From Bacilli bacterium (GTDB taxonomy: Bacteria; Bacillota_I; Bacilli_A; RFN20; CAG-826), in assembly GCA_017447725.1 (NCBI GenBank), contig JAFSMX010000012.1:1-37513 (forward strand): DNA of 37,513 bases, in the 5' to 3' direction. Every line of letters begins with the position of its first letter. Positions within the stretch are counted from its first letter, which is position 1. Below are positions 1-37,513 of the stretch, one piece after another. The notes under the pieces are model-generated. The model was not told where the DNA came from, did not search any database, and saw nothing but the letters and a program-made list of their open reading frames with translations. The position numbers and the translations under genes were made by a program.

Positions 1-86
1 ACGGTTTCAGTTGGAAAAGCAATTAATCCTCCTTTTTGGAGAATCTTGCTTCCTTGTTTAAAGTTTTTCTGAGAAATGTTTTTCAT
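1..86 (-). CDS. tsaC: Threonylcarbamoyl-AMP synthase (TsaC/Sua5/YwlC), N-terminal fragment
   Basis: Only the first 28 codons are in the window; the gene runs off the left edge. The visible protein ends in the motif GGLIAFPTETV, the hallmark beginning of the YrdC/Sua5 domain that binds threonine, bicarbonate and ATP to make the threonylcarbamoyl-AMP used for the t6A37 modification of ANN-decoding tRNAs. The ATG lies 10 bases after the prmC stop, so it is the third gene of prfA-prmC-tsaC, an arrangement common in Firmicutes. No clear Shine-Dalgarno site precedes it, so translational coupling is likely. The missing part prevents telling the short TsaC form from the longer Sua5 form. Confidence 0.8.
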   Translation of the reverse strand, partial: MKNISQKNFKQGSKILQKGGLIAFPTET

Positions 87-96
87 ATCAAATATT

Positions 97-924
97 TTAG
101 TCAATTTTACTTAATGAACAAATTCTAAATTTGTCATTGATGTCTTTTTTAAATTCTAAAGAGTAATTTGGTGCAATTTCTTTAAAAATTTTCTCAAGTT
201 TTCCTTTTATGTCATAACCGATTTCAAAAATGATTAGAGGAACACCAAATTCAACAGCTTTTTTAGTAATTTTCCGATAAATCGTTAAATCTTCATCAGT
301 GAATAAGGCAAGATTAGGTTCAAAATCGAGAACAGATTGATCTACATCTTCCTTTTTTAATATATAAGGAGGATTGGAAATTACGACATCAACTGATTGG
401 TTTAAATAATCAAGTCCATCAGCAACGTAAAAACTTCCTTTAACACCAAGTTTCTCTGCGTTTTGTTTGGCAATAGCGATTGCTTTATCCGAAATATCTG
501 AGAAAAAAACATGATCAACATTCGAATGCAAAAATAATTCACATCCGATGCATCCTGAACCAGCGCAAACATCGGAAATTGAAATATTTTTAGAGCCAAA
601 TTTTTCTTTGATTTTTTTAATGGCATAGTCAACAACTTCTTCAGTCTCATTTCGCGGAATTAAAACATCATTAGAAACGATAAAATCATCTCCAAAAAAT
701 GATGCTTTTCCGGTGATATATTGAACAGGCTCACCACTTAAAAACCTATGCAATTCTCGATTAAATCTCTGCAAATCCTTAATATTTTCATTTTTGTGAA
801 GATAGAAATCAGACATGGATTTCAGATTATTATTTTCACACAAAAGACTGCGAATATTTATTTCGTCATTTTTTGGATTTTTTAGTAATTTTAAGCCCTC
901 TTGATAGGCTTCAAAAAGAGTCAT
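97..924 (-). CDS. prmC: Release factor glutamine methyltransferase PrmC (HemK)
   Basis: PrmC uses S-adenosylmethionine to methylate the glutamine of the GGQ motif in release factors, raising termination efficiency. The protein has the N-terminal helical release-factor-binding domain, the PRNETE motif (about residues 90-95), a Rossmann methyltransferase core with the glycine-rich SAM loop CAGSGCIG, and the diagnostic NPPY (about 184-187) that holds the glutamine side chain. About 275 residues is normal. I place the start at the ATG one base after the prfA stop (MTLFEAYQ...), not at an in-frame TTG 18 bases upstream inside prfA. There is no Shine-Dalgarno site, so coupling to prfA, whose product is its substrate, is likely. 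Confidence 0.93.
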   Translation of the reverse strand: MTLFEAYQEGLKLLKNPKNDEINIRSLLCENNNLKSMSDFYLHKNENIKDLQRFNRELHRFLSGEPVQYITGKASFFGDDFIVSNDVLIPRNETEEVVDYAIKKIKEKFGSKNISISDVCAGSGCIGCELFLHSNVDHVFFSDISDKAIAIAKQNAEKLGVKGSFYVADGLDYLNQSVDVVISNPPYILKKEDVDQSVLDFEPNLALFTDEDLTIYRKITKKAVEFGVPLIIFEIGYDIKGKLEKIFKEIAPNYSLEFKKDINDKFRICSLSKID

Positions 925-925
925 T

Positions 926-2005
926 TTATTGTTGTTCGCCAAGCATTTTCATTTCTTGGTCGTAGTGAATTAGAGCTTCAATAATTTCTTCTAAATCGCC
1001 TTCCATCACACGATCTAATTTTTGGACTGTAAATCCGATTCGATGATCAGTGACACGATTTTGTGGATAGTTATAAGTGCGAATCTTCTCAGAACGTTCT
1101 CCAGTACCAACTTTTAAACGTCTTTCGTTGCCGATCTTTGCCTCTTGTTCTTCTTGAAGTTTGGCATAAATCTTAGCGCGGAGCATTTGCATACAAATTT
1201 CTCTATTTTGAATTTGAGATTTTTCAGTTTGGCATGAAACAACGACGCCAGTTGGCTTATGAGTCATACGAACAGCAGACTCAGTTTTATTAACGTTTTG
1301 TCCGCCGGCACCCTGTGAACGATATGTATCAACTTGGACATCAGCCATATTAATTTCGACTTCAATGTCTTCCATTTCTGGCATAACTAGGACTGTCGCA
1401 GTCGATGTATGAATTCTTCCAGAAGCTTCAGTCTTCGGAACACGTTGAACACGATGTGCGCCACTTTCAAACTTTAGTTTGGAGTAGACAGAATCACCTT
1501 TAATCATGAACGAAACTAAGGAATATCCACCAGCTTCAGAAATATTTTCTTCAATCATTTGAACTTTCCAGCCTTGATGTTCAGCATAGCGAACATACAT
1601 TCTAAAAAGATCACCGGCGAAAATATTACCTTCGTCTCCACCAGCAGCACCTCTAATTTCGACAATAATGTTCTTATCATCATTTGGGTCTTTTGGAAGG
1701 AGCAAGATTTTAACTTTTTCGATTAATTTATCCTCTTCTTCAAGGATTCTTTTATGTTCTTCGTGACCGAAAGCGTTGATTTCTGGGTCGGAATCACCCA
1801 TCATCACTTCGGCGTCTTTTAAATCAGATTCTAATTTTAAATATCGATCATAACACTCGACAACAGGTTGAAGATTAGCTCTTTCTTTAGAAAGTGCTTT
1901 AAATTTAGCGAGATCTTTCATGATATTCTCGCTTGTTAATTCTTGATCGACTTCTCCTAAGCGAACTTTTGTCGCTTCGAGACGTTTAAGCATACTTGTT
2001 TCCAT
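926..2005 (-). CDS. prfA: Peptide chain release factor 1
   Basis: RF1 recognises UAA and UAG in the ribosomal A site and triggers peptide release. The protein shows the PxT-type anticodon motif (PKT, residues 190-192; RF2 would have SPF) and the catalytic GGQ (234-236), whose glutamine is the target of the downstream PrmC. Length is 359 residues, as expected. Two starts are possible: ATG at 2005 (METSMLKRLE) and ATG at 1993 (MLKRLE, closer to Bacillus RF1). A good promoter places +1 only a few bases before the first ATG, which favours 2005 on a leaderless mRNA; the 1993 start would have only a weak GGA. It is the first gene of the operon with prmC and tsaC. Confidence 0.96.
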   Translation of the reverse strand: METSMLKRLEATKVRLGEVDQELTSENIMKDLAKFKALSKERANLQPVVECYDRYLKLESDLKDAEVMMGDSDPEINAFGHEEHKRILEEEDKLIEKVKILLLPKDPNDDKNIIVEIRGAAGGDEGNIFAGDLFRMYVRYAEHQGWKVQMIEENISEAGGYSLVSFMIKGDSVYSKLKFESGAHRVQRVPKTEASGRIHTSTATVLVMPEMEDIEVEINMADVQVDTYRSQGAGGQNVNKTESAVRMTHKPTGVVVSCQTEKSQIQNREICMQMLRAKIYAKLQEEQEAKIGNERRLKVGTGERSEKIRTYNYPQNRVTDHRIGFTVQKLDRVMEGDLEEIIEALIHYDQEMKMLGEQQ

Positions 2006-2014
2006 AGCAGCGTG

Positions 2015-2042
2015 ATTATATCATAACTATAGTAATTCTCAA
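2015..2042 (-). promoter_or_regulatory. prfA promoter, leaderless type
   Basis: A -35 TTGAGA and a perfect -10 TATAAT are separated by 16 bases. The -10 box ends 9 bases before the ATG at 2005, so transcription should begin about 2-3 bases before that codon. This is one of several promoters in the window with the same tight geometry. Confidence 0.75.
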
Positions 2043-2156
2043 AGTAAGACAAAGTCTTTTCGATGATTTCGAAGTATTTTCTATATTAAATAATAAAAGC
2101 TATCTTAATTTTAATTAATCGTGTCTTTTCTTCTTTAATGCTTACCCAAAAAATTG

Positions 2157-2162
2157 TATAAT
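2157..2162 (+). promoter_or_regulatory. dnaX operon -10 box
   Basis: A perfect TATAAT lies 18 bases before the dnaX ATG in the 175-base divergent gap with prfA. The matching -35 (TTTAAT about 17 bases upstream) is weak. The predicted leader is only about 11 bases and has no Shine-Dalgarno sequence. Confidence 0.55.
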
Positions 2163-2180
2163 CAAAAACGGTATTAATTT

Positions 2181-3962
2181 ATGGCATATAAAGCACTTTA
2201 TCGAACATATCGTCCGCAAACCTTTGAAGAGGTCGCTGGACAAAAACACATTGTCAAAACTCTTAAAAATGCATTAGCAACAAATAAAATTGCTCACGCT
2301 TACCTTTTCTGTGGTCCTAGAGGAACAGGAAAAACCACAATGGCAAAATTATTTGCCAAAGCTCTTAACTGCCAGGAAGGTATTGGACACATCTGTAACA
2401 AATGTTCCGATTGTGTCGAAATCACGAACGGAAGTCATCCAGATGTTATTGAAATCGACGCTGCATCTAATAATGGAGTTGAGCAAGTTCGTGATTTAAT
2501 TGACAAAGTCAACTACCTTCCAATTGAAGGAAAATATAAAGTTTACATCATTGACGAAGTTCATATGATGACCACATGTGCTTTTAACGCTCTTCTTAAA
2601 ACAATTGAAGAACCACCAGCACATGTTATTTTCATTTTAGCTACTACAGAACCACATAATATTCTTCCAACAATTCTTTCTCGTTGCCAAAGATATGACT
2701 TTACTAAAGTAAGTGATGCGGATATCGAAGAAAGAATTGTCGAAATTTTAGAGAAGGAAGGTATCGAATACGATAAAGATGCAGTTCGTGCCATTATTGC
2801 ACTAGCTGATGGCGGAGTTCGTGATGCCTTAAGCATTCTTGATCAAGTTTTAGCCTTCTCTGGCAATACGTTAAACGTCGATGATGTTTATTCATTGTTT
2901 GGTTTAGCCAGCAAAGAAGACAAAATTAGTTTTATCAAATTTATTGCTAATGGAGATGTGACTAGAGCATTAGCTCGGATTAATGCATTCGCTGAAGGTG
3001 GAGTTGATTTAAAACGTCTGACCGCTGAACTTCTAGAAATCCTGAAGGATGTTTTGATTCTTAAGAAAACTAAATCCGAAGATGAATTAACAACTCTTAG
3101 CGAAGAAGAAGCGGAAGATTTATCAGCAGCTTTATCAATGAAACAGGTTAATGAAATGATTGGTGCATTCTTACGTGCTCAAATTGATTTCAAAACCGCA
3201 CCAAACGTCAAAACGATGTTTGATATTGTTATTTTAAAACTTTGTACTTCTGATGATTCTGAAGAAGAAAAAGTCGTCAAAACTCCAGCAAAACCTGCAC
3301 CTATTAGACAAATTGTTGAAGAACCTAAGGTGGAAAAACGTATCGAACAACCTGCGCCAACGGCCGCACCTGAAGTTAAGGTAAAACCTACTCCTCAACC
3401 AGTTCAAGAAGCTGTTAAAGAGGAAAAAGTTGAGGTTAAAGTTGAGCCAGCGCCTGCTCCAGTAGTCGAAGAAAAGAAACCAGAACCTCAAGCTGCACCA
3501 GATTGGTTATTCGAAGACGATTCTAAAGAAAAGAAAGTTGTCGAAACTGATGGGGATCGTTATGAACTCGATGATGACATGATGATCAAATTGATGGTCA
3601 CTGGCGACAAAGAACTTCGTAAATCCTTATCCGCACGTTGGAAAGAACTCGATTCTTATTTAGGTCATCCTACATTAGGTGATATTGTGGCTTTAATTAA
3701 AGATGGAAAAGTCTTTATTGCTACAAAAAATGTGATTGTTTTGGAATATGATTTTGAAAAACTTTCACAGAAAGCAAACATCAAAGAAAATGGTAAAAAG
3801 ATTGCTGATATTCTAAGCAAAATGGTTGGTCACGAAGTCTTTACTTATGCTGTTTCACGTAGTGAATCAGTTCGACTTGTTACTTCTTACCATAACTTAC
3901 GTCAAATCTCGCAATTGCCAAGAGCAAGCGAAGTAAAAATAAATATTGAGGAGCTCAAATAA
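2181..3962 (+). CDS. dnaX: DNA polymerase III subunits gamma/tau
   Basis: DnaX is the motor of the clamp loader that places the beta clamp on primed DNA and links the polymerase cores. The order is: AAA+ domain with Walker A GPRGTGKT (45-52), a zinc module with Cys at 64, 72, 75 and 78, Walker B DEVH (125-128) and the SRC sensor/arginine-finger motif (167-169); domain III; a Pro/Ala/Glu/Lys-rich linker (about 360-450) with many APAP and KVE stretches; and a C-terminal tau-type domain. Length is 593 residues. It heads a seven-gene operon whose order follows the Bacillus origin region. I see no convincing slippery A-run that would give a frameshifted gamma form. Confidence 0.96.
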   Translation: MAYKALYRTYRPQTFEEVAGQKHIVKTLKNALATNKIAHAYLFCGPRGTGKTTMAKLFAKALNCQEGIGHICNKCSDCVEITNGSHPDVIEIDAASNNGVEQVRDLIDKVNYLPIEGKYKVYIIDEVHMMTTCAFNALLKTIEEPPAHVIFILATTEPHNILPTILSRCQRYDFTKVSDADIEERIVEILEKEGIEYDKDAVRAIIALADGGVRDALSILDQVLAFSGNTLNVDDVYSLFGLASKEDKISFIKFIANGDVTRALARINAFAEGGVDLKRLTAELLEILKDVLILKKTKSEDELTTLSEEEAEDLSAALSMKQVNEMIGAFLRAQIDFKTAPNVKTMFDIVILKLCTSDDSEEEKVVKTPAKPAPIRQIVEEPKVEKRIEQPAPTAAPEVKVKPTPQPVQEAVKEEKVEVKVEPAPAPVVEEKKPEPQAAPDWLFEDDSKEKKVVETDGDRYELDDDMMIKLMVTGDKELRKSLSARWKELDSYLGHPTLGDIVALIKDGKVFIATKNVIVLEYDFEKLSQKANIKENGKKIADILSKMVGHEVFTYAVSRSESVRLVTSYHNLRQISQLPRASEVKINIEELK

Positions 3963-3963
3963 G

Positions 3964-4263
3964 ATGAATATGCAACAAATGCTCATGCAAGCACAAAAGA
4001 TGCAGCGTGAATTACAAAAAGCCCAGGATGAATTAAAGAAAAAGGAATTCACTGTTTCAAAAGGTGGTGCGGTTACCGTAGTTGTTTTAGGTGACAAAAC
4101 AGTTAAATCCGTTAATGTTGATCCAGATGCATTTGATCCAGACAATAAAGAAATGGTCGAAGAAATGATTGCAATGGCGATCAATGAAGCAAATTCTCAA
4201 ATTGATGTTGAGAGTGCAAAAATTAACGAAGCTATTACCGGTCGTTCCGGCGGATTATTCTAA
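3964..4263 (+). CDS. ebfC: Nucleoid-associated protein, YbaB/EbfC family
   Basis: A 99-residue member of the YbaB/EbfC family, small dimeric DNA-binding proteins that coat the nucleoid and are almost always encoded between dnaX and recR. The N-terminal half is a charged, Gln- and Met-rich helix (MNMQQMLMQAQKMQRELQKA), followed by the small beta domain and a C-terminal helix, ending in Gly-Gly-Leu-Phe. I chose the ATG one base after the dnaX stop because a GAGGAG Shine-Dalgarno site sits 10 bases upstream; an in-frame TTG further up lies inside dnaX. The family role is DNA binding; a specific regulatory function cannot be read from the sequence. Confidence 0.93.
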   Translation: MNMQQMLMQAQKMQRELQKAQDELKKKEFTVSKGGAVTVVVLGDKTVKSVNVDPDAFDPDNKEMVEEMIAMAINEANSQIDVESAKINEAITGRSGGLF

Positions 4264-4265
4264 AA

Positions 4266-4862
4266 ATGAAAGAACTCAAAAGCGTCAACAGATTAATTGA
4301 TTCGTTTGCTAAGCTTCCAGGTGTTGGTTATAAATCAGCCGAGAAAATGGCTTATGCAGTTTTAAACATGAAAAACGAAGATGCTTTGGAGTTTTCAGAA
4401 GCGATTAAAAATGTTCAAGAAAAAGTACATAAATGCCCGGTTTGTGGATCTTTTACAGAACAAGAAATATGCGAGATTTGCGGAGATAATGAAAGAAATC
4501 ACCGACAAATCCTTGTTGTTTCTTATAGTCGAGATGTACTGGCTTTTGAATCATTGAATACATTCAACGGAGTCTACCACGTTTTAGGTGGTGCCATCTC
4601 ATCAATCAATGGTGTTGGCCCAGAAAACCTAAGAATTAATGAACTCCTTGAAAGAGTAAAGAAAGACCAAGTAGAAGAGGTGATTATTGCGACTAACCCA
4701 ACCATGGAAGGTGAAGTTACGGCAATGTATTTAGCTCATCTTCTTGAAAACGAGAACGTTACAGTTACCCGCTTAGCTAACGGCTTACCAATGGGTGGGC
4801 ATTTAGAATATGCAGATGCATTAACACTAAACAAAGCCTTAGAAGGCAGAAAAAAGTTTTAG
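4266..4862 (+). CDS. recR: Recombination protein RecR
   Basis: RecR works with RecO and RecF to load RecA on SSB-coated gapped DNA. The 198-residue protein has the N-terminal helix-hairpin-helix (LPGVGYKSAEKMA), a four-cysteine zinc finger (Cys 57, 60, 69 and 72), and a Toprim domain with the ATNPTMEGE segment, then the C-terminal YADALTL region. It starts two bases after the ebfC stop with no evident Shine-Dalgarno site, so coupled translation is likely. All family hallmarks are intact. Confidence 0.95.
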   Translation: MKELKSVNRLIDSFAKLPGVGYKSAEKMAYAVLNMKNEDALEFSEAIKNVQEKVHKCPVCGSFTEQEICEICGDNERNHRQILVVSYSRDVLAFESLNTFNGVYHVLGGAISSINGVGPENLRINELLERVKKDQVEEVIIATNPTMEGEVTAMYLAHLLENENVTVTRLANGLPMGGHLEYADALTLNKALEGRKKF

Positions 4863-4873
4863 GAGGAGATAAG

Positions 4874-5500
4874 ATGTTTGTCACAATTGAAGGACCAGAA
4901 GGTAGCGGCAAATCCAGCGTTACCAAAGAAGTAGTTAAACTTTTAGAACAAGAAGGCGAACAAGTCGTTTTAACTCGCGAACCTGGCGGAACACCAATCG
5001 CTGAACAAATTCGTGAAGTTATTTTAAACAAAGAAAACACCAAGATGGATCCAGTGACAGAAGCTCTTCTTTATGCGGCTGCTCGTCGTCAACACCTTGT
5101 TGAAAAAGTTTGGCCACTTTCCAAAGAAGGCAAAATTATTATTTCTGATCGTTTCCTTGATTCTTCTCTTGCTTATCAAGGAGGAGCTAGAGGTCTTGGA
5201 ATTGACTATATTTTAGAGATGAATCGATTCGCAACCGAAGGATATTATCCAGATTTAACTTTGTTATTTGACTTAGATCCAAGAATTGGACTTGCTCGTA
5301 TTGCAGCAAATAAAGGACGTGAAGTTAATCGATTAGATTTAGAGAAAATCGATTTCCACGATTCCGTTAGACAAACATTTTTATCACTGGCAAAACGTTT
5401 CCCAGAACGATTTGTTGTTCTTGATGCTTCTAAACCGTTTGATGAAGTAGTTCAGGATGCTTATCACGCTATTAAAGATAGATTAGCTCGATGCAAATAA
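4874..5500 (+). CDS. tmk: Thymidylate kinase
   Basis: Converts dTMP to dTDP using ATP, the last specific step of dTTP synthesis. The P-loop GPEGSGKS (7-14), the DRF...SSLAYQGG substrate-binding segment and a LID region rich in Arg are all present in 208 residues. An AGGAGGAG Shine-Dalgarno site sits at ideal distance from the ATG, the strongest in the operon, which may act as a fresh entry point for ribosomes. Its 3' end overlaps holB by 10 bases. The tmk-holB pairing is conserved in many bacteria. Confidence 0.95.
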   Translation: MFVTIEGPEGSGKSSVTKEVVKLLEQEGEQVVLTREPGGTPIAEQIREVILNKENTKMDPVTEALLYAAARRQHLVEKVWPLSKEGKIIISDRFLDSSLAYQGGARGLGIDYILEMNRFATEGYYPDLTLLFDLDPRIGLARIAANKGREVNRLDLEKIDFHDSVRQTFLSLAKRFPERFVVLDASKPFDEVVQDAYHAIKDRLARCK

Positions 5501-6474
5501 AGGAATATTTAGAAAAATATCAACCAACAATCTATAAAACATTCGTTAATGCTCTTCATAACGAAAAACTTTCTCATGCTTATTTAATTTCTGGTAATCC
5601 AGGAATGCCACTAAAGGAAACTGCTTTATTTTTAGCAAAATCAATCCTTTGCGATTCACCAAATCCACTAGCATGTGACTCGTGTATTACATGTGCACGA
5701 ATTGATGAAGGAAACTATCCTGATGTGATGGTTTTTGATGGAGAAAAAGATCGAATCAAGAAAGGCGATATTGAAAAAATTATTACAAATTTTGATAAAA
5801 CAGCTCTCGAAAGCAAAGGCATTATGATTTATGTTCTTCACCTGGTTGAAACAATGACACCAATTGCAGTAAACTCGCTGCTCAAGTTTCTTGAAGAACC
5901 AGGAAAGAACATTTTTGCTTTTCTAACAACTGAAAATGAGGCCAAGGTTTTACCAACAATTATTTCTCGTACACAAGTGTTTAGATTAAAAGCAATAAAT
6001 GTTAAAAAAATCATAAATGATGCGGTTTCTGCTGGTGTTTTTCAGGAAGATGCTGAACTTTTATCCATCTTTTATAACGATCCAGAATCAATCAAAAATA
6101 ACATCGAAGAAGAAAACTTTGTCATAGCTAAACAAGCTTTAAATGATCAGCTCAATGCAATGCTTATGTCACGAGATGATGCTATTTTCACATGCCAACG
6201 TCTTGTTGAGCCAAAAATGAAGTCAGGAATTGTAACAAGAATGTACCTCAAACTTCTTTCGCAAGTTTTCCAAGATTTAAATAACCTCCAGGTAAATGGA
6301 GAAATTATTTTTACTTGTTATGCTAATATATATGAAGGTTTGTTAGAAAAACTAAAAAACCTTGATAAGTCATTACTAGTTATTATGTCATCAATGAAGA
6401 AGCTTGAACTAAACGTTAATACATCCCTTCTTCTAGACCACATTATCTTTGAAATTACAAAGGGGGCTAAATAA
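5491..6474 (+). CDS. holB: DNA polymerase III delta-prime subunit
   Basis: The stator subunit of the clamp loader, partner of the DnaX product encoded upstream. It is a AAA+ fold protein of 327 residues with family features: the Walker A position is degenerate (SGNPGMPLKET, no GKT), as expected for a subunit that does not hydrolyse ATP; a zinc module has CDSCITC; and the SRC motif is reduced to SRT (near residue 165), a change worth noting because SRC normally supplies the arginine finger, although the Arg itself is kept. The start is the ATG inside tmk (10-base overlap), with no Shine-Dalgarno site, so it is translationally coupled. Confidence 0.9.
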   Translation: MQIKEYLEKYQPTIYKTFVNALHNEKLSHAYLISGNPGMPLKETALFLAKSILCDSPNPLACDSCITCARIDEGNYPDVMVFDGEKDRIKKGDIEKIITNFDKTALESKGIMIYVLHLVETMTPIAVNSLLKFLEEPGKNIFAFLTTENEAKVLPTIISRTQVFRLKAINVKKIINDAVSAGVFQEDAELLSIFYNDPESIKNNIEEENFVIAKQALNDQLNAMLMSRDDAIFTCQRLVEPKMKSGIVTRMYLKLLSQVFQDLNNLQVNGEIIFTCYANIYEGLLEKLKNLDKSLLVIMSSMKKLELNVNTSLLLDHIIFEITKGAK

Positions 6475-7311
6475 ATGGAAGTTACCCACTACGTTAGTAT
6501 AAAATTCGCTCCAACCGGAAAAGGTTATTATTTCGGTACGGATATGTCTGATTTAAAAGTCGGCGACAAAATTGTTGCCGAATCAATTCGCGGATTACAA
6601 GTTGGCGAAGTCTCTGGAGAGATTCAACCAATCAGTAAATATAAATCGGAACTAGAACTAAAACCAATCATTCGTCGCGCAACTGAGGACGATTTACTCA
6701 TCTATGATGAGAATATTAAACGTGCCAAGCAAGCAATGAAGATTTCGATGATTGAAATCAACAAATTAGAGCTCGATATGAGACCAATTGATGCTGAATA
6801 CGCATTAGATGGAAGCAAACTAACAATTGCCTATACAGCAGAAGACCGCGTTGATTTTAGAGAACTATTAAAGGTTCTTGCATCACGTTTCCACTGCCGT
6901 ATCGAACTACGCCAAGTTGGTTCGAGAGATAAAGCAAAAATGGTAGGCGGAATTGGTATCTGTGGTTTACCACTATGTTGTTCACACTTTTTAAGCAATA
7001 TTGAAGGAATCTCTATTAATAGAGCGAAAAATCAAATGCTTTCACTCAATATTCCAAAGTTAAGTGGCCACTGCGGTAAATTAATTTGCTGCTTATTATT
7101 TGAAGACGATACGTATAGCGAACTCAAGAAAGAATTCCCACCAATTGGATCGATGTTTGAAAAAGATGGAGAAACATTCAAGTTGTCATCAATCAACGTT
7201 ATTTCCAAAGTTGTAAAACTTGAAAATCCAAATGAGGTGCGTTTCCTACCACTAGCTGATTTAAAAGAATACAAAAAAGCACAAAAAAGAAATGAGAAGT
7301 CAGAACTTTAA
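6475..7311 (+). CDS. ricT: RicT (YaaT), PSP1-domain regulator of RNase Y
   Basis: RicT is a PSP1 C-terminal domain protein; in Bacillus subtilis it forms the RicA-RicF-RicT complex that directs RNase Y processing of operon mRNAs and carries iron-sulfur clusters. The protein has 278 residues. Conserved cysteines appear in GICGLPLCCSHFL and CGKLICCL, matching the cluster-binding Cys of the family. The gene directly follows the holB stop with an AAGGGGG ribosome-binding site, and the holB-ricT neighbourhood is the Bacillus one. RicA and RicF (YmcA, YlbF) are not in this window. Its last 20 bases overlap rsmI. Confidence 0.9.
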   Translation: MEVTHYVSIKFAPTGKGYYFGTDMSDLKVGDKIVAESIRGLQVGEVSGEIQPISKYKSELELKPIIRRATEDDLLIYDENIKRAKQAMKISMIEINKLELDMRPIDAEYALDGSKLTIAYTAEDRVDFRELLKVLASRFHCRIELRQVGSRDKAKMVGGIGICGLPLCCSHFLSNIEGISINRAKNQMLSLNIPKLSGHCGKLICCLLFEDDTYSELKKEFPPIGSMFEKDGETFKLSSINVISKVVKLENPNEVRFLPLADLKEYKKAQKRNEKSEL

Positions 7312-8137
7312 TTCAGATAAACCTCTTTTATATCTCGTCGCAACTCCGATCGGTAATCTTTCAGAGATGTCTCCTCGAGCAATAGAAACTCTGCAAAACG
7401 CAGATATTATTGCTTGCGAAGATACAAGAGTTACCGGGAAATTGCTGAGCTTTTTTAATATTAAGAAACCTCTAGTTTCTCTTCGCGAACACAATGAAGT
7501 TAGCGAAGCAGGAAAACTTATTGCAAGAATATTAGCGGGTGAAAAAGTTGCTTATGCATCCGATGCCGGCTACCCATGCATATCAGATCCAGGAGCAAAG
7601 TTAGTTCAGCTTGCTTTGCAGAATGGAATAAACGTTTCGACCATCTCTGGTCCTAACGCTGGACTTAACGCATTAGTTGCTTCTGGATTAGATACCTCTC
7701 ATTTCTATTTCCATGGTTTTCTGAATGCAAAAGAGAGCATTGCTCGAAATGAGCTTCAAGAAATGATTAAACGCAAAGAAACAATTATTCTTTATGAAGC
7801 TCCACACCGTATTATGAAAACATTAAACATGTTGTTTGAAATTCTTGGTGATCGCCAAGTTTGCCTTGCTAGAGAATTAACAAAACAACATGAAGAATTC
7901 ATTCGTGGCCCATTAAGTGAACTTGTTGAATTAGATCCAACAACGTTAAAAGGGGAAATGGTTCTAATAGTCGAAGGACGTAATGATGAAGTAAAACCCG
8001 ACTTAAATAATGAAGAGATTTACCAAATGGTAAAAAACTTCGTTGGAATGGGCATGTCCACCAAAGACGCTATTAAAAGAGTCTCAGAAATTACTGAGAT
8101 TAGTAAAAACCAAGTTTATAAAATTTATCACGCTTAA
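7292..8137 (+). CDS. rsmI: 16S rRNA 2'-O-methyltransferase RsmI
   Basis: RsmI uses SAM to methylate the ribose of C1402 of 16S rRNA, in the decoding centre. The tetrapyrrole-methylase fold is clear: LYLVATPIGNL near the N-terminus, ACEDTR, HNE, ASDAGYPCISDPG and SGPNA, followed by a C-terminal helical part that resembles a small helix-turn-helix. Length is 281 residues. The ATG lies 20 bases inside ricT and has no Shine-Dalgarno site. It is the last gene of the dnaX operon and is followed by a strong terminator. Confidence 0.94.
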   Translation: MRSQNFNSDKPLLYLVATPIGNLSEMSPRAIETLQNADIIACEDTRVTGKLLSFFNIKKPLVSLREHNEVSEAGKLIARILAGEKVAYASDAGYPCISDPGAKLVQLALQNGINVSTISGPNAGLNALVASGLDTSHFYFHGFLNAKESIARNELQEMIKRKETIILYEAPHRIMKTLNMLFEILGDRQVCLARELTKQHEEFIRGPLSELVELDPTTLKGEMVLIVEGRNDEVKPDLNNEEIYQMVKNFVGMGMSTKDAIKRVSEITEISKNQVYKIYHA

Positions 8138-8139
8138 CG

Positions 8140-8172
8140 AAAACGCTCCTTGCTTAATTTGAGGAGCGTTTT
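8140..8172 (+). terminator. Terminator after rsmI, shared with convergent yfhO
   Basis: A stem AACGCTCCT / AGGAGCGTT with a 10-12 base loop is followed by TTTTTCTTTTCT on the plus strand. The yfhO gene ends inside the loop from the other side, so the same hairpin probably serves both convergent genes, although its minus-strand T-tract is weaker. Confidence 0.85.
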
Positions 8173-11100
8173 TCTTTTCTCTTTTTTATGATTATTGGAA
8201 CAACAGTTACACCAACAACACCAAGTACACCAAATGTTGAAACAAGGCTCCACAAGACCAATCCATCAGTCTGGTAAGTTAATTCGTAACTAACGCTACC
8301 TTTTGGTGCGACAAATCCCACAAATCCACCTTGTGAGTTATAAACCTTAAGATTCTTTTCAACACCATTGACTTTAGCTTTTAGTTTCCAGCCTTTTGTA
8401 TAAGCTAGTTGGGTACAAACAAATCTATTGTTTTCATAGTTTGTAGTAAACGTTGCCTTATTTGTTTCATAGTGCACGTTTTCTAGTTGATTACTTATTG
8501 CCTTATCGAAACGTGATAAAACCTTTTCCCAAGGTTGGTAATAAATTGTTGCATAAGTTTGATAATCGAAGTTACCCCAACCAATATTCAGTGGACAAAT
8601 AACAATGTATTTTATTGGGGTTTTGCTATAGAAACCACGGTAGATACCGCCTTCATTATAAGCAACAGAATTATATCTTCCATCATCAAAGCACACGACT
8701 TTGTCTTCTTCATCAATTAACCAAATTGCCGCATCTTTTCTCTTTCCACCTGTTCTGGCATATGGATAGTCAATCATGTAATATCCGCCCTCACTTCCAA
8801 TAGGGAAAGTTGGACCAGTAGGTTTTAGGACGATTTGATAACGTGTTGGATCAACGTCTTTGTCTGTTTCTGGGTTATAAATATTTTCTGGTTTAAAAGC
8901 ACTCGTTGGTTTATCTGGGTTAAAGTAAAGAGAGCTTTCATCCCTTGATATGTAAGTTGTGCCGTAAAAGTACCCAAGTGTCTCAATCTCGACATCGTCG
9001 AGTGTTGGTACAGCATCGACTGCATTTATGCTATCATACTCATTCACAACTTCTTTTAAATCGTCATCATTAAGAATGACTCCATCAAAGAATACAGCTT
9101 CATTTCTTAAAAGCGATGATCCGAGATAACCGCTTGGATAAAAGGCATTATGAACCTTGTCATCTTCTTTTCGGTGTTTATAGAAAAGAGTATCGGTTGA
9201 GAAGCCAAGGTTAATCTGTTTGGTATTTTCGTAAACACGGTAGCCAGACACCTTTTCCTTTAGCTCATAGTTCAAAGGTAGATTTGGTTCAAACGTCTTA
9301 TAAATACTTCCGTCTGCATTCAAATAAGACGTTTCAGTATCATCAGTCATGTAATACTTAATTCCTAAAAATTCGTCTAAATATGCGTGTTTTGCAAAGT
9401 TTATTGCGCTCCAGCTAGTCTCGTGGTTGGTCAATGCAGTCATATGAACAAAGTCATCAACTTCAGTGTTATAGAAGGTGTGGAAAGTCGAGACTCCATT
9501 AAAATTCTCGGCGCAACCTAGATTTGGGTGATATTCTTCAGCTTTAGTTGTGTTCATTCTAAAGAATGATTTATCATTTTCATTAATCTTTTTAACGATA
9601 TTCGATTGAATATTAAAATCATACAATCCCCAGTTAACATCGTCTTCCATACTTTGAGTAGAATGGAAATTAATGTATGCATTTCCTTGAACTGTTACTT
9701 CAACAATTAAGAAAAGTCCTAGCAAAATCGGCTGCAAACGACTAAATTTAGGCTTATTTAAGAGATAGAAAATAAGGAACTCTACCGCGACAATAACAAA
9801 CTGATAGATAACTATTCCTTTGATCTCTGTGTAATCTACAAGATATGACCATTTGCCACCAGCAACATATTCAGTCGCCGTATCACTTGGAGCATATAAA
9901 GCGATGAGTTTATTAGCCAATAGCAAAGCGCCAACCATAAGTAGTATGGTTAATGCACCAGATAAAAGTATTTGCCACTTTTTAAACTCTTCTCGGTGAT
10001 CGAAATTTAACGCAACGAACGTAATCATAGTCGTTGAAACAACGATTTGCCAACGGCCATATGAGTTTGCGAATGCTCCTGATAACCAATAAACAAATGG
10101 GGTAAATAAGCACACTAAAATAAGTAGTAAAGCAATGAAGTGTGATACTTTTTTGTTTTTAAATGAGCGAATTAACGAAGGAATCATCAACAACATACAA
10201 GGTGTGAAGATAAATATTGACGAACCGACGTTTTCAAATTGCGAGAATTGAACAATGTTTACGTAACGCCCAGAGACGGCAGGGAATAAATAAGAAACAA
10301 GTGGGAAACTATAACAGAAGTAATACCACTTTGGATTATATAGGTTTGGATCAACACTAGGTTGATAGTAAGAAACGGTATATGGATGCCAATAAGTGAA
10401 AATCATCTTAAAGGCTGTACCAGCATCTTTAGATTTAAAAGCTTCAATAATATTTGGTAGATATTTTGATGTTTCAGCACGATTAATTCTAAACGATGAA
10501 AATAAAGCAGGGAATGTAATCGCTGCGCACATACAAATTCCAAAGAAAAATCCAGCAAAACCTAGACCAATTACTTGTAAATGCTCAATTCCTTTTCTTT
10601 CTTTTAATGTTTGGAAAAATCTAAAACCAGCATAAATTACACCGAAAATTCCAAAGGTTAAAAGGAAGAAATAGTTACCAACGCCAATACAGAAAAATCC
10701 GAGAGCAACAACCCAGCATTTCTTATCCTTAATGACTTTTTCGACACCAAGAAGAATGAGTGGGAAGAATGCTACAACTTCTAGGAATGTAGAGAACCAA
10801 AGATAATAGGTTGTCCACCCCATAAAGGCATAAGCAATTGCAAAAACTCTAGCTGTCGCCTCTTTGGCGCCCATTTTCTTTAAATAGAGCCTAAAAAGAA
10901 GTGCACCACACACTAGTTTTCCAATTGACATCAAAACCATAGCGTGTGGAAGGAATGAACGAGGGAAAATCAGCAAAAAGATTAAGAACGGAGTAAATAA
11001 ACCATAATAAGTATTGGCTTGAATGTTGTCCGCACCTAAAAAGGTGTTTGAATCATAAAGTGGAAAACTCCCTGTTTTAAAGAAAGACCACCAATCGTCA

Positions 11101-11315
11101 TATGCGTTGTAATAAAAAGCGTATGCTTGTTGGGCATAGTCTCCGCTAAAAGGTGTCGTGAAGTATTCACTAATCAATGATGAAAAGAAAAACGCGACAC
11201 AAATCCCGACAAGTAAAATGACATAGTAAAAAAGTGATCTAACATCAAACAAAAAGCTAAATTTTTGTCTTAGTTTCGATTTTATCTCATGAGCTTCTAA
11301 AACGGCATCATTCAT
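8154..11315 (-). CDS. YfhO family polytopic membrane protein, probable GT-C-type glycosyltransferase
   Basis: A 1053-residue protein with about 13 hydrophobic membrane segments in the first 560 residues, a long extracytoplasmic region rich in Tyr, Asn and Asp (about 570-1010), then one last membrane segment and a basic tail (KKRKEKRSSN). The N-terminal pattern (Asp-Tyr-Ala-Gln-Gln after the first membrane helix) fits the YfhO family; Bacillus YfhO helps glycosylate lipoteichoic acid on the outer face using lipid-linked sugar. The size is larger than Bacillus YfhO. No CsbB- or GtcA-like partner is nearby, so the acceptor is unknown. Family assignment is firm, function is inferred. The start follows an extended -10 promoter by 7 bases, without a Shine-Dalgarno site. 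Confidence 0.8.
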   Translation of the reverse strand: MNDAVLEAHEIKSKLRQKFSFLFDVRSLFYYVILLVGICVAFFFSSLISEYFTTPFSGDYAQQAYAFYYNAYDDWWSFFKTGSFPLYDSNTFLGADNIQANTYYGLFTPFLIFLLIFPRSFLPHAMVLMSIGKLVCGALLFRLYLKKMGAKEATARVFAIAYAFMGWTTYYLWFSTFLEVVAFFPLILLGVEKVIKDKKCWVVALGFFCIGVGNYFFLLTFGIFGVIYAGFRFFQTLKERKGIEHLQVIGLGFAGFFFGICMCAAITFPALFSSFRINRAETSKYLPNIIEAFKSKDAGTAFKMIFTYWHPYTVSYYQPSVDPNLYNPKWYYFCYSFPLVSYLFPAVSGRYVNIVQFSQFENVGSSIFIFTPCMLLMIPSLIRSFKNKKVSHFIALLLILVCLFTPFVYWLSGAFANSYGRWQIVVSTTMITFVALNFDHREEFKKWQILLSGALTILLMVGALLLANKLIALYAPSDTATEYVAGGKWSYLVDYTEIKGIVIYQFVIVAVEFLIFYLLNKPKFSRLQPILLGLFLIVEVTVQGNAYINFHSTQSMEDDVNWGLYDFNIQSNIVKKINENDKSFFRMNTTKAEEYHPNLGCAENFNGVSTFHTFYNTEVDDFVHMTALTNHETSWSAINFAKHAYLDEFLGIKYYMTDDTETSYLNADGSIYKTFEPNLPLNYELKEKVSGYRVYENTKQINLGFSTDTLFYKHRKEDDKVHNAFYPSGYLGSSLLRNEAVFFDGVILNDDDLKEVVNEYDSINAVDAVPTLDDVEIETLGYFYGTTYISRDESSLYFNPDKPTSAFKPENIYNPETDKDVDPTRYQIVLKPTGPTFPIGSEGGYYMIDYPYARTGGKRKDAAIWLIDEEDKVVCFDDGRYNSVAYNEGGIYRGFYSKTPIKYIVICPLNIGWGNFDYQTYATIYYQPWEKVLSRFDKAISNQLENVHYETNKATFTTNYENNRFVCTQLAYTKGWKLKAKVNGVEKNLKVYNSQGGFVGFVAPKGSVSYELTYQTDGLVLWSLVSTFGVLGVVGVTVVPIIIKKRKEKRSSN

Positions 11316-11322
11316 GGCTTTT

Positions 11323-11349
11323 ATTTTACCATAACTATGTCGCTAGCAA
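11323..11349 (-). promoter_or_regulatory. yfhO promoter, leaderless type
   Basis: The minus strand reads TTGCTA, 15 bases, then an extended -10 TGGTAAAAT. The -10 ends 7 bases before the ATG, so the transcript should begin at or next to the start codon. The -35 overlaps the region just after the terminator of the rlu operon. Confidence 0.65.
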
Positions 11350-11351
11350 AT

Positions 11352-11379
11352 AAAAAAGCGAATGCCTATGCACTCGCTT
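11352..11379 (-). terminator. Terminator of the polyamine/rlu operon
   Basis: On the minus strand a 10-bp stem AAGCGAGTGC / GCATTCGCTT with an ATAG loop (one G-U pair) runs into TTTTTT. It lies 26 bases after the stop codon of the pseudouridine synthase gene. Confidence 0.85.
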
Positions 11380-11405
11380 GTGCATTTTTATGTGTAAAAT
11401 CAGTT

Positions 11406-12320
11406 CTAAAAGAGCTTATTAAATTCTTCTGGCATTGGAGCTTTGAAGATATATTTTTTGTTTGTTAATGGATGCACAAAACTTAATTCATAAGCGTGAA
11501 GCCCAAGGCGTTTTAGAGGATCGCTTGGTTCACCGTATTTATCATCACCAATTACAAAGTGATTAATATTACCTAATTGAACACGAATCTGGTTTTTTCT
11601 ACCAGAGTCGATGTTCACATCCAAAAGAGAATACTTATCATTTGATTTCATCACTTTGTAATGTGTAACTGATTTCTTTCCGTTCACTTTGTCATTTGAA
11701 CAGTAAACAAGGTTAAGAGCATTTTCTTTTAAATAGTTCACTAAGGTGTCTGTTTGCTTCTCCATTTTACCTTCAACAATTGCGTAATATCTTCTAGATT
11801 GGACAATATCTTGCCAATTCTTTTGTAAAACTTCTTTCGATTTAGCGTTTTTAGAAAACATTAATACGCCAGATGTATCTTCATCTAAACGGTGAACAAC
11901 AAAAATTCTTTGGTGACGATCTTTTTGTTGAATATAGTCAGAGACCATTCGATATGCTGTACGACTTTTTTCTGTATCCGAGGCCACAGAAAGTAATCCG
12001 CTTGGTTTATTAATGACAATGAACTCGTTGTCTTCGTAAATAATTGGTAAATCAGCGCGTTGATGCTTGCTAATTCGACGTTTGGAAACAATCACAACAT
12101 CCTCTTTAACAAGTTTCAAATTGTATTGTGAAACGGGAGCGCCATCGACACTTACTTGATGGTTAGATAATAAGGATTTGACGGCGTTTCTTGATAAATT
12201 TGGGTATTTCGAAAGAAGAAATTCAAGAAGTTCACATTCCTCTTTAACTTTAAATTCTCGAATGGAACTTGGATGAACTTGTCCGGTCTTGTTATGTTTC
12301 TTCTTATCGTTTTTATTCAT
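11406..12320 (-). CDS. RluA-family pseudouridine synthase
   Basis: The catalytic motif HRLDEDTSG (His143-Gly151, nucleophile Asp146) marks the RluA/RluC/RluD family, which isomerises uridines in 23S rRNA or tRNA. The protein has 304 residues with an N-terminal S4-like RNA-binding domain (about 25-85), the catalytic domain (INKPSGLLSV near 104, then RLDEDTSG and the GRKNQIRVQL motif) and a lysine-rich N-terminus. The exact target uridine cannot be read from the sequence; RluD-like (23S 1911/1915/1917) is one option. Its ATG overlaps the aguB stop by one base (TAATG), so it is coupled to the polyamine genes without an obvious functional link. Confidence 0.88.
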   Translation of the reverse strand: MNKNDKKKHNKTGQVHPSSIREFKVKEECELLEFLLSKYPNLSRNAVKSLLSNHQVSVDGAPVSQYNLKLVKEDVVIVSKRRISKHQRADLPIIYEDNEFIVINKPSGLLSVASDTEKSRTAYRMVSDYIQQKDRHQRIFVVHRLDEDTSGVLMFSKNAKSKEVLQKNWQDIVQSRRYYAIVEGKMEKQTDTLVNYLKENALNLVYCSNDKVNGKKSVTHYKVMKSNDKYSLLDVNIDSGRKNQIRVQLGNINHFVIGDDKYGEPSDPLKRLGLHAYELSFVHPLTNKKYIFKAPMPEEFNKLF

Positions 12321-13183
12321 TATTTATTTTTTCCGTAATGAATGATGTCTTGATAGCATTCTGGACGACGATCACGAAACACTCCCCACGAAACACGTTC
12401 ATGATCAATTGCATCTAAATCGAATTCGTGAATTCTGAAACCTTCCTCTTCACGGTTCATTTCTTCAACAACATTTCCATATTGATCGGCAATGAAAGAG
12501 TATCCTTGGAAAACCATTTCGGAATTTGGTACAACTTCTTTTCCGACACGATTTGAAGCACAAACAGGAATGATATTAGCGGCAGCATGACCACACATTG
12601 TATTTCTCCAATGCGGCATAGAATCGCGCACTAAAACAGGTTCACTGCCTATGGCAGTAGGATACAAGAGAAGTTGAGCTCCGTTTAATGCTAAACAACG
12701 AGCAGTTTCTGGAAACCATTGATCCCAACAGATGCCGATACCGATTTTTCCAAATTTGGTTTTGAATACTTTGAAACCGGTATCTCCCGGAGAGAAATAG
12801 AACTTTTCTTCGTAACATTGTCCGGTTGGAATGTGTGTCTTGCGGTATAAACCAAGATTCTTTCCATCAGCATCAATCATCACTAAAGAATTGAAGTAAT
12901 TTGGTCCAGATTTCTCAAAGAAAGAAATTGGTAAAACAACGTTGTATTTTTTTGCAACTTCTTGGAAGTGTTTAATTAAATACGAATTATCTGCTTCTTC
13001 AGCCAAAGCGAACTTATCATAGTCCTCAACTTGGCAGAAATATAGGTTAGAAAATAGCTCTTGAATCAGAACAACATTCGCACCATTTTTAGCGCACTTT
13101 TGCACTAAATCTTCGGCTTTTGCTATGTTTTTTTGATAGTCATTACTACATGACATTTGTGTAATTGCGACTTTAATTTTCAT
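12320..13183 (-). CDS. aguB: N-carbamoylputrescine amidase
   Basis: A nitrilase-superfamily amidohydrolase of 287 residues that hydrolyses N-carbamoylputrescine to putrescine, CO2 and ammonia. The Glu-Lys-Cys triad is visible as Glu42, Lys115 (YRKTHIP) and Cys152 (GICWDQWFPE), and the CWDQWFPE signature together with the GQCYEEKFYFSPGD stretch is typical of AguB rather than of other nitrilases. It overlaps the upstream decarboxylase-deiminase gene by 11 bases, so the enzyme that makes its substrate is co-translated. An AAGGAG site lies 13 bases upstream. This completes the arginine to agmatine to N-carbamoylputrescine to putrescine pathway. Confidence 0.93.
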   Translation of the reverse strand: MKIKVAITQMSCSNDYQKNIAKAEDLVQKCAKNGANVVLIQELFSNLYFCQVEDYDKFALAEEADNSYLIKHFQEVAKKYNVVLPISFFEKSGPNYFNSLVMIDADGKNLGLYRKTHIPTGQCYEEKFYFSPGDTGFKVFKTKFGKIGIGICWDQWFPETARCLALNGAQLLLYPTAIGSEPVLVRDSMPHWRNTMCGHAAANIIPVCASNRVGKEVVPNSEMVFQGYSFIADQYGNVVEEMNREEEGFRIHEFDLDAIDHERVSWGVFRDRRPECYQDIIHYGKNK

Positions 13184-15800
13184 TTCTTTCTTTAAACTCC
13201 TTGTTGTATGGAATCTGCATAGTTATACAGTGAATATTTCCACCACCGAGAAGAATCTCGTGGCTATTAATTTGGATAATTTCTTTTTCAGGATAAAGTT
13301 TTTGCATTTGCTGTTTTGCTAACTTATCTTCTGGAACTCCAAATGCTGGAAGAATTACGAATTTTTCTCCCTGATAGAAATTGATGTAGGAAGCGGCAAG
13401 GCGTGCGCCTTCTTCACGAGGTTTTGCATCATATCTACCTTTAGTAACGCCTTTAGATTCTTTCTTAGACATATAAATTGGTTTCGGAAGTTTAATTTTC
13501 ACAACTTGAAGTTTTCTTCCTTTAGCGTCAGTTTCGTTACTTAGTAACTTATATGCCTCTGAAGAGAATTTATATTGTGGATCACTACGATCTGTTGACC
13601 ACGCTAATGCAACAACACCTGGACGAATGAAACACGCCATATTATCAATATGTTCGTTTGTTTCATCCTCATAGATACCGTTTTTAAGCCAGATGACTTT
13701 TGAAACGTTAAGATAAATTTTAAGGTTTTCTTCAATCTCAAGTTTATTTAGTAAAGGGTTTCTTCCTCTGGAAAGCAAACAAGCTTCAGTAACCATTGCT
13801 GTACCTTCGCCATCAACGTGAATTGAACCGCCTTCGAGAATAAAATTCTCTAGGTAATAACGTTCCATGCCAAATTTTTTAGCGAGGTTTCCAGTTAATA
13901 GATCGTCGTCTTTATAGTTAGAATAAAGTCCATCAACTTCTCCGCCCCAAGCATTAAAGCGGAAATCAACGATTCTCATCTTGCTTCCGTTTGTGACAAA
14001 AATTGGCGAATTATCACGTGCCCAGGAATCGTTATATTTAATGCGAATTGGAATAACATTCTTCATGTTTTGGTACTTACCAATCACATCTGGGTAGATT
14101 CGTGGGTGAATACCAACATAAACTGGTTCATATTTCGAAATAGCTTTAATAACTTCGTAGAAGTTTTCTTGGGCTGGTTTAGCATTATTTCTCCATGTGT
14201 CTTTACGATATGGAAGAAGAATAATTGTTCCGCTATGTCGATCGCCTTCAAATGGCATCGCATAGTTATCACCACGAGGAGTTGTTAATCTCTTCTCGAT
14301 ATAGTCATTAAGTCGATGACTGTATTGATGGAAATTTCTCCATTCCTTGAAGTCAATTACATTAACAAATTTTGCTCCATAGTCAGACAAAATTGTGACT
14401 CCAAGTTTTTGATATTCTTTAATACGGGTAATAAGTTCTTTTGTAAAAACTTCTCCTGGAACAATTAATGGAATTCCTGGCGGATAAATCATAATTGATT
14501 CCTTAGAAACTAAGTTTTCTACTTCATCTAATGGAACACGTTTTCCAGGAGCGTTAAAGGCAACCTCTGGAGAAGTGAGTTGGAATGGGAAATCCACGCC
14601 AAATGCGTGTCTTTCATACTCGTATTTCTTATTATAATGTTTCTTTGAAACATCTTTTAAAGCTTTGATAAATCTTGTGAGTTGTTGCTTGTTTGACCCG
14701 ATGGCTAAAATACCCATCACAACATATGTTTCAGCAAGCTCAACTTGAATGTTATATTCGTCTTTTAGAATGTGATAAAGTTCAAATCCATTAATGTCTA
14801 AGTGTTCTAATTTCAAAACAAGTTTTGTGTCATCATAATCGAAACAACCATGTTTTAAGAAATGGTCTTTATTACAAGGCACAAATCCTTTAATTTTGGC
14901 AATTTGTTCACGAGCATATCGAGAAATCTCGTGAACTCTTTTCATGTTTTCACGACCTTTTGTTGCGACATAATGACGGGCCGCATCTAAAGATGCTAAC
15001 AAAATTGTGGAAGGTGATGTTGTGTTTAAAACATTTACCATTTTTTGGATCTTTGCACGTTCAATCATTCTTGTCTTCATTAGAAGAACGGAAGACTGCG
15101 TAAGAGATCCGCCGGTTTTATGGAACGAAACAGATGACATATCTGCCCCCGCATCCATTGCTGAAATTGGTCCTTCATCATCGAAATAATAGTGAGCACC
15201 ATGTGCTTCATCACAAAGAACAAGCATGCCTCTTGCGTGGGCCTCTTCAACGATTCTTTTTAGATCAGTAACTGCACCAAAATATGTTGGGTTAATAACA
15301 AACACTGCTTTTGCAGTTGGATAACGGTGCATTGCTTTAATATAGTCATCAGCAGTTGGCTGATTAGCAATCTCAAGTTCTTTATCCAGTTCTGGCATGA
15401 TATAAACAGGTTTTGCTCCGCAAAGAATAAGAGCATTAACAATAGATTTATGCACGTTTCTTGGAAGAATAATTTTGTCGTTAGTATGACAAGTTGCAAG
15501 AATCATAGCTAAGATTCCGCTTGTTGTTCCGTTAATCAAGAAGAAAGCTTTATCGGCGTGGCACATTTGAGCACAAAGTTTCTGTGCATCTAAAAGCACG
15601 CCGGTTGGATTGGCTAAATTATCCATTCCAATTGGAGCATTAATATCACAACGATAAAGTTGTTGCCCAATAAAATCTTTTAATCTGTTTTTGACATTTC
15701 CCATATGGTGCCCTGGGACATCAAGAGGAAGAACGTCTTCTGATACGTATTTCTTTAACGCATCAACATAAGGTGTTTTATTTTGATCTAATTTCTTCAT
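13173..15800 (-). CDS. Fused arginine decarboxylase - agmatine deiminase
   Basis: An 875-residue two-enzyme fusion. Residues 1 to about 490 are a complete Orn/Lys/Arg decarboxylase of the AAT-fold type, with LPLDVPGHHMG at the start, DEAHGAHY (197-204) and the PLP lysine in SFHKTGGSLTQ (Lys228); this matches the size of the stand-alone Bacillus SpeA. Residues about 505 to 870 are agmatine deiminase, with WARD (593-596), EGGSIHVDGEGT (655-666), the catalytic His in NEHIDN (His717) and the catalytic Cys in GGGNIHC (Cys858). Arginine as substrate is inferred from the fused deiminase and from aguB downstream. The open reading frame crosses the junction with no stop, and both halves keep all active-site motifs, so it is not a pseudogene. 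Confidence 0.93.
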   Translation of the reverse strand: MKKLDQNKTPYVDALKKYVSEDVLPLDVPGHHMGNVKNRLKDFIGQQLYRCDINAPIGMDNLANPTGVLLDAQKLCAQMCHADKAFFLINGTTSGILAMILATCHTNDKIILPRNVHKSIVNALILCGAKPVYIMPELDKELEIANQPTADDYIKAMHRYPTAKAVFVINPTYFGAVTDLKRIVEEAHARGMLVLCDEAHGAHYYFDDEGPISAMDAGADMSSVSFHKTGGSLTQSSVLLMKTRMIERAKIQKMVNVLNTTSPSTILLASLDAARHYVATKGRENMKRVHEISRYAREQIAKIKGFVPCNKDHFLKHGCFDYDDTKLVLKLEHLDINGFELYHILKDEYNIQVELAETYVVMGILAIGSNKQQLTRFIKALKDVSKKHYNKKYEYERHAFGVDFPFQLTSPEVAFNAPGKRVPLDEVENLVSKESIMIYPPGIPLIVPGEVFTKELITRIKEYQKLGVTILSDYGAKFVNVIDFKEWRNFHQYSHRLNDYIEKRLTTPRGDNYAMPFEGDRHSGTIILLPYRKDTWRNNAKPAQENFYEVIKAISKYEPVYVGIHPRIYPDVIGKYQNMKNVIPIRIKYNDSWARDNSPIFVTNGSKMRIVDFRFNAWGGEVDGLYSNYKDDDLLTGNLAKKFGMERYYLENFILEGGSIHVDGEGTAMVTEACLLSRGRNPLLNKLEIEENLKIYLNVSKVIWLKNGIYEDETNEHIDNMACFIRPGVVALAWSTDRSDPQYKFSSEAYKLLSNETDAKGRKLQVVKIKLPKPIYMSKKESKGVTKGRYDAKPREEGARLAASYINFYQGEKFVILPAFGVPEDKLAKQQMQKLYPEKEIIQINSHEILLGGGNIHCITMQIPYNKEFKERNEN

Positions 15801-15809
15801 ACGCCGATT

Positions 15810-15837
15810 ATTTTAACAAATAGACTTTATTTAGCAA
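15810..15837 (-). promoter_or_regulatory. Promoter of the polyamine operon, leaderless type
   Basis: The minus strand shows -35 TTGCTA, a 16-base spacer and an extended -10 TGTTAAAAT. The -10 ends 9 bases before the ATG of the fusion gene and no Shine-Dalgarno site is present, so the mRNA is probably leaderless. Confidence 0.7.
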
Positions 15838-15839
15838 TG

Positions 15840-15855
15840 TTGAAATAGATTTCAA
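15840..15855. promoter_or_regulatory. 16-base inverted repeat upstream of polyamine promoter, possible operator
   Basis: TTGAAAT-AG-ATTTCAA is a perfect 7+2+7 inverted repeat starting three bases upstream of the -35 box of the polyamine operon. The position suits an activator or repressor site. The remaining bases up to the DUF3810 gene are AT-rich and contain a GGGGTTTTGCAAAAA motif that recurs after gyrA. Confidence 0.45.
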
Positions 15856-15983
15856 GGAACACAAATCTAAAAATTTAGTATATTAATTATTTGTGAATGT
15901 TGGGGTTTTGCAAAAATTATTGAGGTTTTACCGATGTTTTTGAGAGCCAAAATTATTTTTATTAGTCTAAATCATGTGTTTTT

Positions 15984-15989
15984 TATAAA
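15984..15989 (+). promoter_or_regulatory. -10 box of the DUF3810 gene, leaderless type
   Basis: TATAAA (in TTTTTTATAAAATTG) ends 9 bases before the ATG. The -35 candidate TTAGTC, 16 bases upstream, is weak. No Shine-Dalgarno site lies before the start. Confidence 0.45.
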
Positions 15990-15998
15990 ATTGAGTAG

Positions 15999-17162
15999 AT
16001 GAAGAAATTTTGGAATTACGTCAAACTCTACAAGGTTAGATTTTCTTTTCTTTTAGCATTAATTATTTTTTCTGCTCTTCTTTTTGGCTTAAGAAATATT
16101 CCAGATGTTTCAGAATTTTGGACAACTACAATCGGTAGATGGTACCAAATGGTAGTTGGTTTTATAACATCAATTGTTCCTTGGTCAATTTTTGAATTCT
16201 TAATTATCGCGGCAATTGTTTATGGTGTTTCATGGATTGTAATCTTCATAATTAAGACAAAAAGAGAAGGTTTCAAGAAAAGTTCAATAAAAATCGTGAA
16301 TCTTTTGGTTGTTGTGTTCTCGGTAATAACAATTTATGTTGGCACAGCAGGAATGGCGTACCACCGCAAACCATTAGTTTTAAATACCAGAGATACTTCG
16401 GTTGTTGACGAATCTCAATATTACGAGATCTCCGTTTGGGCTTCTCACAAAATAAACGAATGTGCATCTCAACTAGAATTTGATGAAAACGGATCTGTTA
16501 AAAGACCTTATTCAAATAAAAAATTATATGAAATTATTTCAAAAGAATATGACAAAATTCCTGGCAATTATTTTGCAAAATTCACTGCAAAACCTAAACA
16601 ATTGCTACTTTTTGGCTGGCTTTATACTGAGCTAAATATTTCCGGTGTAACCTTTCTTCCAACCGGAGAAGCAAACTATAACCAAAACGTTCCAAACATT
16701 GATATTCCTTTTGTTATCGCCCATGAACTTGCCCACACAAAAGGTGTCATGAATGAAACCGAAGCGAATGATATTGCGATGTACATTTGTGTTAATAGTG
16801 ATGACCCTTATCTTCAATACTCCGGTTTATGTAATGCCTATGCTTCGCTTGAACCGATGGCAATGACCGCAAACGATGATGCAAAGCTCTCTGAGTTCTT
16901 TGATATTCTCGATGACTGTGTCTGGAAAGACTTTGCTTATTCAAACCACTTTTGGGAACAACACACGTTCTTTAAAGATATGTCTAAGTGGTTTAATGAT
17001 TTATATTTAAAAATCTTCGGTAACCAAACCACAGAAGCATATAATGACCACATCGACGATGATATTATCATCGTTGATGATGACCCAACATTTGTTTTAA
17101 ATTCCTTATCACCATTCCAAGAGGTGGTAGTTGATTATTGGTTAAAAGAAAACGGCCACTAG
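15999..17162 (+). CDS. DUF3810 family membrane protein with HExxH metallopeptidase motif
   Basis: A 387-residue protein with three membrane segments (about 15-30, 48-85, 98-120) followed by an extracytoplasmic domain. HELAH (242-246) followed by NETEAN gives two zinc-binding His and a likely third Glu ligand (Glu255), the gluzincin-like arrangement of the DUF3810 family. This suggests a membrane-anchored zinc peptidase acting outside the membrane, but substrate and role are unknown. The C-terminal part has a run of acidic residues (DDDIIIVDDD). The gene is divergent from the polyamine operon, ends with TAG 6 bases from the convergent metG stop, and has no partner genes. Confidence 0.78.
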   Translation: MKKFWNYVKLYKVRFSFLLALIIFSALLFGLRNIPDVSEFWTTTIGRWYQMVVGFITSIVPWSIFEFLIIAAIVYGVSWIVIFIIKTKREGFKKSSIKIVNLLVVVFSVITIYVGTAGMAYHRKPLVLNTRDTSVVDESQYYEISVWASHKINECASQLEFDENGSVKRPYSNKKLYEIISKEYDKIPGNYFAKFTAKPKQLLLFGWLYTELNISGVTFLPTGEANYNQNVPNIDIPFVIAHELAHTKGVMNETEANDIAMYICVNSDDPYLQYSGLCNAYASLEPMAMTANDDAKLSEFFDILDDCVWKDFAYSNHFWEQHTFFKDMSKWFNDLYLKIFGNQTTEAYNDHIDDDIIIVDDDPTFVLNSLSPFQEVVVDYWLKENGH

Positions 17163-17168
17163 GACCGC

Positions 17169-18746
17169 TTACTTGGAAATTGAATCAATATACTCTGTTT
17201 CAACTTTAACATCAAGTCGAGGGAAAAGTACCGTTCCTTTTTCGACTTTTAATTTAGCGTATGGACAGAACTGATGAATTGTTTCGTATTTTTGAAGTTC
17301 CTCAGGCACACCAAATGAAACATAAACTTTTGGAGCACTCTCAACTAAAACTGGGGAGAGAAGTTTGGTTGAAACAAGAATGGTGTTTGTTAGAACCGCC
17401 ATTACATTTCCGAGTTCTTCAGTCTTTCCTTCTTTAGCTAAAACCCAAGGCTGAGTTTCTTCAATATATTTATTCGCAACATTAAGAAGTTCCATGACAC
17501 ATTCAAGAGCTTCTGTTGGTTTTAAATCATCCATTAAAGCTTCATATTGAGAAATTGTTTTCTCCGTCAAAACACGGATATTTTCTTCTTTTTCTCCAGG
17601 ATTTTTAAGTTCTGGTACAACTCCTTCAAAATACTTAGAAATCATCGAAACTGTACGGGAAATTAAGTTTCCGTAATTATTTGCAAGATCTGTGTTTGTA
17701 CGTTCAGCAAATAATTCAGAGGAGAATCGACCATTTGTACCAAAAGAGAATTCTTTAGCTAAGAACCAACGAACTGGATCGACACCGTATCTTTTGATTA
17801 ATGGAATTGGTGAAACAACATTGCCGCGAGATTTAGACATTTTTTCACCATTTAAATCAAGTAATCCGTGAACGAAAACGCGGTCTGGCATTCTTAAACC
17901 AAGTCCTTTAAGGAACATTGGCCAATAAATAACATGGAAACGAGAAATATCAGCTCCAACAATATGAACAATTTCGCAATCTGGATCTTCCCAGAATTTT
18001 TTAAATAAGGAGTCATCTTTCGAATCATAACCTAAAGCTGTAATGTAATTGGTTAGAGCATCTAACCAAACATAGATAACATGTTTTGGGTTTTCTCTAA
18101 TTTGAATTCCCCAGTCAAACGAAGTTCTAGAAACGCATAAGTCATCAAGACCTTTGTTAATAAATGTATTCATCATCTCGTTTTTACGAGAGATTGGAAG
18201 AATAAATTTTGGATTCTCATCCATTAATTTCATTAAATCAGGAAGATATTTCTGCATCTTAAAGAAATAGGCTTCTTCGCTGTCTTTATGAACTGGGCGA
18301 TGACAATCTGGACAAAGGTGTTCTTCACCAACTTGAGTTTCAGTCCAGAACGATTCACAAGGTGTACAATACCAACCTTCATACTTACCAAGATAAATAT
18401 CGTCGTTCTTTAGGAAGTGGGTGAAAATATCTTGGACAACACGAACATGACGTTCTTGAGTTGTACGAATGAAATCATCGTTTGAAATACGCATTGCTTT
18501 CCATAAATCCTGAAATTTTGCAGCGATTTCGTCGACATATTGTTGAGGAGTGACACCTTTTTCTGCGGCCTTATTTTGGATTTTTTGGCCGTGTTCATCG
18601 GTTCCTGTTAAGAAGTATGTTTCAACTCCTCTCATTCTTTTATAGCGCGCTAAAATATCGCACATTGTTGTGCAATATGCGTGACCAATATGCGCCTCAG
18701 CACTTGGATAGTAGATTGGAGTCGTAATATAAAATTTCTTCTTCAT
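17169..18746 (-). CDS. metG: Methionyl-tRNA synthetase
   Basis: Charges tRNA-Met. Class I motifs are present: HIGH (in PSAEAHIGHAY) and KMSKS (GEKMSKSRGN), plus a zinc knuckle with CTPCESFW and CPDCHRP. The length is 525 residues, so it lacks the C-terminal Trbp111-type tRNA-binding domain found in the longer Bacillus enzyme. I start at the ATG at 18746 (MKKKFYITTPIYYPSAEAH) rather than an in-frame GTG three codons upstream; AAGTGA lies before it. There is no T-box leader: only 29 bases separate it from the upstream nuclease gene. Confidence 0.95.
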   Translation of the reverse strand: MKKKFYITTPIYYPSAEAHIGHAYCTTMCDILARYKRMRGVETYFLTGTDEHGQKIQNKAAEKGVTPQQYVDEIAAKFQDLWKAMRISNDDFIRTTQERHVRVVQDIFTHFLKNDDIYLGKYEGWYCTPCESFWTETQVGEEHLCPDCHRPVHKDSEEAYFFKMQKYLPDLMKLMDENPKFILPISRKNEMMNTFINKGLDDLCVSRTSFDWGIQIRENPKHVIYVWLDALTNYITALGYDSKDDSLFKKFWEDPDCEIVHIVGADISRFHVIYWPMFLKGLGLRMPDRVFVHGLLDLNGEKMSKSRGNVVSPIPLIKRYGVDPVRWFLAKEFSFGTNGRFSSELFAERTNTDLANNYGNLISRTVSMISKYFEGVVPELKNPGEKEENIRVLTEKTISQYEALMDDLKPTEALECVMELLNVANKYIEETQPWVLAKEGKTEELGNVMAVLTNTILVSTKLLSPVLVESAPKVYVSFGVPEELQKYETIHQFCPYAKLKVEKGTVLFPRLDVKVETEYIDSISK

Positions 18747-18763
18747 ATGAATCACTTATTTAG

Positions 18764-18784
18764 ATAAAGCATGTTTTACATGCC
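18764..18784 (-). terminator. Weak hairpin at the end of the first endonuclease I gene
   Basis: The minus strand reads GGCATGTAAAACATGCTTTATC: a 6-bp stem GCATGT/ACATGC that overlaps the stop codon, then a short TTTAT. It could attenuate transcription between the nuclease and metG but the T-run is poor. Confidence 0.35.
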
Positions 18785-19669
18785 ACAAATTTGACGAGTT
18801 GTTGCGTTGGTTGAACCCCAAATTTTGCAAGCATATTCTGGGTGATCAACGAATGGGTTGCGGTTGCCTTGTTTGTATTGAGAACCAGAATTGCGGTAAA
18901 GTTCTTGATCACGAACCGCGTATTGGAGGTTCCATCTTAACATGTCGGAGAGTTTGCCCATTGTATTTGGTCTACTCTTGTAATCGACATTGTCGATATC
19001 TTCAATCTTTAATACCGGATCTTTAATAGCAACGTAGAAAATAATACGAGCAGCCTCTCCACGGTATGCTTCAATTTTGTATCCTGGATCGAAGTTTGGA
19101 CTAGATTGCCCATAGAAAATATTGCTACGGCTTTGGTTTGCGTTTGGGTCGGTTGGACGAATGTGTAAGCAATCCATTTCTACTGGATCGGTTTCTTCAT
19201 CACGACCATTTTGTGTTCTAGAAGCTGGCCAAACGTGTTCACGGTTCCATCCTGAACCAGATACACTCGTAATGCTTTGATCTTCATAGAAGCCATAAAT
19301 CTTTCCATCTTCACCATGGTTATCGGTATAGAAACCTGCACCAAGGATTGAGGAATAACCGGTTAATTTTGTAATCTTGCTTTCATTAAAATCGTGGAGT
19401 GCATTGATGAGATCGGTTCCTGTTTTAGAATCATCTAATCCGTTGTAATAATCTCCAACAGGGATGTCATAGACATATTTTGTTCCGAGGATACGTCCAG
19501 TTTCGGAAATTTCCTTTCCTGAAACAGGCCCTACTCTTCCAGTTCCGCCACCGCCACCGCCTTGGCTAGAATCGGTTGTGGAGCGCTTTTTGCTTTTACG
19601 TGGGGTGTTACATCCAGTTAAAAGTAAAGCAATTAGTGGAATGATTAATAGTTTTTTGTTTGAGATCAT
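18776..19669 (-). CDS. Secreted endonuclease I family lipoprotein (copy 1)
   Basis: A 297-residue lipoprotein: hydrophobic signal with lipobox LTGC (lipid Cys20), a short Lys/Ser/Gly-rich spacer (residues 21-50 with six Gly in a row), and an endonuclease I (EndA/NucM) domain. The His-Me finger catalytic motif is WNREHVWP (His145) and the metal-binding Asn region is DPNANQSRSN (174-183); the domain ends with NPFVDHPEYACKIW. It probably degrades DNA outside the cell for nutrients. I chose the ATG at 19669, which has a GAGGAGG Shine-Dalgarno site 8 bases away; an in-frame TTG farther upstream lacks one. A tandem paralogue lies upstream. Confidence 0.88.
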   Translation of the reverse strand: MISNKKLLIIPLIALLLTGCNTPRKSKKRSTTDSSQGGGGGGTGRVGPVSGKEISETGRILGTKYVYDIPVGDYYNGLDDSKTGTDLINALHDFNESKITKLTGYSSILGAGFYTDNHGEDGKIYGFYEDQSITSVSGSGWNREHVWPASRTQNGRDEETDPVEMDCLHIRPTDPNANQSRSNIFYGQSSPNFDPGYKIEAYRGEAARIIFYVAIKDPVLKIEDIDNVDYKSRPNTMGKLSDMLRWNLQYAVRDQELYRNSGSQYKQGNRNPFVDHPEYACKIWGSTNATTRQICGM

Positions 19670-19739
19670 TACTTTTGCCTCCTCGGACAATATCTAACTA
19701 ATAATATAACATGATTTTATCATCATACATTATTGAAAC

Positions 19740-20924
19740 TTATTTAGACCAGATACGTGCGGCGTATTCTGGGTGATCAATAAATGGGTTTCTATTATGT
19801 TGAAAATCAGTGAAGATTAAATCATTACGATGCTTTTCAAATTCATCAACTGGGTCTTCTTGGTGCCATTGTAGAAGGACATCAAGATGTCCCCACCATC
19901 CATCGGAATTATTATTTGTGTCTTCAAAAGATAAATATAATGGGCAGTTTGTGTCAGATCCATCTGCGTATCGAGTTGCCATATAAAAGAGTGCTCTAGC
20001 GACATCGCCTCTATCACATGCTTGAGGCATGTAACAAGCATTTGGAAGAAGTAAACCGGAGTTATCTCCATTACCATCTTTTACATATGTAACACCGCTC
20101 TGACTTGTGCTTAAATTGTTGAAACAATAATTACTTCTTGTTCCGTTGTTGTTTTTATCCGAAGCTCTTAAATGATGTAAATCGCTATAAGAATAGTAAG
20201 AATCACTACTAAATGACCCATTAGATTTCGCCCAAATATGTTCCTTGTCCCATACATCGGTGTAATCATTTCTCGTATAAGCCTTATCTTCATTATCGTG
20301 CAAATAAATAATGTGCATATAAGGATTGGTATCGTTTTTATCTGGAGATTTATTCCAATCACGATCGGTATAAGTCATACAATCAGCCAAAGATTTGTAG
20401 GCAATTTTTGTATGGCCGTTTTTGATAATTCCATTAAGTTTATTTCGCAATGTTTCGCCAGAATCAGTATCTTTTACGCTAGCGTAATATGCATCCACAA
20501 CTGGATCAACCGAACTACTTGAAGTAGGGATTGGTGTTGAAGAACTTGAAGGTTGAGGAGGAACAACAGAGCTACTACTTGGTGCAGGTGGAATAACGCT
20601 TGATTCACTGGTTGGAGCAGGTGTTGAACTGCTACTTGGTGCAGGCGGAATAACGCTTGTTGCTGAAGTAGGCGCCGGTGTTGAACTACTCGAAGTAGGA
20701 GGAACCTCGCTAGTTTGGGAAGTTGGAGTAGGTTCGCTACTTGATGAAGTTCCGGCACTTGTTGGAGCAGCTCCAGAAGAAGATACCCCAGCAGAAGATG
20801 AGGATATTTCCGAAGTTAAAGAACTCGAACTATTTTTCCTTGGTTTCTTCTTCGGGGTGGTTGTACAACCACTAATAGTTAGAGCGAGTAAACTTAGTAA
20901 AATTCCGGAGATATTCTTGCGCAT
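19740..20924 (-). CDS. Secreted endonuclease I family lipoprotein (copy 2) with Ser/Pro/Thr linker
   Basis: A 394-residue paralogue of the neighbouring nuclease. The signal peptide ends in the lipobox ISGC (lipid Cys20). Residues about 31-139 are a low-complexity Ser/Pro/Thr/Ala linker containing a 19-residue repeat (SSSSTPAPTS-x-x-SVIPPAP) in tandem, likely a flexible, wall-spanning or glycosylated stalk. The catalytic domain follows: WDKEHIWAKS (His229), DLHHLRASDKNNNGTRSN (248-265), and the terminal NPFIDHPEYAARIW. It probably holds the nuclease away from the membrane to cut DNA in the surroundings. The start is not preceded by a Shine-Dalgarno site. Confidence 0.88.
   Translation of the reverse strand: MRKNISGILLSLLALTISGCTTTPKKKPRKNSSSSLTSEISSSSAGVSSSGAAPTSAGTSSSSEPTPTSQTSEVPPTSSSSTPAPTSATSVIPPAPSSSSTPAPTSESSVIPPAPSSSSVVPPQPSSSSTPIPTSSSSVDPVVDAYYASVKDTDSGETLRNKLNGIIKNGHTKIAYKSLADCMTYTDRDWNKSPDKNDTNPYMHIIYLHDNEDKAYTRNDYTDVWDKEHIWAKSNGSFSSDSYYSYSDLHHLRASDKNNNGTRSNYCFNNLSTSQSGVTYVKDGNGDNSGLLLPNACYMPQACDRGDVARALFYMATRYADGSDTNCPLYLSFEDTNNNSDGWWGHLDVLLQWHQEDPVDEFEKHRNDLIFTDFQHNRNPFIDHPEYAARIWSK
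20581..20694. repeat. 57-base tandem repeat in the nuclease linker
   Basis: Two copies of a 57-base unit begin with GGTGCAGG(T/C)GGAATAACGCTT at 20581 and 20638 on the plus strand, encoding the 19-residue Ser/Pro repeat on the minus strand. The copies differ at several positions, so the duplication is not recent. Such repeats can change copy number by slippage in multiples of 19 codons. Confidence 0.7.
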
Positions 20925-20932
20925 ATAGTTAT

Positions 20933-20962
20933 TGTATACTAACTTTTTATTATATAAAACAA
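20933..20962 (-). promoter_or_regulatory. Promoter of the second nuclease, leaderless type
   Basis: A -35 TTGTTT and a -10 TATACA are 18 bases apart on the minus strand; the -10 ends 8 bases before the ATG. A second TATAAT-like box lies within the spacer region, so the true -10 is uncertain, but no choice provides a Shine-Dalgarno site. Confidence 0.45.
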
Positions 20963-20989
20963 AGTTATATAGTTTTTATAAGAAAGTAA

Positions 20990-21012
20990 TAAAAAACCGT
21001 CGATTGACGGTC
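20990..21012 (-). terminator. rpmE terminator
   Basis: The minus strand stem ACCGTC / GACGGT with an AATC loop runs into TTTTTTATT, 16 bases after the rpmE stop. Confidence 0.85.
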
Positions 21013-21027
21013 ATTTTATGTATTAGA

Positions 21028-21231
21028 TTACTTAATTCCGTATTTTTTATTGAATCGATCAACACGGCCATCGGCAGCAACGAAACGTTGTTTGCCAGTG
21101 TAGAATGGGTGACAGTTGGCACAGGTATCAACCTTAATGTCTTTTCTTGTGCTGTGGGTTTTGAATTTGCTACCACAGGAGATGCAAGTCACTTCTACTT
21201 CGTAAACTTGTGGGTGAATATCTTTTTTCAT
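21028..21231 (-). CDS. rpmE: 50S ribosomal protein L31, zinc-binding type
   Basis: A 67-residue L31. The zinc-binding form is shown by Cys16-x-x-Cys19 (CISC) and Cys37-x-x-Cys40 (CANC); zinc-free paralogues lose these. The N-terminal [16 protein letters not shown] and the central [11 protein letters not shown] are typical. It is monocistronic, with its own promoter, a structured leader of about 50 bases and a terminator. An AGAAGGAG Shine-Dalgarno site precedes the ATG at about 9 bases. No YkuU-like zinc-free copy is in the window. Confidence 0.96.
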
Positions 21232-21239
21232 AAATCTTT

Positions 21240-21282
21240 AACTCCTTCTGCCTTAGGGCTCAAGTGGCTCCTAAAGAAAGTT
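21240..21282 (-). promoter_or_regulatory. Structured rpmE leader that can hide the Shine-Dalgarno site
   Basis: On the minus strand, CTTTAGG pairs with CCTAAGG (7 bp, one G-U) around a 12-base loop, and just outside it AACTTT pairs with GGAGTT (6 bp, two G-U), which contains the ribosome-binding core GGAG. The two stems are in register, with a CAGAA bulge on one side. Autoregulatory leaders of L31 are known in several phyla, so this is a plausible site where free L31 blocks its own translation. The pairing is read by eye. Confidence 0.5.
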
Positions 21283-21290
21283 GCTCGTTA

Positions 21291-21319
21291 ATGATACCAA
21301 TGAGATTTAGCAAAATCAA
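21291..21319 (-). promoter_or_regulatory. rpmE promoter
   Basis: TTGATT, exactly 17 bases, then extended -10 TGGTATCAT on the minus strand. The predicted mRNA has a leader of about 53 bases, in contrast with the leaderless promoters elsewhere in the window. Confidence 0.7.
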
Positions 21320-21365
21320 CAAATAAAAGATTTATTCTTTTCTTTAATTAAGTTAGTCGCATCAA

Positions 21366-21386
21366 TATAATTGAAAATACGGAGGT
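21366..21386 (+). promoter_or_regulatory. tldD -10 box and ribosome-binding site
   Basis: A perfect TATAAT is followed by a GGAGGT Shine-Dalgarno site 6 bases before the ATG. The -35 (TTAATT about 16 bases upstream) is weak. Confidence 0.6.
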
Positions 21387-21392
21387 AGAAAT

Positions 21393-22790
21393 ATGCCATC
21401 GAAATCAGCTTATTTATCAATTCTAAATACTGCTCTTTCTACTGGTGGAGACTATGCAGAAATCTATATTGAAGAAAAGATTTCTCAAGTAGTATCCATT
21501 GAAAATGGAAAAGTAGATGCTTCTAGTGTTTCTAAAACTTATGGAGCAGGTCTTAGAATCTTACAAAACGTAAATAGTGTTTATGGATACACCAATGATG
21601 TTTCTACAAAAGGACTCCTTGAATTAGCTAAATCTCTTTCTAATTCATTTAATGGAAAACAAGTTCTCAAAGTAGAAACATTAAAAACCAAACATTTTAA
21701 AAATAATCATCCTGCTCAAGAACCACTTAGTGAGGTGAGTGTCGAAGACAAAATTAACTACATTCGACCAGCAGAAAAGGTAATGCGTGAATACGACAAA
21801 AGAATCGTTCGTACAAAAGCCGCATTCGCTAATTCTCAATCAAAAATTACGATTATTAACTCAAACGGATTAATTGTTCACGATGAAAAGGAACGTGGAC
21901 GTGCGATCTTATCTGCCATTGCTTCAGATGGAGAAAAATACGAAACAGCATTTGAAGGTCCAGGAGCAATGTCCGGATTTGAACATTTTAAAAACGATGT
22001 TGATCTAGTTGCTCTAGCAAAAGAAGCAGCAAAATCAGCAATTACAATGCTTTCTGCTAAAGATTGCCCAAGCGGAAAAATGACTGTTGTTATCGGTAAT
22101 GGTAACGGAGGTGTCATTTTCCACGAGGCTTGTGGACACTCCTTAGAAGCTACATCAGTGTCGAAAAACTTATCTGTTTTCTCTAACAAACTTGGAACGC
22201 AAATTGCTTCCAAAGTTGTTAGTGCTGTCGATGATGGAACAATCGCCAATTCCTGGGGATCAAATAACATCGATGATGAAGGGAACAAAACTCAAAAAGT
22301 CGTTTTAATTGAAAACGGCATTCTTAAAAACTACCTTGTCGACACTGTTGGTGGACGCCGTATGGGCATGAAACCAAACGGATGTTCTCGTAGAGAATCA
22401 TATAAGTATGAACCAACATCTAGAATGTCTAACACATATATTTGTAACGGAAAGTCAACTCCAGAAGAAATTATTGCTGCAACCAAACTTGGTTTATATG
22501 CAAAAACACTTTCTGGTGGTTCAGTTAATCCGGCAACCGGAGAATTTAACTTTGGTTGCAGCGAGGCCTACATCATTAGAGATGGAAAAATCTGCGAACC
22601 AGTTCGTGGAGCTTCTTTAATTGGTACAGGCGGAGAAGTATTAATGAACATTGATATGGTTGGAAATGATTGTGACCGTAGTAATGGAATGTGCGGTGCT
22701 TCTAGTGGTTATATTCCAGTTGATATTGGTCAGCCTACAATCCGTGTTCAAAACATTTTAGTCGGTGGAAATGGAGGAGAATTAAAATGA
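21393..22790 (+). CDS. tldD: Metalloprotease TldD
   Basis: The catalytic subunit of the TldD/TldE zinc protease, which trims unfolded or leader-bearing peptides and, in some bacteria, matures ribosomal natural products such as microcin B17. The zinc motif HEACGH (His244, Glu245, His249) is preceded by the usual glycine-rich stretch GNGNGG and followed by SLEA; the C-terminal part contains the TldD signature with MGMKPNGCSRRE and CGASSGYIPVDIGQP. Length is 465 residues. The stop is UGA inside the ATGA overlap with tldE, and the pair is translated together. No precursor-peptide gene is nearby, so a housekeeping proteolytic role is more likely here. Confidence 0.9.
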   Translation: MPSKSAYLSILNTALSTGGDYAEIYIEEKISQVVSIENGKVDASSVSKTYGAGLRILQNVNSVYGYTNDVSTKGLLELAKSLSNSFNGKQVLKVETLKTKHFKNNHPAQEPLSEVSVEDKINYIRPAEKVMREYDKRIVRTKAAFANSQSKITIINSNGLIVHDEKERGRAILSAIASDGEKYETAFEGPGAMSGFEHFKNDVDLVALAKEAAKSAITMLSAKDCPSGKMTVVIGNGNGGVIFHEACGHSLEATSVSKNLSVFSNKLGTQIASKVVSAVDDGTIANSWGSNNIDDEGNKTQKVVLIENGILKNYLVDTVGGRRMGMKPNGCSRRESYKYEPTSRMSNTYICNGKSTPEEIIAATKLGLYAKTLSGGSVNPATGEFNFGCSEAYIIRDGKICEPVRGASLIGTGGEVLMNIDMVGNDCDRSNGMCGASSGYIPVDIGQPTIRVQNILVGGNGGELK

Positions 22791-24118
22791 GATTTAATAC
22801 AAAAAAATTCTTTGAATTAGCTAAAGCTCATGGTTTTGAAGCAGCTGATTTAAACATTTCCAAAGGCCACTCAATGTCAATGACTCTCTACCATGGGGAA
22901 ATTGAAAACTATAGCGAAGAAAACACCACTGATGCTGTTGCTCGCGGAATTATTAATGGAAAACTCGGTGGATGTGTCACAGAAAAATTTGATAAGAACA
23001 CGATTGAATTCATGATTGATTCAATTGAGAAGACTGCAAGAGTTATTGAAACTAACGACCCAGTAATTATTTATAAAGGAAGCAAAAAGTATCATCGCGG
23101 AAGTTACTATAACAAAGCACTCTTTGAAGTTCCTTTTGAAGAAAAGAAGAAAATCCTTTTTGAAATTGAGAAGAAACTTTTTGCTTACGACAAAAGAATC
23201 AACGAAGTCGCTAGCGTTTCCTATTCCGAAAGTAGTGATGATTCAATCCTTCAAAACTCGTATGGTTTGAAACTGAAAACAAAGAAATCTGATTTCTCGA
23301 TTGTTGCCCAAATTACCGCAAAAGAAAAAGACGAGATTCGCTCAAATTATGCGGTTTTTGCTGGAAATAATTTAGAAGAATTCGATATTGATAAATTTGT
23401 TAAAGAATTAGCCGATGAAACACTTAAAAAACTCGGCAGTTCTCAATGCAAATCCAAAAAATACCCAGTAATTTTAAACCCAGATTGCAGCGCTACACTA
23501 ATTCGTGCTTTCTTATCTAGCACCAATGCCGAAGATGTTCAAAAGAATAGTTCATTATTCATCGGAAAACTTCATCAACAAATTGCTAGTAAAAAGTTAA
23601 CAGTCACTGAAAACCCACTTACAAAAAATGTTTTCTTCGACTACTACGATGATGAGGGTGTTGCTATTAATAAGAAGGACATTGTTAAAAAAGGAGTTCT
23701 TCAAACTTACCTTTATACATTAGAAACCGCTGCCAAGGATGGAGTTGAACCAACTGGTAATGGATACCGCGGAGCGGGTAAAGCTAGCGCTGGCTTAGGT
23801 TACATCATTGTTAAACCGGGACGTAAATCGGAAGAAGAAATGATGTCTTCGATTAAAGAAGGTGTCTACATTACTGACTTAGAAGGTTTACACGCTGGCA
23901 TGAACGCTAGAAGCGGAAACTTCTCCTTACAATCCCAGGGATTTATGATTCGCGATGGAAAACTTGCTGAACCTCTCTCCTTAATTACTGTTTCTGGCAA
24001 CTTAGTGGAGATGTTTAATAACATTAAAGACGTTGGATCGAATTCAAAATTCCTTTTAGGAAGCAAAGCTTCTTGTCCATCAATAAGCTTTCAAAAATTG
24101 TTCGTTTCTGGCGAATAA
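22787..24118 (+). CDS. tldE: TldE (PmbA) subunit of the TldD/TldE protease
   Basis: The non-catalytic partner of TldD. It shares the TldD/PmbA fold but lacks a HExxxH motif, and shows the typical C-terminal features: a GNGYRG loop, the VKPG segment, and ITDLEGLHAGMNARSGNFSLQSQGF. Length is 443 residues. It starts at the ATG of the ATGA that ends tldD. The two proteins form a heterodimer that encloses the zinc site. A strong bidirectional terminator follows. Confidence 0.9.
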   Translation: MRFNTKKFFELAKAHGFEAADLNISKGHSMSMTLYHGEIENYSEENTTDAVARGIINGKLGGCVTEKFDKNTIEFMIDSIEKTARVIETNDPVIIYKGSKKYHRGSYYNKALFEVPFEEKKKILFEIEKKLFAYDKRINEVASVSYSESSDDSILQNSYGLKLKTKKSDFSIVAQITAKEKDEIRSNYAVFAGNNLEEFDIDKFVKELADETLKKLGSSQCKSKKYPVILNPDCSATLIRAFLSSTNAEDVQKNSSLFIGKLHQQIASKKLTVTENPLTKNVFFDYYDDEGVAINKKDIVKKGVLQTYLYTLETAAKDGVEPTGNGYRGAGKASAGLGYIIVKPGRKSEEEMMSSIKEGVYITDLEGLHAGMNARSGNFSLQSQGFMIRDGKLAEPLSLITVSGNLVEMFNNIKDVGSNSKFLLGSKASCPSISFQKLFVSGE

Positions 24119-24122
24119 ACAA

Positions 24123-24156
24123 CAAAAAAACTCGAGATTGCTTCTCGAGTTTTTGT
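24123..24156 (+). terminator. Bidirectional terminator between tldE and degV
   Basis: AAACTCGAGA / TCTCGAGTTT around a short loop, with TTTTT on one side and AAAAAA on the other, so it can terminate both convergent genes. Confidence 0.88.
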
Positions 24157-24160
24157 TTGC

Positions 24161-25012
24161 TTATTTCTTAATATAGAGAATACCAATTGTTCCGTAACCA
24201 CAGTGGGTTGAGATAACACAACCAGCACGTGTTTCGTGAATACATTTTGGGTCAATCATTTTTCCTAATTCAGCGTGGAGATAATCCGCAACTTCTCTAG
24301 AGGTTCCAGCGTGTGTAATCATAACGTTTTCAAGATCAACATTTGGGAAGTCTTCTTTGAAGACATTGAGAAGTTCGTTTGCAGCCATCTTCAATGTTCC
24401 ACGAGGTTTTTTGTAAACAATTAATTTACCATCAATGACCTTAATCATTGGGTGAATGTGGAAGAGATGACCAAAGATTTTAGCGGTTCCGCTACAACGA
24501 CCACCTTTATGAAGGTAATCAAGGGTATCAACAATGAATTGGGAAGAGATTTTACTTGCTAAAGGACTAACTTCTTCACAAATCTCTTTTGCTGACTTTC
24601 CTTCTTTAGCCAAACGACCGATTTTTAAAGCCAATAATCCAGTTCCTGAAGAAAGATTCAAGGAATCAACTAAATAAATACGATCATCTGGGAAAGCAGA
24701 TTTAGCAATGGTTGCGCTTTGGAAGTTGGTTGATAATGTTGAACCAATTCCGGTAAAAACAATATCGTAACCTTGATCAATGTATTTTCTAAATACTTCT
24801 TCAATAACAGCTGGGGATGCGGCAGCAGAACTTGGAAGAGTTTTCTTTTCTTTAACCTTCGCATAAAGCTCATCCGGAGTAAGAGTAACATTATCTAGAT
24901 AATTCTCTTCACCGAAGTTGACATTTAGAGGAATTACTTCGATGTCAAATTCTTTATATAACTCCGGCGTTAAATCGGCAGTTGAATCAACAATAACTTT
25001 TACTTTGTTCAT
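24161..25012 (-). CDS. DegV family fatty-acid-binding protein
   Basis: DegV proteins bind one fatty acid in a pocket between two domains; those studied deliver exogenous fatty acids to the FakA kinase as FakB. The 283-residue protein starts with the family motif VKVIVDSTADLTPE, and contains TSSAA-like LPSSAAASP, GIGSTLSTNFQSA, the loop SLNLSSGTG, and THAGTSREVA. No fakA lies nearby. I use the ATG at 25012, preceded by AGGTG at 7 bases; an in-frame GTG three codons upstream is also possible. It is monocistronic and shares its terminator with tldE. Confidence 0.88.
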   Translation of the reverse strand: MNKVKVIVDSTADLTPELYKEFDIEVIPLNVNFGEENYLDNVTLTPDELYAKVKEKKTLPSSAAASPAVIEEVFRKYIDQGYDIVFTGIGSTLSTNFQSATIAKSAFPDDRIYLVDSLNLSSGTGLLALKIGRLAKEGKSAKEICEEVSPLASKISSQFIVDTLDYLHKGGRCSGTAKIFGHLFHIHPMIKVIDGKLIVYKKPRGTLKMAANELLNVFKEDFPNVDLENVMITHAGTSREVADYLHAELGKMIDPKCIHETRAGCVISTHCGYGTIGILYIKK

Positions 25013-25090
25013 ATATAACACCTGTTCTTTTCTTATATATTAGACAAAAAATTTGAATTTCACACTATTTTATTTAATTAAATAATGAAT

Positions 25091-25111
25091 TATAATCATT
25101 TTAACCTTGGA
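25091..25111 (+). promoter_or_regulatory. mscL -10 box and ribosome-binding site
   Basis: TATAAT at 25091 is followed by GGAGGAG ending about 5 bases before the ATG. The -35 is not clear. This is a leadered promoter, unlike others in the window. Confidence 0.55.
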
Positions 25112-25119
25112 GGAGAAAT

Positions 25120-25725
25120 ATGAAAAAAGAAAAGGCCAAAAAAGAGAAAAAAGTAAAAGGCTTCCTTGCTGATTTTAAGGCATTTATTTCCCGTGGAAAC
25201 GCAGTTGACTTAGCTGTTGGTGTTGTCATTGGTGGTGCCTTTGGAGCCATTGTTAATGCTCTCGTTAACATCTTGTTAAACCTCTGTATGTGGGGAGTCC
25301 CAGGTGGACTTGCTGGATTAGTTACTATTCTTCCAGCTGCCAGCCCAAGTCAAATCCCACCAGAAGGATACAAACAAGTTTATACTGTCGGAGAATTTAT
25401 GAATCTCCAAGTAACCGAACAAGCCCTTTACACCAAACATGGTGGAAAATACATCTATTCCGGCTGTTCAGTTCTTGACTGGGGCGCATTAATCAATGCT
25501 GTTATCACATTCTTAATTATTGCTATTGTTTTATTCACCGTTATCAAAGTAATCGGCTACTTCAATAGACTTAAAGAAGAAGCTAAAGCAAAAGCAAAAG
25601 AAGAATACTATGAAAAACACCCAGAAGAAAGACCAGCACCAGTTGAAGCAGGAGCGCCTGAACCAACCGAAACTGAACTTCTTGCTGAAATTCGTGATTT
25701 ATTGAAAAAAGAAAAAGAAAAATAA
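25120..25725 (+). CDS. mscL: Large-conductance mechanosensitive channel, enlarged
   Basis: MscL opens under membrane tension to release solutes after osmotic downshock. TM1 (about 29-56, with the gly-rich NAVDLAVGVVIGGAFGAIV) and TM2 (about 122-147) are clear, but the protein has 201 residues against about 130-150 in most bacteria. The extra length is in the outer loop (about 60-120) and in a long charged cytoplasmic tail (EAKAKAKEEYYEKHPEE, then a Pro-rich part and a final ETELLAEIRDLLKK helix typical of the family's C-terminal bundle). The stop overlaps the following small gene by one base. Confidence 0.92.
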   Translation: MKKEKAKKEKKVKGFLADFKAFISRGNAVDLAVGVVIGGAFGAIVNALVNILLNLCMWGVPGGLAGLVTILPAASPSQIPPEGYKQVYTVGEFMNLQVTEQALYTKHGGKYIYSGCSVLDWGALINAVITFLIIAIVLFTVIKVIGYFNRLKEEAKAKAKEEYYEKHPEERPAPVEAGAPEPTETELLAEIRDLLKKEKEK

Positions 25726-26048
25726 TGACACTCTTTGAGAAAGTTGATTTTATTCAAAAACGCTCGGGATTTGGAGATAAGAAGTTCTGCAAAGTTTACG
25801 GACTTCAATTACCAGTTCTTTGGCAGATTCGTAAAGGTCTTTACCAACCAGATAAATGCGAATTAGCTTATCTTTGTAGTAAATTTAATTTAGATCTTGA
25901 TGATTTTATGGATCCTAAATCCTCTTTAAAAACTGTTGGATTAAAACCTGGCGAGCACACATGTAAGCTAGCAAATGTCCAAGAGGATTCGGAGATTTAC
26001 GAAGACTTTCCGCAAGAAAGTAATGATCGCTACGAAGAAAAGGATTAG
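25725..26048 (+). CDS. Small helix-turn-helix-like protein coupled to mscL
   Basis: A 107-residue protein. Residues about 5-62 look like an XRE/Cro-type helix-turn-helix: QKRSGFGDKKFCKVYGL, then a LWQIRKGLYQPDK turn, then ELAYLCSKFNLDLDDFMD. The C-terminal 40 residues are acidic and end in NDRYEEKD. The ATG overlaps the mscL stop (TAATG), so the two are translated together. It could regulate mscL or respond to membrane tension, but no evidence links it to a target; a short unrelated fold is also possible. Confidence 0.55.
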   Translation: MTLFEKVDFIQKRSGFGDKKFCKVYGLQLPVLWQIRKGLYQPDKCELAYLCSKFNLDLDDFMDPKSSLKTVGLKPGEHTCKLANVQEDSEIYEDFPQESNDRYEEKD

Positions 26049-26079
26049 TTAACTTCTCAAATAAAAATATTCAAGTTTT

Positions 26080-26113
26080 GCAAAAAAGGAACGCGATTTG
26101 CCGTTCCTTTTTC
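26080..26113 (+). terminator. Bidirectional terminator after the mscL operon
   Basis: AAAAAAGGAACG, a short loop, then CGTTCCTTTTT: a GC-containing stem with T and A tracts on both sides, serving the mscL operon and the convergent membrane-protein gene. Confidence 0.88.
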
Positions 26114-26119
26114 ATTTTC

Positions 26120-27232
26120 TTATTTTTTCCAATCAGGATGTTTTTCTTGAATTTTTCCAATGACTTCATCGAAGAGTTTCTTTTCTTCTTCTAAGTCGGC
26201 CTTATTCACTTTTTTAAACGCCTTTTCTCTCTTGGATAAGGCGTATTGAACCTCGAACGAGGAATCATCAATCAAGCCAGCAATTAAAGCGTAAGCTCTT
26301 AAAGATTCAACTGATGCTTCGTTAGAAATGTATTTACGATCTCCATCATTAACTTGTTCGTCATAGAATTTCTTCACTTCATCAAGCGGTTTGGTCATTA
26401 AATAAACAAACATCTCTAACGCAACGATTCTCTTCTTTAAGAAAGCATCGATTTTTAATTCTGGATTCTTCATTTTAAGAAGCATTTCAAGAGCCTTATC
26501 GTAATCGCGTTTTAATAATGCATGTTCCACCGCAATAAGGTTTAATTCAACAGTAAAATCAGTCAATGTTTCATTAAATTCAATGGTTGCTGATTCATCT
26601 TCAATTGCCAGGCGTCCTTGATAATCCATGTAGTCAACTAATGCTTTAGCATTATCTGGTTTTGTAAGTAATGATAAACGATATCCATCATTCATTGTAT
26701 CTAACTTAAATGGAATGAAATCATACACAAATAAAATTGAAGAAAGAATAATCCAAAGAAGAGCGGCAATAGCAAGCCATTTCATTGCGCTTCCGCTTGG
26801 TGCAGTTTGACCCATTGAATAAAGAACAATACAGGTTGCAAGTTCTGCAGCGTAGAAAACTATTGGCATCCAGACGTATGCATTTAATTTGCTCTTTTCT
26901 GTTTTAATTATTTTTGTTTCTCCGGTTAATCCGTCGAAATCATCGATGCAGAATTTCCATCCTTCTTTTTTCCTCTTTAAACAAAGGAAGTAACAGTTAA
27001 CTGAAACGACTTTGCATTTACCGGCCTTGGCACCAACAATGTGAGATATCTCCATAAAGACAATGTTGAAGACAAAACCGACAATCAGAACCACCAATGT
27101 AAATACAACTGGTGAAAGATTTGGTTCATAAAGTCTTTCAAATGCATCAGAGATTACAGTTAATCCCATGATGATTGCCACAGCTAAGACAATAAATAGA
27201 AATACGGTACTAATTACAGATTCTTTTTTCAT
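26120..27232 (-). CDS. Membrane protein with degenerate site-2-protease-like motifs
   Basis: A 370-residue protein with about four membrane segments in the first 175 residues and a soluble C-terminal half of amphipathic helices, possibly tetratricopeptide-like (residues about 195-370). The third segment ends in FMEISHIVGAKAG, which resembles the HExxH helix of M50 site-2 proteases but with Met60 in place of the first His; a later DFIPFKLDTMNDG (171-183) resembles the second M50 motif. It may be an inactive relative that binds or regulates. I start at the ATG at 27232 with AAGGGGG before it. The gene follows tetR by 11 bases. Family assignment is tentative. Confidence 0.5.
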   Translation of the reverse strand: MKKESVISTVFLFIVLAVAIIMGLTVISDAFERLYEPNLSPVVFTLVVLIVGFVFNIVFMEISHIVGAKAGKCKVVSVNCYFLCLKRKKEGWKFCIDDFDGLTGETKIIKTEKSKLNAYVWMPIVFYAAELATCIVLYSMGQTAPSGSAMKWLAIAALLWIILSSILFVYDFIPFKLDTMNDGYRLSLLTKPDNAKALVDYMDYQGRLAIEDESATIEFNETLTDFTVELNLIAVEHALLKRDYDKALEMLLKMKNPELKIDAFLKKRIVALEMFVYLMTKPLDEVKKFYDEQVNDGDRKYISNEASVESLRAYALIAGLIDDSSFEVQYALSKREKAFKKVNKADLEEEKKLFDEVIGKIQEKHPDWKK

Positions 27233-27243
27233 AAAAATCCCCC

Positions 27244-27771
27244 TTAAATCTTGCGTAAATCCTGATGATATTGCGATGTGAAGTAATTCCAAATCACTTT
27301 CATTCGTCTGGTTAACATTTCTACTTTTTCACGTCGTTTTTGTGCTAACCAGTACATCATCTCAGACGAGTATAATGTGCATAGATAACGCATGATTGAG
27401 TTTCCGTTTGGAATCTTTTTAACATCACCAAGAAGATTGGAAATTGAACTATAGAAATATGAGTAGAAGAATGATTCTTCTTTATCACTACAGAATGATT
27501 TATTAATTGCATAAAGGAACGAATATTTACTGTTCATATACGCAACGATTTGTTTCATCACCCCATCAAAGTTTTTATATTTGAGATTAAAAGTTTGTTT
27601 GTCCTTTAAGAAGATAGACTCAACAACATCCGAAATATCTCTAAAATGGTAATAAAATGTTTGGCGATTTGACTTAACGTGTTCGCAAAGTAAAACAACA
27701 TTGATCTCATCAAGAGGCATCTCTTTGATCAATTTTAAAAGACCAAGTTGAAACTTTGCTTCAATTTTCAT
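27244..27771 (-). CDS. TetR-family transcriptional regulator
   Basis: A 175-residue repressor-like protein. The N-terminal helix-turn-helix is visible as INVVLLCEHVKSNRQTFYYHF, the typical TetR pattern with FYYHF in the recognition helix; the C-terminal domain has a Tyr- and Ser-rich stretch (FFYSYFYSSISN) as in DhaS-like members. Its ATG overlaps the psuG UGA stop by 3 bases (ATGA), so it is expressed with psuG, the ATPase and the downstream membrane protein. It may control this cluster; the ligand is unknown. Confidence 0.78.
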   Translation of the reverse strand: MKIEAKFQLGLLKLIKEMPLDEINVVLLCEHVKSNRQTFYYHFRDISDVVESIFLKDKQTFNLKYKNFDGVMKQIVAYMNSKYSFLYAINKSFCSDKEESFFYSYFYSSISNLLGDVKKIPNGNSIMRYLCTLYSSEMMYWLAQKRREKVEMLTRRMKVIWNYFTSQYHQDLRKI

Positions 27772-28667
27772 AACTTTGTTAATTCAGTAGCAATCGCTGC
27801 GCCAAGTTTAGCATTGTTAATAACTAGTTTAATATTTGATTCTAATGAATCACCATGAGTAAGCTCGACAATAGTTTTAAGAAGGAATGGAGTTATGTCT
27901 TTTCCTTCAATATGTTCTTCATCGGCTTTCTTTAAGGCTGTTTCAATAGCAGCATTAATCACATCAGCATCCATGGCATCTTCTTCAGGGATTGGGTTTG
28001 CAACAAGAATTCCACCATCAAGTTTGTTAACTCTTTTTGCATGGATAATCTCAGCAACTTCTTTTGGTGAGTTAACAACGTTTTCCATCTTGATACCAGA
28101 GTGTCTTGTGTAGAAATCAGCAAACTCATCAGATTGATATGAAAGAACTGGAACGCCTTTCGTTTCAAGGATTTCGAGTGTAAGTTTTAAATCAAGAATT
28201 GCTTTGACTCCAGCTGAAACAACTGTAACGTTTGTTTTACCTAGTTCTTCAAGATCGGCAGAAATGTCAAAGTTATTTTGTGCGCCACGATGAGCGCCAC
28301 CAACACCACCAGTAACGAATACTTCAATACCGGCCATATTGGCTAAAATCATTGTGGCTGCTACAGTCGTCGCACCCCATGTTTTTCTTGCAAAAACTAC
28401 TGGTAAATCACGACGAGAAACCTTGCAAATCCCTTTTCTTTTTCCAAATTCTTCAATTTCTTCTGGGCTCATTCCAATGATTGGCTCACCATCAATAATT
28501 CCAATTGTTGCTGGAACTGCACCATGCTCACGAATTGTTTTTTCAACGAGCATTGCGGTCTCAACGTTCTTTGGATATGGCATCCCGTGAGAAATGATTG
28601 TTGATTCTAGAGCAACAACTGGTTTGTTGTTACTTAGAGCTTGTTGTACTTCCTTTGAAATTTTCAT
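27768..28667 (-). CDS. psuG: Pseudouridine-5'-phosphate glycosidase
   Basis: PsuG breaks the C-C bond of pseudouridine 5'-phosphate to uracil and ribose 5-phosphate (reversible) through a lysine Schiff base. Motifs include ALESTIISHGMPYP (Glu21 region), RRDLP, GVGGAHRGAQ and SAGVKAILD with the likely catalytic Lys155. Length is 299 residues from the ATG at 28667, which has AGAGGTG before it; a GTG nine bases upstream is also in frame. The start lies inside the end of the ATPase gene (38-base overlap). The kinase that makes its substrate (PsuK) is not in the window. UGA is the stop. Confidence 0.92.
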   Translation of the reverse strand: MKISKEVQQALSNNKPVVALESTIISHGMPYPKNVETAMLVEKTIREHGAVPATIGIIDGEPIIGMSPEEIEEFGKRKGICKVSRRDLPVVFARKTWGATTVAATMILANMAGIEVFVTGGVGGAHRGAQNNFDISADLEELGKTNVTVVSAGVKAILDLKLTLEILETKGVPVLSYQSDEFADFYTRHSGIKMENVVNSPKEVAEIIHAKRVNKLDGGILVANPIPEEDAMDADVINAAIETALKKADEEHIEGKDITPFLLKTIVELTHGDSLESNIKLVINNAKLGAAIATELTKL

Positions 28668-31197
28668 CAATAGCACCTCTAAACTTTTCGTTCTTTTCAG
28701 CTAAGCGATTAACAGACGCATTAGCAATTAATTCAAACAAGAATAATGTTGGAATTGATAAGGCACAAACAAGTGCTAAAATCCACCAATTATCCTTGGT
28801 TACTAAGTCATAATCGATTGTGAAAATTGATCTGCTTCCACCAGTTTTAATCAAACCGTTATCATAGATAACGAATTTATCGATACATATAGCAATAACA
28901 AACAGTACTACTATTGTAATAACTAAACCCAGACGATATTTATCAAACGGCCAGCAAGTTCTAGTAAAGACAACTATACTACCGAAACTAAACCCAATAA
29001 TTCCAAACGTAATAGCGGCTTCATAGCCTAAACCGGCATCATTTAAAGCGTTTGGATTAGCCAAATTAATAATAAAGAATATCGATGGAATAATTATCTG
29101 CAGAAGTCCGGCCGGAAGTGTTCGTTTTAAAATGTTAATAATAAATGATGATTTGAGTCTTTCCTCGTTTGGTTGGATCGATAGGAAGAATGATCCGATA
29201 CCAATAGTAAGAAGTTCCCAAAGATACATCGAATTGGTGATAAATGGATAATTTATGAAGGTTCTGTCAGTAATTTTTACTAAACCAACAACGAAGAACA
29301 TCAATGTCATAATGACGGCAAAGACCGTTTTTGTTAAGAATAACGTGCACGTTCTTTGTAGGTTATTGATAACACGTCGACCTTCGGCAACAACTTTTGG
29401 AAGAGAACCAAAATTTGAATCAAGAGCAACCAAGTGTGCAGTATTTTTCGTGGCGTCTGTTCCGGAAGCCATGGCAATAGAACAATCGGCAACCTTCAAA
29501 GCTAAAATATCGTTAACACCGTCGCCAGTCATAGCAACTGTATGCCCACATTCTTGAAGTGTCTCGACGATAACCTGTTTTTGTTCAGGAGAAACACGTC
29601 CGAAAACAGTATATTTGTTTGCAATTAAACGAACCTCGTCTAACGACATTCCTTCAAGTGAAATAAATTTACTGGCTCCAGGTACTCCAACGCGTTCAGC
29701 GATTTGACTAACACTAATTGGGTTATCACCGGAAATAACTCTTAAACTAACATCGTTATCATTGAACCATTTCACAATTTCATAAGCATCTTCACGAATA
29801 TGATCTTCAATAACTAAGATTGCTAAAAACTCTAGTTTCGGTAATTCTTTTTGGATAGAAATCTCTTTTTTGGTTTGGCCAACGAGTAAAACTCGTAATC
29901 CGTGACGTTCGTATTCTTTACACTTACGAATGATTTCTTCATCTTTGCAACCAAGGAATTCTCTTGCACCAACAACAACATTTCTGCCATCAGAAAGGAA
30001 TACAGCGGAATATTTACGTTCTGAATTGAATGGAATTTCTCCATAACATTTAATGACACGGGCATCCCCGCATGTTGTTAAAATCGCGTTCGCAGTTGAG
30101 TTGTTATCTCCTGTTGCATCGACTAATGTGTGCAATATCTGCCTAATTTCATCTTCACTTGTATCAGATAATTGATAGATTTCTTTTAGATGCATCGTTC
30201 CATCTGTAATAGTTCCTGTTTTATCCAAACACAAAACATCACAACGAGCGAGCATCTCGATAGAGTACATTGATTGAACAAGGACTCGATGGTTAGCTAA
30301 ACGAATAACACCAATTGCTAATGTAACAGATGTTAAAAGATACATTCCTGTAGGAATCATCGCCACCATCGAACCAGAAATAGCCCGGACAGTCTTCTGA
30401 AATTCAGAATCTTCCATTACATCTGGATAAACGAGGTTTCCTTTGGAAATAACTGATATAAATAGTGCGCCACCAAGAACAATGACGATCACAGAAATAA
30501 TTCGGAAAATATAATTAAGTGTATTTAAAATCTCGGATTTGCCACGCTTAAATTCTTTTGCTTTGGTTTGTAGACGTTCAGCATAGTTGTCTTTGCCGAG
30601 TTTTTCAACACGATAGAAGCATCTTCCTGATGTGACATATGATCCAGAATAAATTTTGGAATCTTTTTCTTTCACAACGCCAACCGATTCACCGGTAAGC
30701 ATGGATTCATTAAGTTCCGCAGAACCAGATAAAACAGTTCCATCACATACAATTTGATCACCAAGATCAACCTTTACAATATCCGATAAAACCAACTGAT
30801 TAGCTGGGATTTGCTGGAGTTTTCCATCACGAAGCACATTAACAACCGGATAAGAAACAACACGTAATTTATCAACTAGGTGACGAGCGTGGATGTCTTG
30901 GTATAAACCAATAATGATGTTAATGATTAAGATAAACAAAAACCCAAATGCAGTAATTTCGATTTGGGCAATAATCATTAAAATGGATAAACCAAAAAGT
31001 AAAATATTAAAGAAATTAAGAACATTATCGAGAATAATTCTCCAGTATGATTTAGAAACGTGTTTTGGAATACGGTTAACCAGACCCTCTTCGTTACGTT
31101 GTTCAACTTGAGCCGAAGTTAAACCAACTTCTAAATCGACCGGAAAATGACGTTCATCTTCTTCGTTATTTAATTGAACAGTCTTTTCTTCGTTCAT
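28630..31197 (-). CDS. Cation-transporting P-type ATPase (CtpE-like group)
   Basis: An 855-residue P-type ATPase of the Ca/Mg type: LTGES (167-171), phosphorylation site DKTGT (Asp325), and the hinge motif MTGDGVNDI near residue 570. Membrane helix 4 has IPTGMYLLTSV, where Ca-ATPases have PEGL, a motif that affects ion choice. The N-terminus is acidic without heavy-metal-binding cysteines, and there is no CPC motif, so copper and cadmium are unlikely. Ca2+ or Mg2+ is the likely ion, as in the related CtpE and pneumococcal pumps, but this is inference. AGAGGA precedes the ATG. It is the first gene of a cluster with psuG, tetR and a membrane protein. Confidence 0.85.
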   Translation of the reverse strand: MNEEKTVQLNNEEDERHFPVDLEVGLTSAQVEQRNEEGLVNRIPKHVSKSYWRIILDNVLNFFNILLFGLSILMIIAQIEITAFGFLFILIINIIIGLYQDIHARHLVDKLRVVSYPVVNVLRDGKLQQIPANQLVLSDIVKVDLGDQIVCDGTVLSGSAELNESMLTGESVGVVKEKDSKIYSGSYVTSGRCFYRVEKLGKDNYAERLQTKAKEFKRGKSEILNTLNYIFRIISVIVIVLGGALFISVISKGNLVYPDVMEDSEFQKTVRAISGSMVAMIPTGMYLLTSVTLAIGVIRLANHRVLVQSMYSIEMLARCDVLCLDKTGTITDGTMHLKEIYQLSDTSEDEIRQILHTLVDATGDNNSTANAILTTCGDARVIKCYGEIPFNSERKYSAVFLSDGRNVVVGAREFLGCKDEEIIRKCKEYERHGLRVLLVGQTKKEISIQKELPKLEFLAILVIEDHIREDAYEIVKWFNDNDVSLRVISGDNPISVSQIAERVGVPGASKFISLEGMSLDEVRLIANKYTVFGRVSPEQKQVIVETLQECGHTVAMTGDGVNDILALKVADCSIAMASGTDATKNTAHLVALDSNFGSLPKVVAEGRRVINNLQRTCTLFLTKTVFAVIMTLMFFVVGLVKITDRTFINYPFITNSMYLWELLTIGIGSFFLSIQPNEERLKSSFIINILKRTLPAGLLQIIIPSIFFIINLANPNALNDAGLGYEAAITFGIIGFSFGSIVVFTRTCWPFDKYRLGLVITIVVLFVIAICIDKFVIYDNGLIKTGGSRSIFTIDYDLVTKDNWWILALVCALSIPTLFLFELIANASVNRLAEKNEKFRGAIDENFKGSTTSSK

Positions 31198-31259
31198 AAT
31201 GTCCTCTAAAAGTTTTACTTTTCGTTAATTTTATACTAATTTTTGTACAGTGTATATAT

Positions 31260-31715
31260 TTATAGACGTTTCTTTTTAAAAAAGTTTGTTAATAAAGCTG
31301 AACATTCGTCTTTTAGGACACCGCCTTCAATTTCTGGATGATGATTCAAGTTTGGTTGTTCAAATAAATTATATGAACCACCGAGCGCACCGCCTTTTGG
31401 ATCAGTTGCACCATAAACAACTCTTTTAAAGCGTGACCATAAAATGGCTCCAGCACACATTGAACATGGCTCTAAAGTGATATAGATTGTTGAGTTTTCT
31501 AATCTCCAAGATTTTTTCTTGGCACAAGCCTTACGAATCGCAATCATCTCCGCGTGCATTGTTGGATCAGTTTTTTGCTCTCTTTTATTAGAACCGTGAG
31601 CTAAAATTTTGCCATCTTCAACAATGACACAGCCAACAGGCACTTCGTCTTCAGATTCAGCTTTTCTAGCTAAATCCAAAGCAATTCTCATATATTTTTC
31701 ATCTAACTGATTCAT
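31260..31715 (-). CDS. tadA: tRNA-specific adenosine deaminase
   Basis: TadA changes adenosine 34 of tRNA-Arg(ACG) to inosine. The zinc site HAE (His54, Glu56) and PCSMC (Cys84, Cys87) is intact in a 151-residue protein. I start at the ATG at 31715 (MNQLDEKYMRIAL) rather than a GTG 18 bases upstream, which lies inside the end of the SRP RNA. There is no Shine-Dalgarno site, and the SRP RNA ends about 9 bases before the start, so the gene depends on read-through of the RNA gene. In Bacillus the two genes are also neighbours, with tadA first. Confidence 0.94.
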   Translation of the reverse strand: MNQLDEKYMRIALDLARKAESEDEVPVGCVIVEDGKILAHGSNKREQKTDPTMHAEMIAIRKACAKKKSWRLENSTIYITLEPCSMCAGAILWSRFKRVVYGATDPKGGALGGSYNLFEQPNLNHHPEIEGGVLKDECSALLTNFFKKKRL

Positions 31716-31724
31716 AAAATTAAA

Positions 31725-31801
31725 CCATCGCACATAACCTAGTTGCTTAAGGCTGCTATATTCCTATCCTGACCTGGTTCACAGTAAATTATCGCGATGG
31801 C
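31725..31801 (-). ncRNA. ffs: Signal recognition particle RNA, small bacterial form
   Basis: The conserved domain IV is clear on the minus strand: GUGAACCAGGUCAGG-AUA-GGAA-UAU-AGCAGCCU, that is the GUCAGG/AGCAG symmetric loop, an AUA/UAU helix and a GGAA tetraloop, with AGG/CCU below. A closing stem pairs CCAUCGC with GCGAUGG, plus AUAA/UUAU. The predicted length of about 77 bases is very short; Bacillus SRP RNA is about 270 bases with an Alu domain, which is absent here. An extended -10 (TGTTAAGAT) fits a start at 31801. The UUUAAUUUU after the stem could act as a weak terminator. Confidence 0.88.
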
Positions 31802-31807
31802 GAAGTA

Positions 31808-31816
31808 ATCTTAACA
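31808..31816 (-). promoter_or_regulatory. Promoter of the SRP RNA
   Basis: An extended -10 TGTTAAGAT on the minus strand ends 7 bases before the first paired base of the SRP RNA; a TTTATT-like -35 overlaps the T-tract of the serS terminator. Confidence 0.45.
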
Positions 31817-31829
31817 CGATTTATATAAT

Positions 31830-31861
31830 AAAAAAAGCAGTCATTTTATTTTGACTGCTCT
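31830..31861 (-). terminator. serS terminator
   Basis: On the minus strand the stem AGCAGTCA / TGACTGCT with an 8-base AT loop is followed by TTTTTTT, 14 bases after the serS stop, separating serS from the SRP RNA. Confidence 0.9.
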
Positions 31862-31873
31862 TTTGTTTATGTC

Positions 31874-33154
31874 TTATTTGACTGGTTTAATGAATTCCAT
31901 TCCACCCATCCAAGGACGCAAGACTTCAGGAATCTTAAACGATCCATCTGGTTGTTGGAATTGTTCCATCATTGCTGGGAAGACACGTGATGTTGCTAAA
32001 CCAGAACCATTTAATGTATGAGCATATTTGGTTTTTCCGGTTGCTTCATCACGATACCTAATCATTCCTCGACGAGCTTGGTAATCATGTGCTGTCGAAA
32101 CAGAACTAACTTCCTTATAAATGCCCATGCTTGGAATATAAACTTCAATGTCATATGTACGAGCCATCGAAGCAGAGATATCTTCAGCAGCTAGTTTAGA
32201 AACTCGAAATGTTAAGCCAAGTTTTTCCATAAGAGAAATGGCTTTGCTAACGAGTTCTTCGAATGCTGCTTGATCGCCTTCTTCAGTGGTGTATTGGAAC
32301 ATTTCAACTTTGTTGAATTGGTATCCACGAATCATTCCGCGTTCTTCCGTGCGATATGTTCCAGCTTCCTTACGGTAGCATGGGGTATAGGCGAAATATT
32401 TTAAAGGTAATTTGTTACCAGGAATAATTTCATCACGGTGAAGATTCACTAATGCTGTTTCAGCAGTTGGAAGAATGAATTTCTTTGGTTCAACACCTTC
32501 TAAAGAGAAGACATCATCAATGAATTTTGGGAACTGTCCAGCAACATATCCACTTTCATAGTTAAGGATATGTGGAGGAAGAATGAATTTGTAACCATCT
32601 TTAAGGTGTTCGGAAATGAAGAAGTTTAATAGAGCCCATTCAAGTTGAGCACCTAAACCGGTATAAACCCAGCATCCGTGTCCACTCATCTTGGCGCCAC
32701 GAACATAATCAATTAAACCAAGTGATTCGCAAAGTTCGACATGGTCTTTCGCTTTGAAATCAAATTTTTGTGGTTTTCCATATTCGTGGATCACCTTATT
32801 GTTTTCTTTTCCACCAGCAAGAAGGTCATCATCAGGAAGGTTTGGAAGTGGAAGGAGGAATGCTTTAATTTCTTCTTCAACTTTCCCAAGCTCTTCTTCG
32901 TCTTTAGCACTATTCGCACTAATCTCTTTAACTTTCGCAAAGATAGCTTGAATATCGCCGCCTTCTTTCTTCACTTGAGGAACACTAGCCGAGAGACGAT
33001 TTCTTTCTGCTTTTGCTTCTTCAACACGGAGGATTAATTCTTTTCTTCTTTCACTTAGTTTAATGAGTGGGTCGAAGTTAACAACGCATCCTTTTTTGGC
33101 TAATTTAGCTTCGATTTCACGTGGATTTTCAAGGATTAATTTTATATCAATCAT
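31874..33154 (-). CDS. serS: Seryl-tRNA synthetase
   Basis: A class II synthetase of 426 residues that charges tRNA-Ser. The N-terminal coiled-coil arm (about 30-110) that grips the long variable arm of tRNA-Ser is visible, followed by motif 2 (CYRKEAGTYRTEERGMIRGYQ region) and motif 3 (GSGLATSR). AAAGGAA precedes the ATG. The 68-base gap to gyrA holds no T-box leader, unlike many Firmicutes serS genes. It lies downstream of gyrA, the order of the Bacillus origin region. Confidence 0.96.
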   Translation of the reverse strand: MIDIKLILENPREIEAKLAKKGCVVNFDPLIKLSERRKELILRVEEAKAERNRLSASVPQVKKEGGDIQAIFAKVKEISANSAKDEEELGKVEEEIKAFLLPLPNLPDDDLLAGGKENNKVIHEYGKPQKFDFKAKDHVELCESLGLIDYVRGAKMSGHGCWVYTGLGAQLEWALLNFFISEHLKDGYKFILPPHILNYESGYVAGQFPKFIDDVFSLEGVEPKKFILPTAETALVNLHRDEIIPGNKLPLKYFAYTPCYRKEAGTYRTEERGMIRGYQFNKVEMFQYTTEEGDQAAFEELVSKAISLMEKLGLTFRVSKLAAEDISASMARTYDIEVYIPSMGIYKEVSSVSTAHDYQARRGMIRYRDEATGKTKYAHTLNGSGLATSRVFPAMMEQFQQPDGSFKIPEVLRPWMGGMEFIKPVK

Positions 33155-33222
33155 AGAGAAATTCCTTTCTTTTTATTTTGCAAAATCTATTGCAATTCTC
33201 GAATATTTTTTGCAAAACCCCA

Positions 33223-35781
33223 TTATTCTGCTTCTTCCACAGGAGCAGCTTCTTGAGCTACTTCACCGGCTTCAGCTTCTTCATCATGAGGGACAACTGT
33301 AATCGAGCTAACACGTTGTTTTTCATCTTCAAGTCTAATCACGCGGACACCTTGTGTGACACGGTGAGCAACTTTAACTTGTTCGAGTGGAATACGAATG
33401 ACTGTTCCGCCATTAGTAACCATCATTAAGTCTTCATCGCCATTAACACTTCTAAAGGCAACAAGTTTACCGTTTTTAGCTGTGGTATTAAGAGCGATCA
33501 CGCCTTTAGTTCCACGGTGAGATTCACGGTATTCTTCACTAAGGCTCATCTTACCAAATCCTTTTGCGGTAATAACTAAGATGTAATTACCTTCAAGGCT
33601 GGTTGTCATACCAACAACATAAGCGCCTTCATCTAGATCAATACCTTTCACACCAGAAGCGGTACGGCCAAGTGGACGAGCTTCATTTTCATGGAAGCGG
33701 ACAACTTTACCTTTGCTTGATGCAAGAGCAATCTTGGTATCTCCATCGGTGTGTTTAACATCTAATAAGACGTCATCATCACGTAAGGAGATAGCAATCT
33801 TACCATTACGACGGATGGAAGCAAATTCACCAATAGCGGTACGTTTAACAACACCATCGCGGGTGGCAAAGAAGAGGTATTTTCCTTCAGAGTAGTCATC
33901 AACTGGAATAATGGAGACGACTTTTTCACCTTTTTCAAGGTTGAGAAGGTTTTGAATTGGAATGCCTTTAGAAACACGGCTTCCTTCTGGAATCATGTAA
34001 CCACGTAAACGATAAACACGTCCTAAATTAGAGAAGAACATGACATCGATGTGTGTTTTTGTATGAAGCATAATCGCGACTTCATCCTCATCGTTTGTTG
34101 TCATACCTCTCACACCACGACCACCACGGTTTTGAGTACGGAAAGTATCATCTTCCATTCTCTTAACATAGTTATTCTTGGTGAGAGTAATAACGATATC
34201 CTTTTCTGGAATTAAAGCTTCATCTTCGATTGTCGCGGCTTCATCAGAGATTTCGGTCTTACGTTCATCGGAGTATTTTTCTTTAATTTCAGTCAATTCT
34301 TCGACAACAACGTCAACAATATGTTCACGTGCTTCTAAGATGTAACGATATTTAGCAATGTTTGCTTCAAGTTGACGTCTTTCTTCTTCAAGTTTTCCAG
34401 CTTCAAGACCGGTTAAACGGCGAAGGGTCATTGCCAAAATCGCGGCTGTTTGTTCTTCGGAGAAACCGAATTTTTCCATTAATGCTTTAGTAGCATCTTC
34501 TGGAGTGGCAGCTTTCTTAATTGTTTCAACAATTTCATCAATATCACCAATGGCTTTTAATAAACCAACGACGATATGATCACGAGCTTCGTCTTTCTTA
34601 AGTAAGAATTTGGTACGTCTTTCTACCACTTCGACTTGGAAATCGAGGTAGTGTTTTAAGATTTCAGTAATTGGAAGAATCTTTGGTGCACCATCAACTA
34701 AGCAGAGCATAATAATACCCATGCTTGTTTGAAGTTGGGTCATCTTATAAAGTTGATTTAATATCACTTCTGGGATGGAGTCGTGGCGAACGTCGATTAC
34801 AACACGAACATTTCCTTTTGAGGATTCATCACGAATATCAGTGATTCCTTCAATCACTTTATCTCTCACTAAGTGAGAGATTGATTCAATCATATTTGCT
34901 TTATTCACTTGATATGGAATCTCGTGAACAATGATTTGTTTTTTGCCTGTGCGTTCGTTTTCTTTAATTTCACACTTGGAACGGATAACGATTGATCCGG
35001 TACCTGTTTCAAAATAATCGCGAATGCCAGAACGACCTAAAATTGTTGCTCCAGTGGAGAAATCAGGACCATGTAAGTAGTCTTGCATGATTTCGATTGG
35101 AGTAATTTCTGGATTACGAGCGACAGCAATGACAGCGTCGATTGTTTCACCAAGGTTATGAGTTGGAATGTATGTAGCCATACCAACAGCAATACCGTTT
35201 GATCCATTAACTAATAAGTTAGGGAACCTGGCTGGTAAAACAGATGGTTCTCTTTCAGTACCATCATAGTTATCAACCATGTCAACTGTATCACAGTTTA
35301 AATCGCGAACCATTTCGGTGGCGAGTTTGGTCATACGAGCTTCGGTATAACGCATCGCAGCTGGTTCATCACCATCAACGGAACCAAAGTTACCATGACC
35401 ATCAACTAATGTATAACGCATCGCGAATGGTTGGGCTAGACGAACGAGGGTGCTATAAATAGCAGCATCACCATGTGGGTGATATTTACCCATGACGTCA
35501 CCAACAATACGAGCGCTCTTCTTATAGGCGGTGCCTGGAAGCATTCCGCTCATCTGCATGCCATAAATAACACGACGGTGAACTGGTTTACATCCATCAC
35601 GGACATCTGGGATTGCACGAGAGACGATAACGCTCATCGCGTAATCAAGGAAGGAATTGCGAACTTCTTGAGCTAAATCTGTATCACGAAGTCCTGGAAC
35701 AATACCATCTTCAATTTCTTGGAGTTTGGAATCATCAACAGCTTCTTCGTTAGCTTCAATTTTCTTTTCTTCTTCAGCCAT
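33223..35781 (-). CDS. gyrA: DNA gyrase subunit A
   Basis: The DNA breakage-reunion subunit of gyrase, 852 residues. The catalytic Tyr145 sits in AAMRYTEAR; the GyrA box QNRGGRG, which is needed for DNA wrapping and negative supercoiling, is present and excludes ParC. The quinolone pocket reads GKYHPHGDAAIYSTL: Ala106 replaces the usual Ser (E. coli Ser83) and Ser110 replaces the usual acidic residue (Asp87). The tail is acidic. I start at the ATG at 35781 because GGAGG lies 8 bases before it; the ATG two codons earlier is too close to that site. It follows gyrB by 15 bases. Confidence 0.97.
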   Translation of the reverse strand: MAEEEKKIEANEEAVDDSKLQEIEDGIVPGLRDTDLAQEVRNSFLDYAMSVIVSRAIPDVRDGCKPVHRRVIYGMQMSGMLPGTAYKKSARIVGDVMGKYHPHGDAAIYSTLVRLAQPFAMRYTLVDGHGNFGSVDGDEPAAMRYTEARMTKLATEMVRDLNCDTVDMVDNYDGTEREPSVLPARFPNLLVNGSNGIAVGMATYIPTHNLGETIDAVIAVARNPEITPIEIMQDYLHGPDFSTGATILGRSGIRDYFETGTGSIVIRSKCEIKENERTGKKQIIVHEIPYQVNKANMIESISHLVRDKVIEGITDIRDESSKGNVRVVIDVRHDSIPEVILNQLYKMTQLQTSMGIIMLCLVDGAPKILPITEILKHYLDFQVEVVERRTKFLLKKDEARDHIVVGLLKAIGDIDEIVETIKKAATPEDATKALMEKFGFSEEQTAAILAMTLRRLTGLEAGKLEEERRQLEANIAKYRYILEAREHIVDVVVEELTEIKEKYSDERKTEISDEAATIEDEALIPEKDIVITLTKNNYVKRMEDDTFRTQNRGGRGVRGMTTNDEDEVAIMLHTKTHIDVMFFSNLGRVYRLRGYMIPEGSRVSKGIPIQNLLNLEKGEKVVSIIPVDDYSEGKYLFFATRDGVVKRTAIGEFASIRRNGKIAISLRDDDVLLDVKHTDGDTKIALASSKGKVVRFHENEARPLGRTASGVKGIDLDEGAYVVGMTTSLEGNYILVITAKGFGKMSLSEEYRESHRGTKGVIALNTTAKNGKLVAFRSVNGDEDLMMVTNGGTVIRIPLEQVKVAHRVTQGVRVIRLEDEKQRVSSITVVPHDEEAEAGEVAQEAAPVEEAE

Positions 35782-35796
35782 TTTCATGTCCTCCTA

Positions 35797-37513
35797 TTAG
35801 ATATCTAAGTTCTTAACGAACTTAGCATACTTGTGAATGAATTCTTTTCTTGGAAGAACTTCATCACCCATTAAGTCAGTAAAGACTTTGTCTGCCTCAA
35901 TTGCATCAGACATGGTTACACGTAACATTTTTCTGGTTTTTGGATCCATGGTTGTCTCCCAAAGTTGTTCTGCGTCCATTTCACCAAGACCTTTATAACG
36001 TTGGAACGGGTATCCAGGTTTGAGGTTGAGTTGTTTTTTAATTACTTCAAGTTGTTCATCGTTATAGGCATAGAATTGCTTGCCGTGATAATCAACTTTG
36101 TATAGTGGAGGTTGAGCGATGTAGACATATCCACCTTCAATAAGTTCCTTCATAAAGCGGAAGAAGAAGGTTAAAAGAAGGATTCTGATGTGGCTACCGT
36201 CAACGTCAGCATCGGTCATGATCACGATTTTGTGATAACGAATCTTTTCGACATGGAATTCTGGATCAATACCAGCTCCGATGGCGACAATCATGTTTCC
36301 GATTTCAGCATTTTCAAATGCTTTTTCTTGTGTTGCTTTTTCAACGTTTAAGATTTTTCCACGCAGTGGAAGAATTGCTTGAGTCTCACGGTCACGTCCG
36401 TTTTTAGCACTACCACCAGCGGAGTTACCTTCGACGATGTAGAGCTCACAAATGGATGGATCTTTACTGGAACAATCCGCTAATTTTCCAGGAAGTGTTG
36501 TGACTTCAAGACCGGTTTTACGACGAGCATTTTCTTGGGCCATACGAGCAGCCATACGAGCTGTCGCGGCAGTACGAAGTTTAGAAATGATTGTCTCGGC
36601 AAGCTTTGGATTTTCAAGGAGGAATCTTTCAAGTTGCTCACCAACGATTTGGCTAACAATCTTACGAACTTCGCTATTTCCAAGTTTGGTCTTTGTTTGA
36701 CCTTCGTATTGTGGATTTGGGTGTTTAATCGAAATAATCGCGGTTAAACCTTCCAAAATATCGCTTGTTTCAAGATCATCTTGACCATCTTTTAAGAGTT
36801 TGGCTTTTCTAGCGTAATCGTTCATTACACGACGCATGGCCAGACGGAAACCTTCTTCATGGGTTCCACCTTCATGGGTGTGGATGTTATTGCAGAATGA
36901 GAAGATGGTTGGGTTGTATGTTTCGTTATATTGCATAGCAACTTCACAATAAATGTGACCTTTATCTTCTCCGCCAACGATGTATTTACCACGTCCTTCG
37001 CAGTAAATAACTTCCTGCATGATTGGGGTCTTATTGAAGTTAATTGCTTCAACGTACTCTTTAATACCACCTTCATAACAGTATGTTTCACTTCTTGGTT
37101 GGCCACCACGATCATCAATGACTTCAATTTTGACGCCTTTGTTGAGGTAGGCCATTTGTTTTAAGTGATCACAGATAATGTCGTAATCATACACTGTGGT
37201 TTCAGTAAAGATGGTGTCGTCTGGTTTAAAGGTAACTGTTGTTCCAGTTTCCTCAATTGGACATTCACCAATCTTCTTTAAGTGGTCGAGTGGTTTTCCG
37301 CCACGACCGAATTTGATGTAGTAAATTCCGCCGTTCTTTTTAACTGTGACTTCTAACCATTCAGATAACGCGTTAACAACGGAAGCACCAACACCATGTA
37401 GACCACCGGATACTTTGTATCCACCAGTCTCACCAAACTTACCACCAGCGTGGAGAATGGTAAAAACGGTTTCAACACCGCTTAAGCCAGATTTGGCGAC
37501 GATGTCGACTGGA
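35797..37513 (-). CDS. gyrB: DNA gyrase subunit B, N-terminus missing
   Basis: The ATPase subunit of gyrase. The gene runs off the right edge; the first visible residues are PVDIVAKSG, so roughly 75-90 N-terminal residues are outside. The GHKL part shows KVSGGLHGVGASVVNALS; the Toprim domain shows EGNSAGGSAKNGRDRE, PLRGKILNVEKA and MTDADVDGSHI. Gyrase is favoured over ParE by the operon with gyrA. The Toprim motif has Asn where almost all GyrB have Asp (EGDSAGG; E. coli Asp426). About 571 residues are visible. dnaA, dnaN or recF probably lie beyond the edge. Confidence 0.95.
   Translation of the reverse strand, partial: PVDIVAKSGLSGVETVFTILHAGGKFGETGGYKVSGGLHGVGASVVNALSEWLEVTVKKNGGIYYIKFGRGGKPLDHLKKIGECPIEETGTTVTFKPDDTIFTETTVYDYDIICDHLKQMAYLNKGVKIEVIDDRGGQPRSETYCYEGGIKEYVEAINFNKTPIMQEVIYCEGRGKYIVGGEDKGHIYCEVAMQYNETYNPTIFSFCNNIHTHEGGTHEEGFRLAMRRVMNDYARKAKLLKDGQDDLETSDILEGLTAIISIKHPNPQYEGQTKTKLGNSEVRKIVSQIVGEQLERFLLENPKLAETIISKLRTAATARMAARMAQENARRKTGLEVTTLPGKLADCSSKDPSICELYIVEGNSAGGSAKNGRDRETQAILPLRGKILNVEKATQEKAFENAEIGNMIVAIGAGIDPEFHVEKIRYHKIVIMTDADVDGSHIRILLLTFFFRFMKELIEGGYVYIAQPPLYKVDYHGKQFYAYNDEQLEVIKKQLNLKPGYPFQRYKGLGEMDAEQLWETTMDPKTRKMLRVTMSDAIEADKVFTDLMGDEVLPRKEFIHKYAKFVKNLDI

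Follow-up and report, generated by a model that had tools for sequence, protein, structure and literature searches.

A predicted rpmE leader RNA in a Bacilli genome, best read as a divergent variant of the L31-Firmicutes leader

Autoregulation of ribosomal protein L31 is established in Escherichia coli, where two reports (PMC10931766, PMC9825181) describe a hairpin adjoining the Shine-Dalgarno site through which the L31 mRNA is repressed by L31 itself and also by its paralogue L31p. The L31-Firmicutes leader (Rfam family RF03156) is a prediction by Eckert and Weinberg (2020, PMC7247131); according to that paper, the five L31 motifs appear structurally unrelated to one another. Here we consider the rpmE leader found in the window, by which we mean the whole stretch of 37,513 nucleotides of DNA that was analysed. 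The draft assembly of the source genome amounts to 0.9 Mb and consists of 39 contigs. When L31 sequences are compared, the nearest relatives bearing a name are Bacilli that have not been cultured; Candidatus Fiminaster equi is one of them.

The rpmE transcription unit and its leader

The hairpin under consideration belongs to the minus-strand 5' leader of rpmE, a gene that begins with an AUG at 21231 (Table 1). A first-pass annotation had drawn two nested stems at 21240-21282, and both complementarities are indeed found there, the outer one, AACUUU/GGAGUU, being made of four Watson-Crick pairs and two G-U pairs. A sigma-70-like promoter (TTGATT, 17 nt, TG-n-TATCAT) is predicted at 21319-21291. 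The promoter scan is without significance by itself, three such sites being found against 2.5 expected by chance; in the relatives, however, TTG-like sequences are enriched at the same distance as the -35 element of the window, and the end of the -10 element lies 14-15 nt from the stem in 74 of 124 family leaders, compared with 14 nt in the window. Because the -10 elements of the relatives stand at an equal distance to the stem, we infer from the promoter that the rpmE transcript starts at approximately 21284-21285, some 8-9 nt ahead of the stem, in which case the two nested stems would take up nearly the whole 5' UTR. The terminator-like hairpin that follows the gene sets rpmE apart as a unit of one gene.

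The neighbourhood holds a divergently oriented pair of TldD/PmbA-like metalloprotease genes (21393-24118, plus strand), whose best NCBIfam matches fall under the cut-offs. On the minus strand lie two adjacent genes (18776-19690 and 19740-20924) for secreted proteins of lipoprotein-like character. Both proteins match the Endonuclease I domain (PF04231), at 71.9 bits in the first and 121.5 bits in the second, and the second (19740-20924) contains a Ser/Pro/Thr-rich linker partly encoded by a 57-bp tandem repeat at 20575-20687.

Folding energy was considered as evidence for the hairpin and dropped, since the z-scores of the leader are near zero: they are no better than chance at -0.84 for a 54-nt and -0.63 for a 72-nt leader. 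A 121-nt fold reaches -2.68, but it takes in bases upstream of the predicted transcription start; on the plus strand, the region shows no advantage in folding over its shuffled versions. With the fold energies of the leader thus unremarkable, the reality of the stems had to be decided by comparison. Within the predicted transcript, the inner stem has a probability of ~0.9, and the CUUU at the 5' side is predicted to pair with GAAG (21248-21245), not with GGAGUU; the Shine-Dalgarno core GGAG itself occupies 21245-21242.

Table 1. Features of the rpmE unit and of its leader, in the order of transcription (coordinates of the window)
Feature	Position	Strand	Basis
Predicted -35 element TTGATT	21314..21319	-	With the -10 element: 9/12 consensus matches, 17-nt spacer, TG ahead of -10
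Predicted extended -10 element TGG-TATCAT	21291..21299	-	Promoter scan and spacing in relatives
Outer stem of the first-pass annotation, AACUUU 21282-21277 / GGAGUU 21245-21240	21240..21282	-	Complementarity present; conserved helix unsupported
Conserved 5' box ACUUUC, adjoining the stem, whose first base is the final C of the box	21276..21281	-	Conservation in leaders
Inner stem, 5' strand CUUUAGG	21270..21276	-	Covariation
Upper part: bulged A 21269, two more pairs GC/GC (21268-21267 with 21259-21258), apical loop	21258..21269	-	Predicted probability 0.92-0.93
Inner stem, 3' strand CCUAAGG	21251..21257	-	Covariation
Conserved GGCAGAAGGAG: stem end, invariant C, Shine-Dalgarno site	21242..21252	-	GGC invariant; aligned to the 3' end of RF03156
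rpmE, ribosomal protein bL31, 67 aa, zinc type (two CxxC pairs)	21028..21231	-	PF01197 108.2 bits; NCBIfam L31 equivalogs above cut-off
Intrinsic-terminator-like hairpin after rpmE	20995..21012	-	2 found in the region against 0.1 expected

Conservation of the stems and of the 5' box

L31 was found in 135 of the 146 family genomes searched, and 130 of these loci were read, five not having been fetched. In 128 of the 130 loci, a hairpin could be fitted with a 5' box on one side and GGC-purines-GGAG on the other, giving 117 distinct leaders, which were aligned without reference to structure. One locus outside the 128, L179, dropped at the parsing of the start codon, is nonetheless matched at 50.6 bits by the covariance model described below, and another family leader, L144, fits neither the hairpin anchor nor that model. 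L144 has a different hairpin, ahead of a GCCGAAGGAG end, that is matched by no model used. A second set comprises 55 leaders from other families, picked because the covariance model matched them (8 of the 55 score below 24 bits); it too was aligned without structure, with a weak second place in L254 omitted and the ranges of L258 and L282 lengthened.

In the 117 family leaders, 97.0% of the 930 cells of the inner stem are paired, as opposed to 75.6% after shuffling and no more than 59.1% when the strands are slid, and the covariation score is 0.605 against 0.180. Six of the eight pairs show changes on both sides, while two at the base of the stem, C-G and U-G, never vary. Such both-sided changes occur within single genera, in 30 genus-by-pair cases spread over 16 of 31 genera, and hence do not go back to one inherited event. 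The leaders of other families behave alike (97.7% paired against 77.1%; score 0.623 against 0.230). In the genus of the window, a bulged A stands above the seventh pair in 11 of 12 rows and is followed by two further pairs, the first of which, as read from the alignment, is G-C in four of these rows and C-G in seven. The inner stem is real and is conserved as an RNA structure. This part of the first-pass annotation is borne out by the relatives, in which the compensatory changes it had named as a check are abundant.

The same cannot be said of the outer stem, which the annotation had nested around the inner one so as to include GGAG. Its pairing in the 117 family leaders, 73.1% of cells against 73.5% in shuffles, gives no sign of covariation; of its two outermost pairs, one fails in 77 leaders and the other in 65, and all six pairs are possible in only 23. 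The alternative register of minimum energy fares no better (87.0% against 87.2% in shuffles), and both were rejected as conserved helices. Ten of the 23 leaders able to form all six pairs belong to the genus of the window, which contributes 12 rows and shows one both-sided change at the outermost pair; the outer stem may therefore be specific to this lineage.

Outside the stem, two stretches are strongly conserved. The GGC ahead of the Shine-Dalgarno stretch is invariant in 117 of 117 family and 55 of 55 other-family leaders. The 5' box reads RCUUWC in most family leaders and RCUCUC in 24 of 117, so that CUU or CUC is present in all 117; the other families have CUU in 52 of 55 leaders, mostly as ACUUAC, and leaders of the Bacillus type, by inspection, are without the box. 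The box precedes the 32-position match to RF03156. Between box and stem the spacing is constant; between the best -10 match and the stem, by contrast, it ranges over 9 to 35 nt, which argues that the box goes with the RNA hairpin.

Relation to RF03156 and spread in the Bacilli

RF03156 matches the leader in the correct register at 18.2 bits, short of the curated cut-off of 33.3, so there is no gathering match at the leader, and a search of the source genome with RF03156 at E 0.01 returned no match. The sole Rfam gathering match in the window is a small SRP RNA (RF00169, 31719-31803, minus strand, 58.3 bits); the other sub-threshold Rfam matches in the region were set aside as chance-level. In a first test against the cut-off, all three leaders of the Bacillus type (Ureibacillus, Neobacillus, Sporosarcina) passed and none of 17 family leaders did. 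When 20 family leaders were searched with E-values up to 10 allowed, RF03156 matched 17, one of them above the cut-off (33.8 bits).

A covariance model was then built from the 117 family leaders. On the source genome, it gives 50.4 bits to the leader (21285-21239, ahead of the AUG), which was itself part of the training set, and finds no similar place elsewhere in that genome above 11.2 bits. Among 247 genomes of the class Bacilli, 239 of which contain L31, the model matches 152 at E 0.01. We compared 150 of its matches with the gene positions: 127 were in genomes with an L31 place listed (23 were in genomes without), and 126 of these 127, including 100 from families not used in training, lie 2-9 nt ahead of the L31 gene; the one non-adjacent match is a contig-end place with a score equal to that of the adjacent match in the same genome. 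RF03156 for its part matches 159 of the 247 genomes at E 0.01. Its best places overlap those of our model in 117 of 117 compared, a comparison restricted to genomes with a match to our model and omitting at least two second RF03156 matches (G031:C7:51531-51566 and G341:C20:999-1045) that do not overlap model matches. These two weak matches (25.7 and 26.1 bits, respectively) lie off the L31 leader and may reflect chance or a second target. Conversely, the covariance model matches leaders of the Bacillus type weakly, at the right place. In a phylum-wide search, the matches listed come from the same class only, and two small-genome families of the class (f5 and f16) have L31 and no leader among the matches listed; the leader may have been lost there with genome reduction.

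Judging from these sequences, the leader of the window and RF03156 are joined by an unbroken series of homologues, in which the window stands close to one end. The position ahead of rpmE, the register of the stem base and of the 3' end, the covariation and the homology through intermediates all agree with the L31-Firmicutes family, but the curated cut-off is not reached, and for this reason we call the leader a divergent variant, which is its best reading, and not a plain member. The suggestion that it might be a member or a variant of the known L31 leaders is thereby decided in favour of the variant: RF03156 aligns in register and is linked to it by intermediates, while remaining below its own threshold. 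The known range of the predicted L31 leader is thereby widened to uncultured Bacilli of the gut and to numerous other Bacilli families overlooked at the present Rfam cut-off, which is passed in 37 of the 247 genomes, a small number compared with those matched at E 0.01 by either model. It implies no change of principle and is a comparative extension of a known kind.

A model for rpmE control and its alternatives

We consider it likely, on the strength of the sequence comparison and of the analogy with E. coli, that the rpmE leader is an RNA operator of the L31-Firmicutes type through which L31 controls its own synthesis. The C/U-rich box, the 7-bp stem extended past the bulged A, and the GGC-purine stretch merging into the Shine-Dalgarno site would together constitute nearly the whole 5' UTR. 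Surplus L31 would bind the hairpin, and the bound protein would obstruct loading of the 30S subunit at the adjacent Shine-Dalgarno site, sterically and not through RNA pairing only, thereby repressing its own translation. Five nucleotides separate the end of the hairpin from GGAG, so that it would fall within the stretch covered by a 30S subunit. This mechanism is borrowed from E. coli by analogy, the operator there being a hairpin of another kind.

Let us assume, instead, that the RNA acts by itself, the box pairing with the Shine-Dalgarno stretch and lowering translation, or serving as a temperature or Mg switch, without any protein. The pyrimidine-rich composition of the box would suit such an arrangement, as would the ability of C7-G51 and U8-A50 to pair in 116 and 117 of the 117 leaders, respectively (these pairs are near-invariant and thus uninformative), and the predicted pairing of G21245 and G21242 of the Shine-Dalgarno site in the window. 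When pairing of the box is forbidden, the mean predicted accessibility of the Shine-Dalgarno core in 126 leaders rises from 0.416 to 0.525, and accessibility below 0.5 is predicted for 77% of native leaders compared with 67% of controls. However, the native mean equals that of 160 upstream-shuffled controls (0.425), 36 of the 117 leaders have a last box base that disrupts both registers of pairing, neither the outer stem nor the minimum-energy alternative covaries, and among the helices considered none that includes the Shine-Dalgarno site was found to covary. Sequestration by the outer stem, as proposed in the first-pass annotation, thus loses its footing, the more so as fewer than a quarter of the leaders can form that stem. 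Because the box and the Shine-Dalgarno site hardly vary, covariation cannot rule out a short contact between the two, and sequestration by RNA only, as far as alignments and folding predictions can tell, is not supported rather than disproved. As a full account of the leader, we regard it as unlikely.

Quite improbable, in our judgement, is a role in which the hairpin stabilizes or positions the 5' end of the mRNA, or presents the ribosome-binding site, without being the regulatory target of L31. Its location, at the very beginning of the transcript as predicted, is what one would expect in such a case, but the confinement of the hairpin to L31 genes (at all checkable places but one) is not, and the fixed GGC, together with the two unvarying pairs (C-G and U-G) at the foot of the stem, suggests sequence-specific recognition; moreover, the related family is a published prediction of an L31 leader (PMC7247131). 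That the box and the stem are promoter or initially transcribed elements acting at the DNA level, as their position ~14 nt after the -10 element might suggest, is hardly credible in view of the compensatory base pairing in the stem and of a box that keeps its distance to the stem and not to the -10 element.

Returning to the operator bound by L31, we may ask what the box contributes. One tentative idea, which we would rather doubt at present, is that many Bacilli families have a bipartite L31 operator, made up of the hairpin and of the RCUUWC box at the 5' start of the mRNA, and that L31, by binding both, locks the box onto the Shine-Dalgarno stretch. If true, this would be a switch in which protein binding stabilizes an otherwise weak sequestering helix. 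The box is missing from the present model of the family and offers a concrete target for studying how L31 recognizes its own mRNA.

With the E. coli or gammaproteobacterial rpmE leader, the window shares a monocistronic rpmE and a hairpin adjoining the Shine-Dalgarno site. The E. coli operator is set apart, by its description, through the irregular shape of its hairpin, which contains two internal bulges and is situated behind an AU-rich enhancer (PMC10931766), and repression by L31 or its paralogue is a feature of that operator which, in the window, we infer by analogy. Closer is the L31-Firmicutes leader. In contrast to it, the window has a longer stem with a bulged A and a larger loop; its GGC is followed by A where the family has G, and its conserved box falls outside the Rfam model. 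The two nevertheless have in common the same gene, a position directly ahead of the start codon, a single hairpin whose stem base is C-G and then U-G, and a 3' end of the form GGC-purines-GGAG.
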